The notes under the pieces: model-generated
What the model was told of the DNA's origin: nothing
The model's input: the letters and a program-made list of their open reading frames with translations, nothing else
Database searches by the model: none
Program-made: the position numbers and the translations under genes
Shown: in pieces, positions 1 through 64,000 of the stretch
Position numbering within the stretch: position 1 is the stretch's first letter
Layout of the letters: every line of letters begins with the position of its first letter
Assembly: GCF_001428065.1 (NCBI RefSeq)
Contig: NZ_LMSE01000002.1
Location: 154,226 to 218,225, forward strand
Source of the DNA: Nostocoides sp. Soil756
GTDB lineage: Bacteria; Actinomycetota; Actinomycetes; Actinomycetales; Dermatophilaceae
DNA length: 64,000 bases
Direction: 5' to 3'

Positions 1-463
1 GGATCTTGACCTCGATGGTCTTGCCGTTGGGCGCCTCGTAGGAGACCGAGTCGCCGATGACGTGCCCGTTGACGGCGGCACCGATGGGGGACTGCTCGGA
101 GAAGACCTGCATCGAGGAGTCGGTGATCTCGCGCGAGCCGAGGAGGAACTCCTCCTCGTCGCCGAACATCTCGACCCGCACGATCATCCCGGGCTCGACG
201 ACGCCGTCGTCCTTGGGCGTCTCGCCGATGGTGGCCTTCTCGAGCAGCTGGGTGAGCTGGCGGATGCGGGCCTCCATCTTGCCCTGCTCCTCCTTGGCCG
301 CGTGGTAGCCACCGTTCTCCTTGAGGTCGCCCTCCTCGCGGGCCGCCTCGATCTTCTTCGCGATCTCGGTGCGACCCGGGCCCGACAGCTCCTCGAGCTC
401 GCCCTTGAGCCGGTCGTACGCGGCCTGGGTCAGGAAGCTCTGGTTCGTCGTCGTGTCGGTCAC
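1..463 (-). CDS. greA: Transcription elongation factor GreA (C-terminus cut by window edge)
   Basis: GreA binds in the RNA polymerase secondary channel and stimulates cleavage of backtracked transcripts. The 154 visible residues cover the N-terminal coiled coil (for example ARREEGDL-like AAREEGDLKENGGYH, about residues 40-54) and most of the C-terminal FKBP-like domain. Family length is about 160, so only a few residues are missing beyond base 1. The start is GTG at 463, with AGGAG ten bases upstream. It is followed downstream on the other side by a DUF4307 gene on the same strand and by mca, the arrangement seen in mycobacteria. Identification is firm; only the last residues are unseen. Confidence 0.95.
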   Translation of the reverse strand, partial: MTDTTTNQSFLTQAAYDRLKGELEELSGPGRTEIAKKIEAAREEGDLKENGGYHAAKEEQGKMEARIRQLTQLLEKATIGETPKDDGVVEPGMIVRVEMFGDEEEFLLGSREITDSSMQVFSEQSPIGAAVNGHVIGDSVSYEAPNGKTIEVKI

Positions 464-688
464 GGTTGCTCAACTCCTGCTGGGTACGTGGGGCGCCGGA
501 CCCTCGGGGGGTCGGCGCCGGGGGTTGCTACGGCAACGGGCCCGGGCCGACCGCTGTCTTCTCAGCGACTCGTCGGTCCCAGACCCGAACGTGAAGAGAC
601 CACCGTACCCCTGCGGGCGCCCGAGAGCACATCCGTTGGGGGGCGCCCGGGGATGTCGTGACCGAGCCGTGACTCGCCGAGAGGTCGC

Positions 689-1066
689 TCAGCCGGCGTC
701 GGTGCCCCGAACGCAGGACTCCACGACCCCGGTGACGGCGCGGGCGCTGGTGCGCACCCGGACCACCTCGTGCACGACGGCCGGTCCGGTGGCCGGGACG
801 GTCTCGACGACGGTGCCGACCCGGCCCTTGCGGTCGTCGAGGGCGCTGACCCGGCAGGTGAGGGCGGTGCCTTCGGGGCGGGAGACGTCGAACTCGACCC
901 GGGTGAGGGCGTCGGACTCGACCTCGTAGGCGGTGACCTGCACCCGGACCTGCCCCGAGGTCGTGGCCCAGCCGTACCAGGAGATCGCGACGACCGCGGC
1001 GAGCAGCGCCAGCCCGGCGGCGAGCACGCGGCGCCCCTGGCGGGTGCGCGGGTCGGGCAGCGGCAC
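689..1066 (-). CDS. DUF4307 single-pass membrane protein
   Basis: A 125-residue protein with a short basic N-terminus, one membrane helix at about residues 13-30 and an extracytoplasmic domain of about 90 residues containing two cysteines (in LTCRVS and VVESCVR), which could pair. Length, topology and position between greA and mca match the DUF4307 family (M. tuberculosis Rv1081c). No function is established for the family. The GTG start at 1066 has GAGGAG four to five bases upstream. It is divergent from mca, with 95 bases between the two starts, and sits 225 bases upstream of greA on the same strand. Confidence 0.8.
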   Translation of the reverse strand: MPLPDPRTRQGRRVLAAGLALLAAVVAISWYGWATTSGQVRVQVTAYEVESDALTRVEFDVSRPEGTALTCRVSALDDRKGRVGTVVETVPATGPAVVHEVVRVRTSARAVTGVVESCVRGTDAG

Positions 1067-1161
1067 GATGCTCCTCGGGGTCGGTGGGCGGCGGGTGACA
1101 GAATGGTCTCCGCATCATTCTCGGGGAACGCCCCGAGCCCACGACACGAAGGGTCCCCGGC

Positions 1162-2109
1162 ATGTCCGAACCGCTCCGGCTCATGTGCGTCCACGCGCAC
1201 CCGGACGACGAGTCGAGCAAGGGCGCGGCCACGATGGCCAAGTACGTCGACGCCGGCCACCAGGTGCTGGTCGTCTCGTGCACCGGCGGCGAGCGTGGCG
1301 ACATCCTCAACCCCCGCCTCCAGGACGACGTCCACATCCTGCGTGACCTGGCCCAGGTGCGCCGCGACGAGATGGCCCGGGCCCAGGAGATCCTCGGCGT
1401 CCAGCACACCTGGCTGGGCTTCGTCGACTCCGGTCTGCCCGAGGGCGACCCGCTGCCTCCACTGCCCGACGGCTGCTTCGCCCTCGAGTCCCTCGAGGTC
1501 ACCACCGAGGCGCTGGTGCGCGAGATCCGCCGGTTCCGGCCGCACGTGGTCACCACGTACGACGAGAACGGCGGCTACCCCCACCCCGACCACATCATGT
1601 GCCACGACGTCTCGGTGGCCGCGTTCGCCGCGGCCGGCGACCCCCTGCGCTTCCCCGAGGCCGGTTCCGCCTGGCAACCGCTGAAGCTCTACTACAACCA
1701 GACGTTCAACCGGGCGCGCATCGAGGCCTTCCACGAGGCGCTCACGGCCCTCGGGGAGGAGAGCCCCTACGCCGAGTGGCTCGAGCGCTGGGACCGCGAC
1801 GAGCGGGGCGAGCGCGCCGTCACCACGCGCGTCCATTGCGCCGACTGGTACGACCGCCGCGACGCGGCCCTGCTGGCCCACGCCACCCAGGTCGACCCCG
1901 ACGGCACCTGGTTCAAGGTGCCCCGCGAGGTGCAGGCCCGGGTCTGGCCGGTCGAGGAGTACGAGCTCGCGGCCTCGTACGTGCCGTTCGCCGACATCGA
2001 GGACGACCTCTTCGCCGGGCTCCCGGCCACCACCGCCGAGGCCGACGCCCTGGCGACCTCGAGCGGCCTGCAGCTCGCCCACGACACCCGCACGGAGCGT
2101 GCCGCATGA
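1162..2109 (+). CDS. mca: Mycothiol S-conjugate amidase Mca
   Basis: Mca hydrolyses the amide bond of mycothiol S-conjugates, releasing a mercapturic acid for export and recycling glucosaminyl-inositol. It therefore acts in detoxification in organisms that use mycothiol. The protein is 315 residues, the usual length. The zinc site is visible: AHPDDE at residues 12-17 (His13, Asp16) and HPDH at 141-144 (His144). The family signature [11 protein letters not shown] follows strand two. Mca and MshB are paralogues; the length, the DUF4307 neighbour and the downstream small membrane gene point to Mca. A GAAGG precedes the ATG by about eight bases. The 3' end overlaps the next gene by four bases. 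Confidence 0.95.
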
Positions 2110-2438
2110 ACGAGACCCCCACCACCGACTCCGTGCCGGGGTTCCTGGCCTTCATCGCCTTCGCGCTGCTGGCCGTGGCCCTGTGGTTCCTGATGCGCAA
2201 CATGAACGCCCGGATGCGCCGGATGTCCTACCGCCAGCAGCAGGCCCACCGCGGTCGCGACGAGCCCCAGGCCGGCCCCGGGGACGCCGGGGTGACCGAC
2301 GCCGACGCCCCTTCTGCCGTCACCGACGAGACGCGCGAGGCGCGCCGGGACCGGCACCACTCCGACGGGGACCCCTCCGACGGGGGCGACCCCGACGGGG
2401 GCGACCCCGGCGACGCCGATCCCCAGGGCCGCGTCTGA
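2106..2438 (+). CDS. Small membrane protein translationally coupled to mca
   Basis: A 110-residue protein starting with ATG inside the last codons of mca (ATGA overlap), so it is almost certainly co-translated with it. One membrane helix spans about residues 11-30. It is followed by a basic stretch ([16 protein letters not shown]) and a hydrophilic, Asp/Gly/Pro-rich tail. Mycobacteria carry a similarly placed small protein after mca (Rv1083). Function is unknown; a role in anchoring or regulating mycothiol detoxification is only a guess from context. The tail is encoded by a short tandem repeat. Confidence 0.7.
2379..2408 (+). repeat. 15-bp perfect tandem repeat in coding sequence
   Basis: Two perfect head-to-tail copies of GACGGGGGCGACCCC (2379-2393 and 2394-2408) with a degenerate partial copy just before them. 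Each copy adds five residues of the Asp/Gly/Pro tail of the small membrane protein without changing frame, so copy number could vary between strains. Confidence 0.7.
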
Positions 2439-2557
2439 CGTCGTGACGTGCCGTGCCACGGGGGGCGCGGCCGCTCACCGGTGGCGCCGCGGCGTCCGCG
2501 TCACCGGGGATGCTGCGTGCCGCCGGTGTGACGACGCACCAGCACGGGGCGCTGCGC

Positions 2558-3274
2558 TCAGGCCGGGGCGGCCGTGAGCGCCATCGAGGCGGCCACGAAG
2601 TGCGCCATGAAGGCCAGCACGGTGAGCGCGTGGAAGACCTCGTGGAAGCCGAACCAGCGGGGCGAGATGTCGGGGCGCTTGGTGCCGTAGACCACCGCGC
2701 CGATGCTGTAGAGGGCGCCGCCGATGACGACCCAGCTCATCACCGCACCCCCTACGTGCTCCAGGAGCGGGCCGAAGTAGAACACCGCGACCCAGCCGAG
2801 CATGAGGTAGGCCGGGACGTAGAGCCAGCGCGGCGCGTTGGTCCAGAACACCCGGAACAGCACCCCCGCCACGGCGCCGGTCCACACGATGACCAGCATG
2901 GTGCGGGCCTGGTCGGCCGGCAGCAGCAGCGCGAACGGGGTGTAGGTGCCGGCGATGATCAGGAAGATGTTGGAGTGGTCGAGGCGCCGCAGCACGGCGC
3001 CGACCCGCGGCGACCAGGTGCCGCGGTGGTAGACCGCCGAGGTACCGAAGAGCAGCACGGCGGTACCGGCGAACACCGCCGCCGACACCTTGCCCTCGGT
3101 GGTCGTCGCGAGGAGGACCAGCACGATCCCCAGCACCAGGGCGACCGGTGCCATCCCGGCGTGCAGCCACCCCCGCAGGTGCGGTTTGACCTGCTGGATC
3201 GCCACCCCCATCCGGGACTCGACGGTCTCGAGCGGGCCCCGCTCCGAGGCTGCCGGGTCGTCGGTGCTGTCCAT
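2558..3274 (-). CDS. trhA: Hemolysin III / TrhA family (PAQR) membrane protein
   Basis: A 238-residue protein with seven predicted membrane helices. It carries the PAQR-type conserved histidines: SAVYHRG after helix two and FHEVFHALTVLAFMAH near the C-terminus, the putative metal ligands. Bacterial members are called hemolysin III or TrhA and have been linked to membrane energetics and lipid homeostasis, but the biochemical activity is not settled. The start is ATG at 3274. It diverges from a Z-prenyl transferase, as in mycobacteria (Rv1085c/Rv1086), and has a 20-bp palindrome immediately upstream of the start. Confidence 0.9.
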   Translation of the reverse strand: MDSTDDPAASERGPLETVESRMGVAIQQVKPHLRGWLHAGMAPVALVLGIVLVLLATTTEGKVSAAVFAGTAVLLFGTSAVYHRGTWSPRVGAVLRRLDHSNIFLIIAGTYTPFALLLPADQARTMLVIVWTGAVAGVLFRVFWTNAPRWLYVPAYLMLGWVAVFYFGPLLEHVGGAVMSWVVIGGALYSIGAVVYGTKRPDISPRWFGFHEVFHALTVLAFMAHFVAASMALTAAPA

Positions 3275-3285
3275 CGCTCCACCGT

Positions 3286-3305
3286 AACCTACGCAACCGT
3301 AGGTT
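3286..3305. promoter_or_regulatory. Perfect 20-bp inverted repeat, probable operator of trhA
   Basis: AACCTACG, a 4-base spacer (CAAC), then CGTAGGTT, centred about 21 bases upstream of the trhA ATG. The size and symmetry fit a dimeric repressor such as a TetR- or GntR-type regulator. No candidate regulator gene lies in the window, so the binding protein is unknown. Confidence 0.5.
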
Positions 3306-3454
3306 GTCAGCGCGCGAGCGGCCCTCACAGGACCTTCACACCCCTGCCCCACTCCCCGCGCGGCGCTCGCCCGCGGGCCCGGGACCCGCGGAGTAGCGTG
3401 GCCCGCGGCGTCCGGGTGGTCCGGGGGCACCGACGCACTGGAGGCGTGAGCACG

Positions 3455-4219
3455 ATGGGGCGGTTCACGGACGTGGCCTACGCCGCGTACGCGAAACGGC
3501 TGACCCGCCAGCTCGGTGCCGCCCCCGTCCCGCGCCACGTGGGCGTGATGCTCGACGGCAACCGCCGCTGGGCCAAGGCCCGCGGCGCCGGCGCCAGCGA
3601 GGGGCACCAGGCCGGAGCCGACAACATCGTCAACCTGCTGTCCTGGTGCGACGAGGTGGGCGTCGAGGTGGTCACCCTGTGGCTGCTCTCGACCGACAAC
3701 CTCAACCGCCCGGAGGCCGAGCTGCGCCCGCTGCTCGGCATCATCCAGAAGGCCGTCGACACCCTGGCCGAGGCGCACCGCTGGCGCATCCACCCCGTGG
3801 GGGCGCTCGACCTGCTGCCGGCCGAGACCGCGGCCCGCCTCAAGGCGGCCGAGGAGACCACCCGCGACGTCGACGGGATGCTGGTCAACGTGGCCGTGGG
3901 CTACGGCGGGCGCCGCGAGATCGCCGACGCGGTGCGCTCGCTGCTGCACGAGCACGCCGGGCGGGGCACCTCCATCGAGGAGCTGGCCGAGGTCATCGAC
4001 GTGGAGCACATCGCCGAGCATCTCTACACCAAGGGCCAGCCCGACCCCGACCTGGTCATCCGCACCTCCGGCGAGCAGCGCCTCGGCGGGTTCCTGCTCT
4101 GGCAGAGCGCGCACAGCGAGTTCTACTTCTGCGAGGCCTACTGGCCCGACTTCCGCAAGGTCGACTTCCTGCGGGCCCTGCGCGCCTTCGGCGACCGGCA
4201 CCGCCGCTTCGGGGCCTGA
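3455..4219 (+). CDS. uppS: (Z)-isoprenyl diphosphate synthase (UppS family)
   Basis: Cis-prenyltransferase that extends an allylic diphosphate with isopentenyl diphosphate to make Z-polyprenyl or short Z-farnesyl diphosphate, the precursor of the lipid carrier for cell-wall synthesis. The 254 residues contain the catalytic DGNRRWAK motif (Asp34) and the C-terminal RTSGEQRLGGFLLWQ motif, diagnostic of the family. The chosen ATG has GGAGG ten bases upstream; an in-frame GTG nine bases earlier touches the ribosome site and is less likely. Synteny with hemolysin III recalls the short-chain enzyme Rv1086 rather than the long-chain UppS, but chain length cannot be read here. Confidence 0.93.
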   Translation: MGRFTDVAYAAYAKRLTRQLGAAPVPRHVGVMLDGNRRWAKARGAGASEGHQAGADNIVNLLSWCDEVGVEVVTLWLLSTDNLNRPEAELRPLLGIIQKAVDTLAEAHRWRIHPVGALDLLPAETAARLKAAEETTRDVDGMLVNVAVGYGGRREIADAVRSLLHEHAGRGTSIEELAEVIDVEHIAEHLYTKGQPDPDLVIRTSGEQRLGGFLLWQSAHSEFYFCEAYWPDFRKVDFLRALRAFGDRHRRFGA

Positions 4220-4407
4220 GCGCGCGCGAGGCCGGCGACGAACGGTCGACCGGGGGGCGTCGAACGGGTGACATTTGCTCCCAGTCGCCTCCTGAGTCAC
4301 ACCCGTCACTCGGGTGACGACACGCCGGAGGTCCGTGCCGGGCACCGCGCGCGGGCCGGTCGTACGTTCGCAGTACGGCACGACCCCTCGACCTCCAGGG
4401 AGTGGCA

Positions 4408-5745
4408 ATGGCTTCGACGACGCAGACGGCTGGCAGGACGCGATCGGGGAAGGAGCCGCGCCGCACCTTCGTCCTCGACACCTCGGTCCTGCTCTCCGAC
4501 CCACGGGCCATCCAGCGCTTCGCCGAGCACGAGGTCGTGCTCCCCGTGGTGGTGGTCACCGAGCTCGAGGCCAAGCGCCACCACCCCGAGCTGGGCTACT
4601 TCGCGCGCCAGTCGCTGCGGATGCTCGACGACCTGCGCGTCTCCGCGGGCCGGCTCGACGCGCCGGTGCCCATCGGCGAGCAGGGGGGCTCGCTGCGGGT
4701 CGAGCTCAACCACACCGACCCGACCTCGCTGCCGGCGGGCTTCCGGCTCGGCGACAACGACACCCGCATCCTGGCCGTGGCCCGCAACCTGGCGAACGAG
4801 GGATGCCACGTCACCGTCGTCAGCAAGGACCTGCCGATGCGGGTCAAGGCCTCGGCGTGCGGCCTCGAGGCCGAGGAGTACCGGGCCGAGTTGGCCGTCG
4901 AGTCGGGCTGGACCGGGATGGCCGAGCTCGACGTCACCACCTCGGAGATGGACCACCTCTACGAGTACGGGCGGCTCGAGAGCGTCGATGGCGCCGAGTT
5001 CCCCTGCCACACCGGGCTGGTGCTCACCTCGCCCCGCGGCTCGGGGCTGGCCCGGGTCGGCCCCGACAAGCAGCTGCGCCTGGTGCGCGGCGACCGCGAC
5101 GCCTTCGGGCTGCACGGCCGCAGCGCCGAGCAGCGCATCGCCCTCGACCTGCTGATGGACCCCGACATCGGCATCGTCAGCCTCGGTGGCCGCGCCGGCA
5201 CCGGCAAGTCGGCGCTGGCCCTGTGCGCCGGCATCGAGGCCGTGATGGAGCGCCGCCAGCAGCGCAAGGTCGTCGTCTTCCGCCCGCTGTACGCCGTGGG
5301 CGGCCAGGAGCTCGGCTACCTGCCCGGCTCGGAGGCCGAGAAGATGAACCCGTGGGGGCAGGCCGTCTTCGACACCCTGTCGGCGCTGGTCTCGCGCGAG
5401 GTGGTCGAGGAGATCCTCGACCGCGGGATGCTGGAGGTGCTGCCGCTCACCCACATCCGCGGCCGCAGCCTGCACGACGCCTTCGTCATCGTCGACGAGG
5501 CCCAGAGCCTCGAGCGCAACGTGCTGCTGACCGTGCTCTCCCGGATCGGGCAGAACTCCCGGGTCGTCCTCACCCACGACGTGGCCCAGCGCGACAACCT
5601 GCGGGTCGGGCGCCACGACGGTGTCGTCGCGGTCGTCGAGGCCCTCAAGGGGCACCCGCTGTTCGCGCACGTGACCCTGACCCGCTCCGAGCGCAGCCCC
5701 ATCGCCGCCCTGGTGACCGACCTGCTGGAGGGCATCGAGGTCTGA
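4408..5745 (+). CDS. phoH2: PIN-PhoH fusion ATPase (PhoH2)
   Basis: A 445-residue two-domain protein. Residues about 20-150 form a PIN-type RNase domain with acidic residues Asp24, Glu52, Asp118 and Asp141. Residues about 235-445 form a PhoH ATPase with Walker A GRAGTGKS (261-268) and Walker B VIVDEAQ (Asp363-Glu364). Mycobacterial PhoH2 (Rv1095) of the same architecture has been described as an RNA helicase and RNase. The ATG is preceded by AGGGAG with a five-base gap; an in-frame GTG at 4402 overlaps that site. The upstream 190 bases hold an imperfect hairpin with repeated CGGGTGAC. Confidence 0.92.
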
Positions 5746-5824
5746 CGCCGGGCGGCGCGCCGGTCCGACCTGGCCCTCCGTGCGTCGGCGCGATGCCCGA
5801 TTTCACCTCCCCAGGGTGACCCCC

Positions 5825-5830
5825 TACAGT
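5825..5830 (+). promoter_or_regulatory. Probable -10 box (TACAGT) of the lytic transglycosylase gene
   Basis: TACAGT fits the actinobacterial TANNNT -10 consensus, with TTCACC about 18 bases upstream as a poor -35. A small palindrome, GCGTAACGC (5843-5851), lies in the presumed 5' leader. The leader of roughly 70 bases shows no recognisable c-di-AMP riboswitch core. Confidence 0.4.
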
Positions 5831-5908
5831 AAGGTCTCGATTGCGTAACGCTGGGTGTGTCCCGTGCATGTCCCCTGCCCCACCTCCGGAAGGCCCTGCC
5901 CACCCGTC

Positions 5909-6634
5909 ATGTCCCGCTATACCCCCCGGCACGCCCCTCGACACGCCGCCCCCCGCCGCTCCGGTGGCCGCCGGGCTCTCGCGCTCGTCGGGCGCCCGGT
6001 CGTCTCCACGGGGCTCGTGGCGGCTGCGGTCATGGGGGGGATGGCGCTCCTGCCGGTGGCCGACGACGCCGCCAACGCCGACCCGCTGACGCTCGCGATC
6101 GACGAGGCGACCACCACGACCTCCCTCGAGGAGAGCCGTACCGCCACCGAGGACGACGTGCGGGTGGCCGCCGCCCGCTCCGCGACCAACGAGCAGCGCG
6201 CCGTCATCGCCGCGAAGGCGGCCGCCGTCGAGCGCGCCCGGGCCGCGGCGCTGGCCAAGCAACGCGAGCAGCAGGCCGAGCGGGCCGCTCGCGCCGCCGA
6301 GCGCACCCGCATCTTCTCCAACGCCCAGGACGACCCCAAGGCCGCCGCGCAGATCCTGCTGCCCGAGTACGGCTTCAGCCAGGGCCAGTGGCCCTGCCTC
6401 GAGCAGCTCTGGACCGGGGAGAGCGACTGGCGCTGGTGGGTGTCCAACTCCTCCTCGGGCGCCTACGGCATCCCGCAGTCGCTGCCGGCCTCCAAGATGG
6501 CGACCGTCGGTGACGACTGGCGCACCAACCCCGTCACCCAGATCCGCTGGGGGCTCGACTACATCAAGCGCTCGTACGGCACGCCCTGCAACGCGCTCAA
6601 CATGTGGAACAGCCGCTCGCCGCACTGGTACTGA
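5909..6634 (+). CDS. Secreted lytic transglycosylase
   Basis: A 241-residue exported cell-wall hydrolase. A basic N-terminus and hydrophobic helix (about residues 22-50) act as signal or anchor, then an Ala/Glu/Arg-rich coiled coil (about 72-135), then a C-terminal SLT-like domain. The catalytic glutamate is probably Glu171 in WTGESDWRWW, followed by SGAYGIPQ. Two cysteines (Cys163 and one near the end in TPCNALN) could form a disulfide outside the cell. The enzyme would cleave the MurNAc-GlcNAc bond of peptidoglycan. Upstream in-frame GTGs exist; ATG 5909 is chosen because the signal peptide begins there. It ends at a strong terminator-like hairpin. Confidence 0.82.
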   Translation: MSRYTPRHAPRHAAPRRSGGRRALALVGRPVVSTGLVAAAVMGGMALLPVADDAANADPLTLAIDEATTTTSLEESRTATEDDVRVAAARSATNEQRAVIAAKAAAVERARAAALAKQREQQAERAARAAERTRIFSNAQDDPKAAAQILLPEYGFSQGQWPCLEQLWTGESDWRWWVSNSSSGAYGIPQSLPASKMATVGDDWRTNPVTQIRWGLDYIKRSYGTPCNALNMWNSRSPHWY

Positions 6635-6648
6635 CCCGCTCGACCTCG

Positions 6649-6672
6649 ACGCCCCGGCCCTGGCCGGGGCGT
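6649..6672. terminator. Strong hairpin after the transglycosylase gene
   Basis: Eleven-base perfect arms (6649-6659 and 6662-6672) with a two-base loop, followed by a T-containing stretch (TCGTCGTTCGT). It lies between convergent genes and could end transcription from both sides. Confidence 0.75.
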
Positions 6673-6738
6673 TCGTCGTTCGTGGGCCGTGCGGTGGCCG
6701 GCGGGTGCGCGGTCGTGGCCGCCGCCCCGGGGCGCGGC

Positions 6739-7734
6739 TCAGAGCTTGCGCAGCCGGATGTGGCTCACCGAGTGGTCGTGGCTCTTGGTCAGGACCAGCG
6801 TGGCCCGGTCGCGCGTCGGCTGGATGTTCTCGACCAGGTTGGGCTCGTTGATGCGCTCCCAGATGCCGGCGGCCGTGGCCCGGGCCTCGTCGTCGCTGAG
6901 GGCCGCGTACCGATGGAAGTAAGACTGCGGGTCGGCGAAGGCCGTCTCGCGCAGACGCAGGAAGCGCTCGACGTACCAGGCCCGCACGTGCTCGGGCGGG
7001 GCGTCGACGTACACCGAGAAGTCGAAGTAGTCCGACAGCGCCGTGGTGCTGCCCCCGTCGGGCCGGGCCGCCGGGGGCTGCAGCACGTTGAGCCCCTCCA
7101 CGATCAGAACGTCGGGCTTGCGCACCTCGGTCGGTTCGGGCAGCACGTCGTAGGTGAGGTGCGAGTACTGCGGGGCGGGCACCACGGGCATCCCCGACTT
7201 CACGTCGGCGACGAAGCGCAGGAGCGAGCGCCGGTCGTAGGACTCGGGGAAGCCCTTGCGCTGCAGCAGTCCTCGCCGCTCGAGCTCGACGTTGGGGTAC
7301 AGGAAGCCGTCGGTGGTGACGAGCTCGACGCGCGGGGTGTGCGGCCAGCGCGACATCAGCTCGCGCAGGATGCGGGCGGTCGTCGACTTGCCCACGGCCA
7401 CCGAGCCGGCCACCCCGACCACGAACGGCACCCGGCTCGGCCGCTCGCCGAGGAACTCGCTGGTCGCCAGGCGCAGCCCGTGCACCGCCTCGACGTAGAA
7501 GTGCAGCAGACGGGACAGCGGCAGGTAGACGTCCTCGACCTCACGCAGGTCGAGCCGGTCGCCGAGGCCGCGCAGCCGGGCCAGGTCGTCCTGGGTCAGG
7601 CTCATCGGGTGCTCTTCGCGCAGGCGTGACCACTGCTCGCGGTCGAGCTCGACGTAGGGGGTCGGCAGGCCGGCGTCACCGGCGAGGCCGAGACGCGCGA
7701 GCGCCTCCTCGGCCGCGGTCACGCGCGCCATCAT
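6739..7734 (-). CDS. coaA: Type I pantothenate kinase
   Basis: Phosphorylates pantothenate, the first and committed step of coenzyme A synthesis. The 331 residues include the P-loop GSVAVGKST (about 110-118), the TTDGFLYPN segment and [10 protein letters not shown] typical of CoaA. The N-terminus has two adjacent ATG codons (7734 and 7731), and the choice between them is open. It stands alone on the minus strand, divergent from glmS. The two starts are 135 bases apart, so the promoters are back to back. Confidence 0.96.
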
Positions 7735-7856
7735 TGCGTATTCGCCCGTGCTCGAGGGGCGGTGGGCGCTGACATCGCCGCCCACCAGCCGCGGGGGCGG
7801 CCGGCCGCGGGCCCGGGGGCCCTTCGTGGGTGCGGTCGGGCCCGCGGCGCACGGGC

Positions 7857-7862
7857 TACGCT
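7857..7862 (+). promoter_or_regulatory. -10 box TACGCT, leaderless glmS start
   Basis: TACGCT lies seven bases before the glmS ATG with no Shine-Dalgarno sequence between, so transcription probably starts at or next to the A of the ATG. Confidence 0.55.
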
Positions 7863-7869
7863 GGCGCGC

Positions 7870-9729
<1,860 letters not shown>

Positions 9730-9742
9730 GCCCGGTGGCGCG

Positions 9743-10108
9743 GTGATCGTCGGGGTAGGCATCGACGTGGTCGACGTGACGCGCTTCGGCGAGAGCCTGG
9801 AGCGCACCCCGGCACTGGCGGTGCGGCTGTTCACCGAGCGCGAGCGGACGCTGCCGCTGTACTCGCTGGCCGCGCGGTTCGCGGCGAAGGAGGCCCTGGC
9901 CAAGGCGCTCGGGGCCCCGGTGGGCCTGGGCTGGCACGACGCCGAAGTACACCGCGGCGAGGGGCGCCGCCCCGAGTTCGTGCTGCGCGGCACGGTGGCG
10001 GAGCGGGTGGCCGAGCTCGGCATCACCTCGGTGCACGTGTCGCTGTCGCACGACGCGGGGATCGCCTCCGCGGTGGTCGTCGCCGAACGAGAGGGGAGCC
10101 ACCCGTGA
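9743..10108 (+). CDS. acpS: Holo-[acyl-carrier-protein] synthase
   Basis: Transfers 4'-phosphopantetheine from CoA to a serine of acyl carrier protein, activating it for fatty acid synthesis. The 121 residues show the [10 protein letters not shown] motif (Mg-binding Asp near residue 8) and [13 protein letters not shown] (Glu about 58), the two conserved motifs of the family. The start is GTG 9743, where the GIDVV strand follows directly. The stop overlaps the GTG of nnr by four bases. It sits near coaA, another CoA-dependent step, though on the opposite strand. Confidence 0.93.
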
Positions 10109-11559
10109 TCGAGGCGTACTCGACCCAGGCGGTCTACGCAGCCGAGGCGTCGCTGATGGCGACGCTGGCCGACGGCGAGCTGATGGCCCGCGCCGTCGAG
10201 GGGCTCGCGGCCGTGACGGCGGCCCGGCTCGAGGCGCTGGGCGGGACCACCGTCGTGGGCCTGGTGGGTCCGGGGAACAACGGCGCCGACACCCTCTACG
10301 CGTTGGCGCACCTGGCCGAGGCGGGACACACGGCCGTGGCGGTGCATCACGACACCGTGCACGAGGGTGCCCGTACGGCGGCGGAGGGAGCCGGGGTCCT
10401 GCTGTCCGCCGACCCCGCGGCCGTGGCCGAGGCCGACCTGGTCCTCGACGGCATCCTCGGCATCGGTGCCCGACCCGGCCTGCCCGACTGGGCCCGCGCC
10501 TGGGTCGCCGCGGTCCCCGACGACGCGTACCTGCTGGCCGTCGACCTGCCCTCGGGACAGGACCCGGCCGGAGGCGCCTTCGACCCCCACGGGGTGATCG
10601 CCGACGAGACCGTGACGTTCTCGGTGGCCAAGCCGGTGCACCTGCTGCCGCCCACCGAGCAGGCGTGCGGGGTGCTCACGGTGGTCGAGATCGGCATCGA
10701 GCTCGAGGGTGACCCGGTGGTGCGCCGGCTCGACCACGACGACGTCGCAGCGCTCTGGCCGGTGCCGGGGCCCGGCGACGACAAGTACTCGCGCGGTGTG
10801 GTGGGGGTGGTCGCCGGCGGCGAGTCCTTCAGCGGGGCCGCGCTGCTGTGCACGACGGCCGCGGTCGAGGCCGGGGCCGGGATGGTCCGCTACGTGGGGA
10901 CACCCACGCCCACGGCCCTGGTGCGGGCGCACGTGCCGGAGGCCACGCACGGCGTCGGCCGGGTGCAGGCCTGGGTCGTCGGGCCGGGGCTCGACACCGC
11001 CTCGCGCGCCGCGGGCTCCAAGGCCCAGCTCGACGTCGCCCGCGACGCACTGGCGGGCGAGGAGCCGGTGGTGCTCGATGCCGGGGGTCTCGACCTGCTC
11101 GACGCCGGCGTCATCCGCCGACGATCCGGCCGGGTCACCCTGCTCACCCCGCACGCCGGCGAGTGCGCCCGCCTGCTCACCCGCCTCGACGGCTCCGAGG
11201 TGGCGCGGGCCGACGTCGAGGCGGCCCCGCTCGAGCACGCCCGGCGGCTGGGCGGGCTCACGGGGGCCACCGTCCTGCTCAAGGGGGCCGTCACGCTGGT
11301 GGTGCCGCCGGCGGCCGACGCCCCGGTGTGGTCGCAGGCCGACGCCCCGGCGTGGCTCGCGACCGCCGGCGCCGGTGACGTGCTGGCCGGCCTGCTGGGG
11401 ATGCTGCTGGCCGCGGGGCTGCCCGCCGACGAGGCCGGGGCGCTCGGTGCGCTGGTCCACGGGGTCGCCGCCGAGCGGGCCAACCCCGGCGGCCCGGTGC
11501 GTGCCCTCGGGGTGGCGCACGCCCTGGGCGCGACGGTCGCCGCCCTGCTGCGCCGCTGA
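10105..11559 (+). CDS. nnr: Bifunctional NAD(P)HX epimerase / ADP-dependent dehydratase
   Basis: Repairs hydrated NADH and NADPH. The N-terminal YjeF domain epimerises R- to S-NAD(P)HX, and the C-terminal ribokinase-like domain dehydrates the S form using ADP. In the 484 residues the epimerase motif GPGNNGAD is at 55-62. The dehydratase domain begins near residue 215 with [12 protein letters not shown] and ends with the phosphate-binding [10 protein letters not shown] near 418-427. Both catalytic halves look intact. The GTG start overlaps the acpS stop (GTGA), indicating translational coupling. Confidence 0.95.
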
Positions 11560-11704
11560 GCATCCAACCGGTCGCCGGTCGGTGCCCCGGACGTGGGTGT
11601 GCACACCGGGGACTCGGACGTGGTCACGCCTGTTCGCGAGCAGCAGGACCGGGACCCACCTGCGCGGACACCGTCGAGGCCGCGCACCTAGACTGGTCCG
11701 GCCC

Positions 11705-12871
11705 ATGACCGCATCCGCAGCCCCGCCCCCCGCCCCCGCGGGCGCTTCCGCATGGGTCACGGTCGACGCCGGGGCCATCGCCGACAACGTCGCCGAGCTG
11801 GTGCGCCGCGCCGCTCCCGCGCAGGTCATGGCGGTCGTCAAGGCCGACGCCTACGGCCACGGGCTGGCCACGGGCGCCCGCGCCGCGCTCGCCGGCGGGG
11901 CGAGCTGGCTGGGCGTGGCGCAGCTGTCGGAGGCGCTGGCGCTGCGGGCGGCCGGCGTGCGGGCACCCCTGCTGACCTGGATCTACCCGCCCCAGGCCGA
12001 CCTCGTGGTGGCCGTCGAGGCCGACATCGACCTCACCGTGGGCAGCGCCTGGAACCTCGAGGCCGTCGTGGCGGCGGCCCGCGCCCTCGGCCGCCCGGCC
12101 CGGGTCCAGGCCAAGGTCGACACCGGCCTCGGTCGCGGCGGCGTGCTCACCGACTGGCCGGAGTTCACCGTGGCGCTGGCACGCGCGGTCGCCGAGGGCG
12201 CCGTCCAGGTCACCGGCACCTGGTCGCACTTCGCCTGGGCCGACGCCCCGGCCCATCCGACCGTGCGGGCCCAGGAGGAGCGCTTCGTCGAGGCCGTCGC
12301 CCAGCTCGAGGCCGCCGGGGTCGACCCCGGCCTGCGGCACCTCGCGAACTCCGCGGCCACCCTGACCAACCCGGGCGCCCACTTCGACATGGTGCGCCCC
12401 GGGCTGGCCGTCTACGGGCTCTCGCCGGTCCCCGACCTCGGCTCGCCGGCCCGCTTCGGGCTGCGCGAGGCGATGCGCCTCACCGCTCGCCTCACCCAGG
12501 TCAAGCGCGCCCGCGCAGGTCAGGGCGTCAGCTACGGCCACGAGTACACGACCACGCGCGACACCGTGCTGGGCCTGGTGCCGCTGGGGTACTCCGACGG
12601 CATCCCCCGCCACGCGGGCAACCGCGGGCCGATGCAGGTCGGCGGGCGCCGGCTCACCGTGGCGGGGCGGGTCTGCATGGACCAGGTGATGCTCGACCTC
12701 GGCCCCGACTTCGACGGCGCACCCGGCGACGAGGTCGTGCTCCTCGGCCGCGGCGCCGACGGCGAGCCCACCGCCCAGGACTGGGCCGAGGCCGCGGGCA
12801 CCATCAACTACGAGATCGTCACCCGGATGAGCCCGCGGCTGCCGCGCGTCGTGGTCGGCGGGGACCGCTGA
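11705..12871 (+). CDS. alr: Alanine racemase
   Basis: PLP enzyme that interconverts L- and D-alanine for the peptidoglycan stem peptide. The 388 residues include the PLP lysine (Lys46 in [10 protein letters not shown]) and the second catalytic residue Tyr277 in [16 protein letters not shown] follows toward the C-terminus. A -10-like TAGACT sits ten bases before the ATG. It heads a run of six genes with overlapping ends, and its TGA shares one base with the ATG of the next gene. The same order (alr to tsaD) is found in mycobacteria. Confidence 0.97.
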
Positions 12872-14022
12872 TGGCCGGCGTCGCGGTCCCCGCCGCCCTG
12901 GGCGTCGCCGCGGCTCGCGTGGGCGAGCGGGTGCGCACGGCGCGCACCCGCCGGCTCGAGCCGGACACCCCGCTGGTCTGGTCGGACCCGGCCACCGAGG
13001 CCCTGGTCGTCACCACCAGCGACGGCGTCGACCTGCACGTCGAGATCGACGCGCCCGCTGCGGCCGCCCGGGGCCGGCGCCACCTCGCGGGTCGCACCCC
13101 CACGGCCGTGCTGGTCCACGGGTTCGCCCTGACCATGCAGTCGTGGGTGCTCCAGCGCCGCGAGCTGGTGGCGCAGGGCTTCCGGGTCGTGTCCTACGAC
13201 CAGCGCGGCCACGGCCGCTCGGGGCGCCCCGACCTCGCCACCTGCACCATCGACCGGCTCGGGCGCGACCTGGCACAGGTCCTCGAGGCCACGTGTCCGT
13301 CCGGCCCGGTCGTGCTCTTCGGGCACTCGATGGGCGGGATGAGCGTGATGGCGTTCTGCGGCCAGAACCCCGAGCTCGTGCGCGAGCGGGTGCTGGCCGT
13401 GGCCCTGGTGTCGACCTCCGCGGGCGGGCACGAGGTGACCGAGCTCGGTCTGGGATCGTTGGTCGGGCGCATCGTCGGCACCGTCGGGCCGGGCGTGCTC
13501 ACCCGGCTCTCGCGGCACGCCGGACCCATCGGCCTGGTGCGCCGGATGGGCAAGGGCGTTCAGGACCTCGTCGTCGCCCGGTGGGGCTTCGGGTCACCGG
13601 TCGGGCCCGCTACCGTCGACCTCGTGGCGGAGATGATCTTCGGGACCTCGTTCGACGTGATGGCGGCGTTCCTGCCCGACATCGACGCCCTCGACCTGGT
13701 GCCCAGCCTGGGCCCGCTGCTGGGGGTCGAGACCCTGGTGATGAACGGCGCGCGCGACCTCATCACCCCTGCGTCGCACTCGGAGGAGATCGTGCGCCAC
13801 GTGCCGGGCGCCGAGCACGTCGTCGTCGAGGAGGCGGGCCACATCATCATGCTCGAGCACCCCGAGCTCGTGAGCCAGCAGCTGCTGATGCTCGTGCAGC
13901 GGGCCCAGCGCGGCGTCGCCGAGGGCGTACCGGCGGGCAGCAAGCCGCGGGTGCGGGCGCGGGTCCAGGACATCTCGAAGAAGCGGCGCTCGGCCCGGCG
14001 GCGGCGCGGAGCGGCGTCATGA
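12871..14022 (+). CDS. Alpha/beta-fold hydrolase in the alr-tsaD run
   Basis: A 383-residue hydrolase with oxyanion region LVHGFALTM, nucleophile elbow GHSMGG (Ser153), acid in NGARDLIT and catalytic His in EEAGHIIMLEHP. The fold is clear; the substrate is not. The N-terminus (about 40 residues) and the very basic C-terminus (about 30 residues, rich in Arg/Lys) extend beyond the core domain. The basic tail could contact membrane or nucleic acid. Alpha/beta hydrolases are often found between alr and tsaE in Actinobacteria, so the placement is conserved. It overlaps alr by one base and tsaE by four. Confidence 0.85.
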   Translation: MAGVAVPAALGVAAARVGERVRTARTRRLEPDTPLVWSDPATEALVVTTSDGVDLHVEIDAPAAAARGRRHLAGRTPTAVLVHGFALTMQSWVLQRRELVAQGFRVVSYDQRGHGRSGRPDLATCTIDRLGRDLAQVLEATCPSGPVVLFGHSMGGMSVMAFCGQNPELVRERVLAVALVSTSAGGHEVTELGLGSLVGRIVGTVGPGVLTRLSRHAGPIGLVRRMGKGVQDLVVARWGFGSPVGPATVDLVAEMIFGTSFDVMAAFLPDIDALDLVPSLGPLLGVETLVMNGARDLITPASHSEEIVRHVPGAEHVVVEEAGHIIMLEHPELVSQQLLMLVQRAQRGVAEGVPAGSKPRVRARVQDISKKRRSARRRRGAAS

Positions 14023-14507
14023 GCGCGGTGCGGGTCGCGCTGGCGACCGTCGACGACACCCGCGCGCTCGGTGCCCGCCTCGGGGGGATGCTGCGGGCCG
14101 GCGACCTCGTCGTGCTCACCGGCAGTCTCGGGGCCGGCAAGACCACACTGACCCAGGGGCTGGGGGAGGCCCTCGGCGTCCGCGGGGCGGTGACCTCGCC
14201 GACCTTCGTGATCGCGCGCGTGCACCCCTCGACCGTCGGCGGTCCGGCCCTGGTGCACGTCGACGCCTACCGCCTCGGTGGCACCCTCGAGCTGGACGAC
14301 CTCGACCTCGACGCGTCGGTCGAGCAGAGCGTCACCGTGGTCGAGTGGGGCCACGGGCTGGCCGAGGGACTGGCCGACGACCGGCTCGAGGTCGTGCTCG
14401 CCGTCGACACCGACACCGAGGAGCGCACCGCCACCGTCACCGGCGTCGGGGGGCGCTGGGCGGGCGGCCCCGACGTCCTGGCCCCCCTGGGAGGAGAGCC
14501 GTGCTGA
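14019..14507 (+). CDS. tsaE: tRNA t6A biosynthesis ATPase TsaE
   Basis: P-loop ATPase that works with TsaB and TsaD to transfer threonylcarbamoyl to A37 of ANN-decoding tRNAs. The 162 residues contain Walker A GSLGAGKTT (35-43), SPTFVIARVH and the acidic HVDAYRL segment. VEWGHGLAE follows at the position of the family's conserved VEW motif. It begins with ATG inside the stop of the hydrolase gene and overlaps tsaB by seven bases. Confidence 0.94.
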   Translation: MSAVRVALATVDDTRALGARLGGMLRAGDLVVLTGSLGAGKTTLTQGLGEALGVRGAVTSPTFVIARVHPSTVGGPALVHVDAYRLGGTLELDDLDLDASVEQSVTVVEWGHGLAEGLADDRLEVVLAVDTDTEERTATVTGVGGRWAGGPDVLAPLGGEPC

Positions 14508-15169
14508 CCCTGGCCATCGACACCTCGACCACCGCGATCGGCGTGGCCGTGCTCGCCGGCGACGCCGAGCCGGTGCGGGCCGTCGTCCTCGACGCGCGCG
14601 CACACACCGAGCACCTGGCCCCGCTGGTGGCCGACGCGCTGGCCCGTGCGGGTGCCACTCCGGCCGAGGTCACCGACATCGCCGTGGGTACCGGGCCGGG
14701 GCCCTTCACCGGCCTCCGGGTGGGGCTCGTGACGGCCGTGACCATGGGGTACGCCCTGGGCGTACCGGTGCACGGGGTGGGCAGCCTCGACGTGCTGGCC
14801 GAGCAGGCGTTCGCGGCCACCGGCGACGACGTCGGCGAGGTGCTGGTCGCCACCGACGCCCGGCGCCGCGAGGTCTACTGGGCCCGCTACGCGCGCACGG
14901 CCGACGGGGCGCGGGCGCTGGGCGAGCCGGCCGTGGAGGCCCCGGCCCAGGTCCCGGAGCACACCCGGATGCTCCCGACCGCGGGCCGCGGGCCGCTGCT
15001 GTACCCCGACGCGTTCCCCCGCCCCGTGGCCGACGTCCTCGACGTCGACCCAGCGGCGCTGGGCGCCATCGCCCGGCGTCGCGCCGCGGCGGGGGTGCCG
15101 ATGCCGGTCGAGCCCCTCTATCTGCGCCGGCCCGACGCCCTGACCACCGCCGAGCGGGCCGCGCGATGA
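14501..15169 (+). CDS. tsaB: tRNA t6A dimerization protein TsaB
   Basis: Inactive ASKHA-fold partner of TsaD that scaffolds the t6A complex. The 222 residues start LTLAIDTSTTAIGVAV and include GTGPGPFTGLRVGL, the hallmark of TsaB. The start is GTG 14501, preceded by GGAGGAG at a good distance. It overlaps tsaE by seven bases and rimI by four, so stoichiometric expression of the complex is likely. Confidence 0.94.
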   Translation: MLTLAIDTSTTAIGVAVLAGDAEPVRAVVLDARAHTEHLAPLVADALARAGATPAEVTDIAVGTGPGPFTGLRVGLVTAVTMGYALGVPVHGVGSLDVLAEQAFAATGDDVGEVLVATDARRREVYWARYARTADGARALGEPAVEAPAQVPEHTRMLPTAGRGPLLYPDAFPRPVADVLDVDPAALGAIARRRAAAGVPMPVEPLYLRRPDALTTAERAAR

Positions 15170-15672
15170 CCCTACCGACCGCGACGGCCGCCCGCGCGAC
15201 CGCCGGCACCTCGCTGCGCGACGCTCGCTGGGGCGACGTCGAGGCGCTCGCTGCCCTCGAGCGCGACCTCTTCCCCGACGACGCCTGGTCGGTGCCCTCC
15301 TGGTGGGCCGAGCTCGCCGGCCGGCCCCGCCGCGACTACGTGGTGCTCACCGACGAGGCCGGCATCGCGGGCTACGGCGGACTCGACCACGGGGGAGAGG
15401 TCTCGGACGTCATGACGGTGGCCGTCGCCCCGCGCCGCCGCGGCGGTGGTCTCGGTCGGCTGCTGCTGGGCGAGCTCGAGCGTCGCGCGCGCCACCGGGG
15501 AGCGGCGCACGTGCTGCTCGAGGTGCGAGCCGACAACGAGGCCGCGCTGGCGCTCTACCGGCGTAGCGGCTTCGTCGAGATCGCCCGCCGGCGGGGCTAC
15601 TACCAGCCCGGGGCGGTCGACGCCCTGGTCCTGCGCAAGACGTTGTCCACGAACGGAGTCGGTGATGGCTGA
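15166..15672 (+). CDS. rimI: Ribosomal-protein-S18-alanine N-acetyltransferase-like GNAT
   Basis: A 168-residue GNAT acetyltransferase with the acetyl-CoA motif [12 protein letters not shown] and the C-terminal [13 protein letters not shown], the RimI pattern. In bacteria RimI acetylates the N-terminus of S18. The gene is regularly placed between tsaB and tsaD, as here. The ATG overlaps the tsaB stop (ATGA), and its own stop overlaps tsaD by eight bases. Confidence 0.9.
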
Positions 15673-16708
15673 CCAGCCCCTCGTCCTCGGCATCGAGACC
15701 TCCTGCGACGAGACCGGGGTCGGGATCGTGCGCGGCGAGACGCTGCTGTTCGACGCCATCGCCTCCAGCGTCGACGAGCACGCCCGCTTCGGCGGGGTCG
15801 TCCCCGAGGTCGCCTCGCGCGCCCACCTCGAGGCCATGGTGCCCACCATCGAGCGCGCCTGCCGCGAGGCGGGCGTCACCCTGGGTGACGTGGACGCGGT
15901 GGCCGTCACCTCGGGCCCCGGCCTGGCGGGGGCGCTGATGGTGGGGGTCGCCTCGGCCAAGGCGCTGGCGCTGGCCCTGGGTGTACCGCTGCACGGCGTG
16001 AACCACCTGGCCAGCCACGTCGCGGTCGACATCGTCGAGCACGGGCCGCTGCCCGAGCCCACGCTGGCGCTGCTGGTCTCGGGCGGGCACTCCTCGCTGC
16101 TGCTCGTCCCCGACGTCACGGACGACGTGCGCAGCCTGGGCTCGACCATCGACGACGCGGCCGGCGAGGCCTTCGACAAGGTGGCGCGCGTGCTGGGCCT
16201 GCCGTTCCCGGGCGGCCCGCACATCGACCGGATGGCGCGCGAGGGCCAGGTCGTCATCGACTTCCCGCGCGGCCTCACCGGCGGCCGCGACGCCGAGCGG
16301 CACCGCTTCGACTTCTCGTTCTCGGGCCTGAAGACGGCCGTGTCGCGCTGGGTCCAGGCCCGCGAGGCGGCCGGGGAGCCGGTGCCGGTGGCGGACGTGG
16401 CGGCCAGCTTCCAGGAGGCCGTCACCGACGTGCTCACCCGCAAGGCGATCGACGCCTGCCGCACCCACGGGGTCGGCCACCTGCAGGTGGGCGGCGGGGT
16501 CGCCGCCAACTCCCGGTTGCGGGCCCTGGCCCAGGAGCGCTGCGACGCCGCGGGGATCCAGCTGCGGGTGCCCCGCCCGGGCCTGTGCACCGACAACGGC
16601 GCCATGGTCGCGGCGCTCGGGGCGCAGATGGTGCTCAAGGGCCGCGCCCCGTCCGACCTCGCCATCCCGGCCGACTCCTCGATGCCGGTCACCCAGGTCT
16701 CGGCCTGA
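15665..16708 (+). CDS. tsaD: tRNA threonylcarbamoyltransferase TsaD
   Basis: Catalytic subunit of the t6A complex. The 347 residues show [15 protein letters not shown] and the metal-binding HxxxH as His114 and His118 in NHLASH. The SGGHSSLLL motif and the C-terminal [12 protein letters not shown] complete the ASKHA site. Length is standard. This is the last gene of the alr run. Its stop codon lies inside a perfect 29-base palindrome that also contains the stop of the convergent oxidoreductase gene. Confidence 0.97.
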
Positions 16709-16729
16709 GGCCGGCCCGGCCTCAGGCCG
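16701..16729. terminator. Perfect bidirectional palindrome spanning two stop codons
   Basis: Arms 16701-16714 and 16716-16729 are perfectly complementary around a single central C. The tsaD stop (16706-16708) and the stop of the minus-strand FAD gene (complement of 16722-16724) both fall in the stem. There is no T-tract. It may act as an intrinsic-type terminator or an RNA 3'-end stabiliser for both genes. Confidence 0.7.
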
Positions 16730-18419
16730 GGGCGAGGAACTCGTGCACCAGCGGTACGGCGGAGGCGCCCTCGCCGGTGGCCGCGGCGACCCGCTTCATC
16801 GAGCCCGCCCGCACGTCACCGGCGGCGAAGACGCCCGGCACGCTGGTCGCGAGGTTGGCCGGAGGCCGCCCGTCGGCCCAGCGCGTCGGCGGCACGTCGC
16901 GCCCGGTGAGGACGAAGCCGCGCTCGTCGAGGTCGACCTCGGCGGGCAGCCACCCGCAGTGCGGCTCGGCCCCCAGCAGCAGGAACAGGCCGCGGGTCCC
17001 GTGGCGCCGTCGCTCGCCGGTGAGGCTGTGCTCGAGCGTCACCCACTCGAGCCGTCCGTCGCCCCCGGCGTCGACCACCTCGGTGCAGGGCTCGACGGTG
17101 ATGCGGGGGTTGAACTCGATCTCGCCCACGAGGTAGGCCGACATCGTCTCGGCCAGGGTGGGGCGGCGGACCACGACGGTGACCGAGCGGGCGAAGCGGG
17201 CCAGGTGCACGGCCGCCTGACCGGCCGAGTTGCCGCCGCCGACCACCACGACGTCCTGGTCCTCCATCTCGCGCGAGAGCGACATCGCGGTGCCGTAGTT
17301 CACCCCGCGCCCGATGAGGTCCTCCACCGCAGGGACGCCCAGGTGCCGGTAGTGCACGCCGGAGGCCACGACCACGGCGCGGGCCCGCAGCGCGAAGTCG
17401 GCCCCGCGCAGGGTGTGCGGCTGCCCGTCGGTGCCGGCGACGAGCTCCTCGACCTCCCAGCCGGTGTGGAAGCGGGTGCCGAAGCGCAGCGCCTGGTTGC
17501 GGGCGCGCTGGGCCAGGCGCATGCCCGCGATGCCGCGCGGGAAGCCGAGGTAGTTGCGGATCATCGAGCTGGTGCCGGCCTGGCCGCCGATGGCGCTCGC
17601 GTCGAGGACGACGGTCGAGAGCCCCTCGGAGGCGGCGTACACCGCGGTGGCGAGACCCGCGGGCCCCCCGCCCACGACGGCGAGGTCGACCACCTCGGGG
17701 TCGGTCTCGGCCGCCAGCTCACGCTCGGCCGGGGTCTCGAAGAACGAGCGCGCGATGTCGCGCACGGAGGTCGCCACCATGGGCTCGCGGTTGACGGCCC
17801 AGACCCGCGGGTAGCCGGCGTCCTCGGGGAACGCCGTGGCGACCCGCCGGCCGATCTCGCTGTCCGGCGTGATGACGCGGCAGGGCATCCCCATCCGCTC
17901 GAAGAAGTCGCGGATCTGCTGGGCCAGCGGGTCGTCGGCCGGCGCGACGATCTTGGCGACCACGACGTCCGGGTCGGTGGTGGTCCAGCCCCAGTCGCTG
18001 AGCAGCTCGGTGACCGCGTAGTGGAACTCCTCGTCGCGGGTGCCGCGCGGCATCAGCAGGTACGCGTCGTACTTGCCCTGGGCCATGCCGGCGCGCAACC
18101 CGGGCGCGTCGGCCAGGAAGCGGTCGAACGGCGAGACGATGAGGCGCCGCGCGGTGGGGACCAGGGTGCGCCAGCGCGCGAAGGCCGCGAGGACGTTGTC
18201 CTCGTCGGGCAGTCGTGAGTCCGAGACGAACATCGCCACGGGCGCCCCCTCGGCCAGGGCGGCCTCGGTGACGGCGCAGGCCTCGCGGCAGGTCGTGGCG
18301 GTGCGGATGTCGTACTCGCGCGAGTAGCGCCAGAAGACCTCGCGCAGGGTCGGCGCGTGTTCGCCGGAGACGAGCACCAGGACGGGGGTGGGGGAGCCGG
18401 GGAAGGGCTGGACGCTCAC
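16722..18419 (-). CDS. Receiver-like domain fused to thioredoxin-reductase-like FAD protein without CxxC
   Basis: A 565-residue protein. Residues 1-140 resemble a response-regulator receiver: the phosphoacceptor-like Asp is present in VSDSRLPD (Asp67), but the acidic pair is replaced by SGEH and the LTKP motif by LLMP. Residues 150-235 look like a thioredoxin/glutaredoxin fold. Residues 243-560 are a TrxR-type flavoprotein with FAD motif GGGPAG (250-255), NAD(P)H motif GGGNSAG (394-400) and GVFAAGDVR. The redox CxxC expected after GRGVNY is replaced by GTAM (376-379), so classical thioredoxin reductase activity is unlikely. The GTG start has a TAGGCT box six bases upstream and looks leaderless. 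Function is unknown. Confidence 0.85.
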   Translation of the reverse strand: MSVQPFPGSPTPVLVLVSGEHAPTLREVFWRYSREYDIRTATTCREACAVTEAALAEGAPVAMFVSDSRLPDEDNVLAAFARWRTLVPTARRLIVSPFDRFLADAPGLRAGMAQGKYDAYLLMPRGTRDEEFHYAVTELLSDWGWTTTDPDVVVAKIVAPADDPLAQQIRDFFERMGMPCRVITPDSEIGRRVATAFPEDAGYPRVWAVNREPMVATSVRDIARSFFETPAERELAAETDPEVVDLAVVGGGPAGLATAVYAASEGLSTVVLDASAIGGQAGTSSMIRNYLGFPRGIAGMRLAQRARNQALRFGTRFHTGWEVEELVAGTDGQPHTLRGADFALRARAVVVASGVHYRHLGVPAVEDLIGRGVNYGTAMSLSREMEDQDVVVVGGGNSAGQAAVHLARFARSVTVVVRRPTLAETMSAYLVGEIEFNPRITVEPCTEVVDAGGDGRLEWVTLEHSLTGERRRHGTRGLFLLLGAEPHCGWLPAEVDLDERGFVLTGRDVPPTRWADGRPPANLATSVPGVFAAGDVRAGSMKRVAAATGEGASAVPLVHEFLAPA

Positions 18420-18425
18420 CGCACG

Positions 18426-18431
18426 AGCCTA
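18426..18431 (-). promoter_or_regulatory. -10 box TAGGCT, leaderless start of the FAD protein gene
   Basis: On the minus strand TAGGCT ends six bases before the GTG at 18419, with no Shine-Dalgarno sequence between. Confidence 0.55.
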
Positions 18432-18484
18432 GGCGGCCCGGCGCTCCGGGCCCAAGGGGTTACGCCCCCGGCGGAACCGGGAAC

Positions 18485-18548
18485 ACGGACCCACGGGGCG
18501 GCCCCGCGCGGTCGACGACCAGGTGGGGCCGCGTCCGTCGCCGGAGGG
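18485..18548. terminator. Hairpin downstream of the GH3 lipoprotein gene
   Basis: Two stacked stems: 18498-18505 with 18535-18542 (8 bp) and 18485-18490 with 18543-18548 (6 bp), with a seven-base bulge on one side. It lies just past the end of the minus-strand GH3 gene and before the promoter of the next minus-strand gene. Confidence 0.5.
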
Positions 18549-18554
18549 CGGCGG

Positions 18555-19817
18555 TCAGTCCTGCGGTCCGCGCGAGCAGGACAGCAGACCCATCCGGTCC
18601 TTCAGGGTCAGGACCCGTGTCACGGAGGCGTCGACGAGGCCCTGGAACGTGGGGTCGGCGGCGGCCCGCGCGGCGAGGGCGGCAGCCATCTGGGGGGCCA
18701 CCGACGCGTCACCGGTGAGGATGATGTCGCCCCCGGCCTCGACGACCTTGATCGCCCGCTGGGCCGGAGGGGTGGCCGCCACGGCCTTCGCGTTGACGTC
18801 GTCGGTGATGACCACGCCGTCGTAGCCGAGGTCGCCGCGCAGCAGGTCGGTGACGATGGGCTTCGAGAACATGGCCGGTACCCCGGGGTCGAGCTGGGTG
18901 TAGCGGGCCGAGCCCACCATGACCAGGCCGGCGCCGGCGTCGACCCCGGCCCGAAACGGCTGCAGGTAGGGGTCGGTGGCCGAGGTGGTGTCGTCGGTGA
19001 TGCCGGTGGCGCTGAAGTCGGTGTTGTTGCGGATGCGGCCGAGCCCCGGGAAGTGCTTGACGGTGGCCTCGACCCCGCCCTGGAGCATCCCGATGATGAA
19101 CGCCTTCGACGCCCGCTCGACGGTGGCGGGGTCGGAGCCGTACTGGCGGGCGTACTTGCCGATGGGCGCGTTGCCGCGACCGAGGTCGGCCGGCACGGTG
19201 TCGGTGACGGGGGCCAGGTTGACGTTGACGCCGGCGGCCTTGAGCTCGCGGGCCCATCCGGTGGCGGCCCGGGTGAGGGCCGCCGATGACATCCGGGCCT
19301 GCTCGCGGGCGGTGGGGGGCCGGGTGAAGCCGTCGCCGCGCAGCTGGTGCACCTCGCCGCCCTCCTGGTCGGCGGCGACGAGCAGGCCCACCCCGCCGGT
19401 CGCGTCCTGCGAGACCAGGCCCTGGAGGTGCTCGGAGGTGCGGGTGACCTTGTCGGCGCCGTACCAGCCGCCGAGGTAGATGACGTTGCCGATGTGGTCG
19501 CGGACGATCTCGTCGTCGAGCGAGGAGAGCGAGGCGTTGGTGTCGAAGCCGACCATGAGGAGCTGCCCGATGCGCTGGTCCTCGCTGAGCGCAGCCTCGG
19601 TCTGGTCGACGCAGGACGGGGTGGCGGTCGGCGACGGGACGGAGGAGGCGGAGGGGGTTGCGGTGGTCGGAGCGGCGCTCGAGCTGCTGGGCGCGAGGCC
19701 GCCGCCGGTGCTCGGTGGGGACGTGGGGGTGGCGCCGGAGCAGCCGGCCACGGCCAGCGCGAGCACGCCACCGAGGGTGGCGGCGACGCGGCGGGCGGGA
19801 CGGGGACGGCTGGTCAC
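18555..19817 (-). CDS. Glycoside hydrolase family 3 lipoprotein (NagZ-like)
   Basis: A 420-residue exported lipoprotein. The signal peptide has lipobox LAVAGC (Cys26), then a Ser/Thr/Pro linker to about residue 68, then a GH3 barrel. Family motifs are DQEGG (150-154), KHFPGLG (254-260) and VITDDV with the likely nucleophile Asp339. The NagZ acid/base dyad normally reads Asp-x-His in the loop after KHFPGHG. Here the loop reads NTDFSA with no His, and the motif itself has Leu for the second His. Activity on GlcNAc-anhydroMurNAc or related sugars is therefore uncertain. The GTG start is nine bases after a small membrane protein gene, so they probably share a transcript. Confidence 0.85.
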   Translation of the reverse strand: MTSRPRPARRVAATLGGVLALAVAGCSGATPTSPPSTGGGLAPSSSSAAPTTATPSASSVPSPTATPSCVDQTEAALSEDQRIGQLLMVGFDTNASLSSLDDEIVRDHIGNVIYLGGWYGADKVTRTSEHLQGLVSQDATGGVGLLVAADQEGGEVHQLRGDGFTRPPTAREQARMSSAALTRAATGWARELKAAGVNVNLAPVTDTVPADLGRGNAPIGKYARQYGSDPATVERASKAFIIGMLQGGVEATVKHFPGLGRIRNNTDFSATGITDDTTSATDPYLQPFRAGVDAGAGLVMVGSARYTQLDPGVPAMFSKPIVTDLLRGDLGYDGVVITDDVNAKAVAATPPAQRAIKVVEAGGDIILTGDASVAPQMAAALAARAAADPTFQGLVDASVTRVLTLKDRMGLLSCSRGPQD

Positions 19818-19826
19818 GTGACGACG

Positions 19827-20270
19827 CTACGCGACGGCCCGCCCGGAGGGGGAATCCTGGCGGAGGCCGCGGACGAGGCCGGAGAGCAGCCACACCAGGG
19901 GCAGGACGGTGCCGGCGGCCAGCACCGTCCAGCCGCCCTGGGCCGAGCTGGCCAGCGAGGCGATGAACGCCCCGACCCCGAGGGCCACCAGCCACAGCGG
20001 CGCCAGGGCCAGGCCGAGCAGGAGTCGGGACGCGCGCGGCCGGAGCGGGCCGGACCCGACCGCCGCCGCTCCCGCGGCGGCCACCAGGCCGAGCCCCCAG
20101 ACGACCCAGGCGAGGGCCCAGCGGGGCGGGTCCTCGAGGGTGCCGCACGGTGCGATCTCGCAGGCGGCCCCGTCCGGGAACAGCTCGGGCTGCGCGGGCG
20201 CCACCAGGCTCGCGAGGACCATCAGCCCCAGGCCGGCCAGCAGCACCCCGCGTGGTCCCACCCGCGCCAT
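19827..20270 (-). CDS. Small four-helix membrane protein, unknown
   Basis: A 147-residue protein with about four hydrophobic helices and, between helices one and two, an extracytoplasmic loop with two cysteines (AACEIAPCG). It is very Leu/Ala/Gly-rich and I recognise no family. It lies nine bases upstream of the GH3 lipoprotein gene on the same strand. The ATG at 20270 has only a G-rich stretch upstream. Confidence 0.6.
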   Translation of the reverse strand: MARVGPRGVLLAGLGLMVLASLVAPAQPELFPDGAACEIAPCGTLEDPPRWALAWVVWGLGLVAAAGAAAVGSGPLRPRASRLLLGLALAPLWLVALGVGAFIASLASSAQGGWTVLAAGTVLPLVWLLSGLVRGLRQDSPSGRAVA

Positions 20271-20416
20271 CCGCCGGCCCCCCGTCCGTTCGTCCGTGCC
20301 CCCGCGCCCCGCCGGTGCCGTCGCTCGAGTAGACCACGAGCGGCTGCGCCCGTCGGACGGGGTGCCGGTGCCCCGGGCGAGCGACGCCGGCCGCCGGGAT
20401 GCGCCATGATCGGGGG

Positions 20417-21391
20417 GTGCCGACCATCCCTCTCGTCCTCGACGTCGACACCGGGGTCGACGACGCCTGCGCGCTGCTCCTCGCCGCCCTCCACCCGGGC
20501 CTCGACCTGCGGGCCGTCACCTGCGTGGGCGGCAACGCCCCCCTGGCCGACGTCGTCCGCAACACCCTGACCGTCCTCGAGACGGCCGGACGCGCCGACG
20601 TCCCGGTCGGTGTCGGGGTGGCCCGCCCGCTGCTCGAGGAGCCCGTCGACGCCCGCCACGTGCACGGGTCCGACGGCATGGCCGACCTCGGGATGGCCCC
20701 GCCCACGCTCGCCCCCGACCCGCGCTCGGCCGTGGACCTGCTCCGCGAGGTGGCGGACGCCGCGGCCGCCGACGGCGACCCGGTCACCCTCGTGCCGCTG
20801 GCCCCGATGACCAACGTCGCGATCTTCGCCCGGCTGCACCCGGAGTCGTTCGCCCGGTTGGGTCGGGTGGTCTTCATGGGCGGGGGCGCCGACGTCAGCA
20901 ACGCCACCGCGGCGGCCGAGTTCAACGTCTTCCACGACCCCGAGGCCACCGCCATCGTCCTCGACGCCTGCGCCACCCTCGGCGTGCCCGTCACGATGTA
21001 CGGCCTCGACGTGTTCTACGACCCCAGGGTCACCGACGCCGACGTCACGGCCCTGCGCGCCGTCGACACCCCGGTCGCGCGCCTGGCCGCCGACCTCATC
21101 TCGTTCCACCACCGCCGCTTCGCCGACGACGGCGCCACCATCGGCGACGCCGGGGCCGTCGCCTCCCTGCTGCTGCCGCAGGCCCTCGAGACCCGGAGCC
21201 TGCCGGTGCGCGTCGAGCTCACCGGGTCGTGGACCCGCGGTCGCACCATCGTCGACCGCCGTGACTGGTCGGGCGACATGGAGCACGACCCCCACGGCCT
21301 GGCCCCCGCCCAGGTCGACGTCGCGCTGGCCTGCGACGGGCCCGCCCTCGCGGCCCTCTGGCTGCGCACCGTGGCCGGGGAGGAGCGATGA
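20417..21391 (+). CDS. Inosine/uridine-preferring nucleoside hydrolase
   Basis: Hydrolyses the N-glycosidic bond of ribonucleosides to base plus ribose. The calcium-binding motif LDVDTGVDDA lies at about residues 8-17. Further conserved segments are TNVA, FMGGGA, EFNVFHDPEA and DVFYD. About 324 residues, the family norm. GTG 20417 is chosen because the strand PLVLDVDTG starts immediately after it and a CATGAT -10-like box precedes it by six bases; an in-frame ATG at 20399 is possible. The stop overlaps the ribokinase start by four bases, so ribose released here would be phosphorylated by the next product. Confidence 0.92.
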   Translation: MPTIPLVLDVDTGVDDACALLLAALHPGLDLRAVTCVGGNAPLADVVRNTLTVLETAGRADVPVGVGVARPLLEEPVDARHVHGSDGMADLGMAPPTLAPDPRSAVDLLREVADAAAADGDPVTLVPLAPMTNVAIFARLHPESFARLGRVVFMGGGADVSNATAAAEFNVFHDPEATAIVLDACATLGVPVTMYGLDVFYDPRVTDADVTALRAVDTPVARLAADLISFHHRRFADDGATIGDAGAVASLLLPQALETRSLPVRVELTGSWTRGRTIVDRRDWSGDMEHDPHGLAPAQVDVALACDGPALAALWLRTVAGEER

Positions 21392-22221
21392 GCGGCCGGG
21401 TCATGGTGCTGGGCTCGCTCAACGTCGACCTCGTGACGCGGGTGCAGCGGCATCCGCGCCCGGGTGAGACGGTGCTGGGCGACGGCCTGCGCCGGCTCGC
21501 CGGCGGCAAGGGCGCCAACCAGGCGGTGGCGGCGGCGGCCGCCGGCGCCGAGGTGCTGATGGTCGGCTGCGTGGGCGACGACGACGGCGGAGCGGCCTAC
21601 CGCGCCCGGCTGGCCGACCGCGGCATCGACGTCGCCGGCGTGCGCACCTGCGACGGCCTGCCCAGCGGCCACGCGATGATCCAGGTCAGCGACGACGGCG
21701 AGAACTCCATCGTCGTCGTGCCCGGCGCCAACGACGCCCTCGACGAGCGCGAGGTCGCCGCCGTCGACACCCTGGGGCCTGGTGACGTGCTCGTCCTCCA
21801 GCTCGAGGTGCCCCGCACCGTGGTGTGCGTCGCGGCCCGGCGTGCGGTCGCCCGCGGGGCCCGCGTCGTGCTGAACATCGCGCCCTACGCGGCCCTGCCG
21901 CCCGACGTGGTGGCCCTGGCCGACCCGCTCGTGGCCAACGAGCACGAGATGCAGGCGCTGGCCGAGTCCGGCGCGCAGCCGGGCTCGCTCCTGGTCACCT
22001 TCGGCGCCAACGGCGCCTCGTGGGACGGGCAGACCCTCCCGGCCGTCGCGGTCCCCGCCGACGAGGTGGCCGACACCACCGGCGCCGGGGACGCCTTCTG
22101 CGGCGCCCTCGCGGCCGCGCTGGCGGGCGGTGCCGACCGCTCCGAGGCCCTGGCCGCGGCCCTCGCTGCGGGCGCCGACGCCGTGCGCCACGAGGGAGCC
22201 CAGCCCGATCCCTACTTGTGA
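21388..22221 (+). CDS. rbsK: Ribokinase
   Basis: PfkB-family kinase converting ribose to ribose-5-phosphate. The 277 residues contain GSLNVDLV, the substrate motif LAGGKGANQAVAAA and the ATP/anion-hole motif DTTGAGDAFCGAL with the catalytic Asp. It is slightly shorter than the typical 300 residues. The ATGA overlap with the nucleoside hydrolase makes a two-gene salvage unit: base is released and ribose enters the pentose phosphate pool. Confidence 0.9.
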   Translation: MSGRVMVLGSLNVDLVTRVQRHPRPGETVLGDGLRRLAGGKGANQAVAAAAAGAEVLMVGCVGDDDGGAAYRARLADRGIDVAGVRTCDGLPSGHAMIQVSDDGENSIVVVPGANDALDEREVAAVDTLGPGDVLVLQLEVPRTVVCVAARRAVARGARVVLNIAPYAALPPDVVALADPLVANEHEMQALAESGAQPGSLLVTFGANGASWDGQTLPAVAVPADEVADTTGAGDAFCGALAAALAGGADRSEALAAALAAGADAVRHEGAQPDPYL

Positions 22222-22278
22222 GTAGCTTCTCGGTCGGGAACCCTGCCATGGCGCCGGATGCCGTGTCACAGTGGCGAC

Positions 22279-24267
22279 ATGGCCTCTCCTGACGCCGTCC
22301 CCCGCACCGCCGGCCCCGAGGGTGCCGCCTCGCGCACAGCGCCGCCGCTCGAGGCCGACGCCGCCGCGCTGCGCGCCTTCCTCGACGGCCCCCACGCCGC
22401 GGTCCGCGACGCGGTGCGGGCCCGGCTGGTCGAGCAGGCCACCCTCCTCGACGAGCGCGTCGACCTGTCCCGCGCCGAGCTGCGCCGCCGGGTGCGCGAC
22501 GAGGTCGTCGCGATCGGTGCCGGCGGCCAGGCGGGGTACGGCTTCCCCCCGCAGTACGGGGGCGGCGGCGACATCGGCGCCTCCGTCGCGGCCTTCGAGA
22601 CCCTGGCCTACGGCGACCTGTCGGTGCTCGTGAAGTCCGGCGTGCAGTACGGCCTGTTCGGCGGCGCCGTCCTCCAGCTCGGCACCACCCGCCACCACGA
22701 GGCCTATCTGCCCGACCTCGTGAGCGGGCGGCTCCTCGGCTGCTTCGCGATGACCGAGACCGGCCACGGCAGCAACGTCCAGGCCCTCGGCACGCTGGCG
22801 CGCTACGACGCCGACACCGACGAGATCGTCGTCACGACGCCCGACGACGCCTCGCGCAAGGACTACATCGGCAACGCGGCCGACGACGGGGAGGTCGCGG
22901 TCGTCTTCGCCCAGCTCGAGGTCGCGGGCCAGGGGCACGGCGTGCACGCCGTGCTCGTCCCGCTGCGCCGCGACGGCGCGGTCCTGCCGGGCGTGCGCAT
23001 CGAGGACTGCGGCGCCAAGCTCGGCCTCGAGGGCGTCGACAACGGGCGCATCTGGTTCGACGAGGTCCGGGTGCCCCGAGCCAACCTGCTCGACCGGTTC
23101 GCCGGCATCGGCGACGACGGCATCTACCACTCGAGCATCGAGAACCCCCACCGCCGCTTCTTCACGATGCTCGGCACCCTGGTGCAGGGCCGGGTCAGTG
23201 TGGGAGGCGCCGCCCTGGCCGCGTCCAAGGTGGCGCTCGAGATCGCCGTCCGCTACGCCCTGCGCCGCCGCCAGTTCGAGGCGAGCACCCCGAGCGAGGA
23301 GGACCTGCTGCTCGACTACGGGATGCACCAGCGCCGCCTGCTGCCGCTCGTGGCGCGCACCTACGCGCTCTCGTGCGCGCAGGAGGAGGTGGCGGGGCAG
23401 CTGCACCGGGTGTTCTCGGCCGACGCCCCCGACGACCGCGCCCGCCGCGCCCTGGAGTCGCGCGCCGCCGGGACCAAGGCCCTGCTCACCTGGCACGCCA
23501 CCGCCACCATCCAGGAGTGCCGGGAGGCGTGCGGCGGCGCCGGCTACCTCGCCGTCAACCGGTTCTCGGCCCTCAAGGCCGACACCGACGTGTTCACCAC
23601 CTTCGAGGGCGACAACCACGTGCTGCTCCAGCTCGTGGCCAAGGGCCTGCTCACCGACTACTCCTCGGACTTCGAGGACCTCGACCAGTTCGGCATGGTC
23701 CGCTTCGTCACCGGCCTGGCCGTCGAGACGGTCATCGAGCGCACCGCCGCCCACCAGCTCCTCGAGCGCATCCGCGACGTGCTGCCCGGCGGTCGCGACG
23801 GCTGGGACCAGGAGGCCGGCCTGCTCGACCCCGACTACCAGCTGGCGATGCTGCGCTACCGCGAGGAGCACCAGCTGGCCGGCGTGGCGCGCCGCCTCAA
23901 GGCCGGCGTGGGTGTCGGCACCGCGCCCGGGGTGGTCTTCAGCACCGTGCAGGACCACGTCATCGCGGCCGCCCGCTCGCACGTCGACCGGCTGGTGCTC
24001 GAGGCCTTCGTGGCCCGGGTGCGCTCGCAGCCCGAGGGGCCCACGCGCGACACCCTGGCCGCGCTGTGCGACCTGTACGCGCTCACCACCATCGAGGCCG
24101 ACCGGGGCTGGTTCCTCGAGCACGGCCGGCTCTCGGCGCCGCGGTCAAAGGCCATCACCCGCGAGGTGTCCGCGGTGCTGCGCCGGCTGCGCCCGGTGGC
24201 CGGCGAGCTGGTCGCGGCCTTCGGCATCCCGGCGGAGGTCCTCGGCGCCCACGACCTCGTCGGCTGA
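22279..24267 (+). CDS. Acyl-CoA oxidase / acyl-CoA dehydrogenase family protein
   Basis: A 662-residue flavoprotein of the peroxisomal-type ACOX family. It has the FAD-binding MTETGHGSNV, the GGAGY segment and TTFEGDNHVLLQ, where Glu443 is the expected catalytic base. The long C-terminal helical domain matches ACOX length rather than 380-residue acyl-CoA dehydrogenases. It would introduce the trans-2 double bond in acyl-CoA, probably passing electrons to oxygen and producing peroxide, but oxidase versus dehydrogenase cannot be decided from motifs alone. The ATG has a CACAGT box six bases upstream and no ribosome site, suggesting a leaderless mRNA. Confidence 0.9.
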   Translation: MASPDAVPRTAGPEGAASRTAPPLEADAAALRAFLDGPHAAVRDAVRARLVEQATLLDERVDLSRAELRRRVRDEVVAIGAGGQAGYGFPPQYGGGGDIGASVAAFETLAYGDLSVLVKSGVQYGLFGGAVLQLGTTRHHEAYLPDLVSGRLLGCFAMTETGHGSNVQALGTLARYDADTDEIVVTTPDDASRKDYIGNAADDGEVAVVFAQLEVAGQGHGVHAVLVPLRRDGAVLPGVRIEDCGAKLGLEGVDNGRIWFDEVRVPRANLLDRFAGIGDDGIYHSSIENPHRRFFTMLGTLVQGRVSVGGAALAASKVALEIAVRYALRRRQFEASTPSEEDLLLDYGMHQRRLLPLVARTYALSCAQEEVAGQLHRVFSADAPDDRARRALESRAAGTKALLTWHATATIQECREACGGAGYLAVNRFSALKADTDVFTTFEGDNHVLLQLVAKGLLTDYSSDFEDLDQFGMVRFVTGLAVETVIERTAAHQLLERIRDVLPGGRDGWDQEAGLLDPDYQLAMLRYREEHQLAGVARRLKAGVGVGTAPGVVFSTVQDHVIAAARSHVDRLVLEAFVARVRSQPEGPTRDTLAALCDLYALTTIEADRGWFLEHGRLSAPRSKAITREVSAVLRRLRPVAGELVAAFGIPAEVLGAHDLVG

Positions 24268-24292
24268 CCCGCGGCGTGGCCGAAGGGGTCAG
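24264..24292. terminator. Short inverted repeat spanning two convergent stop codons
   Basis: CTGACCC (24264-24270) pairs with GGGTCAG (24286-24292). The stems contain the TGA of the acyl-CoA oxidase gene and the stop of the convergent methyltransferase gene. Seven base pairs with a 15-base loop is modest. Confidence 0.4.
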
Positions 24293-25527
24293 GCCGGGTC
24301 GACGACCAGGACCGTCTGGCGGCCCGCGACCCGGGTGAGGATGACGGTGGCCTGCGCCCCGTCGCCGGCCTTGCGCCCGATGCGCAGCTCGCGGCGCAGC
24401 TGGTCGTCGTCGAGGCGGACCCCCCGCTTCTTGATGGTCAGCCCGGTCACGCCGTGCTGCCCTAGCCAGGCCCGCAGCGTCTTGACCGTGAAGGGCATCG
24501 ACTCGAGCACGGCGTAGCGCCGGGCGAACGGGATGTCGACCTCGGCGTCGGAGAGCACGTAGCCGAGCCCGCGCTCGACCTCGCTGCCCAGCGTCGCCGC
24601 CGTCACCGCACCGAGCAGGCCCGCCTGGGTGACCGCGCGGTCGGGCTCGTACAGCCAGGCACCGATCGAGGTGGCGCTCTGGACCAGGGGCGGGTCGGGC
24701 TCGCACATCTGCTCGTCGACCTCGACCGGCGCGGTGTTCGGGCCGAGGATGCGCGCCGTCCGGCCCGGGGTGTAGGCCAGCGGCCCCCACCAGACGGCGC
24801 ACTCGAGCACCTCGCCGCCGAACGAGGTCCACTGGGCCTCGGCCCCCAGGGGGACGGCGTCGTGCGGCATCGACGGCGACAGCTTGGCCCCGGTGGCCGG
24901 TACCGCGGTGGCGACCTGGAGGACGAACTCCCAGGTGGGGCGGATCTCGTCGAGGCGGAAGACGCGCTTGATGCGCCCGTGCCGGCCGGTGTGCCCCGGC
25001 ACCCGGCGGGCCGGGTCGAGCCACACCCCGACCCGTGAGCGCAGCGGGTCGCGCGGAGCCTCGAACTCCTCGGCCATCCCCTCGCGGGCGCGCGAGTCGG
25101 GCCACGGGCGCAGGTTGGTGTCGGCGACGGCCGCGGTGACCGGGTCGATGTCGACGCCGCGGACGGTGACGCCGAGGGCCGACATCGCCACCGCGTCGCT
25201 GCCGATGCCGCAGCCGAGGTCGTGCACGGTCGCGAGACTGGCGTTGTAGAAGCGGCCCGCGTGGGTGGCCGCCACCTCGAGGCGCGACGCCTGTTCGAGG
25301 CCGTCGGGCGTGTAGAGCATGTCGGTCGCGAACTCGCCGAACTTGGCCACCGCCCGGGCGCGCAGCCGCTGCTGGGTGAGCGCCGCAGCCACCAGCTCGG
25401 GTGGGTGCCCCTCCCGGCGGAGCCGCTCCTGGAGGCCGATGACCGAGGCCTCGTCGTACGGCGGGAGGGAGCGCAACAGGGCCTGGCCGTCGGGGGACCC
25501 CAGCGCGCGCACCGTCCCGACGTCCAC
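24289..25527 (-). CDS. Class I SAM-dependent methyltransferase with THUMP-like C-terminal domain
   Basis: A 412-residue protein. SAM-binding motif I is [10 protein letters not shown] (about 102-111), with the acidic strand VRGVDIDP as motif II. The C-terminal about 90 residues (from [13 protein letters not shown] through [11 protein letters not shown]) fit the THUMP-like domain of this actinobacterial family. The substrate is probably RNA, by analogy with THUMP proteins, but this is unproven. GTG 25527 has AGGA nine bases upstream; a GTG six codons earlier is also in frame. The gene diverges from groES, and the CIRCE elements lie between them. Confidence 0.85.
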
Positions 25528-25608
25528 GGCGGGCCATCCTGCCACCCGGGCTCGGGCCGGCTGCGCCGTCCCCCGCCGGGGGCCCGGAGCCGGCCCGCGC
25601 ACGGGCTG

Positions 25609-25635
25609 CTGGCACTCGAGTTGACCGAGTGCTAA
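25609..25635. promoter_or_regulatory. CIRCE operator 1 (HrcA site) of groES-groEL
   Basis: CTGGCACTC, nine bases, GAGTGCTAA: the right arm is a perfect match and the left arm near-perfect to the CIRCE consensus TTAGCACTC-N9-GAGTGCTAA. It overlaps the -35 region of the groES promoter, where HrcA binding would block polymerase. Confidence 0.92.
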
Positions 25636-25650
25636 CCGCGGACCTAGATT
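25621..25650 (+). promoter_or_regulatory. Promoter of groES-groEL
   Basis: TTGACC (25621-25626) and TAGATT (25645-25650) are separated by 18 bases, a good housekeeping-type promoter. The -35 lies in the spacer of CIRCE 1, and the predicted start (about 25657) abuts CIRCE 2. Confidence 0.75.
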
Positions 25651-25657
25651 TGGCTCA

Positions 25658-25684
25658 TTGGCACTCGCCCTCGGTGAGTGCCAG
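25658..25684. promoter_or_regulatory. CIRCE operator 2 (HrcA site) of groES-groEL
   Basis: TTGGCACTC, nine bases, GAGTGCCAG, symmetric through both arms. It starts about where transcription should begin, so it would also form a hairpin at the 5' end of the mRNA. Centre-to-centre distance to CIRCE 1 is 49 bases. Confidence 0.9.
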
Positions 25685-25781
25685 CGCCCCCGGGTCAGGA
25701 TCGACCCCCGCGACGGCGAGAGCGGCCCGGAGCGCAGTCCCCGTCCACTTCGACTCATCCCAGCAAGGGGAGGAGCACACC

Positions 25782-26075
25782 GTGTCGGTTTCCATCAAGC
25801 CGCTCGAGGACCGCATCGTCATCAAGAGCCTCGAGGCCGAGCAGACCACCGCGTCCGGGCTCGTCATTCCGGACACCGCGAAGGAGAAGCCCCAGGAGGG
25901 CGAGGTCCTCGCGGTCGGTCCCGGTCGCATCGACGACAAGGGCAACCGCGTGCCGCTCGACGTCAACGTCGGCGACCGTGTCATCTACAGCAAGTACGGC
26001 GGCACCGAGATCAAGCACGGCGGCGAGGAGTACCTCATCCTCTCCGCCCGCGACGTCCTCGCCGTCGTCGGCTGA
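25782..26075 (+). CDS. groES: Co-chaperonin GroES
   Basis: Ten-kilodalton lid of the GroEL chaperonin. The 97 residues include the start [12 protein letters not shown], the mobile loop around [12 protein letters not shown] and the C-terminal [18 protein letters not shown]. The GTG start has AAGGGGAGGAG six bases upstream, an unusually strong ribosome site. Regulation by HrcA is indicated by two CIRCE elements and a clear promoter upstream. The 5' leader is about 125 bases. Confidence 0.98.
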
Positions 26076-26099
26076 CGCACGACCCACGTATGCCGTGAC

Positions 26100-26142
26100 C
26101 GCGCCCCGGTGCGCACCCGCCACCGGGTGTGACCGGGGCGCG
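26100..26142 (+). promoter_or_regulatory. Intercistronic hairpin between groES and groEL
   Basis: Perfect 11-base arms (26100-26110 and 26132-26142) enclose a second 5-base stem (26114-26118 with 26125-26129). No T-tract follows. It is well placed to attenuate read-through, to be an mRNA processing site or to shield the 3' end of groES mRNA. Confidence 0.65.
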
Positions 26143-26194
26143 TCCGGTAGCGGTCACTGAACGACAATCCCGCTGCGGCGGCACGCCCGCGTAG

Positions 26195-27844
<1,650 letters not shown>

Positions 27845-27885
27845 GCCCTCCTCACCGTCGCCGGGTCACCCGGTCGACGCAGCGT

Positions 27886-27922
27886 GACGCCGCCCGGTCC
27901 CCTCGTGGGGCCGGGCGGCGTC
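27886..27922. terminator. Strong hairpin terminator after groEL
   Basis: Twelve-base perfect outer arms (27886-27897 and 27911-27922) with an inner CCCC/GGGG stem and TCGT loop; a single T is bulged. It is followed by CGTCGTTCTG. Located between convergent groEL and the S4 gene. Confidence 0.8.
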
Positions 27923-27950
27923 CGTCGTTCTGCGGCGGGACCGGGCCGGG

Positions 27951-28178
27951 TCAGCCGGCGGTGACGCGCACCGAGCCGGCACCGTCGAGCGCGACCACGT
28001 CGCCCACGTGCACCTGGCGCCCGCGGCGGGTGTCGACCTGGCCGTTGACGCTCACCAGCCCGCGCTCGATGACCTCGCGGGCGGCGGCACCGTCGTCGGC
28101 CAGCCCGGCGAGCTTCAGCAGCTGCCCGAGGCGGATGACGTCGTCGCGGATGGGGAGGTCCTCAGGGGTGCCGGTCAC
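27951..28178 (-). CDS. S4-domain RNA-binding protein
   Basis: A 75-residue protein made almost entirely of an S4 RNA-binding fold (IRLGQLLKLAGLADDGAAAR...GLVSVNGQVDTRRGRQVHVGD). Small free-standing S4 proteins of this type (YaaA/RlbA-like) bind rRNA or tRNA, but the target here is unknown. GTG 28178 is preferred: TAGGCT ends seven bases upstream, the leaderless arrangement. A second in-frame GTG lies at 28184. Confidence 0.85.
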   Translation of the reverse strand: MTGTPEDLPIRDDVIRLGQLLKLAGLADDGAAAREVIERGLVSVNGQVDTRRGRQVHVGDVVALDGAGSVRVTAG

Positions 28179-28185
28179 GGCCACC

Positions 28186-28191
28186 AGCCTA
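28186..28191 (-). promoter_or_regulatory. -10 box TAGGCT, leaderless start of the S4 gene
   Basis: Minus-strand TAGGCT ends seven bases before GTG 28178, with no Shine-Dalgarno sequence between. Confidence 0.5.
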
Positions 28192-28229
28192 GGCGCAGGG
28201 ACTCGGTCCCGGCCCGGCGCAGACAAGGG

Positions 28230-28275
28230 CCGCGGGGTGGCTCGTGGGCTCTCGCTCCCACGACCCACCCCGCGG
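28230..28275. repeat. Large hairpin, unit 1 of a duplicated stem-loop
   Basis: Nineteen-base arms (28230-28248 and 28257-28275) with one mismatch and an eight-base loop. Apex and loop read GTGGG-CTCTCGCT-CCCAC. It lies downstream of whiB (minus strand) and is probably its terminator. Confidence 0.7.
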
Positions 28276-28296
28276 CCGGGGTCGGTCTTCCGGTCT

Positions 28297-28318
28297 CCGT
28301 GGGCTCTCGCCCCCACGG
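28297..28318. repeat. Hairpin, unit 2 of a duplicated stem-loop
   Basis: Seven-base arms (28297-28303 and 28312-28318) around CTCTCGCC. The 19-base apex repeats that of the hairpin about 50 bases away with one change, pointing to duplication of a terminator-like element. Confidence 0.6.
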
Positions 28319-28429
28319 TTCCGGTGCCGTCGCGCTGCTCTCGCGCCGCGACCGGCGGTGACCTGACTCTCGTCCCCTCGGAGCAGGGGACCGCCCTCGT
28401 CGGGCGTCTGTGACGGGTACCGGCTCGCC

Positions 28430-28720
28430 TCAGGAGGCGATGTGCCGCTCCCGGGCGTAGTGCGTCTCCCGCTCGTCCTCGGTGAGGCCGCCCCACACGC
28501 CGTAGGGCTCCCGCACGGCGAGGGCGTGGCTGCGGCACTGCTGGATGACCGGGCAGGCCAGGCAGATCTCCTTGGCGGCCGTCGCGCGGCGGCTGCGCTT
28601 GCTGCCTCGCTCGCCCTCGGGGTGGAAGAACGTCTCGGGCCCGACCCGGCGGCAGGCGCCGTCGAGCTGCCAGTCCCACAGGTCGGCCACGGGCCCCGGG
28701 AGCCGGGTGATCTCGGCCAT
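28430..28720 (-). CDS. whiB3: WhiB3-type iron-sulfur transcriptional regulator
   Basis: A 96-residue WhiB-like protein. Four cysteines that bind a 4Fe-4S cluster are Cys23, Cys53, Cys56 and Cys62 (C-x29-C-x2-C-x5-C), followed by the sigma-contacting GVWGG turn (74-78). The N-terminus LPGPVADLWDWQLDGACR and FFHPEGERG match WhiB3 rather than WhiB1. In mycobacteria WhiB3 responds to redox state and controls lipid metabolism. The position beside groEL1 and guaB is also that of whiB3. The ATG has GGAGG five bases upstream and a leader of uncertain length. Confidence 0.92.
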   Translation of the reverse strand: MAEITRLPGPVADLWDWQLDGACRRVGPETFFHPEGERGSKRSRRATAAKEICLACPVIQQCRSHALAVREPYGVWGGLTEDERETHYARERHIAS

Positions 28721-28744
28721 GTGTACCTCCACGAACAGATCTGG

Positions 28745-28762
28745 GCCACTTCCCCGAGTGGC
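28745..28762. promoter_or_regulatory. Inverted repeat in the whiB3 upstream region
   Basis: GCCACT, six bases, AGTGGC, 25 to 42 bases upstream of the whiB3 ATG. It could be an operator or a leader hairpin. No regulator is identifiable from the sequence. Confidence 0.3.
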
Positions 28763-28821
28763 GACGGTCCTCACCGTAGGTCGGGATCGACAGGGGGAGG
28801 GCAAGGCCCGGGTAAGCCTTT

Positions 28822-28847
28822 GGTCAAGGGTCGGCCTCCAGGTCAAG
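28822..28847. promoter_or_regulatory. Paired GGTCAAG direct repeats between whiB3 and guaB
   Basis: GGTCAAG at 28822-28828 and 28841-28847, 19 bases apart. On the minus strand both read CTTGACC, so each contains a -35-like TTGACC facing whiB3, but I cannot find convincing -10 partners. They may be binding sites on the same DNA face or tandem -35 elements. Confidence 0.3.
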
Positions 28848-28910
28848 AGATGGCAAAGTCCGAGGGGGAGCCCGAGGCGGGACGGGCGCGGGGCATCCCG
28901 CCCGGGGCCG

Positions 28911-30533
<1,623 letters not shown>

Positions 30534-30564
30534 GCCCCGGGTCGTGCCGGGCCCGGAGCCGACG

Positions 30565-30570
30565 TATGGT
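30565..30570 (+). promoter_or_regulatory. -10 box TATGGT, leaderless start of the SxxK lipoprotein gene
   Basis: TATGGT ends six bases before GTG 30577, supporting that start over GTG 30544. Confidence 0.5.
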
Positions 30571-30576
30571 CTGCGC

Positions 30577-31533
30577 GTGCGCCGCCTCCCCGCCCGCTGG
30601 CTCCTCCCGGGCCTGGTCGCGCTCGCCCTGGCCGGGTGCGGCAGCGTTCCCGCGCCCACGCCGAGCGGGCCGAGCGTGAGCCCCAGCCGCGCGGCGGACG
30701 CCGAGCCGTCACGCGCGCCCACCCCCACGCGCGCCACCCCGGCCCCGACCGCCACCGACGACCTCGTCGTGCCGGTGCCCGTACCGAGGCCGGTCGCGCC
30801 GGCCTCTGCTGGTGACGGGGCCGTCACCGGCGGCCGGCCGGGGGTGCCGGCGTCCGGGCGGCTGACCACGCTGGTGGGCGACACCCGCAGCGCCATGGTG
30901 TGGGCTCCCCTGTCGGACCCGTCGGCCGTCACCACCGAGGGCTCGGTGCCCAGCGCCCGGGCCTGGTCGACGTCGAAGGTGCTGGTCGTCGCGGCCTACC
31001 TCGACACCGTGGTGGGCGGCGACCCGTCGAGGATCCCGAGCACCGAACGCGGCTGGATCCGGGCCGCGCTCACGGCCAGCGACGGTGACGCGGTGGTGGC
31101 GATCCGCGACCGCATCCCCGGCAGCCCGGGCGCGGCCATCACCGCCGTGCTGCGCTCCATCGGCGACACCCGCACCTCGGCGCCCGACCGTTCGCAGGGG
31201 ACGATGACCTGGACCCCGCGCGAGCAGGTGCGCTTCATGGCGGCCCTGGCGGCCGGCCGGGTGGTCAGCCCCGCGGCCAGCGCCTACCTGCTCGCCCAGA
31301 TGCAGCCGATCGCGGCCCACCGCTGGGGCCTCGGCACCATCGGGGCGTCGTCGCTCAAGGGAGGCTGGCTGACCTCCGAGACCGAGACCCGGCAGATGGG
31401 CATCGTGGGCGGCTACGCGGTCGCCATCATCACCGTGGGCGTCGGGCCGGCGGTCCGACAGACCGACGGCGACTCGGCCCACGTGCAGCAGCTGGACCGG
31501 ATCGCCGACCTGCTGGCCCGCCGTCTGCGCTGA
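30577..31533 (+). CDS. Lipoprotein with serine-hydrolase / beta-lactamase-like fold
   Basis: A 318-residue lipoprotein with lipobox LALAGC (Cys21) and a long Pro/Ala/Thr linker to about residue 90. The domain that follows shows penicilloyl-serine-transferase-like motifs: SxxK as Ser131-Lys134 (STSK). SDG at 168-170 stands where SDN is expected, and a KGGW segment near residue 257 sits where KTG is expected. Two of three motifs are altered, so beta-lactamase or DD-peptidase activity is uncertain. It would sit on the outer face of the membrane. The start was chosen by signal peptide and -10 position. Confidence 0.75.
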   Translation: MRRLPARWLLPGLVALALAGCGSVPAPTPSGPSVSPSRAADAEPSRAPTPTRATPAPTATDDLVVPVPVPRPVAPASAGDGAVTGGRPGVPASGRLTTLVGDTRSAMVWAPLSDPSAVTTEGSVPSARAWSTSKVLVVAAYLDTVVGGDPSRIPSTERGWIRAALTASDGDAVVAIRDRIPGSPGAAITAVLRSIGDTRTSAPDRSQGTMTWTPREQVRFMAALAAGRVVSPAASAYLLAQMQPIAAHRWGLGTIGASSLKGGWLTSETETRQMGIVGGYAVAIITVGVGPAVRQTDGDSAHVQQLDRIADLLARRLR

Positions 31534-31570
31534 GCGGCCGCCGGGACCGCTGAGCGCCGGCCGGGCGCGG

Positions 31571-32608
31571 TCAGTCGGCCCGGGTCATGGCGTCGCGCCA
31601 CGACCGGGTGGCGAGGCCACCGTCGGCGGTGCGGTCGACCGAGGTGCCGGCCGCCACCGCCCGGGCGATGGCGCGGGTGACGCAACGGGCGGCGGCGTCG
31701 TGCAGCTCGAAGAGGTCGAGCTGCTCGGGCTGCGGGCGCGCGCCGGTGGCCAGGGCGAACACGGTGTCGCCGTCGAGCTCGGTGTGCACCGGCGACAGGG
31801 CGCGCGCCATCCCGTCGTGCGCCACGGTGGCCAGCCGGCGGCATCCGGCCTTGGTCAGGGTCGCGTCGGTGGCGACGACGGCCAGCGTCGTGGCTCGCCC
31901 CGCCCGCAGGGCGGCGACCTCGTCGGCCCGCTCGCCCCAGTACGCGGCAGCGGCCTCCGGGTGGGGGTGGGGAAGCTCGGGCAGCTCGCCCTCGACCAGG
32001 GCGGCGGCGCCCAGCAGGGTGCCGTCGGCAGCCACGGCACTGCCGGCGGCGTTGACCACGACGAGTGCCGCCACGGTGACCCCGCCCCCGAGGACGAAGG
32101 AGGCGGTGCCCACCCCGCCGCGCAGACCCCCCGCCCGGGTGCCGGTGCCGGCCCCGACAGGTCCCTCGGTGACCGGGCCGGCCGCGGCGGTCCGGTAGGC
32201 GTCCGCTCCGTCGGTGGGGCCCGGGTGGTGGCGCCAGACCCCCGCCCGGCCGAGGTCGAAGACGATGGCGGCCGGCACGATCGGCACCCGCTCGTCGGCG
32301 CCCGGCCCCACCGGCCAGCCGCGCCCGGCCGCCCACGCCGCGTCCGCGACGCCGTCGGCCGCGCCCAGCCCGAAGGCGCTGCCACCCGCCAGCACCACGG
32401 CATCCACCGCGTCGACCCGGTTGACGGGGTCGAGCAGGTCGGTCTCGCGGGTCCCCGGGCCGCCGCCGCGCACGTCGACACCGCCGACGGTGTGTGGGGG
32501 CGGGACGACGACGGTGACCCCGGTGAGCCACCCCGGCTCGGCGCGGGTGGTGTGGCCCACGAGGACCCCGTCGACGTCGGTGATGGCGTTGTACCGGCCG
32601 GGGTGCAT
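31571..32608 (-). CDS. P1 (S58 / DmpA-like) family peptidase
   Basis: A 345-residue Ntn-type hydrolase of the DmpA/NylC family, whose members mature by self-cleavage and act as aminopeptidases or cyclic amidases. Family segments seen are NAITDVDGVLVGHTT, VVLAGGSAFGLGAADGV, IVPAAIVFDL and the region VVATDATLTKAGCRRLA near the expected self-cleavage site. The substrate cannot be predicted. The ATG has minus-strand CATGCT six bases upstream, so it is probably leaderless. Confidence 0.87.
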   Translation of the reverse strand: MHPGRYNAITDVDGVLVGHTTRAEPGWLTGVTVVVPPPHTVGGVDVRGGGPGTRETDLLDPVNRVDAVDAVVLAGGSAFGLGAADGVADAAWAAGRGWPVGPGADERVPIVPAAIVFDLGRAGVWRHHPGPTDGADAYRTAAAGPVTEGPVGAGTGTRAGGLRGGVGTASFVLGGGVTVAALVVVNAAGSAVAADGTLLGAAALVEGELPELPHPHPEAAAAYWGERADEVAALRAGRATTLAVVATDATLTKAGCRRLATVAHDGMARALSPVHTELDGDTVFALATGARPQPEQLDLFELHDAAARCVTRAIARAVAAGTSVDRTADGGLATRSWRDAMTRAD

Positions 32609-32674
32609 GGCCCCAGCATGGCCGATGCCGGCCCCGCGCTGGCGGGACCGGCATCGGACCGGGGCGGAGCGGGC

Positions 32675-34324
32675 TCAGTGCAGGAGCACCGGCGCGGCCA
32701 CCTCGTCGGCGTCGGCGTCGTCGAGGAGGTGCGCCTCCTCGTGCTTGCGCGGCAGGAAGGCGGCCGCGACCAGCGTGAGGGTGACGAAGCCGGCGGCGAA
32801 CCAGAACGTGTGCGCGTAGGCCTGGGCGGCCAGCTCGGCGACCCGGGCCGCGAGCGCCCCGACCGCGGCCTGGGCGTTGCCGCTCTGCTCGGCGAGGAAC
32901 TGCCCGACCAGGGGGAGCCGGGCGAGCGCGCTCTGGGCGGCCTCCGGGCCCTGCGTCTGCACCGTCTGGAGGTACTGCCCGCCCTGGCCGACCAGCGGGC
33001 GGTCCTTGAAGGCGTTGGTCAACAGCACCGAGAAGATCGCCACCCCGACCGAGCTCGCGATCTGCTGGGTGATGTTGAGCAGGGTCGTTCCGCGGGCGAC
33101 CTCGTGGTGGGTGAGCGTCTTCAGCGCCGAGGTCATGATCGGCATCATCGTGGCGCCCATCCCGAGGCCCATGACGAACAGGACCGGGATGAGGAAGCCC
33201 CAGTGCGAGGAGTCGGCCTCGAGCTGGGTGAGGGTGAACATGCCACCGGTGATGAGCAGCAGCCCGAACGGCACGATCCGACCGACCGGGAAACGGTCGA
33301 CCAGCGCACCGGCGATGGGCATGGTCAGCACCGCGCCCAGACCCTGCGGCGCGATGAGCCAGCCCGCCGACAGCGGGGTCTCGCCCTGGACCTGCTGGAG
33401 GAACTGCGGCACCAGCAGCAGACCGCCGAAGAAGGACGCCGCGAAGATGAACATCGTGATGACCGAGACCGTGAGGTTGCGGTTGCGGAACAGCCGGAAG
33501 TCGAGCAGCGGGTGCGCCGGCCGGAAGCTGTAGACGACGAACGAGGCGATCAGCGCCAGGCCCACGATGCCGGGGATGAGCACCTTGGGGTGGCCGACGC
33601 CGCCCTGCTCGGGGATGGAGGAGATGCCGTACAGGAAGAGCGCCAGGCCCGGGCTCATCATCAGCAGGCCGCGCCAGTCGAGCGACTCCGAGGGGTGCGG
33701 GCGGTCGCGCGGCAGGACCCGCCAGGCGTAGCCGAGCGCCAGGATGCCGATGGGCACGTTGATCAGGAAGATGAAGTGCCAGCTGAACGCGTCGATGAGG
33801 TAGCCGCCGAGGATGGGGCCGAAGATCGGGCCGAGCAGCATCGGGACGCCGAGCACGGCCATCAGCCGGCCCATGCGCTTGGGGCCGGCCGCGCGGGTCA
33901 TGATCGTCATGCCCAGCGGCATCAGCATGCCGCCGCCGAGACCCTGGATGACGCGGAACGCCACCAGCATGTGGATGCCGGTGGCGGTGGCGCACAGGGC
34001 CGAGCCGAGGGTGAAGAGCAGGATCGCCATCATGTAGAGGCGCTTGGTGCCGAAGCGGTCGGCGGCCCAGCCCGAGAGCGGGATGACCGTGGCGAGCGCC
34101 AGGGTGTAGCCGGTGACGGTCCACGCGACGGCCGAGTAGTCGAGCGGGCGGCCGTCGACGGCGAAGACGTTCTGGAACGTGCGCAGCGCGACGTTGACGA
34201 CGGTGATGTCGAGGATCGACATGATGGCGCCGAGGACGACGACACCGGCGACCTTGAGGACGGCGGCGTCGATCTTGTCCGGGTAGTCGGGAGGCGCCGA
34301 GGGGGCGGTGGTGGTCGTTGACAC
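32675..34324 (-). CDS. DHA2-family MFS drug exporter (EmrB/QacA type)
   Basis: A 549-residue transporter with about 14 membrane helices. The first helix carries the DHA2 motif LDITVVNVALRTF and the loop WAADRFGTKR corresponds to MFS motif A; GLGGGMLMPLG matches motif C region. Proton-driven efflux of hydrophobic compounds is likely; the substrate is unknown. The start GTG 34324 is preceded by GGAG at five bases; longer frames upstream lack a good site. A palindrome about 125 bases upstream of the start could be its operator. No regulator gene is adjacent. Confidence 0.92.
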   Translation of the reverse strand: MSTTTTAPSAPPDYPDKIDAAVLKVAGVVVLGAIMSILDITVVNVALRTFQNVFAVDGRPLDYSAVAWTVTGYTLALATVIPLSGWAADRFGTKRLYMMAILLFTLGSALCATATGIHMLVAFRVIQGLGGGMLMPLGMTIMTRAAGPKRMGRLMAVLGVPMLLGPIFGPILGGYLIDAFSWHFIFLINVPIGILALGYAWRVLPRDRPHPSESLDWRGLLMMSPGLALFLYGISSIPEQGGVGHPKVLIPGIVGLALIASFVVYSFRPAHPLLDFRLFRNRNLTVSVITMFIFAASFFGGLLLVPQFLQQVQGETPLSAGWLIAPQGLGAVLTMPIAGALVDRFPVGRIVPFGLLLITGGMFTLTQLEADSSHWGFLIPVLFVMGLGMGATMMPIMTSALKTLTHHEVARGTTLLNITQQIASSVGVAIFSVLLTNAFKDRPLVGQGGQYLQTVQTQGPEAAQSALARLPLVGQFLAEQSGNAQAAVGALAARVAELAAQAYAHTFWFAAGFVTLTLVAAAFLPRKHEEAHLLDDADADEVAAPVLLH

Positions 34325-34442
34325 GTGGGCTCCATGTCGGGTCGGGCTGGGCGGGGGGAGGCGGCCCGGGCGGCGGGCAGCCGGGGCGCGCGGGCCGGCG
34401 GCGATGCCGGGAGCGAGTCTGCCGGACACATCCGACAGGCGT

Positions 34443-34460
34443 GGAACGGTTATTCGTTCC
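34443..34460. promoter_or_regulatory. Palindrome GGAACG-N6-CGTTCC in the MFS / guaB3 intergenic region
   Basis: Perfect six-base arms around GTTATT, in the only AT-richer patch of this intergenic region. It is the kind of site bound by TetR- or MarR-type repressors of efflux pumps. It is nearer the exporter promoter than guaB3, whose -10 box is 76 bases away. Confidence 0.45.
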
Positions 34461-34535
34461 CGTCTAATCCCCGCAGGTCAGGGCCGCTCGCGCCGGGCCG
34501 GCGCGGACCGTGCGTCCTGCTGTCCGCACCGTCGG

Positions 34536-34541
34536 TAGGCT
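34536..34541 (+). promoter_or_regulatory. -10 box TAGGCT, leaderless guaB3 start
   Basis: TAGGCT ends six bases before GTG 34548. Same hexamer and spacing as for the FAD protein and S4 genes. Confidence 0.6.
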
Positions 34542-34547
34542 GCGCGG

Positions 34548-35669
34548 GTGACCGAGATCGAGATCGGCCGTGGCAAGCGCGGCCGCCGCGCCTACTCCTT
34601 CGACGACATCGCGATCGTGCCCTCGCGGCGCACGCGCGACCCGCAGGAGGTGAACACCGGCTGGCAGATCGACGCCTACCACTTCGACATCCCGGTCATC
34701 GCGGCCCCGATGGACTCGGTGATGTCGCCCGACACGGCCATCGCGCTGGGCCAGCACGGCGGCCTGCCGGTCCTCGACCTCGAGGGCCTCTGGACCCGCT
34801 ACGAGGACCCGTTGCCGCTCCTGGCCGAGATCGCGACCCTCGACCCGGCGCTCGCGACCCAGCGGATGCAGGAGATCTACCGGGCCGACATCCAGCCCGA
34901 GCTCGTCACCGAGCGGCTGCGCCAGATCCGCGCCTCCGGCGTCACCGTGGCCGGGGCCCTGACCCCACAGCGCACCCAGCAGCTCTGGAAGACCGTCGTC
35001 GACGCGGGGGTCGACCTGTTCGTCATCCGCGGCACCACCGTCTCGGCCGAGCACGTGTCGGGCCGGGCCGAGCCGCTGAACCTCAAGCGCTTCATCTACG
35101 AGCTCGACGTGCCGGTCATCGTCGGCGGAGCGGCGTCGTACTCGGCGGCCCTGCACCTGATGCGCACCGGGGCGGCCGGCGTCCTGGTCGGCTTCGGCGG
35201 CGGCGCGGCCCACACCACCCGCGTCACCCTCGGCATCCACGCCCCCATGGCCTCGGCCATCGCCGACGTCGCCGCGGCCCGCCGCGACTACCTCGACGAG
35301 TCCGGGGGCCGCTACGTGCACGTCATCGCCGACGGCGGCGTGGGCACCAGCGGCGACATCGTCAAGGCTGTGGCCTGCGGCGCCGACGCCGTGATGCTCG
35401 GGGCCGCTCTGGCCCGCGCCACCGACGCCCCCGGCCGCGGGTTCCACTGGGGCGCCGAGGCGCACCACACCGAGCTGCCCCGCGGGCACCGCGTGCAGGT
35501 CGGGGCGGTGGCGCCGCTCGAGGAGCTGCTCTTCGGGCCCAGCCGGCTGGCCGACGGCACCACCAACCTCATCGGGGCGCTCCGGCGCGCGATGGCCACG
35601 TCGGGCTACGTCGACCTCAAGGAGTTCCAGCGGGTCGAGGTCGTCGTCGCGCCGTACCAGCGCAGCTGA
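34548..35669 (+). CDS. guaB3: GuaB3 family IMP-dehydrogenase-related protein
   Basis: A 373-residue IMPDH/GMP-reductase-type barrel without CBS domains, characteristic of the actinobacterial GuaB3 branch. Substrate segments such as VIAAPMDSVMS and HVIADGGVGTSGDIVKA are conserved. The catalytic loop reads GFGGGAAHTTR (215-225), with His222 where IMPDH has its cysteine, so classical covalent IMPDH chemistry should not occur. Its true role is unsettled. The gene is found with guaB across Actinobacteria and here has the same type of leaderless start. Confidence 0.92.
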   Translation: MTEIEIGRGKRGRRAYSFDDIAIVPSRRTRDPQEVNTGWQIDAYHFDIPVIAAPMDSVMSPDTAIALGQHGGLPVLDLEGLWTRYEDPLPLLAEIATLDPALATQRMQEIYRADIQPELVTERLRQIRASGVTVAGALTPQRTQQLWKTVVDAGVDLFVIRGTTVSAEHVSGRAEPLNLKRFIYELDVPVIVGGAASYSAALHLMRTGAAGVLVGFGGGAAHTTRVTLGIHAPMASAIADVAAARRDYLDESGGRYVHVIADGGVGTSGDIVKAVACGADAVMLGAALARATDAPGRGFHWGAEAHHTELPRGHRVQVGAVAPLEELLFGPSRLADGTTNLIGALRRAMATSGYVDLKEFQRVEVVVAPYQRS

Positions 35670-35700
35670 GGCGGGGCGCCCCCGACCCGGACCCGGGTGG

Positions 35701-36351
35701 TCAGCCCGAGCACGAGACCTGCTGGTCCCTCGGCCACACCGGGTCGGCGCCACCGCCGGAGAGGTGCAGGGTGGCGGTCTCGTCGCGCCAGGTGAGCGAC
35801 CAGGAGCCGGCGGCGAACGGTCGGTAGCCGTCGTCGGCGTCGTACCGGCCCACCGGCCGGGTGAGGACGGCGTACGGCGGGAGGACGTGGACGGTTCCGC
35901 CCCCGGCGAGCAGGAACGAGCGTTCCTCGACGACGACCCGGCAGCCGTCCGGGCCGGGGGGCGCGAGGACGCGGTAGGAGGCGGGAACGTCGCCGAGCAG
36001 CGCGAGGCCCGTGGCCCCGATGGCCGCGACGGTGAGCAGGACGAGCCGGGTGCGGGGGCGGGGCCACGGAACGGGCCCGCCGCCGGCCCGCCGGGCGAGC
36101 GCGACCCGGGCCGCCCCGAGCGCGGCGGCCAGCCCCAACAGGACGACACCGGTCGGGCCCGGGCGCATCACCACGTCGCCGACGACGACGAGCCGCCCCG
36201 TCGTGACCCCGAGGACGGAGAAGGCGACGGCCGCCGCCAGCGACGTCGCGGCGCCGCGACCCAGGCGCCGGCCCACCTGCGCCGCCCGGTCCTGCGGCTC
36301 CCCGACCGTCGTCGTCCCTCCGGACCGGTCCGGCGATGCCTCGTCCCCCAT
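35701..36351 (-). CDS. Hypothetical membrane protein
   Basis: A 216-residue protein with three predicted membrane helices (about residues 34-54, 65-86 and 101-120) and a C-terminal extracytoplasmic domain of about 95 residues holding two cysteines (GPDGCRVV and near the end VSCSG) that could pair. I recognise no family. The ATG has minus-strand TACGGT six bases upstream, and it diverges from the aldehyde dehydrogenase gene, whose start is only 61 bases away and is also leaderless. Confidence 0.65.
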   Translation of the reverse strand: MGDEASPDRSGGTTTVGEPQDRAAQVGRRLGRGAATSLAAAVAFSVLGVTTGRLVVVGDVVMRPGPTGVVLLGLAAALGAARVALARRAGGGPVPWPRPRTRLVLLTVAAIGATGLALLGDVPASYRVLAPPGPDGCRVVVEERSFLLAGGGTVHVLPPYAVLTRPVGRYDADDGYRPFAAGSWSLTWRDETATLHLSGGGADPVWPRDQQVSCSG

Positions 36352-36357
36352 GGCACG

Positions 36358-36363
36358 ACCGTA
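36358..36363 (-). promoter_or_regulatory. -10 box TACGGT, leaderless start of the membrane protein gene
   Basis: Minus-strand TACGGT ends six bases before the ATG at 36351. Confidence 0.5.
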
Positions 36364-36400
36364 GGGGAGCGCACCGCGCCCGGGCTTCCTCCGCGATGGC

Positions 36401-36406
36401 TACTCT
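36401..36406 (+). promoter_or_regulatory. -10 box TACTCT, leaderless aldehyde dehydrogenase start
   Basis: TACTCT ends six bases before ATG 36413. It faces the opposing TACGGT box 37 bases away. Confidence 0.5.
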
Positions 36407-36412
36407 TCAGTA

Positions 36413-37996
36413 ATGGCCGATGTCATCGCGGACCCGGAGACCGACCCGCGCGCCACCTTCGTGGTCGACCCAGGGCGGGTGCGCGCCCTGACCCGACGGG
36501 TCGTCGCCTCCGGCCCGGAGCTGACGACCCACTCGCCGATGACCGGGGCGCCGCTCGCGACCTTCGCCACCTCGACCGCCGCCGACGTGGTCGAGGCGCT
36601 CGGGCGGGCCCGTGCGGCCCAGCGGCGATGGGCCGAGGTCCCGGTCGCCGAGCGGGCCCGGTGGCTGCTGACCCTGCACGACCTCGTCCTCGACCGGCAG
36701 GGCGAGCTGCTCGACCTGGTGCAGCTCGAGTCGGGCAAGGCCCGGGCGCACGCCTTCGAGGAGGTCGCCGACTGCGCCCTGGTCTGCCGGTACTACGCGC
36801 GGCGCGGGCGGGCCCTGCTCGCCCCCGAGCGGCACCTGGGCGTCTTCCCCGTCATCACCCGCAGCACCGAGCACCACCGCCCCCACGGCGTCGTGGGCAT
36901 CGTGTCGCCCTGGAACTACCCGCTCAGCCTCTCGGTCACCGACGCGCTGCCCGCGCTGGTCGCCGGCAACGCGGTGGTGCTGCGGCCCGACCCCCAGGGC
37001 ACGCTCACCGCCCTCGCCGCCGTGGGCCTGATGGTCGAGGCGGGCCTGCCCGAGGGGCTGGTGCAGGTCGTCCTCGGGCCGGGCGAGCCGACCGGGCAGG
37101 CGGTCGTCGACCACGCCGACTACATGTGCTTCACCGGCTCGACGGCCACCGGCCGCACGGTGGCCGCCGCGGCGGGGCGCCGGCTGGTGGGCGCGAGCCT
37201 CGAGCTCGGCGGCAAGAACACCGTCTACGTGGCGGCCGACGCCGACCTGCGCCGAGCGGTGCCGGGGGTGCTGCGGGCCTGCTTCGCCTCGGCCGGGCAG
37301 CTGTGCGTCAGCGCCGAACGCCTGGTGGTCCACGAGGCCGTCGCCGACGCGTTCCTCGCCCGCTTCCTCGACGCCGTCGGCCGGATGCGCCTCTCGACCG
37401 ACCTGCACTGGGGCGCCGACATGGGCAGCCTCGTGGGCCCAGCCCAGCTCGCCCGCGTGCTGGGTCACGTCGACGACGCCGTGGCCCACGGCGCGCGGGT
37501 GCTCACCGGCGGTGCGCACCGGCCCGACATCGGCCCCTACGTCGTCGAGCCCACCGTCCTCGAGGGCGTGACCCGCGAGATGGCGTGCCGCGACGAGGAG
37601 ACCTTCGGGCCGGTGGTCGCCCTGTACCGGGTCGGCTCCGACGACGAGGCGGTGGCCCTGGCCAACGACACCGAGTACGGCCTCAACGCCTCGGTGTGGA
37701 CCCGCGACGTCGCGCGGGGCCGGGCCCTGGCCGCGCGCATCCAGGCCGGCACCGTCAACGTCAACGAGGCCTACGCCGCGGCGTGGGGCAGCATCGGGTC
37801 GCCGATGGGCGGGATGAAGGCCTCCGGGCTCGGTCGGCGGCACGGGCGCGAGGGCATCCTGAAGTACACCGAGAGCCAGAACGTCACCGTGCAGGGCCTG
37901 GTCAACGTCGGCGACGCGCCGGGGCTCGCGGGGGAGGCGTACGGGCGCGGGCTCACCCGGGCGCTCAGGGTGCTCAAGGCGGTGGGGCTCCCGTGA
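36413..37996 (+). CDS. NAD(P)-dependent aldehyde dehydrogenase (succinate-semialdehyde type)
   Basis: A 527-residue aldehyde dehydrogenase. The nucleotide-binding region has SPWNYPL and FTGSTATGR. The general base is Glu264 in LELGGKN and the nucleophile Cys298 in AGQLCVSAER. Overall similarity is to actinobacterial succinic semialdehyde dehydrogenases (GabD2-like), but substrate is uncertain. Residues 1-40 and the last about 40 residues extend past the usual core. The stop overlaps the start of a GMC oxidoreductase (GTGA), so an alcohol-to-aldehyde-to-acid pathway is plausible. Confidence 0.9.
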   Translation: MADVIADPETDPRATFVVDPGRVRALTRRVVASGPELTTHSPMTGAPLATFATSTAADVVEALGRARAAQRRWAEVPVAERARWLLTLHDLVLDRQGELLDLVQLESGKARAHAFEEVADCALVCRYYARRGRALLAPERHLGVFPVITRSTEHHRPHGVVGIVSPWNYPLSLSVTDALPALVAGNAVVLRPDPQGTLTALAAVGLMVEAGLPEGLVQVVLGPGEPTGQAVVDHADYMCFTGSTATGRTVAAAAGRRLVGASLELGGKNTVYVAADADLRRAVPGVLRACFASAGQLCVSAERLVVHEAVADAFLARFLDAVGRMRLSTDLHWGADMGSLVGPAQLARVLGHVDDAVAHGARVLTGGAHRPDIGPYVVEPTVLEGVTREMACRDEETFGPVVALYRVGSDDEAVALANDTEYGLNASVWTRDVARGRALAARIQAGTVNVNEAYAAAWGSIGSPMGGMKASGLGRRHGREGILKYTESQNVTVQGLVNVGDAPGLAGEAYGRGLTRALRVLKAVGLP

Positions 37997-39720
37997 GCCG
38001 CGGCGGTGCGGCATCCCCCGCCGACGGGGACACCGGGCCCGACGGCGGCGTCGATGTCGACGTGGTCGTCATCGGGTCGGGTTTCGGCGGCTCGGTGGCG
38101 GCGCTCCGGGCGGCCGAGAAGGGCTACCGCGTGCTGGTGCTCGAGGCCGGCCGACGCTTCGAGGACGCCGACTTCGCCCGCACCTCGTGGGACCTGCGCC
38201 GCTTCCTCTGGGCACCCCGGCTCGGCTGCTACGGCGTGCAGCGCATCCACCGGCTGCCCGACGTGGTGGTGCTCGCCGGGGCGGGCGTGGGCGGCGGCTC
38301 GCTGAACTACGCCAACACCCTCTACCGGCCGCCGCGCGCGTTCTACGACGACCCGCAGTGGCGCGACCTGGCCGACTGGGAGGGCGAGCTGGCGCCGCAC
38401 TACGACACGGCCAGCCGGATGCTGGGCGTGGTCACCAACCGCTGCGACGGCCCCGTCGAACGGGCGATGCAGGGCGCGGCCGAGGATCTCGGCGTCGGCG
38501 AGACCTTCCGGCGCACCCCCGTGGGCGTCTACTTCGGCCGGCCCGGCGAGACCGTCGACGACCCCTACTTCGGCGGCGCCGGCCCGCGGCGCACCGGGTG
38601 CACCGAGTGCGGCAACTGCATGGTCGGCTGCCGCGTGGGCGCCAAGAACACGCTGGTCAAGAACTACCTCGCCCTGGCCGAGGGGCTGGGGGTCGAGATC
38701 CGGCCGATGCGCACCGTCACCCGCCTCGGTGTCGTGCCGGGCACCGAGGGGCCGGACGGCGAGGGCGCCATCTACCGGGTGCTGCACGAACGCACCGGCC
38801 CCGTGGGCGGGCGCGACCGGCGGGTGGTGACGGCCGCCCGGGTGGTCGTGGCCGCGGGCACCTGGGGGACGCAGACCCTGCTCCACGCGATGCGCGACGT
38901 GGGTGAGCTGCCCCGCCTCTCGCAGCGTCTGGGGTCGCTGACCCGCACCAACTCCGAGGCGCTCGTGGGCGCGATGACCGAGCACGCCCCTGCCGGGGTC
39001 GACCTCACCCGCGGCGTCGCCATCACCACCAGCTTCAACGTCGACGCCGACACCCACGTCGAGAACTGCCGCTACGGCAAGGGCTCGAACGCGATGGGTC
39101 TGCTCGCGACCATCGGCGTGCCGGGCGGCACCGGGCGCCCGCGCTGGCGCGAGTTCCTGGCCATGGTCGCGCGCGACCCCGAGCCGCTGCGCCGGATGCT
39201 CCCGACGACCCGGCGCTGGAGCGAGCGGATCGTCGTGGGTCTGGTCATGCAGAGCCGCGACAACTCGCTGCGGGTGTCGGGGCGGCGGCGCTTCGGCCGG
39301 CCCGGCCTCACCTCCGCCCAGGGGCACGGCGAGCCGAACCCCACCTACCTCCCGCAGGGGCAGGCCGCGATGGAGGCGCTCGCAGCCCGGCTGGCGGCGG
39401 CCACCGGCCAGTACACGGTGGCCGGCGGCTCGTGGCCCGAGGTCCTCGACGTGCCGATGACGGCGCACTTCCTCGGCGGTGCCCCCATCGGGGGCTCGCC
39501 CGCGACCGGGGTGCTCGACCGCTACCAGCGCGTGTGGGGCCATCCGGGCGTCTCCGTCCTCGACGGCTCGGCGGTCTCGGCCAACCTCGGGGTCAACCCG
39601 TCGCTGACCATCACGGCCCAGGCCGAGCGGGCGATGGCGTTCTGGCCGGCCCGGGGTGACGCCGATGCGCGGCCGCGGCAGGTCGAGCTGCTGGGCGAGC
39701 GGGAGCCGGCCGGCGTCTGA
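37993..39720 (+). CDS. GMC-family FAD oxidoreductase with ferredoxin-type cysteine motif
   Basis: A 575-residue flavoprotein of the cholesterol-oxidase branch of GMC oxidoreductases. The FAD motif is GSGFGG (28-33), and the C-terminal FAD segment is VLDGSAVSANLGVNPSLTI. A cluster CTECGNCMVGC puts Cys203, 206, 209 and 213 in the CxxCxxCxxxC spacing of 4Fe-4S ferredoxins, followed by RVGAKNTL. An iron-sulfur centre would let electrons leave the flavin to a carrier instead of oxygen, but binding is unproven. It would oxidise an alcohol or sterol whose aldehyde product could go to the coupled dehydrogenase. No signal peptide is seen, so it is cytoplasmic. Confidence 0.88.
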   Translation: MSRGGAASPADGDTGPDGGVDVDVVVIGSGFGGSVAALRAAEKGYRVLVLEAGRRFEDADFARTSWDLRRFLWAPRLGCYGVQRIHRLPDVVVLAGAGVGGGSLNYANTLYRPPRAFYDDPQWRDLADWEGELAPHYDTASRMLGVVTNRCDGPVERAMQGAAEDLGVGETFRRTPVGVYFGRPGETVDDPYFGGAGPRRTGCTECGNCMVGCRVGAKNTLVKNYLALAEGLGVEIRPMRTVTRLGVVPGTEGPDGEGAIYRVLHERTGPVGGRDRRVVTAARVVVAAGTWGTQTLLHAMRDVGELPRLSQRLGSLTRTNSEALVGAMTEHAPAGVDLTRGVAITTSFNVDADTHVENCRYGKGSNAMGLLATIGVPGGTGRPRWREFLAMVARDPEPLRRMLPTTRRWSERIVVGLVMQSRDNSLRVSGRRRFGRPGLTSAQGHGEPNPTYLPQGQAAMEALAARLAAATGQYTVAGGSWPEVLDVPMTAHFLGGAPIGGSPATGVLDRYQRVWGHPGVSVLDGSAVSANLGVNPSLTITAQAERAMAFWPARGDADARPRQVELLGEREPAGV

Positions 39721-39984
39721 GTGACCTGCGGGCGCAGGCGCCGGGGCGGCCCGCGTGAGTGGCGTCCCCGAGGTGTCCCGCATCACGAGCGCCTCCCGCG
39801 TGCACCACGACACGCGGCGGCTGTTCGGCTCGTCCTGACGGCCGTCGGTGAGGGGGCGGCGCCGAACGTCCAGGACGACCGGCCGAAGGGATGACTCGGG
39901 CGGTGACCTGCGACGACGTGGACCGGTTGTCCCTACGGTCGGGGCTCCTGGGGGTTCTGTCTCGCCTGTCGAAAGAGGTCATCC

Positions 39985-42966
39985 GTGCCCGCTCCTGCCC
40001 GCCCGCGCGCCGCTCGCGTGGTGCCCACCGCCTCCGCCACCCGCCGGGTGGCGGCCGTCGTCGCGGTCGTGGCCACCGTCGCGGTCGGTGCCGTGGTCAC
40101 CGCATCGCGCTCCGACGCCGTGCCGGGGACGCCCACGACGACGCTGTTCGAGGAGTCCTTCGCGGGCACCACGACGAGCTCGCCCTCGTGGTCGCGCCCC
40201 TCGGCCGCGTCGAACACCGCGTGTCTGACCGGCTCCCAGGACGGGGCTCAGTCGCCCATCCCGGGTTGTGGCGGTGACGCGCCGGGCTCCGGGGTGCTCC
40301 GGCTGACCTCCAACGAGACCGCGCAGGTCGGGACGGTCTTCTACGACGCCTCGTTGCCCTCGGCGCGCGGTATCGACGTCTCCTTCGACAGCTACCAGTG
40401 GGCCGGCGGTTCGTCTCCGGCGGACGGGATGAGCTTCGCCCTCGCCGCCGCCGACCCGGCGGCCCCGGCGGCCCCGGCCCACGCGGGCCCCACCGGGGGC
40501 GCCCTCGGCTACTACGGGATCCCTGGGGTGGACGGCCTCCCGCACGGCTACCTCGGAGTGGGCCTGGACGTGTACGGGGGGTTCTCCAACGGAGACCCCG
40601 CCGGCAACGGTCAGTGCTTTCGCAACCCCCCGATGTCGCAGGCCGTATCGGTCCGCGGGCCGGGTGACGGCGCCAGCGGCTACTGCGTCCTCGGCTCGGA
40701 GTGGAGCATCGGTCCGCTCGACGACAGCTTCAGCTGGTCGCGCCCCGCTCCGGTGCCGGTCGTCGTCTCCATCAACCCGGCCGGCGCCCCCGTGCTGAAC
40801 CGTTCCGGCGACGAGGTCCCGGCGCGCTCCTGGCTCGTCGCCTGGACGGCCTACGGGGCCGCGCGCCAGGTGATGACGGGTGACCTGCCGGACCAGGCCG
40901 CCCTCGACGCGGCGCAGATCCCCTCCTCGTGGGTCGACCCGGACACGGGCGTCCCCTACCAGCTCACGTTCGGCTGGTCCGGCTCCACCGGCTCGCTCGC
41001 CGAGATCCACGCGCTCGGCAACGTCCGGGCCACCACGCTCACCGGCAAGCTTCCCGTCTTCGGGCTGTCCGTCGCCGACGACGCCTCCGGGGTGCTCGAC
41101 CCCGGCACCACGGTCACCGCCACGGTCACCCCCACCCTCGCCGCCGAAGGCGACGAGACCCAGACGCCGGTCGTGACCACCACCGTGCCCGACGGCGTCA
41201 CCGTCGGCACGCCGACCGCACCGGGTTACGAGTGCGCCGTGGCCTCGCCCGTGGTGACCTGCACCGCCAGCGGGCCCGGGCCGTGGCTCGCCGGCTCCGA
41301 GTTGCCCCCGATCTCACTGCCGCTCATCGCTGCCGGCACGGTCACCGGGCAGGCCTCGATCACGGCGAAGGTGTCCTCGACCGACGGCAACCCGGCATCC
41401 GCCCGGCACGACCTCACCCTGCGCGCCGCGCAGGAGATCACCGTGACGCCCCTGACGACCCCGGCCCTGGTCGGGACCAGCCAGGCGGTCGTCGCGACCG
41501 GCGGTGGCGCCACCACCCCCGTCGAGCTCTCGACGGCCGGCTCCGGTGCGGGCGTCTGCTCGCTGACGGGGACCACCCTCAGCCTCATGGCCGCCGGCAC
41601 CTGCGTCGTCACGGCCACCCAGGCGGGTGACGCCGGGCACGCCCCGGCCGCCCCGGTGCAGCAGAGCGTGACCGTCGAGAAGGTCGCCACCGCGGTGTCG
41701 GTCGCGGCCACCCCCGCGGGCAGCGTCGTCGGCCAGGACGTCTCCGTGGCGGTCACCGTCGCCGGCGGCGTGGCCGGCACGGTCACCGCGACCGTCGACG
41801 GCGCACCGGTCGGGAGCGCCGCCGTCTCGGCCGCGCAGCACGTCGCGAGCTTCCCGGTCGCCTCGTCCTCGGCTCCGCTGAGCGCTGGTGCCCACATCCT
41901 GTCGGCCTCCTTCGCGCCGGCCGACGCCACCACCTACGCCACCTCGGCCGCGACCCCGCTGACCCTCACGGTGGACCGGGCGGCGACGACCACGTCGGTC
42001 ACCGTCGCTCCGGGTGCTCTGACCGCCCGGGTCGCCGTGGCCGCGCCCGGCCACGCCGTCCCCAGCGGGACCGTGCGGTTCTCGGTCGACGGGGTGCTCG
42101 TGGGCTCGGCCGCCGTGGTGAACGGATCCGCGACGCTGGCGTACCGGACCCCGGCCGACGCGAGTCGTGCGGTCTCCGCCACCTTCTCGGGCGACGCCGC
42201 CACCCTCGGCTCGTCGGGGTCGACGGCCCGCCACAACCCGGGCGTCACCGCACGGGTGACCAGCACCGTGCCGCGCTCGAAGGCCGGCTGGTACCGCGCG
42301 CCGGTCGTCGTCACCTTCACCTGCACCACCGCGGGCGCTCCGCTCACGGCTCCGTGCCCGGCGCCGGTCACGCTGTCGCGCAACGGCGCCGGCCAGGCGG
42401 TCACCCGTACGGTGTCGGCCACCGACGGCGGCATCGCCACCGTCAACGTCAAGGGGATCGACATCGACCGGACGGCCCCGGCCGTGGCGGTCCGCGGCAT
42501 CCGGCCCGGCGGGGTCTACTTCCTCTCGAGCGCTGCTGCCCGCTGCGTGGGGTCGGACTCGCTCTCGGGCCTGGCCTCGTGCACTTTGAGCCGCAGCCGC
42601 CGGGGCACGACCGAGAAGGTCACCGCCAGGGCGGTCGACCGGGCCGGCAACGTGCGGACGACGACGGTGAGCGTCACCGTGACCGACGTCGTGCTGGTCG
42701 GTGGCACGTGGAAGAACGGTGCCTACGTCGTGCGACGTGGCCACGCGTACACCCTGCTCGCCGCCTCCCGGGTCCGGCCGCGCTACGTGGACGCCGCCTA
42801 CGGCGCGCGCCGACCGCGGGGAGAGGACAACTGGTTCCGCAGCAGCGGACGGAGCCGCTGGTCGGTCGGCGTGACCATGGACCGGACGATGCGGCTCGGC
42901 TCGTGGAACCTGGGCGTGCGGCGGGGCTCCACCCTCACCGTGGTGAAGGTGGTCGTCACCCGGTGA
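39985..42966 (+). CDS. Large secreted protein: L-type lectin-like domain plus Ig-like repeats
   Basis: A 993-residue exported protein. A signal peptide (hydrophobic about 22-40) ends near SDA-VP. Residues about 50-350 resemble a legume-type lectin jelly roll (GTVFYDASL, DGMSFALA, LGYYGIPGVDGLPHGYLGVGLDVYG). About 355-480 is a DUF11-like beta domain, and about 480-760 contains Ig-like repeats of the Big_3/Big_5 kind. The C-terminal part (760-993) has another Ig-like unit with DRTAPAVAVRG and a basic end. There is no LPXTG motif or membrane anchor. It may bind glycans outside the cell. The GTG start has AGAGG seven bases upstream. The 264-base region before it holds no gene I can support. Confidence 0.75.
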   Translation: MPAPARPRAARVVPTASATRRVAAVVAVVATVAVGAVVTASRSDAVPGTPTTTLFEESFAGTTTSSPSWSRPSAASNTACLTGSQDGAQSPIPGCGGDAPGSGVLRLTSNETAQVGTVFYDASLPSARGIDVSFDSYQWAGGSSPADGMSFALAAADPAAPAAPAHAGPTGGALGYYGIPGVDGLPHGYLGVGLDVYGGFSNGDPAGNGQCFRNPPMSQAVSVRGPGDGASGYCVLGSEWSIGPLDDSFSWSRPAPVPVVVSINPAGAPVLNRSGDEVPARSWLVAWTAYGAARQVMTGDLPDQAALDAAQIPSSWVDPDTGVPYQLTFGWSGSTGSLAEIHALGNVRATTLTGKLPVFGLSVADDASGVLDPGTTVTATVTPTLAAEGDETQTPVVTTTVPDGVTVGTPTAPGYECAVASPVVTCTASGPGPWLAGSELPPISLPLIAAGTVTGQASITAKVSSTDGNPASARHDLTLRAAQEITVTPLTTPALVGTSQAVVATGGGATTPVELSTAGSGAGVCSLTGTTLSLMAAGTCVVTATQAGDAGHAPAAPVQQSVTVEKVATAVSVAATPAGSVVGQDVSVAVTVAGGVAGTVTATVDGAPVGSAAVSAAQHVASFPVASSSAPLSAGAHILSASFAPADATTYATSAATPLTLTVDRAATTTSVTVAPGALTARVAVAAPGHAVPSGTVRFSVDGVLVGSAAVVNGSATLAYRTPADASRAVSATFSGDAATLGSSGSTARHNPGVTARVTSTVPRSKAGWYRAPVVVTFTCTTAGAPLTAPCPAPVTLSRNGAGQAVTRTVSATDGGIATVNVKGIDIDRTAPAVAVRGIRPGGVYFLSSAAARCVGSDSLSGLASCTLSRSRRGTTEKVTARAVDRAGNVRTTTVSVTVTDVVLVGGTWKNGAYVVRRGHAYTLLAASRVRPRYVDAAYGARRPRGEDNWFRSSGRSRWSVGVTMDRTMRLGSWNLGVRRGSTLTVVKVVVTR

Positions 42967-42977
42967 CCCCGCAGTGA

Positions 42978-43019
42978 CCGGACGCCCGGTGGTGCCCCAC
43001 GGCATCACCGGGCGTCCGG
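42978..43019. terminator. Strong terminator-like hairpin after the lectin-like gene
   Basis: Outer arms 42978-42991 and 43006-43019 (14 bp, perfect) continue into a five-pair inner stem with one G-U pair and a CCAC loop, giving a continuous 19-bp stem. No T-tract follows. Confidence 0.75.
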
Positions 43020-43083
43020 CGTCCCGGGCGCGGCGTGCGAGGCGCGGTCGGCGCGCGACGGGCGGTGGCACGCCGCCGCCACG

Positions 43084-43089
43084 TACAGT
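43084..43089 (+). promoter_or_regulatory. -10 box TACAGT, leaderless DedA start
   Basis: TACAGT ends six bases before GTG 43096; the gap CTTCCT has no ribosome site. Confidence 0.55.
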
Positions 43090-43095
43090 CTTCCT

Positions 43096-43821
43096 GTGAG
43101 TTCTCTCAGCCAGTCGGTCGTCGACGTCATCGAGTCGATCGGCGAGGTCGGCGTCGGGCTGCTGATCGCGCTCGAGACCGTCCTGCCGCCCATCCCGTCC
43201 GAGGTGATCCTGCCGTTCGCGGGGTTCGCCGCCGCCGACGGCCGGCTCGACCCCTACCTGGCCTGGGCCTGCGCCACGCTCGGGTCGCTGGTCGGGGCGC
43301 TGCTCCTCTACGGGCTGGGCGTGCGGTTCAGCTACGAACGGCTCCACCACCTGGCGGGCAAGCGCTGGTTCTTCCTGTTCGGCCGCCGCGACCTCGAGCG
43401 CGGGATGCGCTTCTTCGACCGGCACGGCAGCGCGGTGGTGCTCGTCGGGCGGTTCGTGCCGCTGATCCGCTCGGTCGTGTCGGTGCCGGCCGGCCTCGAC
43501 CGGATGCCGCTGGGCCGCTTCCTGGGTCTGACCGCCTTCGGCAGTGGCATCTGGAACGCCGCCTTCATCGCCGTCGGCTACCGGCTGGGGGAGGACTACG
43601 CCGTCGTCGAGGAGTACGTCGGGCCGGTCAGCAAGGCAGTCGTCGCCGTCTGCGTCGTGGTGCTGGTCTGGCTGGTCGTCCGCACGGCGCGGCTGCGCCG
43701 GGCCGGGACGCCCGACCAGGACCACGACGAACCGGCCGCCGCGGACACCGCCGACGCCGACGCCGGCCGGGACGACGACGCGGTCCGCGCCGAGGCGGAG
43801 CAGGGGGCGCGGCGGGGCTGA
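43096..43821 (+). CDS. DedA / VTT-domain membrane protein
   Basis: A 241-residue membrane protein of the DedA family. Typical segments are ETVLPPIPSEVILPFAGF near the N-terminus and the VGRFVPLIRSVVSVPAG motif with its conserved arginines. DedA proteins are implicated in recycling of undecaprenyl phosphate or phosphatidylethanolamine across the membrane and in envelope stress. The C-terminal 45 residues are charged and cytoplasmic. It is convergent with the ABC exporter, ten bases away. Confidence 0.92.
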   Translation: MSSLSQSVVDVIESIGEVGVGLLIALETVLPPIPSEVILPFAGFAAADGRLDPYLAWACATLGSLVGALLLYGLGVRFSYERLHHLAGKRWFFLFGRRDLERGMRFFDRHGSAVVLVGRFVPLIRSVVSVPAGLDRMPLGRFLGLTAFGSGIWNAAFIAVGYRLGEDYAVVEEYVGPVSKAVVAVCVVVLVWLVVRTARLRRAGTPDQDHDEPAAADTADADAGRDDDAVRAEAEQGARRG

Positions 43822-43831
43822 GCCCCCAGCC

Positions 43832-45607
43832 TCACCCCTCGTCGCGCCAGGACCGCCAGAGCGCGGCGTAGTCGCCGTCGGCGGCGAGCAGCTCGTCGTG
43901 CGAGCCGAGCTCACTGACCCGGCCACCGTCGACCACGGCCACCCGGTCGGCGTCGTGCGCCGTGTGCAGCCGGTGCGCGATGGCCACCACGGTGCGCCCG
44001 GTGAGGACCGCTCCGAGCGAGCGCTCGAGGTGGCGCGCCGCCCGCGGGTCGAGCAGCGAGGTGGCCTCGTCGAGCACGAGGGTGTGCGGGTCGGCCAGCA
44101 CCAAGCGGGCCAGGGCGACCTGCTGGGCCTGGGCCTCGGTGAGCTCGTGGCCGCCCGAGCCCACGCGCGTCGCCAGCCCGCGCGGCAGCGCCTCGGCCCA
44201 CTCGAGGGCGTCGACGGCCTCGAGGGCCCCTCGTAGCTCGTCGTCGGTGGCCGTGGGCCGGGGGAGGCGCAGGTTCTCGGCCAGGGTGCCGACGAAGACG
44301 TGGTGCTCCTGGGTGACCAGGGCGACCTGGCCGCGCAGCTCGTCGAGCTCGAGGTCGACCAGCGGCACACCGCCGACCGCGATGCGCCCGGTGCGCGGGC
44401 CGTCGACGCCTGCCATCAGCCGCCCCAGGGTCGACTTGCCCGCCCCCGACGGACCGACGACCGCGAGGCGCTCGCCGGGGTGGAGGTCGAGCGACACCCC
44501 GTGCAGCACGTCCTGGCCGGGCCGGTAGGCGTAGCGGACGTCGTCGACCTCGAGCTGGTCGTCGCGCGGCACGGCACCGGTGGCCACCCGGTCGGGCGGC
44601 ACCTCGCCGACCCCGAGGATGCGCGACATCGACGTGGCGGCGAACTGGATCTCGTCGAGCATCCCGACCAGCTCACCGAGCGGGTCGAGCAGGCGCTGCA
44701 CGTAGAGGACGACAGCGGTCGCGGCGGCCACCGGGATGACGCCCTCCCAGGCCAGCCAGCCGCCCCACAGCAGGGCACCGGCGATGGGCGCGAAGAACCC
44801 CAGCTCGAGCCAGGGGAACCAGCGCAGCCGCAGGCCCACGGTGTAGCGCTCGGCGGCGTGGCTCTCGGCCACGGCCTCAGCGAACCGCTCGCCGCGCTCC
44901 TGCGACAGGCCGAGCGCGTCGACGGTGGCGGCGCCCTCGACGGTCTCGGCGGCCACCCCGTTGAGGCGGGCGTAGGTGGCGTGCTCCCACAGGTAGCCCG
45001 GGCCGGCCAGGCGCAGGTAGCGCCGGGTGGGCAGGAACCAGACGAGCGGCGTCAGCAGCAGTGGCAGCGCGGCCAGCGGCGACACCAGCACGGTGGCGAC
45101 GCCGGTGACCAGCACGGTGGTCACCGACACCACGACCGAGGGGATGCCGAAGCGGATGACGTAGCTGATGGCGTCGATGTCGTTGGTCGTGCGGGCGAGC
45201 AGGTCGCCGGTGCCGGCCCGCTCGACGGTCGAGAGCGGCAGCCGCACCGCCGAGCCCACGAAGTCCTCGCGCAGCCGCGCGAAGATGCGTTCGGACAGCA
45301 CGAACGACCCGCGCCGGGCCAGCCAGGTGGCCCCGGTCTCGGCCAGCAGGGCGGCGGCCAGCAGCCCGACCAGCACGTCGATGTCGGTGATGACGGCGCG
45401 GCCGGTGGTGACGACCCCGACGACCTGGCCGATGACCCAGGGCCCGGCGAGCCCCACGACCGCGGCCAGCAGGTGCCACAGCAGCACGCCGGCCAGCGGC
45501 CGCCGGTGCTCGCGCAGCAGCACGCCCACGTGGGTGCGCACGACCGACCCCGGCGCGATGGGCAGGGTGCGCCGGGCGTGGTCGGTGCGCTCGGACAGCG
45601 GCGACAT
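43832..45607 (-). CDS. ABC exporter subunit (TMD-NBD) with intact Walker motifs, degenerate signature
   Basis: A 591-residue type IV exporter half: six membrane helices (about 40-310) and an NBD. Walker A GPSGAGKS (385-392), Walker B LVLDE (Asp513, Glu514) and the switch His545 are intact. The signature motif is LTEAQ (489-493) instead of LSGGQ. It starts one base inside the stop of the other subunit gene, so the two are co-translated and almost surely form a heterodimer. One ATP site (these Walker motifs plus the partner's LSGGQ) should work; the other should not. Substrate is unknown. Confidence 0.92.
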   Translation of the reverse strand: MSPLSERTDHARRTLPIAPGSVVRTHVGVLLREHRRPLAGVLLWHLLAAVVGLAGPWVIGQVVGVVTTGRAVITDIDVLVGLLAAALLAETGATWLARRGSFVLSERIFARLREDFVGSAVRLPLSTVERAGTGDLLARTTNDIDAISYVIRFGIPSVVVSVTTVLVTGVATVLVSPLAALPLLLTPLVWFLPTRRYLRLAGPGYLWEHATYARLNGVAAETVEGAATVDALGLSQERGERFAEAVAESHAAERYTVGLRLRWFPWLELGFFAPIAGALLWGGWLAWEGVIPVAAATAVVLYVQRLLDPLGELVGMLDEIQFAATSMSRILGVGEVPPDRVATGAVPRDDQLEVDDVRYAYRPGQDVLHGVSLDLHPGERLAVVGPSGAGKSTLGRLMAGVDGPRTGRIAVGGVPLVDLELDELRGQVALVTQEHHVFVGTLAENLRLPRPTATDDELRGALEAVDALEWAEALPRGLATRVGSGGHELTEAQAQQVALARLVLADPHTLVLDEATSLLDPRAARHLERSLGAVLTGRTVVAIAHRLHTAHDADRVAVVDGGRVSELGSHDELLAADGDYAALWRSWRDEG

Positions 45608-47319
45608 CAGTCCTCCTCGCCGCGCACGACGACGGCCCGGTAGCGGGCGTCGGCGCGCGAGAGCTCACGGTGGGTGCCGGTGGCGGCCACGCGGCCGTCG
45701 ACCACGAGGTGCACGACGTCGGCGTGCTCGAGCAGCAGCGGGCTGGCCGTGACCACCACCGTGGTGCGGCCCTTGCGGTGCTCGGCCAGGCGGCCGGCGA
45801 TGCGCGCCTCGGTGTGCGCGTCGACGGCGCTGGTGGGCTCGACCAGGACCAGCACGTCGGGGTCGCGCAGCAGGGCGCGGGCCAGCGCGAGTCGCTGGCG
45901 CTGGCCGCCGGAGAGCGAGCGGCCGCGCTCCTCGACCTCGCCGTCCATCCCGCCCTCGACCGCGGCCAGGGCGTCGTCGGCGTCGGCGACGGCCAGCGAG
46001 GCCATCCGGGCGTCGTCGTCAGGGCCGCCCAGCGCGCCCCGCAGCGGGCCGCTGAACAGCCGGGGGTCGGCCTGCGAGACCAGCACCCGGGCCCGCACGT
46101 CGGCCAGCGGCAGGTCGTCGAGCGCCTCCTCGCCCCAGGTGACGCCGTGCCGTCCCGGGACGGTGCGGCCGAGCCGGCCGGCGATGGCGGCGGTGTCGTC
46201 CGGGCGGGCGGCGACCAGCGCGGTGAGGACGCCGGGCTCGACGGTGACGCCGGAGGTGGGGTCGACGAGCGCGGCGTCGGGCGGGACCCAGCCGGTGGGC
46301 TCGAGGGCGGGGTGGTCGGGCTCGGTGGCCAGGATGCGCGCGATGCGGCGGCCGGCGACCCGGGTGGTGATGAGCTTGTCGGCCATCTCGACGGCGGTCT
46401 GCAGCGGGATGGTGAGGAAGGCGGTGTAGCCGTAGAAGGCGACGAGCTGGCCGGCGCTGATCTGCCCGTCGACGGCCAGGTGGGCGCCCACCCCGGTGAC
46501 GACGAGCACGAACAACCCGGGCAGCAGCACCTGGGCCGAGTCGAGGGTGGCCTGGGTGCCGGCGACCCGCACCCCGGCCCGTCGCACGGTCTGCGACTGC
46601 GCGCGGTAGCGGGCCAGGAACGAGTCCTCGCCGCCGATGCCGCGCAGCACCCGCAGGCCGCTGACGGTGTCGGCGCCGAGCGCGGTGAGCCGCCCGGCCT
46701 CCTCGCGCTGGGCGCTCTGGCGCCGCTGGAGGGGCTTCATGACGAACGCCAGCGAGCCCACGAGCAGCGGGCCGCCGAGCAGCATGATGAGCCCGAGCAG
46801 CAGCGAGCCGCGCAGCAGGATGACCGCGACGACCACGAACGACACGACCGCGCCCATGAACCGCGCGAAGACGTCGAAGGTGTGGCCCATCCGCCCGAAG
46901 TCGCTGGTGAAGCTGGCCAGCACCTCGCCGGCGGGCATCGTGCGGGTCAGGGCCGGGCCGGTGCGGCGCACCGCGCGGTCGGCGACGACGCCGGCGCGGA
47001 AGGCCGCGACGAGCCAGTTCTTGACGGCGAACCAGTGCCGGCCGTTGCCGGCGGCCGCCGACACCGCGCCGAGGCCGAGAACGGCCAGCGACCACAGGGC
47101 GAGGGCGCGGCCGTCGCGGGCGACGATGCCGTCGTCGACGGCGCGGCCGACGGCGGCCGGCACCAGCGCGACCGAGAGCATCCACGGGATGCCGAAGCAC
47201 GCGCCCGCGAGGAGGGATCGCCACTGGCGGCGTGCGAGCCACACGAGCAGCCGGTCGGTGTCGGCCGGGGCGTCGTCATCGGGTCGCACGCCGTAGAACC
47301 AGGGCGGTCTCGTCGGCAT
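45607..47319 (-). CDS. ABC exporter subunit (TMD-NBD) with canonical signature, lost Walker motifs
   Basis: A 570-residue exporter half with six membrane helices (about 35-315). The NBD keeps a perfect signature LSGGQ (469-473), but the Walker A position reads AARPDDTAA (370-378) with no GKS/T. Walker B is VLVLVE, with Val493 replacing the aspartate but Glu494 kept. The switch His is absent (VVVTASP). It therefore cannot bind ATP in the normal way and serves as the partner supplying LSGGQ. The ATG has GGAG six bases upstream. First gene of the two-gene operon, downstream of the MOSC gene and a palindromic repeat. Confidence 0.9.
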
Positions 47320-47400
47320 GATGGCTCCACGCTAGGTGCTCGGGCCGACACGTTGCGAACGGGTTTCCGCCCCGCCCTCACCCCCGACCCCCCTCCACTT

Positions 47401-47479
47401 TTCGGGGTGACCCCGAAACGTCAGCCTCACCCCGGTTCGGAAGCGGGGTGAGGCTGACGAACCGGGGTCTCGAGGCGCC
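47401..47479. repeat. Dispersed 79-bp palindromic repeat, copy A
   Basis: Two adjacent hairpins: TTCGGGGT (47401-47408) with ACCCCGAA (47410-47417), then perfect 15-base arms 47420-47434 and 47444-47458 with a 9-base loop, then a conserved 21-base tail. A second copy lies at 63412-63490, same orientation, 69 of 79 bases identical by my alignment. Both copies are intergenic. Confidence 0.85.
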
Positions 47480-47521
47480 GGCACCGGCCGCCGACCCCGG
47501 CGCCCGGCCGGGAACCGTCGC

Positions 47522-48094
47522 TCAGGGCAGCCGGCGTGCCCCGGCGCCCGCCCGGATGGATGCCGCCTCGCGCGACCGGGTGGCGCGGGCGGCGGCCTCC
47601 TCCGGGGTGAACGGCAGCTCGACGTAGGCGTCCCCGACCGCGATATCCCCGCCCTCGACGATGCGGAACACGGTCCCGGCCCGAGCGTGCAGGGCCGCCG
47701 CCGCACCGGGCCCGACCTCGTCGTCGAGGATGCGGCACGGCGCCGCGACCCGCACGACCTCGAGCAGCACCGGCCCGATGCGGGCCTGCGCCCCGGGCAC
47801 CGACACCACGTCGCCGGTGTCGACCGTGATGTTCCGCCGCGTACCGGGAAGCGGTACCGGGGCGCCCAGCCGATCGGCCGCCTCGGCCAGGCGGGCCGCC
47901 GACTGCACCGTCACGTGGCGGTGCCGGCTGCCGTGGTAGCGGTCGCCGACCAGCCCCACCCCGGCCTCGGCCGCCACCGAGCCGACGGCGCGCATGGGCA
48001 GCCGGCGGCCGGGCGCGACGTGGATCGCGGTCACGACGGCACCGGATACGGCACGGTCGGCGGGGATGGCGGGGATGGCGGGGGTGGCGGCCAT
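47522..48094 (-). CDS. MOSC-domain protein
   Basis: A 190-residue MOSC-fold protein (molybdenum cofactor sulfurase C-terminal type). Typical segments are GLVGDRYHG, ITVD-like NITVDTGD and APCRILDDE with the conserved cysteine near residue 118. MOSC proteins handle sulfur for metal cofactors or sugar modification; the substrate here is unknown. The N-terminus is encoded by a short GGGGATGGC-type repeat (PAIPAIPA). A GACAAT box six bases before the ATG suggests a leaderless mRNA. It is divergent from SURF1 with 41 bases between starts. Confidence 0.87.
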   Translation of the reverse strand: MAATPAIPAIPADRAVSGAVVTAIHVAPGRRLPMRAVGSVAAEAGVGLVGDRYHGSRHRHVTVQSAARLAEAADRLGAPVPLPGTRRNITVDTGDVVSVPGAQARIGPVLLEVVRVAAPCRILDDEVGPGAAAALHARAGTVFRIVEGGDIAVGDAYVELPFTPEEAAARATRSREAASIRAGAGARRLP

Positions 48095-48123
48095 CGCGCC
48101 ATTGTCGCCGGATGCCGGTCGCG

Positions 48124-48129
48124 TACCCT
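48124..48129 (+). promoter_or_regulatory. -10 box TACCCT, leaderless SURF1 start
   Basis: TACCCT ends six bases before GTG 48136, supporting this start over GTG/ATG codons further upstream. Confidence 0.5.
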
Positions 48130-48135
48130 CGAGAG

Positions 48136-48963
48136 GTGCTGCGGACGGCCCTGACCCCGAGGTTCCTCGGGCTGCTGGCGCTGGTCCTCGTGGTCGGCGC
48201 CGCCTTCGTCCAGCTCGGCCGCTGGCAGCTCGGCGTGGCGGAGAACAGCGGGCAGCTGGCCGCGCTCGAACGGGCCCGCACGACCGCGCCGGTGCCCCTC
48301 ACCGACGTCCTGCAGCCGCACTCCGACTTCCCCGGCGAGCTCTCGACCCGTCCCGTCACGGTGCGCGGGCACTACACCGACGGCCAGCTCCTGGTGCCCG
48401 AGCGCCGGCTCGACGGCCGCACCGGCGCGTGGGTGCTCACCCCGTTCGTGGTCGACGACGGCGGCGCCACCCTGCCCGTCGTGCGCGGCTTCGTGCCCGA
48501 CGGTGCCGACGCCGGACCGCCCCCCACCGGCACCCTCACGCTGGCCGGCGGGCTCGCGCCGCCCGAGTCGCCCTCCGACGTGCCCGCCGGCCCCGGTGAG
48601 ATCGGCTCGGTCGACACCTCGGTGCTGGTCAACACCTGGCCCGGCGACCTCTACAACGCCTTCCTCTTCCTCCAGCGCGAGGAGCCGGCACCCGGCACGT
48701 CCCTGACCCGCGTGCCGACCCCGGTCGGGTCCACCGGCGTCAACTGGCGCAACGCCGCGTACGCCGTGCAGTGGTGGGTCTTCGCGGCCTTCGCACTCTG
48801 GCTGTGGTGGCGGATGGTGCGCGAGCAGCACGAGCGCTCGACCCGCGAGGCCGCCACCGGCGGCGGCGACCCGGCAGCCGGCGACACCGCCGACCCCGGC
48901 GAGCAGCCCGCCGTCACCCCCGTGCCGTCGCGGGGGGAGAATGACGTCCGTGAGCACCTCTGA
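48136..48963 (+). CDS. SURF1 family cytochrome oxidase assembly protein
   Basis: A 275-residue protein with membrane helices at about 10-28 and 217-235 enclosing an extracytoplasmic domain, the SURF1 layout. Family segments: QLGRWQLGVAE, RPVTVRGHY, WVLTPFV and PVVRGFVP. SURF1 assists haem a insertion or assembly of the aa3 cytochrome oxidase. The C-terminal 40 residues are an acidic Gly/Pro tail. It overlaps the next gene and leads a block SURF1-DUF3817-guaA common in Actinobacteria. Confidence 0.9.
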   Translation: MLRTALTPRFLGLLALVLVVGAAFVQLGRWQLGVAENSGQLAALERARTTAPVPLTDVLQPHSDFPGELSTRPVTVRGHYTDGQLLVPERRLDGRTGAWVLTPFVVDDGGATLPVVRGFVPDGADAGPPPTGTLTLAGGLAPPESPSDVPAGPGEIGSVDTSVLVNTWPGDLYNAFLFLQREEPAPGTSLTRVPTPVGSTGVNWRNAAYAVQWWVFAAFALWLWWRMVREQHERSTREAATGGGDPAAGDTADPGEQPAVTPVPSRGENDVREHL

Positions 48964-49327
48964 GACGCGCCCTGCGGTCGCCATCGCCCCCGAGGACGTC
49001 GACGCCGTCCGGCCCCGCCTGACCTTCTTCAAGGTGATGGCCTTCGCGGTCGGCATCGGCCTGCTCGTCCTCGTGGTCGAGATCATCCTGAGCTACGGCT
49101 TCGGGCTGAAGGGCAGCGCCAACCCGCTGGCGTGGTGGCCGCAGCCGCACGGCTTCATCTACATGATCTACCTGGTGGCCACCGCCCTGCTGGGCTTCAA
49201 GGTGGGCTGGTCGCTCCCCAAGATGGTGCTGGTGATGCTGGCCGGCTGCGTCCCGTTCCTGTCGTTCTGGGTCGAGCGGCGCGTCGCCGGTGAGGTCGAG
49301 TCCGGGCTGGCCGCCGCGCGCCGATAG
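48950..49327 (+). CDS. DUF3817 membrane protein
   Basis: A 125-residue protein with three predicted membrane helices (about 32-50, 70-90 and 94-112), matching DUF3817 in length and in the YGFGLKG and PHGFIYMIY segments. Function is unknown. GTG 48950 is preferred, because GGAG lies ten bases upstream; ATG 48941 would be one base from that site. It overlaps the SURF1 reading frame by 14 bases and ends 10 bases before guaA. Confidence 0.82.
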
Positions 49328-49330
49328 CCT
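49325..49330 (+). promoter_or_regulatory. -10 box TAGCCT, leaderless guaA start
   Basis: TAGCCT ends seven bases before GTG 49338. It overlaps the last codon and stop of the DUF3817 gene. Confidence 0.5.
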
Positions 49331-49337
49331 GAGTCGC

Positions 49338-51000
<1,663 letters not shown>

Positions 51001-51174
51001 GACCCGGCGGCCGCCCCGAGCGACCTGAACGGTCCGACGGATGCTGCGGTCGGCCGCTGCTCGCACCCACCCCGGCCCCCAACGGTGCTGTGACATGACC
51101 CGACCCCAGCGACGCGGCCCCGGCCGCCGTGGCAGGCTGGGCCTGTTCACCTCCCGGTACCCCGAGGACGCCCC

Positions 51175-52101
51175 ATGCAGAGCACGACCACGACGGTGAC
51201 CACGGCCGACGACACCTCCCTCTTCACCCACCGCTGGCTCCCCGACGGTGAGCCGAAGGGGGTTGTGCAGATCGCCCACGGGATGGCCGAGCACTCGGCC
51301 CGCTACGCCCGGGTCGCCGAGGCCCTCACCGCGGCCGGGTATGCCGTCTACGCGCACGACCACCGGGGGCACGGCCGCACCGCCGAGGCCGCCGACCACG
51401 GCTACTTCGCCGACCGCGACGGCTGGGCACGGGTCGTGGCCGACCTGCGCCAGGTCACCGACCACGCCCGCGCCGAGCACCCGGGGCTGCCGGTGTTCCT
51501 CCTCGGGCACTCGATGGGCTCCTTCCTGGCGCGCAGCTACGTCATCCAGGACTCCCACGACCTGGCCGGGCTGGTGCTGTCGGGCACCGCGGGCGACCCC
51601 GGAGCCCTCGGCAAGGTCGGCGCGGGCGTCGCGGCCGTGGAGGCGCGGCTGCGGGGGCGGCGGCACACCAGCAGCCTGCTCGACAAGCTGACCTTCGGGC
51701 AGTACAACGCCGCCTTCAAGCCCAACCGCACCGCCTTCGACTGGCTCAGCCGCGACGAGGCCGAGGTCGACGCCTACGTCGCCGACCCGCTGTGCGGCAA
51801 CACCTTCACCTCGGGCTTCTTCGCCGACCTGCTGGGCGGCCTCGCCGGTATCAACGACCCCCAGCAGGTGGCGGGCGTACGTCGCGACCTGCCGGTGCTG
51901 CTGGTCTCGGGCGACCGCGACCCGGTGGGCGACGGCGGCAAGGGCCCGCGGGCCGTGGCGCAGGCCTACCGCGAGGCCGGCCTCACCGACGTCACCTGCA
52001 CGCTCTACCCCGAGGCCCGGCACGAGCTCTTCAACGAGACCAACCGCGACGAGGTGCTGACCGACGTCGTCACCTGGCTCGACGCGCACCTGCCCGGCTG
52101 A
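51175..52101 (+). CDS. Alpha/beta hydrolase, monoacylglycerol-lipase-like
   Basis: A 308-residue hydrolase of the serine aminopeptidase S33 / monoglyceride lipase group. HGMAEHSARY is the oxyanion/lid motif, GHSMGS (Ser113) the nucleophile elbow, GDRDPVG the acid and EARHELFNE the catalytic His. Substrates are probably lysolipids or monoglycerides. The ATG has GAGGA seven bases upstream. No obvious operon partner. Confidence 0.87.
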   Translation: MQSTTTTVTTADDTSLFTHRWLPDGEPKGVVQIAHGMAEHSARYARVAEALTAAGYAVYAHDHRGHGRTAEAADHGYFADRDGWARVVADLRQVTDHARAEHPGLPVFLLGHSMGSFLARSYVIQDSHDLAGLVLSGTAGDPGALGKVGAGVAAVEARLRGRRHTSSLLDKLTFGQYNAAFKPNRTAFDWLSRDEAEVDAYVADPLCGNTFTSGFFADLLGGLAGINDPQQVAGVRRDLPVLLVSGDRDPVGDGGKGPRAVAQAYREAGLTDVTCTLYPEARHELFNETNRDEVLTDVVTWLDAHLPG

Positions 52102-52157
52102 GCCCCACGCAGCGACCGCGCGGCAGGCCGGATGCGGGACACGCGCCCGGTCCTGGC

Positions 52158-52163
52158 TAGGGT
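52158..52163 (+). promoter_or_regulatory. -10 box TAGGGT, leaderless murT start
   Basis: TAGGGT ends six bases before GTG 52170, with no ribosome site between. Confidence 0.55.
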
Positions 52164-52169
52164 TGCCCC

Positions 52170-53468
52170 GTGCTGAGAACGGCCGCCGCCGTCGTCGCGG
52201 GCAAGACCGCTCGAGCCCTCGCCCGTCGTCGGGGCGGTGGCTCGGCCTTCCCTGGGCTGGTAGCCGAGCGCATCCAGCCCCGCATCCTGCGCCGCTCGCT
52301 CTCATGCGTGCGCGGCGGCATCGTCGTGGTCAGCGGCACCAACGGCAAGACCACCACGACCAAGATGCTGGTCGCGGTGCTGCGGGCCCACGGGCGCAGC
52401 GTCTTCACCAATCCCACGGGCTCGAACTTCACCCGCGGCGTGCTCTCCGAGATGCTGCCGCAGCTGCCGCTCAGCGGCCGGCTGGTCAGCGACATGGTGG
52501 TCGTCGAGCTCGACGAGGCCCACGCCATGCGGTTCATCGACGAGGTGCCGCCCACCCACGCGCTGCTGCTCAACGTCGCGCGCGACCAGCTCGACCGGTT
52601 CGCCGAGATCGACCACACCGCGGCCCTGCTGGCCCGCCTGGGCGCCGCGAGCACCGAGGGCGTCGTCGCCAACGCCGACGACCCGTTCATCGCCCGCGCC
52701 GCCGATGCGGTCGACGTGCCGGTGCGCTGGTTCGGCCTCGACGCCTCGATCGCCGACCGCCTGCCCGAGCTCACCGAGCACGACGCGCGCTTCGACGACG
52801 AGCCCGTCACCCGGCAGTACGGCCCCGGCGACGCCCGCCTGCGGCCGGTCGACGAGCGGGTGTTCGACATCGTCTTCGACGACGTCACGGTCGGCCCGGT
52901 CACGCTGCGCCAGCGCGGCCTGGCCGCCATGATCAACGCCACCGCGGCCACCACCACCGCCCGGATGCTGCTGGGTGAGGCCTTCGACGCCGCGACCGCC
53001 GCCACCGCGCTGGCCGCGGTGCAACCGCCGTTCGGGCGCGGCGAGGTCATCATCGTCGACGGCCAGCCGCTCGAGCTGGTGCTGGTGAAGAACCCCGCCG
53101 GCTTCGGGGTGGCCCTCTCGACGTACGGCACCACCCCGGTCGCCACCATGATCGCCATCAACGACAACGACGCCGACGGCCGCGACGTGTCGTGGCTCTA
53201 CGACGTGTCGTTCGCGTCGCTGCGCGAGCGGGGGGTGGCCGTCACCAGCGGCATGCGGGCCTACGACATGGCGCTCCGGCTGCACTACGACGACGTGCAC
53301 ACCGGCCAGGTGGTGCCCGACCTCGACACCGCGCTCGACGCGTTCACGGCCGGGCACCCCGACGAGCCCAAGCGCATCTTCTGCACCTACACGGCGATGA
53401 TGGCACTGCGCCGCACCCTGGCCGCCCGCCACGGCCTGGCCCAGTTCGGAGAGGACGGCCCGCAGTGA
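52170..53468 (+). CDS. murT: Lipid II isoglutaminyl synthase subunit MurT
   Basis: Mur-ligase-like subunit that, with GatD, amidates D-glutamate of lipid II to D-isoglutamine. The 432 residues contain the ATP motif VVSGTNGKTTTTK (about 53-65) and the C-terminal DUF1727 motif INDNDADGRDVSWLYD with the essential Asp. The Cys4 zinc ribbon described in Gram-positive cocci should lie around residues 170-235, but that stretch has no cysteine. The stop overlaps gatD by four bases. Confidence 0.92.
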   Translation: MLRTAAAVVAGKTARALARRRGGGSAFPGLVAERIQPRILRRSLSCVRGGIVVVSGTNGKTTTTKMLVAVLRAHGRSVFTNPTGSNFTRGVLSEMLPQLPLSGRLVSDMVVVELDEAHAMRFIDEVPPTHALLLNVARDQLDRFAEIDHTAALLARLGAASTEGVVANADDPFIARAADAVDVPVRWFGLDASIADRLPELTEHDARFDDEPVTRQYGPGDARLRPVDERVFDIVFDDVTVGPVTLRQRGLAAMINATAATTTARMLLGEAFDAATAATALAAVQPPFGRGEVIIVDGQPLELVLVKNPAGFGVALSTYGTTPVATMIAINDNDADGRDVSWLYDVSFASLRERGVAVTSGMRAYDMALRLHYDDVHTGQVVPDLDTALDAFTAGHPDEPKRIFCTYTAMMALRRTLAARHGLAQFGEDGPQ

Positions 53469-54226
53469 GCACCGAGGTCCTCGAGCCCGCCGGCCCCAGC
53501 AAGGGCACCATCACCCTCGTCCACCTCTACCCGCGCGAGATGAGCATCTACGGCGACCGCGGCAACACCCACGCGCTCGCGAGCCGCATCCGCCGGCACG
53601 GCTACACCGCCGAGGTCGTGCTGCACGACCCGGGCGACGACTTCCGGCACGACGCCCACCTGTTCATGGGCGGTGGCGGCCAGGACTCGGGGCAGGCCCG
53701 CGTCGAGGCCGACCTCGGGGCCGTCGGCCCCACCCTGCAGGCGATGGCGCGCGACGGGGTGCCGATGCTCGTCATCTGCGGGATGTACCAGCTGTTCGGG
53801 AACTCCTTCCACACCGTCACCGGCCAGGTGCTGCCCGGGCTCGGCATCCTCGACGTCACCACCCGCGGCAACGACCGCCGGATGATCGGGCCGGTGTGCC
53901 TCGAGACCGAGTACGGCCGGGTCGTCGGCTACGAGAACCACTCCGGCTCGACGGTGCTGGGGGAGGGGCAGCAGCCGTTCGGGCGGGTCCTGTCCGGGCA
54001 CGGCAACAACGGCGAGGACGGCCTCGAGGGCGCGCGCACCCTGAACGTCATCGGCACCTACCTGCACGGCCCCCTGCTGCCGGCCAACCCGATGGTCTCC
54101 GACGCCCTCATCGCGGTGGCGGCCGAGCGCGCCACCGGGCGGCCGTTCGAGCCCGAGCCGATGAGCGACCCGCTGGCCGACGAGGCCCGCGAGCGCCAGG
54201 TACGCCGCCTCATCGGCCACCGCTGA
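53465..54226 (+). CDS. gatD: Lipid II isoglutaminyl synthase glutaminase subunit GatD
   Basis: Class I glutamine amidotransferase (CobQ/CobB-like) that supplies ammonia to MurT. The 253 residues have the nucleophile Cys105 in VICGMYQLFG and the catalytic His201 in IGTYLHGPLLPANP. The N-terminal LVHLYPREMSIYGDRGN is family-specific. The GTG start overlaps the murT stop. The pair predicts amidated peptidoglycan in this organism. Confidence 0.94.
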   Translation: MSTEVLEPAGPSKGTITLVHLYPREMSIYGDRGNTHALASRIRRHGYTAEVVLHDPGDDFRHDAHLFMGGGGQDSGQARVEADLGAVGPTLQAMARDGVPMLVICGMYQLFGNSFHTVTGQVLPGLGILDVTTRGNDRRMIGPVCLETEYGRVVGYENHSGSTVLGEGQQPFGRVLSGHGNNGEDGLEGARTLNVIGTYLHGPLLPANPMVSDALIAVAAERATGRPFEPEPMSDPLADEARERQVRRLIGHR

Positions 54227-54250
54227 CCTCCAACTTTCTCGCCCGGTGCG

Positions 54251-54301
54251 GGAACCTTCACCTGGACCCCGGAACGGTTCCGTTGCCCCACTGAAGGTTC
54301 C
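54251..54301. repeat. Nested inverted repeats between gatD and the M18 gene
   Basis: GGAACCTTCA (54251-54260) pairs with TGAAGGTTCC (54292-54301). Inside is CGGAAC-G-GTTCCG (54270-54282). It could be a terminator for gatD or a regulator-binding region. Unlike most neighbouring intergenic DNA it contains AT-containing arms. Confidence 0.5.
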
Positions 54302-54422
54302 GGTGCCCGAGCCCCCCGACCGGCCGGCGTACCCCCTCCGCCCGCCCCCGCACCTCGCCCCACGGCCGGCCACCGCGGCGCCCGGCCGGGAGCCCCCATC
54401 GCGCGGATGCCAGGATGGCGGG

Positions 54423-55679
54423 GTGAGCACCGCCGACACCATCGCCGCCGAGTTCGCCCAGTACGTCACCGCCTCGCCCACGGCCTTCCACGCCGCCGCG
54501 GTCGCCCGCGACCGTCTCGTGGCCGCCGGCTTCACCGCCCTCGACGAGCACGAGGCCTGGCCCACCACACCGGGCGGCTACGTGGTGGTCCGCGACGGCG
54601 CGGTCATCGCGTGGCGGCTGCCGGAGGGCGCCGGCCCCACGACCCCGTGGCGCATCCTGGGCGCGCACACCGACAGCCCCGGCTTCCGCCTCAAGCCCAC
54701 GCCCGTGGTGCGCAGCCACGGCTGGGAGCAGCTCAACGTCGAGGTCTACGGCGGTCCGCTCGTGGCCACCTGGTTCGACCGCGACCTGGCGCTGGCGGGC
54801 CGGGTCGTGCGCCCCGACGGCCGCGTCGAGCTGGTCGCCAGCGGCGCGGTGGCGCGCATCCCCAACCTGGCCATCCACCTCGACCGCAACGGCGACACCG
54901 GCAGCAACCTCGACCGCCAGCGCCACCTGCTGCCGGTTGTGGGCACCGGGCTCGACGACCGCTCCGGTGCCGACGCGGTGCTGCGCGACCTGCTCGGCGA
55001 CGCCGTGGCCTGGGACCTGTTCGTCGCCGACACCCAGGCGCCCGCCCGCATCGGGGCCGGGGACGCGTTCCTGGCCTCGGGCCGGATGGACAACCTCACC
55101 AGCGTGCACGCCGGCCTGGCCGGGCTGCTGGCCGCCCCCGCCGACACCGGGCACATCCCGGTGCTGGCCGCCTTCGACCACGAGGAGGTCGGCTCGGCCA
55201 GTCCGACCGGCGCGGGGGGCCCGTTCCTCGAGGACGTCCTGGGCCGGGTCCGCGAGGGCCTGGGCGCCGGCACGTCGGATGCCGCCCGCTCGGCAAGGGG
55301 CTCCTGGCTGCTGTCGAGCGACGCCGGGCACCTGGTGCACCCGAGCTACGCCGAGAAGCACGACCCCACCAACCGGCCCCGGCCCGGCGGCGGCCCGCTC
55401 CTCAAGATCAGCGCGAGCCAGCGCTACATGACCGACGCCCGCGGCGAGGCCCTGTTCGCGGCCGCGTGCGAGAGCGCCGGCGTGCCGTGGCAGCCGTTCG
55501 TCAACACCAACACCATCCCGGGCGGCTCGACCATCGGGCCCATCGCGGCGACCCGGCTCGGCATCCCGACCGTCGACGTGGGCGTGGGCCTGCTGTCGAT
55601 GCACTCGGCCCGCGAGCTGGTGCACGTCGACGACCTCGCGGCCCTGCACGGGGCGGTCGCGGCCTTCCTCGCGGGCTGA
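54423..55679 (+). CDS. M18 family aminopeptidase
   Basis: A 418-residue dodecamer-type zinc aminopeptidase (aspartyl aminopeptidase family). Metal-ligand segments are GAHTDSPGF (first His and Asp), GRMDNLTS, FDHEEVGSAS and the C-terminal LLSMHSARELV with the last His. It removes N-terminal, often acidic, residues from peptides in the cytoplasm. GTG 54423 with a CAGGAT box six bases upstream fits a leaderless start. Confidence 0.93.
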   Translation: MSTADTIAAEFAQYVTASPTAFHAAAVARDRLVAAGFTALDEHEAWPTTPGGYVVVRDGAVIAWRLPEGAGPTTPWRILGAHTDSPGFRLKPTPVVRSHGWEQLNVEVYGGPLVATWFDRDLALAGRVVRPDGRVELVASGAVARIPNLAIHLDRNGDTGSNLDRQRHLLPVVGTGLDDRSGADAVLRDLLGDAVAWDLFVADTQAPARIGAGDAFLASGRMDNLTSVHAGLAGLLAAPADTGHIPVLAAFDHEEVGSASPTGAGGPFLEDVLGRVREGLGAGTSDAARSARGSWLLSSDAGHLVHPSYAEKHDPTNRPRPGGGPLLKISASQRYMTDARGEALFAAACESAGVPWQPFVNTNTIPGGSTIGPIAATRLGIPTVDVGVGLLSMHSARELVHVDDLAALHGAVAAFLAG

Positions 55680-55713
55680 CCGCGCGAAGGACACGTCAGC
55701 GCGGGAGGTGCCG

Positions 55714-56898
55714 TCAGCGCGGTGCTGCCCCGGAGCGCGGCACCGCCTCCGGAGGCACCTCCGGGCTCGGGTCGCCCTCGCCGGCCGGGGCGGCGCCGGC
55801 GTCGCGGAGCAGGTCGGGGACGGTGACCGGCCGGGCCGCCGCCAGGGTGGGTTCGGTGCCCTCCTCGGGCGGCTCGACCTTGGTGCTCAGCGACCACAAC
55901 AGCCAGCCCAGCCCGCCCAGGGGGACCTCCATCAGGTGGGTGAGGATCGAGAACAGCACCACGCCCGCCGACGCCGCGGCCGGGTCGGCGCCCCAGCCGA
56001 CCAGCACGATCGTGGTGGTGGCCTCGGTGACGCCCACCCCGCCCGGGGTGATGCCCACGGCGCTCAGGAGCCGGCCGATGGCGTAGGCCGCGAAGAGCAG
56101 GTTCAGGGCCAGCCCGACCCCCGTCTGGCGCATGACCAGGACGAAGAGCAGGTAGTAGATCCCGAAGAACCCGATCATCCCCAGCGTCATGGACCACCAG
56201 CGCCACCGGACGACGTCGATGATGCGGGCCCGCAGGTCGGTCACGAGGGCGGCGACCGACATCGCCGAATGCGGTCGGCGGCGGCGCACCAGTGGCCCCA
56301 CGACCCGGTCGATGAGGGCACCGATGCGCTGGGCGACCCGTTCGCTGGCCATCATCCCGGCGACGGCGGCGATGATGCCCAGCCCGGTGAGGGAGCCGGC
56401 GACGGCGAGGTCGACCAGGGCCTGCGGGAGGGTGACCCCGCCGATCATCAGCAGCAGGATGGCGACGACGGGCACGGCGATGCGGGCCAGCACGTTCCAG
56501 ACGCCGGTGACGATGGCCGACGTGGACGTGGCCCGCCGCGAGAAGCCCCACGAGCGGCAGATGGCGTAGGTGGCGGCCAGCCCGACCGCGCCCCCGCCGG
56601 GCAGCAGGTTCGAGACCGACGACCCGCACAGGTTGATGACCAGCGCCTTGCCGTGGCTGAGCCCGCGCAGCGACCCGGTGAAGGTGAAGGTGTAGGAGTA
56701 CAGCCCGAGCAGCATCAGGGCCTGCAGGCCGATGGCGACCTGCGGCGGGACGCCGCGGATCACGGCCCAGATGGCGCCCCACGAGGTCTGGGCGAAGTAC
56801 GGCAGCCCCCAGGCCAGCAGCACGACGGCCAGCGTCATCCCCACCCCGAACTGGAGCAGCTGGCGGGCGTGGGTGGGCACGGCGACGGGGATCTTCAC
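55714..56898 (-). CDS. Flippase-like membrane protein (UPF0104 / AglD-type)
   Basis: A 394-residue integral membrane protein with about eight helices. It carries the family motif of lysylphosphatidylglycerol-synthase-type flippases: SSVSNLLPGGGAVG in the first half and GITPGGVGVTEATTT in the second. Members move glycolipids or sit beside glycosyltransferases. The last 50 residues are a Pro/Glu-rich tail. GTG 56898 overlaps the stop of the PIG-L deacetylase gene by four bases, so the two are coupled. Confidence 0.82.
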   Translation of the reverse strand: MKIPVAVPTHARQLLQFGVGMTLAVVLLAWGLPYFAQTSWGAIWAVIRGVPPQVAIGLQALMLLGLYSYTFTFTGSLRGLSHGKALVINLCGSSVSNLLPGGGAVGLAATYAICRSWGFSRRATSTSAIVTGVWNVLARIAVPVVAILLLMIGGVTLPQALVDLAVAGSLTGLGIIAAVAGMMASERVAQRIGALIDRVVGPLVRRRRPHSAMSVAALVTDLRARIIDVVRWRWWSMTLGMIGFFGIYYLLFVLVMRQTGVGLALNLLFAAYAIGRLLSAVGITPGGVGVTEATTTIVLVGWGADPAAASAGVVLFSILTHLMEVPLGGLGWLLWSLSTKVEPPEEGTEPTLAAARPVTVPDLLRDAGAAPAGEGDPSPEVPPEAVPRSGAAPR

Positions 56899-57743
56899 GG
56901 CAGCCCCTCGAAGATGTCCCTGCTCACGATGCCCCCCGGTGGTCTGGTCGGGTCGCGGAACCACTCGCGTCCGAAGACCAGATCGTAGAGCGGGCGGGGG
57001 ATGCGCAGGAAGGCCGCGAGGGTGCGGTCCCCCGTCTGGGTCCCCTCGCCCGGCGCGAACGCGCCGGCGCCCCCTGTCTGGGACGCGTGCGCACGCATCG
57101 ACGCCCGCTTGGCCGGGACGTGGCGGCGGACGTCGATGCGATGGGTGATGTCGGCCCGCGCGGTGAACGCCCGCTCGAAGCTCGCGGGGTCGAACTCGGC
57201 CGGGAAGCGGTAGACCCGGCCCACCGCCCGGATGGCGCGCACGATGGTGTCGCGAGGGACCGTGGCCTCCAGGACCCGCGAGGTGCCGGCGATCTCGGCG
57301 GCCCGGGCGGCGACCTCGTGGACGCGCCGGTGGTCGCGGTGGCCGTAGCCGCCGTTGGCGTCGTAGGAGAGCAGGACGTCGGCGCGCTCGGTGCGCAGCA
57401 CGGCGGCGAGGCGCTCGGCGGCCTCCTCGAGCGGGGCTCGACAGAAGCGGGTGAGCCCGGGAGCGTCCGGCTCGGGCTGGGCGCCACTGCCGCTGTCGGC
57501 GTAGCCGAGCCACTCCAGCCGCGCGACCCCGAGGGCCGCGGCCGAGCGCTCGGCCTCGCGCAGCCGCAGCCGCCCGAGGCCGTCGTCACGGCGGAGGTCG
57601 TCGGCCGCGAGCCCGGCCCCGCCGTCGGTGGCCAGCACCAGGACGACCCGGTGGCCCTCGGCCGCCGCGCGGGCCATCGTGCCCGCGGTGAGCAGGGCCT
57701 CGTCGTCGGGGTGGGCGTGGAACGCCACCAGGGTTCGGGACAT
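56895..57743 (-). CDS. PIG-L / LmbE family deacetylase
   Basis: A 282-residue zinc-dependent N-deacetylase-like protein. The metal site is AHPDDE (10-15) plus GHRDHRRVH; SYDANGGYGHRDH is the third ligand region. Relatives include MshB and Mca of mycothiol metabolism and GlcNAc-PI deacetylases. Coupling to a flippase-like protein and the neighbouring GT4 suggests an N-acetylated glycolipid or sugar as substrate rather than mycothiol, but this is inference. ATG 57743 starts 36 bases from the divergent glycosyltransferase start. Confidence 0.87.
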   Translation of the reverse strand: MSRTLVAFHAHPDDEALLTAGTMARAAAEGHRVVLVLATDGGAGLAADDLRRDDGLGRLRLREAERSAAALGVARLEWLGYADSGSGAQPEPDAPGLTRFCRAPLEEAAERLAAVLRTERADVLLSYDANGGYGHRDHRRVHEVAARAAEIAGTSRVLEATVPRDTIVRAIRAVGRVYRFPAEFDPASFERAFTARADITHRIDVRRHVPAKRASMRAHASQTGGAGAFAPGEGTQTGDRTLAAFLRIPRPLYDLVFGREWFRDPTRPPGGIVSRDIFEGLP

Positions 57744-57779
57744 CGTGGCCCATCCTCGCGCATGGCAGGGTGGACCCTC

Positions 57780-58922
57780 GTGAAGGTCGCCCTCCTGTCG
57801 GACTGCTACCCGCCCCGGCTGGGCGGCATCGAGCGCCAGGTGCACGACCTGGCGCACCACCTCGCGGCGGCGGGGCACACCGTCGAGGTGTTCACGGCGA
57901 CGGCCGGGCCGGCCGGTGAGCGCGGCGGAGCGAGCACCGTCGAGGCCGAGGCGGGGAGCCACGGCGTGCGGGTGCACCGGATGGCGCTGGCCCTGCCGGG
58001 GGGCGTGCCGGTCAACCCCTTCGCGGCGCCCGAGGTACGCCGGCGGCTCGACGCGGGGGGCTTCGACGTGGCGCACGCGCACCTGGGGGTCGTGAGCCCG
58101 TTCGCGTCCGACCTCGTGGGCGTCGCCCTGGCGGCGGGCCTTCCGGTGGCGGCGACCTTCCACTGCGTGCTGGGGCCCGCGCTGCCCGCGGTGCGTCTGG
58201 CCGGGTCGGTGCGTCGTTGGGCGCGCCGGGGGGTGGCGCTCAGCGCGGTGTCGCGGATGGCGGCCGACCAGGTCGCCCGGGCGGCCGGCGGTGCCGACGT
58301 GGCTGAGGTGGCGGTGCTCAACAACGGCATCGACGTCGGCTGGTGGGCGCCCGCGGCGGTGCGTCCGCAGCGCGAGGACGTGCACGTCGTCACGGCGATG
58401 CGGTTGGTGTCGCGCAAGCGCCCGCTGTCCCTGCTCGCCGCCCTGCATCGGGCCCGGGCCCTGCTCGACCCGGCGGTCCCGTTGCGGGCGACGATCGCGG
58501 GTGAGGGGCCGCAGCGCCGCGCTATGGAGGCGTTCCTGCGGGCGCGGGGGATGGGCTGGGTCGCGCTGCCGGGTCGGCTCGACCGCGAGGGGCTGCGAGC
58601 GCTGCACCACGACGGCGACCTGTACGTGTCGGCGGCCCGGCTCGAGGCGTTCGGCATCGCGGCCCTCGAGGCCCGGGTCGCCGGGCTGCCGGTGGTGGCG
58701 CCGCGGGGGACCGGGGTCGACGACATCGTGGCCCACGGGGTCGACGGGCTGCTCGTCGACGGTGACGAGGAGCTGGCCGTGGCGGTGGCGGGGCTGGCCG
58801 CCGACCGGGCCCGGCGCGAGGGGATGCAGGCTCATCTGCTGGCCGTGGCGCCCCGGCAGGCGTGGCCCGCCACGGTCGCGGCGACCCTGGCCGAGTACCG
58901 GCGGGCCGGGGCGCCCTCGTGA
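57780..58922 (+). CDS. GT4-family glycosyltransferase
   Basis: A 380-residue GT-B retaining glycosyltransferase. The N-terminus VKVALLSDCYPPRLGGIERQ is the acceptor-side GT4 motif, and the C-terminal half holds LNNGIDVGWW, ATIAGEGP and the EAFGIAALEA E-x7-E motif for the nucleotide sugar. GTG 57780 fits the conserved start; ATG 57762 is possible. It overlaps the NUDIX gene by four bases and diverges from the PIG-L deacetylase. It may build a mannosyl- or glucosaminyl-lipid. Confidence 0.88.
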   Translation: MKVALLSDCYPPRLGGIERQVHDLAHHLAAAGHTVEVFTATAGPAGERGGASTVEAEAGSHGVRVHRMALALPGGVPVNPFAAPEVRRRLDAGGFDVAHAHLGVVSPFASDLVGVALAAGLPVAATFHCVLGPALPAVRLAGSVRRWARRGVALSAVSRMAADQVARAAGGADVAEVAVLNNGIDVGWWAPAAVRPQREDVHVVTAMRLVSRKRPLSLLAALHRARALLDPAVPLRATIAGEGPQRRAMEAFLRARGMGWVALPGRLDREGLRALHHDGDLYVSAARLEAFGIAALEARVAGLPVVAPRGTGVDDIVAHGVDGLLVDGDEELAVAVAGLAADRARREGMQAHLLAVAPRQAWPATVAATLAEYRRAGAPS

Positions 58923-59611
58923 TCACCGTCGTGGGGCGGTCCGCCGAGGTGGAGGTCGTGCGCTTCGTCCTCGCGCACGGCGAGGACCCGCGGGCCGGGC
59001 TGCTCGCCCGGGGATGGGCCGCCGGGGCGGTCCGTGCGCAGGGGGTGCTCGGCGCCCTGGTCCTGGCGTTCGAGGTCGAGCGGGCCGACCCGCCCGGGGA
59101 GGCCGCCCGCACCCGGCCCCAGGGCCCGGGTCTGGGGGCGGTCGAGCGCCGGGGCGTGGTGCCACGCCAGCGCGTCGCGGCCTACGCCGTCGTCGTGGCC
59201 GACGGAGCGCTCCTGCTGACCCAGCTGTCGTCGGCCACCGGGGCCGGCGGCCGGTGGAACCTGCCCGGCGGCGGGGTCGACGACGGCGAGTCCCCGGCGG
59301 ACGCCGTCGTGCGCGAGGTGACCGAGGAGACCGGACAGCTGGTGGTCGACGTCCGGCTCCGCGAGGTGATGACCCAGCACTGGGTCGGCCGCTCCCCCCG
59401 GGGTGCCGAGGACTACCACGCCGTGCGGCTGCTGCACACGGCCCGCTGCCCGCAGCCGTCGCCCCCGGTGGTGCACGACGTGGGCGGCTCGACCTCGGCG
59501 GCCCGCTGGGTGCCGTGGGACGAGCTGGGGGCGGTCCCCGTGGTGGCGAGCGTACCGGCGGCGGTCCGGGCGGCCGGCCTGCCCTGGGACCACGCGTGGC
59601 CTCAGTCCTGA
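58919..59611 (+). CDS. NUDIX hydrolase
   Basis: A 230-residue protein whose second half (about 95-225) is a NUDIX domain with box GGGVDDGESPADAV...REVTEETG near residues 119-141, so the metal site is intact. The first 90 residues are not part of the fold and may form a small separate domain. Substrate (a nucleoside diphosphate derivative) is not predictable; coupling to a glycosyltransferase hints at a nucleotide sugar. The 3' end overlaps the convergent small membrane gene by ten bases. Confidence 0.87.
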   Translation: MITVVGRSAEVEVVRFVLAHGEDPRAGLLARGWAAGAVRAQGVLGALVLAFEVERADPPGEAARTRPQGPGLGAVERRGVVPRQRVAAYAVVVADGALLLTQLSSATGAGGRWNLPGGGVDDGESPADAVVREVTEETGQLVVDVRLREVMTQHWVGRSPRGAEDYHAVRLLHTARCPQPSPPVVHDVGGSTSAARWVPWDELGAVPVVASVPAAVRAAGLPWDHAWPQS

Positions 59612-59937
59612 ACGCGGTTGGCGCGCAGGCCGATCAGCCCGACCAGCACCACCATGAGGCCGCCGGCCACGACAACCCAGGGGCCCAGCGTCGACCACGG
59701 GACGCTGACGTCGGCCACCTCGGTGAGCAGGACCGAGGCGGCGACCACGAGCCCCAGCACCGCGATGAGCAGCGCGAAGGGGGCCGGGCCACGGCGGTGG
59801 ACGGGGGTGCCCGGCGTGGGGGCGGATACGGGGTCCTCGGCCCCCGGGGCGGAAGGCGCGCCGGGGGAGGTCTGCGCCGGCTTCTCGTCGGCCAGGCCCA
59901 GCTGGTCGGACAGGGGTCGGGTGTCGTCGGTGCTCAT
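59602..59937 (-). CDS. Small two-helix membrane protein in the PspC operon
   Basis: A 111-residue protein: a Pro/Ala-rich cytoplasmic half, then two membrane helices (about 52-73 and 82-103). ATG 59937 has GAGGAG at five bases; GTG 59943, two codons earlier, is too close to that site. It follows the PspC gene directly with overlapping ends, so it is probably part of the same envelope-stress operon. No family recognised. Confidence 0.65.
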   Translation of the reverse strand: MSTDDTRPLSDQLGLADEKPAQTSPGAPSAPGAEDPVSAPTPGTPVHRRGPAPFALLIAVLGLVVAASVLLTEVADVSVPWSTLGPWVVVAGGLMVVLVGLIGLRANRVQD

Positions 59938-59939
59938 GC

Positions 59940-61319
59940 TCACTCCTCCTCGATGATGACGTCGCCGAGGCCGACCTCGACGGTGACGACCACGTCGGGG
60001 GTGCCCCCCGAGCCGTCGACGGCGTCATAGGTGAACTCGGTGCCGGGGTCGCCGTTCTGCGGGGCTCGGGTCAGTGCCCCCGGCCGGCCGTAGCTGACCG
60101 TCCCGGCGCCCACGCTGTTCTCGACCCGGACGTCCAGCCCCGGTGGGACCTCGACCCGCAGCGAGCCCGCCCCGATCTGCACCGAGACCCGGTGCGGCGG
60201 CTCGGCGCCGGCCGGAGCCGTCGTGAGGTCCGTGAGGTTCGTCAGGTCGAGGGTGGCGTCCCCGACCCCGAGCGAGTAGCTCACCGGCGTGGCCGTGGAG
60301 GTGGGGGCCCACGTCCGGTCGCCGGCCCCGCCGAGGGTGCCGGCGGGCGAGTGGGCCACGAGGGCCCCGACGACGGTGACGATGGTCAGGGCCAGGGTGA
60401 GGAAGCCGCTGAAGCCGGAGGCCCGACCGGTGAGCGCGAGCCCCAGCACCACCAGGGAGGTGCCGGTCAGGGCCAGGACCAGGCCCAGCAGCACCGGCTC
60501 CCCGGGGAAGCCCAGCGGCCCGGCGAGGACCACCCCGAGGCCGACCAGGGCGGCGGCGAGGCCGAGGGAGACGAGGCCGACGTAGCCGCTGGGGCGCCGA
60601 CGGCGCGGGCGCGGCGGCGCCGGCGGCAGAGGGGGCGGGGGCGGCGCCCACGGGCGGTAGCCGGCCGTCGGTGCCGGCGGCATCCCCCCGCCGTACGGCG
60701 CAGTGCCGGCGGTGACCGGGGCCGCCATCGCACTGGCGGGCGGCGCGAACGAGCTGGTGGGTCCGGACATCGGGGTGCCTCCCGGAGGCGGTGGGGGGAC
60801 GGGAGCGCCGGGGGGCGCGGGGTAGGGCGCGTAGCCGGTGGCCTGGCCCCATGCCTGGTGCCCGCCCGAGCGGCTGCGGTTCACCAGCAGCCAGACGACG
60901 AGCCCGACCGGCACCAGCAGCCACAGCGACCCGCCCCAGTGGTCGTTGCCGGTGCCGAGCGAGAGCAGGCCACCGAGGACGAACAGGGCGGTCACGACGC
61001 CGAGCACGACGGCCCAGGCGTCGCCGTGCCGCACAGCGCGCTCGACCAGGACGGTGCCGCGGGTGTCGGGCAGCGCCAGCCAGAGCACGAGGTAGACCGG
61101 CACCCCCACGCCGCCGGCGATGGTCAGCGCGATGGCGGCGGCGCGGATGAGGAGGGGGTCGACACCGAAGCGGGCGGCGATCCCGGAGCACACCCCCCCG
61201 AACCAGCGGTTGTCGGTGTCGCGGCGCACGTCGCTGCGGTGCAGCCGCTCGAAGACGTCGTCGAGGGCGCCGGCCGCGCGGGGTGGCGGGGGCTGGTCCT
61301 GGGTGGGGATGTCCGTCAT
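59940..61319 (-). CDS. PspC-domain membrane protein
   Basis: A 459-residue protein. Residues about 30-85 form a PspC domain (RWFGGVCSGIAARFGVDPLLIRAAAIALTI...YLVLWLALP). Two further helices, a Pro/Gly linker (about 165-250), four helices (about 255-345) and a C-terminal beta domain follow, ending in acidic VGLGDVIIEEE. ATG 61319 has GGAAGG eight bases upstream. It diverges from a kinase that also carries a PspC domain. In Corynebacterium a PspC-like protein represses the EsrSR two-component system, a likely model for this trio. Confidence 0.88.
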   Translation of the reverse strand: MTDIPTQDQPPPPRAAGALDDVFERLHRSDVRRDTDNRWFGGVCSGIAARFGVDPLLIRAAAIALTIAGGVGVPVYLVLWLALPDTRGTVLVERAVRHGDAWAVVLGVVTALFVLGGLLSLGTGNDHWGGSLWLLVPVGLVVWLLVNRSRSGGHQAWGQATGYAPYPAPPGAPVPPPPPGGTPMSGPTSSFAPPASAMAAPVTAGTAPYGGGMPPAPTAGYRPWAPPPPPLPPAPPRPRRRRPSGYVGLVSLGLAAALVGLGVVLAGPLGFPGEPVLLGLVLALTGTSLVVLGLALTGRASGFSGFLTLALTIVTVVGALVAHSPAGTLGGAGDRTWAPTSTATPVSYSLGVGDATLDLTNLTDLTTAPAGAEPPHRVSVQIGAGSLRVEVPPGLDVRVENSVGAGTVSYGRPGALTRAPQNGDPGTEFTYDAVDGSGGTPDVVVTVEVGLGDVIIEEE

Positions 61320-61435
61320 GGTCATCACCTTCCCGGCCGCGGGGGGTCGCTCGCCATGAGGGTCGACCCTGAACCGCCCCTGACCGCACCCCGGCGACGG
61401 GGTCCGGGCAGGGTCCGGTGCGTCAGGATGGGGGC

Positions 61436-62689
61436 GTGCCCACCCCCTACGAGCCCGCCGCGTCGCGCGCCTGGGCCGCGTCCGAGCCGCCGAGGCCCGT
61501 GGTGACGCGCCCGCCGCTGGTGCGTTCGCGCACGGCCGGCTGGACCCCCGGGGTGTGCGACGCGGTCGCCCGCCATCTCGGGGTCTCACGCCGGCTGGTG
61601 CGGGCCGCCTTCGTGGTGCTGGCGCTGTCCGGCGGTGCCGGGGTGGCGGCCTACCTCTTCCTCTGGGCGCTGACCTCCGAGTCCGAGGACGTGGCCCCTG
61701 CCGGCAGTGCGCGGGGCTGGTCCGAGCGGCGCCGCTCGGCGCTCCTGCTGCTGGGGGGCGGGGTGGCCGTCGTCGTGGGGCTGGCGCTGCTCGTCCCGGG
61801 TCTCGGTGTCTCGCTGCGGGGCTCGGGCATCCTGCCGGTCCTGGTCATCGCCGTCGGCGCCGTGGTGGCCTGGTCGACCCTCGACGAGGCGCAGCGCTCG
61901 CGGTGGCTCACCGGGCGGCCCGGGGGGATGACCTGGGTGCGCATCGCGCTCGGCGGCGGGCTGGCGCTGCTCGGCATCCTGGTGCTGATGACCCGGGGGC
62001 GCTCGATCTCGGTGGTCTGGGACGCGATGCTCGCCGCGCTGTCGGTGCTGGTCGGTGCCCTGATCATCGCCGCGCCCTGGGCGGTGCGGCTCTGGAGCGA
62101 CTTCCGGCGCGAGCAGGTGGCCGCCGCGCGGGCCACCGAGCGCGCCGACATCGCGGCCCACCTGCACGACTCGGTGCTGCAGACGCTGGCCCTCATCCAG
62201 CGCCAGGCCGACGACGGGCAGGCCGTCACCCGGCTGGCCCGGGCCCAGGAGCGTGAGCTGCGGACCTGGCTCTACGACGGGCCGCAGGGGTCGCAGCAGT
62301 CGCTCGCGGCCGCCGTCACCGAGGTCGCCCACGAGGTCGAGGACCTGCACGGGGTTCCGGTCGACCTCGTCGTCACCGGCGACCGCCCGTTCGAACAGCA
62401 CGGGGCCGCCCTCTCGCGGGCGCTGCGCGAGGCCCTGCTCAACGCCGTCCGCCACGCCGCCCCGCCCGTCACCGCCTACGTCGAGATCGGCCCCCACGGG
62501 GTCGAGGCCTTCGTGCGTGACCGCGGGGCCGGCTTCGACCTCGAGACCGTGCCGGACGACCGCCTCGGCGTGCGACAGTCGGTGCTGGGCCGGATGGAGC
62601 GCCACGGCGGCTCGGCCCGGGTCCGCCGCCGCGACGACGGCACCGAGGTCGAGCTCCGACTTCCGCCCCTCGAAGGAGAGCAGTCATGA
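61436..62689 (+). CDS. PspC-domain sensor histidine kinase (NarL/LiaS type)
   Basis: A 417-residue membrane kinase. A PspC domain (about 30-85: VCDAVARHLGVSRRLVRAAFVVLALSGG) comes first, then four helices (about 100-220). The phosphoacceptor is His244 in HLHDSVLQTLALIQ, and the HATPase_c domain has LNAVRHA and DRGAGFDL. GTG 61436 has CAGGAT six bases upstream and looks leaderless. It overlaps the response regulator gene by four bases. It probably senses envelope damage and phosphorylates the next gene product. Confidence 0.92.
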   Translation: MPTPYEPAASRAWAASEPPRPVVTRPPLVRSRTAGWTPGVCDAVARHLGVSRRLVRAAFVVLALSGGAGVAAYLFLWALTSESEDVAPAGSARGWSERRRSALLLLGGGVAVVVGLALLVPGLGVSLRGSGILPVLVIAVGAVVAWSTLDEAQRSRWLTGRPGGMTWVRIALGGGLALLGILVLMTRGRSISVVWDAMLAALSVLVGALIIAAPWAVRLWSDFRREQVAAARATERADIAAHLHDSVLQTLALIQRQADDGQAVTRLARAQERELRTWLYDGPQGSQQSLAAAVTEVAHEVEDLHGVPVDLVVTGDRPFEQHGAALSRALREALLNAVRHAAPPVTAYVEIGPHGVEAFVRDRGAGFDLETVPDDRLGVRQSVLGRMERHGGSARVRRRDDGTEVELRLPPLEGEQS

Positions 62690-63402
62690 CCACCACCCCC
62701 GCCCCCGCACCCTCGTCCGGCCCGGTGCGCGTCGTCCTCGTCGACGACCACCGGATGTTCCGCACCGGCGTGCGGGCCGAGCTCACCGAGGCGATGGCGG
62801 GCGGTGCTCCCGTGTGCGAGTTCGTCGGAGAGGCGCCTGACGTCGACAGCGCGATCGCGGTCATCCGCAGGGAGACTCCCGACGTGGTGCTGCTCGACGT
62901 GCACCTGCCCGGCGGCTCGGGCAACGGCGGCGGCGACGTCATCCGCGGGTGCGCCGGGGTCGAGACGGCGTCCGGGGCGCCGGTGCGCTTCCTGGCGCTG
63001 TCGGTCTCGGACGCCGCGGAGGACGTCATCGCCGTCATCCGGGCCGGGGCCCGGGGCTACGTCACCAAGACCATCAACGCGCGTGACCTGGTGACCGCCA
63101 TCCGACGGGTGGCCGACGGCGACGCGGTGTTCTCGCCGCGGCTGGCCGGCTTCGTGCTCGACGCGTTCGGGGCGGCCGCGGGCGAGATCGCCGAGGTCGA
63201 CGAGGAGCTCGACCGGCTCTCGGCCCGCGAGCGCGAGGTGATGCGGCTCATCGCGCGCGGCTTCCAGTACAAGGAGGTCGCCAAGGAGCTGTTCATCTCG
63301 GTCAAGACCGTCGAGACCCACGTGTCGTCGGTGCTGCGCAAGCTCCAGCTGAGCTCGCGCCACGAGCTGACGGCCTGGGCGATGGGCCGCCGCCTCGTCT
63401 GA
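62686..63402 (+). CDS. LuxR/NarL-family response regulator
   Basis: A 238-residue regulator with receiver domain (VDDH acidic pair about 19-22, phosphorylated Asp71 in LLDVHLPG, Lys in YVTKT) and a C-terminal LuxR-type helix-turn-helix (LSAREREVMRLIARGFQYKEVAKEL...VKTVETHVSSVLRKL). The ATG overlaps the kinase stop and is preceded by AAGGAG. It is the DNA-binding output of the PspC system. Just after the stop lies copy B of the dispersed palindromic repeat. Confidence 0.95.
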   Translation: MTTTPAPAPSSGPVRVVLVDDHRMFRTGVRAELTEAMAGGAPVCEFVGEAPDVDSAIAVIRRETPDVVLLDVHLPGGSGNGGGDVIRGCAGVETASGAPVRFLALSVSDAAEDVIAVIRAGARGYVTKTINARDLVTAIRRVADGDAVFSPRLAGFVLDAFGAAAGEIAEVDEELDRLSAREREVMRLIARGFQYKEVAKELFISVKTVETHVSSVLRKLQLSSRHELTAWAMGRRLV

Positions 63403-63411
63403 CCTCCCCTG

Positions 63412-63490
63412 TTCGGGGTCACCCCGACATGTCAGGGTCACCCCGGTTCGGAACCGGGGGGATGCTGACGAACCGGGGTGTCGAGGCGCG
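63412..63490. repeat. Dispersed 79-bp palindromic repeat, copy B
   Basis: Same element as 47401-47479 with ten differences. The first hairpin has lost one pair. The outer part of the long stem is broken (only GTCAG/CTGAC kept), but the centre is a tighter palindrome CCCCGGTT-CGG-AACCGGGG (63441-63459). The 21-base tail is nearly identical. Confidence 0.85.
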
Positions 63491-63525
63491 CGGGAGGGGT
63501 GTCCGGGCGCGCGCCGCGGCGGGCC

Positions 63526-63531
63526 TACGCT
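63526..63531 (+). promoter_or_regulatory. -10 box TACGCT, leaderless start of the small membrane protein gene
   Basis: TACGCT ends six bases before ATG 63538. Confidence 0.5.
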
Positions 63532-63537
63532 GGCCGC

Positions 63538-63894
63538 ATGACCCTCCTCGAGAACGTCTTCGTCCTGCTGCACCTGCTGGGGATGGCCGCCATCGTCGGC
63601 AGCGCGGTGTTCGTCGCGCGGGGGCGTTCGACCCCGGCGCTGCTGTGGGGGGCGCGGGCCCAGATCGTCAGCGGGCTGATCCTGGTCGGTATCGCCGGGG
63701 CGGGGACCGACCCGGTGAACCACGCGAAGATCGGCGTCAAGCTGGTCATCGCGATCGCCGTCGCCGCCTGCGCCGAGATCGCCGCCGCCAAGGTCCGCAA
63801 GGGCGAGGGCGAGCGCCCGCAGCTGGTGACCGCCGCCGGCGCGCTGGCCGTGCTCAACGCCGCCATCGCGGTGCTCTGGGTCTCCGGCTCCTGA
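63538..63894 (+). CDS. Small four-helix membrane protein
   Basis: A 118-residue protein consisting almost wholly of four membrane helices with short loops and one cysteine in helix three. The layout resembles small actinobacterial integral membrane proteins of unknown function. Located 36 bases or so after repeat copy B, with its own leaderless-type promoter. Confidence 0.7.
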   Translation: MTLLENVFVLLHLLGMAAIVGSAVFVARGRSTPALLWGARAQIVSGLILVGIAGAGTDPVNHAKIGVKLVIAIAVAACAEIAAAKVRKGEGERPQLVTAAGALAVLNAAIAVLWVSGS

Positions 63895-63964
63895 GCCCCG
63901 GCGACGACCCGGCGCGCTCGCGGTCTACGGCGCCTGGCCCGGTGGCCCCGACCGACGTTGCGGC

Positions 63965-64000
63965 TCAGGGGAGCAGCAACAGCTTCCCCTGGGTGCGCCG
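63965..64000 (-). CDS. C-terminal end of a probable MDR/quinone oxidoreductase (cut by window edge)
   Basis: Only twelve codons are visible, ending RRTQGKLLLLP. This resembles the end of zinc-type alcohol dehydrogenase / NADPH:quinone reductase proteins (typically HTxGKIVL). With so little sequence the call is tentative; the reading frame and TGA are clear. Confidence 0.4.
   Translation of the reverse strand, partial: RRTQGKLLLLP

Follow-up and report, generated by a model that had tools for sequence, protein, structure and literature searches.

The closest described systems are REP and REPIN elements with RAYT genes (TnpA-REP; REPtron), in which short intergenic palindromes occur in tens of copies and doublets form hairpins, the RAYT gene is flanked by its own repeats, and enzyme and repeat co-diversify; in these reports, the enzymes dedicated to REP-like elements belong to the HUH tyrosine transposases (PMC3116915, PMC8266576, PMC3733652). 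One REP super-family, the CGTC-tagged REPs, with stems of 8-9 bp and loops of 4-5 bp, is reported without a dedicated transposase (PMC3733652).

The window analyzed here, that is, the whole stretch of 64,000 nucleotides, contains two copies (A and B) of a palindromic element that belongs to a dispersed family. The element consists of a 17-bp palindrome, P1 (TTCGGGGTNACCCCGAA), a long hairpin, P2, and a tail, and is referred to as class I. Its features in the window are as follows (G000 is the own genome, G006 a close relative):

47392-47478, + strand: copy A, class I element (P1 palindrome, hairpin, tail), from alignment, repeat finder and genome search
47401-47417, unstranded: P1 palindrome of copy A, TTCGGGGTGACCCCGAA, equal to site G000:C2:201626-201642
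47420-47458, + strand: P2 hairpin of copy A, GTCAG type; the orthologous G006 site has a hairpin of different sequence
47459-47475, + strand: tail of copy A (GAACCGGGGTCTCGAGG), which partly repeats the loop-proximal 3' arm in direct orientation, from alignment and by eye
54231-54306, + strand: copy of a class II element, unrelated in sequence to class I; flanking copies of this element bracket the paralogue G000:C2:272887-273762
63403-63489, + strand: copy B, class I element; the orthologous place is empty in G006
63412-63428, unstranded: P1 palindrome of copy B, one mismatch, TTCGGGGTCACCCCGAC, equal to site G000:C2:217637-217653
63431-63469, + strand: P2 hairpin of copy B, from pattern search and folding

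The class I family in the window and in the genome

As originally observed, copies A (47401-47479) and B (63412-63490) are identical at 69 of 79 positions, counted on the alignment, share one orientation, and are both intergenic according to de novo gene calls. A repeat finder reports the pair at 87% identity over 87 bases (47392-47478 and 63403-63489). Copy A is flanked by called genes 45607-47319 (-) and 47522-48094 (-) and copy B by 62686-63402 (+) and 63538-63894 (+); copy B begins immediately 3' of a stop codon. A 39-base hairpin pattern allowing up to three mismatches matches copies A and B only within the window, each on both strands (shuffles expect 0), and Rfam yields no known RNA family at gathering score there. 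Copy A had been described as two adjacent hairpins. The perfect 15-base arms of the second (47420-47458) are present, but the predicted RNA optimum does not consist of two separate hairpins: the ACCCCG of the first palindrome pairs with the CGGGGT of the tail. On the + strand, copy A folds at -54.2 kcal/mol (z -6.1), beating all shuffles, and copy B at -45.1 kcal/mol (z -2.6), with 1 of 200 shuffles folding as well.

The suggestion that the pair represents a REP/MITE-like, multi-copy intergenic family is borne out by the rest of the genome (3.47 Mb, 9 contigs searched) and by empty sites in a relative. Copy A as a query gives 87 matches on both strands of G000, and 22 of these are near full length with an identity of at least 85%. 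For the P1 17-mer there are 38 places, 34 of them exact and four with one mismatch, and a reversed control pattern gives 0. The genome-wide count goes far beyond the two window copies. All 38 P1 sites lie outside called genes, 20 in a tandem, 12 in a convergent and five in a divergent setting, with one undetermined; among the full copies, five of 22 are divergent.

In the oriented alignment of the 22 copies, the consensus order is CCTC, a few bases, P1 (TTTCGGGGTSACCCCGAAA), P2 of ~15-18 pairs, and a tail with TCTCGAG at its end, and P1 stands at one end only. The claim that the whole unit is repeated holds for P1, which is common to the copies and nearly invariant, but the unit is more complex than proposed, as the hairpin occurs in several mutually replacing sequence types. 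The P2 arms vary yet mostly keep pairing: both-sided changes affect 22 cells, a count that 0 of 500 shuffles reach (shuffled mean 8.4), while the number of P2 pairs with a both-sided change (five, shuffled mean 3.5) is reached in 58 of 500 shuffles and thus does not exceed them. The outer pairing of P1 with the tail was rejected as a conserved structure because both-sided changes are confined to the P2 stem and tail cells break uncompensated.

A covariance model of the class I family matches 16 of 58 related genomes and 10 of 12 in the host genus, own genome included. Of 98 genomes searched for the exact P1 17-mer, 6 contain it, all of the host genus; among viral contigs, seven contain the 17-mer, each at a single place. 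In other species the layout is the same but the palindrome differs (CTCGGGGTGACCCCGAG in G008; CGTATCGGGTSACCCGATACG in G002 and G005). In two copies from G001 the hairpin sequence is wholly different, yet the repeat of the loop-proximal 3' arm in the tail is retained (by eye). Short derivatives with two P1-type palindromes ~60 bp apart occur in G009 and other genomes.

A gene family flanked by its palindromes

Outside the window, P1 stands on both sides of one gene, G000:C2:1019846-1020760. P1 pairs 1.2-1.5 kb apart exist in several genomes, and the four that were fetched (G000, G001, G006, G009) each enclose one member of the same gene family; P1 also brackets the gene in G003 and G004. AbiEi-type winged helices are DNA-binding antitoxin or regulator domains. 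The own-genome protein matches AbiEi_4 at its N-terminus (E 5.8e-8) and MTES_1575 at its C-terminus (E 4.5e-6, under the curated Pfam cut-off), and PADLOC AbiEi models match it as well. Among 50 relatives at E<=0.01, the AbiEi winged helix (AbiEi_4, PF13338) is found in 47, DUF559 in 21 and MTES_1575 in 18, the last two with listed scores below the Pfam cut-offs, which makes the nuclease domain assignment weak. Ten residues are invariant in all 50 members (E200, D232, E243, D245, K249, E261, K262, R264, E265, D266), and MTES_1575_REase is counted among the Vsr-fold domains (PMC3710099). The gene product is predicted to combine an AbiEi-type winged helix with a putative Vsr/MTES_1575-type PD-(D/E)XK nuclease domain. 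A sequence search retrieved no solved structure for the protein.

The family is common, with a match in 49 of 58 relatives and eight in the own genome. Searches of phages, plasmids and viral contigs gave no match to the AbiEi/nuclease-type protein, and PHROGs gave none for two family members. A phage or plasmid origin was rejected on the absence from the phages, plasmids and viral contigs searched, which fits a chromosomal gene, as for RAYTs. A RAYT/TnpA-REP protein, which the initial checks proposed to look for, was discarded as the partner: Y1_Tnp (PF01797) has 0 matches in G000, the same search is positive in 5 of 14 control genomes, and the partner found is a different, unrelated gene.

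Judged by eye from protein starts, the class I gene lies between a small lipoprotein-like gene and uvrC at three loci (L076, L077, L078), and uvrA is near it at two (L077 and L079). The P1-flanked gene of G003 (P. jejuensis; L135, G003:C5:155014-155747) has a profile match in two pieces and therefore looks disrupted; G003 nonetheless holds 40 exact P1 sites.

The association of gene and repeat extends to several actinobacterial genera. It was measured as the longest exact repeat common to both 500-base flanks of a locus, non-palindromic repeats being counted too. A shared repeat of at least 18 nt is present at 40 of 63 family loci and at 1 of 76 control genes; the 63 loci remain from 70 after removal of duplicates L099 and L104 and of five more whose short flanks gave no value. 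In a named set of 80 loci, 22 of which overlap the first set and six of which have short flanks, 30 of the 74 with full flanks share at least 18 nt, compared with 0 of 287 placements shifted within these loci, and 41 of 74 share at least 16 nt, compared with 2 of 287. The repeats differ by genus, and loci with at least 18 bases include members from Knoellia, Nostocoides, Janibacter, Terrabacter, Kribbella, Aeromicrobium and Rhodococcus. A shared 18-nt repeat is missing from 23 of 63 and 44 of 74 loci, and on a tree of 109 proteins loci without repeats are more frequent outside the clade that contains the own-genome gene. Two family genes (L120 and L142) are flanked by long direct repeats of 94 and 63 bases, unlike the palindromic elements.

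Within the bacterial family, TATCGGGTNACCCGATA is found in 29 of 186 genomes, up to 64 times (reversed control 0 in each). Among the places listed, all four pairs of TATCGGGTNACCCGATA palindromes 1.1-1.5 kb apart bracket an ORF of the gene family (E 3e-82 to 4e-108), as had been predicted; two wider pairs have no such ORF between them. A profile (A6) of 11 proteins linked to GGGTNACCC palindromes matches 77 of the 186 genomes at E<=1e-60, comprising 28 of 29 with TATCGGGTNACCCGATA and 49 of 157 without. The profile rows came from 10 of the 29 and 1 of the 157; with these genomes set aside, the figures are 18 of 19 and 48 of 156. The p-values for co-occurrence are too small because the genomes tested are related. 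Paralogues account for the matches in genomes without TATCGGGTNACCCGATA. Matches of at least 400 bits occur in 20 genomes, four of which lack TATCGGGTNACCCGATA (G070, G132, G133, G134), and in these four the gene flanks carry variants of the TATCGGGTNACCCGATA palindrome. All four genomes contain TCTCGGGTNACCCGAGA, in 6, 3, 3 and 3 copies, respectively, and just 11 of 186 genomes overall have it. As G070 gave a row to the profile, three of the four are new. Among the 30 best loci of the family-wide search, 27 share a flank repeat of at least 16 nt, as do 10 of the 13 not in the earlier sets. One genome (G128) has 64 copies of the TATCGGGT palindrome, those listed all centred on A or T; in other genomes most listed places of this palindrome centre on C or G.

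Quick protein trees under a simple model were used to compare palindrome and protein. The GGGTNACCC class requires 6 changes on a tree of 109 proteins, in which some loci were held twice, against a shuffled mean of 16.2; with duplicates removed (104 rows) it again requires 6, against a mean of 15.1, and 0 of 500 shuffles are as low. Classes I and II alone are one change apart. The class II label, which rests on a loose pattern, shows no clustering of its own in the tree without duplicates: its 6 rows need 6 changes, and each of 500 shuffles does as well. On the tree of 109 proteins, 40 rows fall in the clade with the own-genome gene, 35 of them with flank repeats, or 37 and 32 minus three doubled loci. 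On these sequence-based trees, the main palindrome class is tied to protein type.

Several gene-palindrome pairs may coexist in one genome. In G000, the paralogous AbiEi-type gene at G000:C2:272887-273762 is flanked by the class II element, which has the layout CAACTTTCTCGCCC, hairpin, GAAGGTTCC and gives 27 matches at ~21 distinct places after merging. The Rhodococcus element occupies eight distinct places in its genome (16 matches, both strands), and in three genomes a Kribbella element has 66, 18 and 65 matches, both strands counted.

Hairpin turnover at fixed sites

G006, with ~90% identical DNA around the gene, carries P1 at the orthologous place of 27 of the 38 G000 sites. In the reverse view, 27 of 28 exact G006 P1 places were examined and all 27 are shared. 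The remaining 11 G000 sites are unshared. Five are clean empty sites in G006, with both flanks aligned and a difference of little more than the element. The comparison covered 10 of the 11 sites, 704978 being left out:

217637 (copy B), 236686, 136593, C3:33903 and C3:271527: clean empty sites in G006, from two-sided flank alignment
158170, 413300, 957677 and C6:27536: a longer segment, ~0.3-1.3 kb, is missing from G006
1115493: G006 has ~0.9 kb of other DNA in place

Target-site duplications, proposed as a mark of insertion, were not seen by eye at the five two-sided empty sites, and no precise insertion signature was found in the G006 empty-site comparison. In this two-genome comparison without an outgroup, the unshared sites represent either gain in G000 or loss in G006.

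At sites that have not moved, different hairpins are found. Of the 25 shared sites compared, with copy A's site among them, 9 have a replaced P2 next to a retained P1. P2 identity at the nine is 0.45-0.70, compared with a mean of 0.61 for unrelated P2, and the P1-side flank is 77-95% identical. For 5 of the 25 pairs (464541, 374347, 85795, 110751, 65295) the automatic procedure seems to have picked the wrong hairpin side, and pair 464541, also under 0.7, was excluded from the nine. Supposed 'solo' P1 sites without a hairpin were dismissed, since at the shared sites compared they carry hairpins of other sequence types.

The G000 hairpin is of the GTCAG type at all nine replaced sites, and 10 of the 11 unshared sites are of this or a near type (C6:27536 is not). 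Because the same type marks both groups, one hairpin type appears, from its sequence distribution, to have spread in the G000 lineage, over old copies and at new sites. Site 574290 is an apparent chimera, with a GTCAG-type hairpin keeping the GTGCAC foot seen in G006. P1 end types were also considered as a separator of overwritten and new sites and gave no clean fit.

Proposed explanation and comparison with known systems

Copies A and B are probably non-autonomous members of a dispersed palindromic family of Phycicoccus (the genus is inferred), with the P1-flanked winged-helix/putative-nuclease gene encoding the cognate enzyme. We infer P1 binding, cleavage and element movement by the putative nuclease. 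The winged helix would recognise P1, the nuclease would nick or cut the element or DNA close to it, and repair or copying that draws on another element would overwrite the hairpin of an existing copy or, more rarely, seed the element at a new intergenic site.

An ordinary cut-and-paste DNA transposon with MITEs would make the gene a transposase and the palindromes its terminal inverted repeats. The gene is indeed located between element copies, and the short derivatives with two P1-type palindromes ~60 bp apart in G009 and elsewhere would suit such a transposon. TnsA, a restriction-fold nuclease, takes part in Tn7 transposition. However, among the matches listed no genome has two near-identical bracketed genes, phages, plasmids and viral contigs give no match, the G006 comparison reveals no target-site duplication, and G006 has P1 at the orthologous position of 27 of the 38 sites, which together make a classical transposon quite unlikely. 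The conserved, near-perfect P1 could also be the operator of an AbiEi-type transcription regulator with a regulon of ~38 sites, in which case the hairpins would be incidental terminators. AbiEi (PF13338), generally known as a DNA-binding antitoxin/regulator domain and found in 47 of 50 members, agrees with this, but 12 of 38 P1 sites are flanked by convergent genes, a setting in which a promoter would not be expected, and P1 also stands downstream of the gene, that is, on both sides. Nor would an operator explain the hairpin with compensatory changes in 22 full copies, the sites present in one close genome and absent from the other, or the putative nuclease residues invariant in 50 of 50; a regulon is considered unlikely.

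Stable hairpins, the absence of P1 sites inside called genes (0 of 38), the start of copy B right after a stop codon, and arms that keep pairing through change (22 both-sided cells against a mean of 8.4; 0 of 500) would all be expected if the elements were bidirectional transcription terminators spread by ectopic recombination, with the flanked gene a passenger. Such terminators are nevertheless quite unlikely to be the explanation: the consensus has no T run after the hairpin, five of 38 P1 sites are divergent and hence not confined to gene 3' ends, and terminators give no reason to expect one gene family, across many genera, between copies of the same palindrome. A simple terminator was rejected as the general function because of the divergent full copies (5 of 22) and P1 sites (5 of 38).

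The preferred reading of a nuclease acting on its own palindrome can be widened, though only tentatively, to a new class of selfish repeat system across Actinomycetota, in which an AbiEi winged-helix/Vsr-type nuclease and its cognate palindrome would home within the genome, overwriting the hairpins of elements already in place and seeding further ones, with several such pairs per genome, each having its own enzyme and palindrome. No report of this gene-palindrome association was found among the titles and abstract starts of open-licence papers. If true, a second, unrelated enzyme type would have the same gene-repeat layout, and nuclease-palindrome pairs would have arisen more than once. A function would also be suggested for common actinobacterial AbiEi/DUF559-type proteins of unknown role, and many repeats in high-GC genomes would be explained. 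The shared sites would provide a natural record of within-genome overwriting, in which the site and P1 are the same and the hairpin is new.

Compared with described systems, the family shares with MITEs its short, non-autonomous and palindromic elements and its presence/absence differences between genomes, but no target-site duplication was seen and the partner belongs to no known transposase family; the gene-bearing unit has P1 too, but in the aligned G000 copies it stands at a single end. The N-terminal AbiEi winged helix (PF13338) recalls AbiE type IV toxin-antitoxin systems. Here, in contrast, a C-terminal putative nuclease domain is part of the same protein, and the neighbours look, by eye, like a lipoprotein gene and uvrC/uvrA. 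The second stem here, of ~15-18 bp, is longer than the stems of CGTC-tagged REPs, and only some of the copies show a CGTC start. As in REP/RAYT systems, intergenic palindromic copies accompany an enzyme gene flanked by its own repeats. However, G000 has no Y1/HUH transposase gene (PF01797), the 22-copy consensus has no GTAG at the palindrome foot (by eye), and the family is not filed as REP/RAYT in the strict sense on account of these two absences. The enzyme here instead combines an AbiEi winged helix with a putative Vsr-type nuclease, and orthologous copies may have the same P1 but different hairpins. By analogy, the arrangement is REPtron-like, with an unrelated enzyme.
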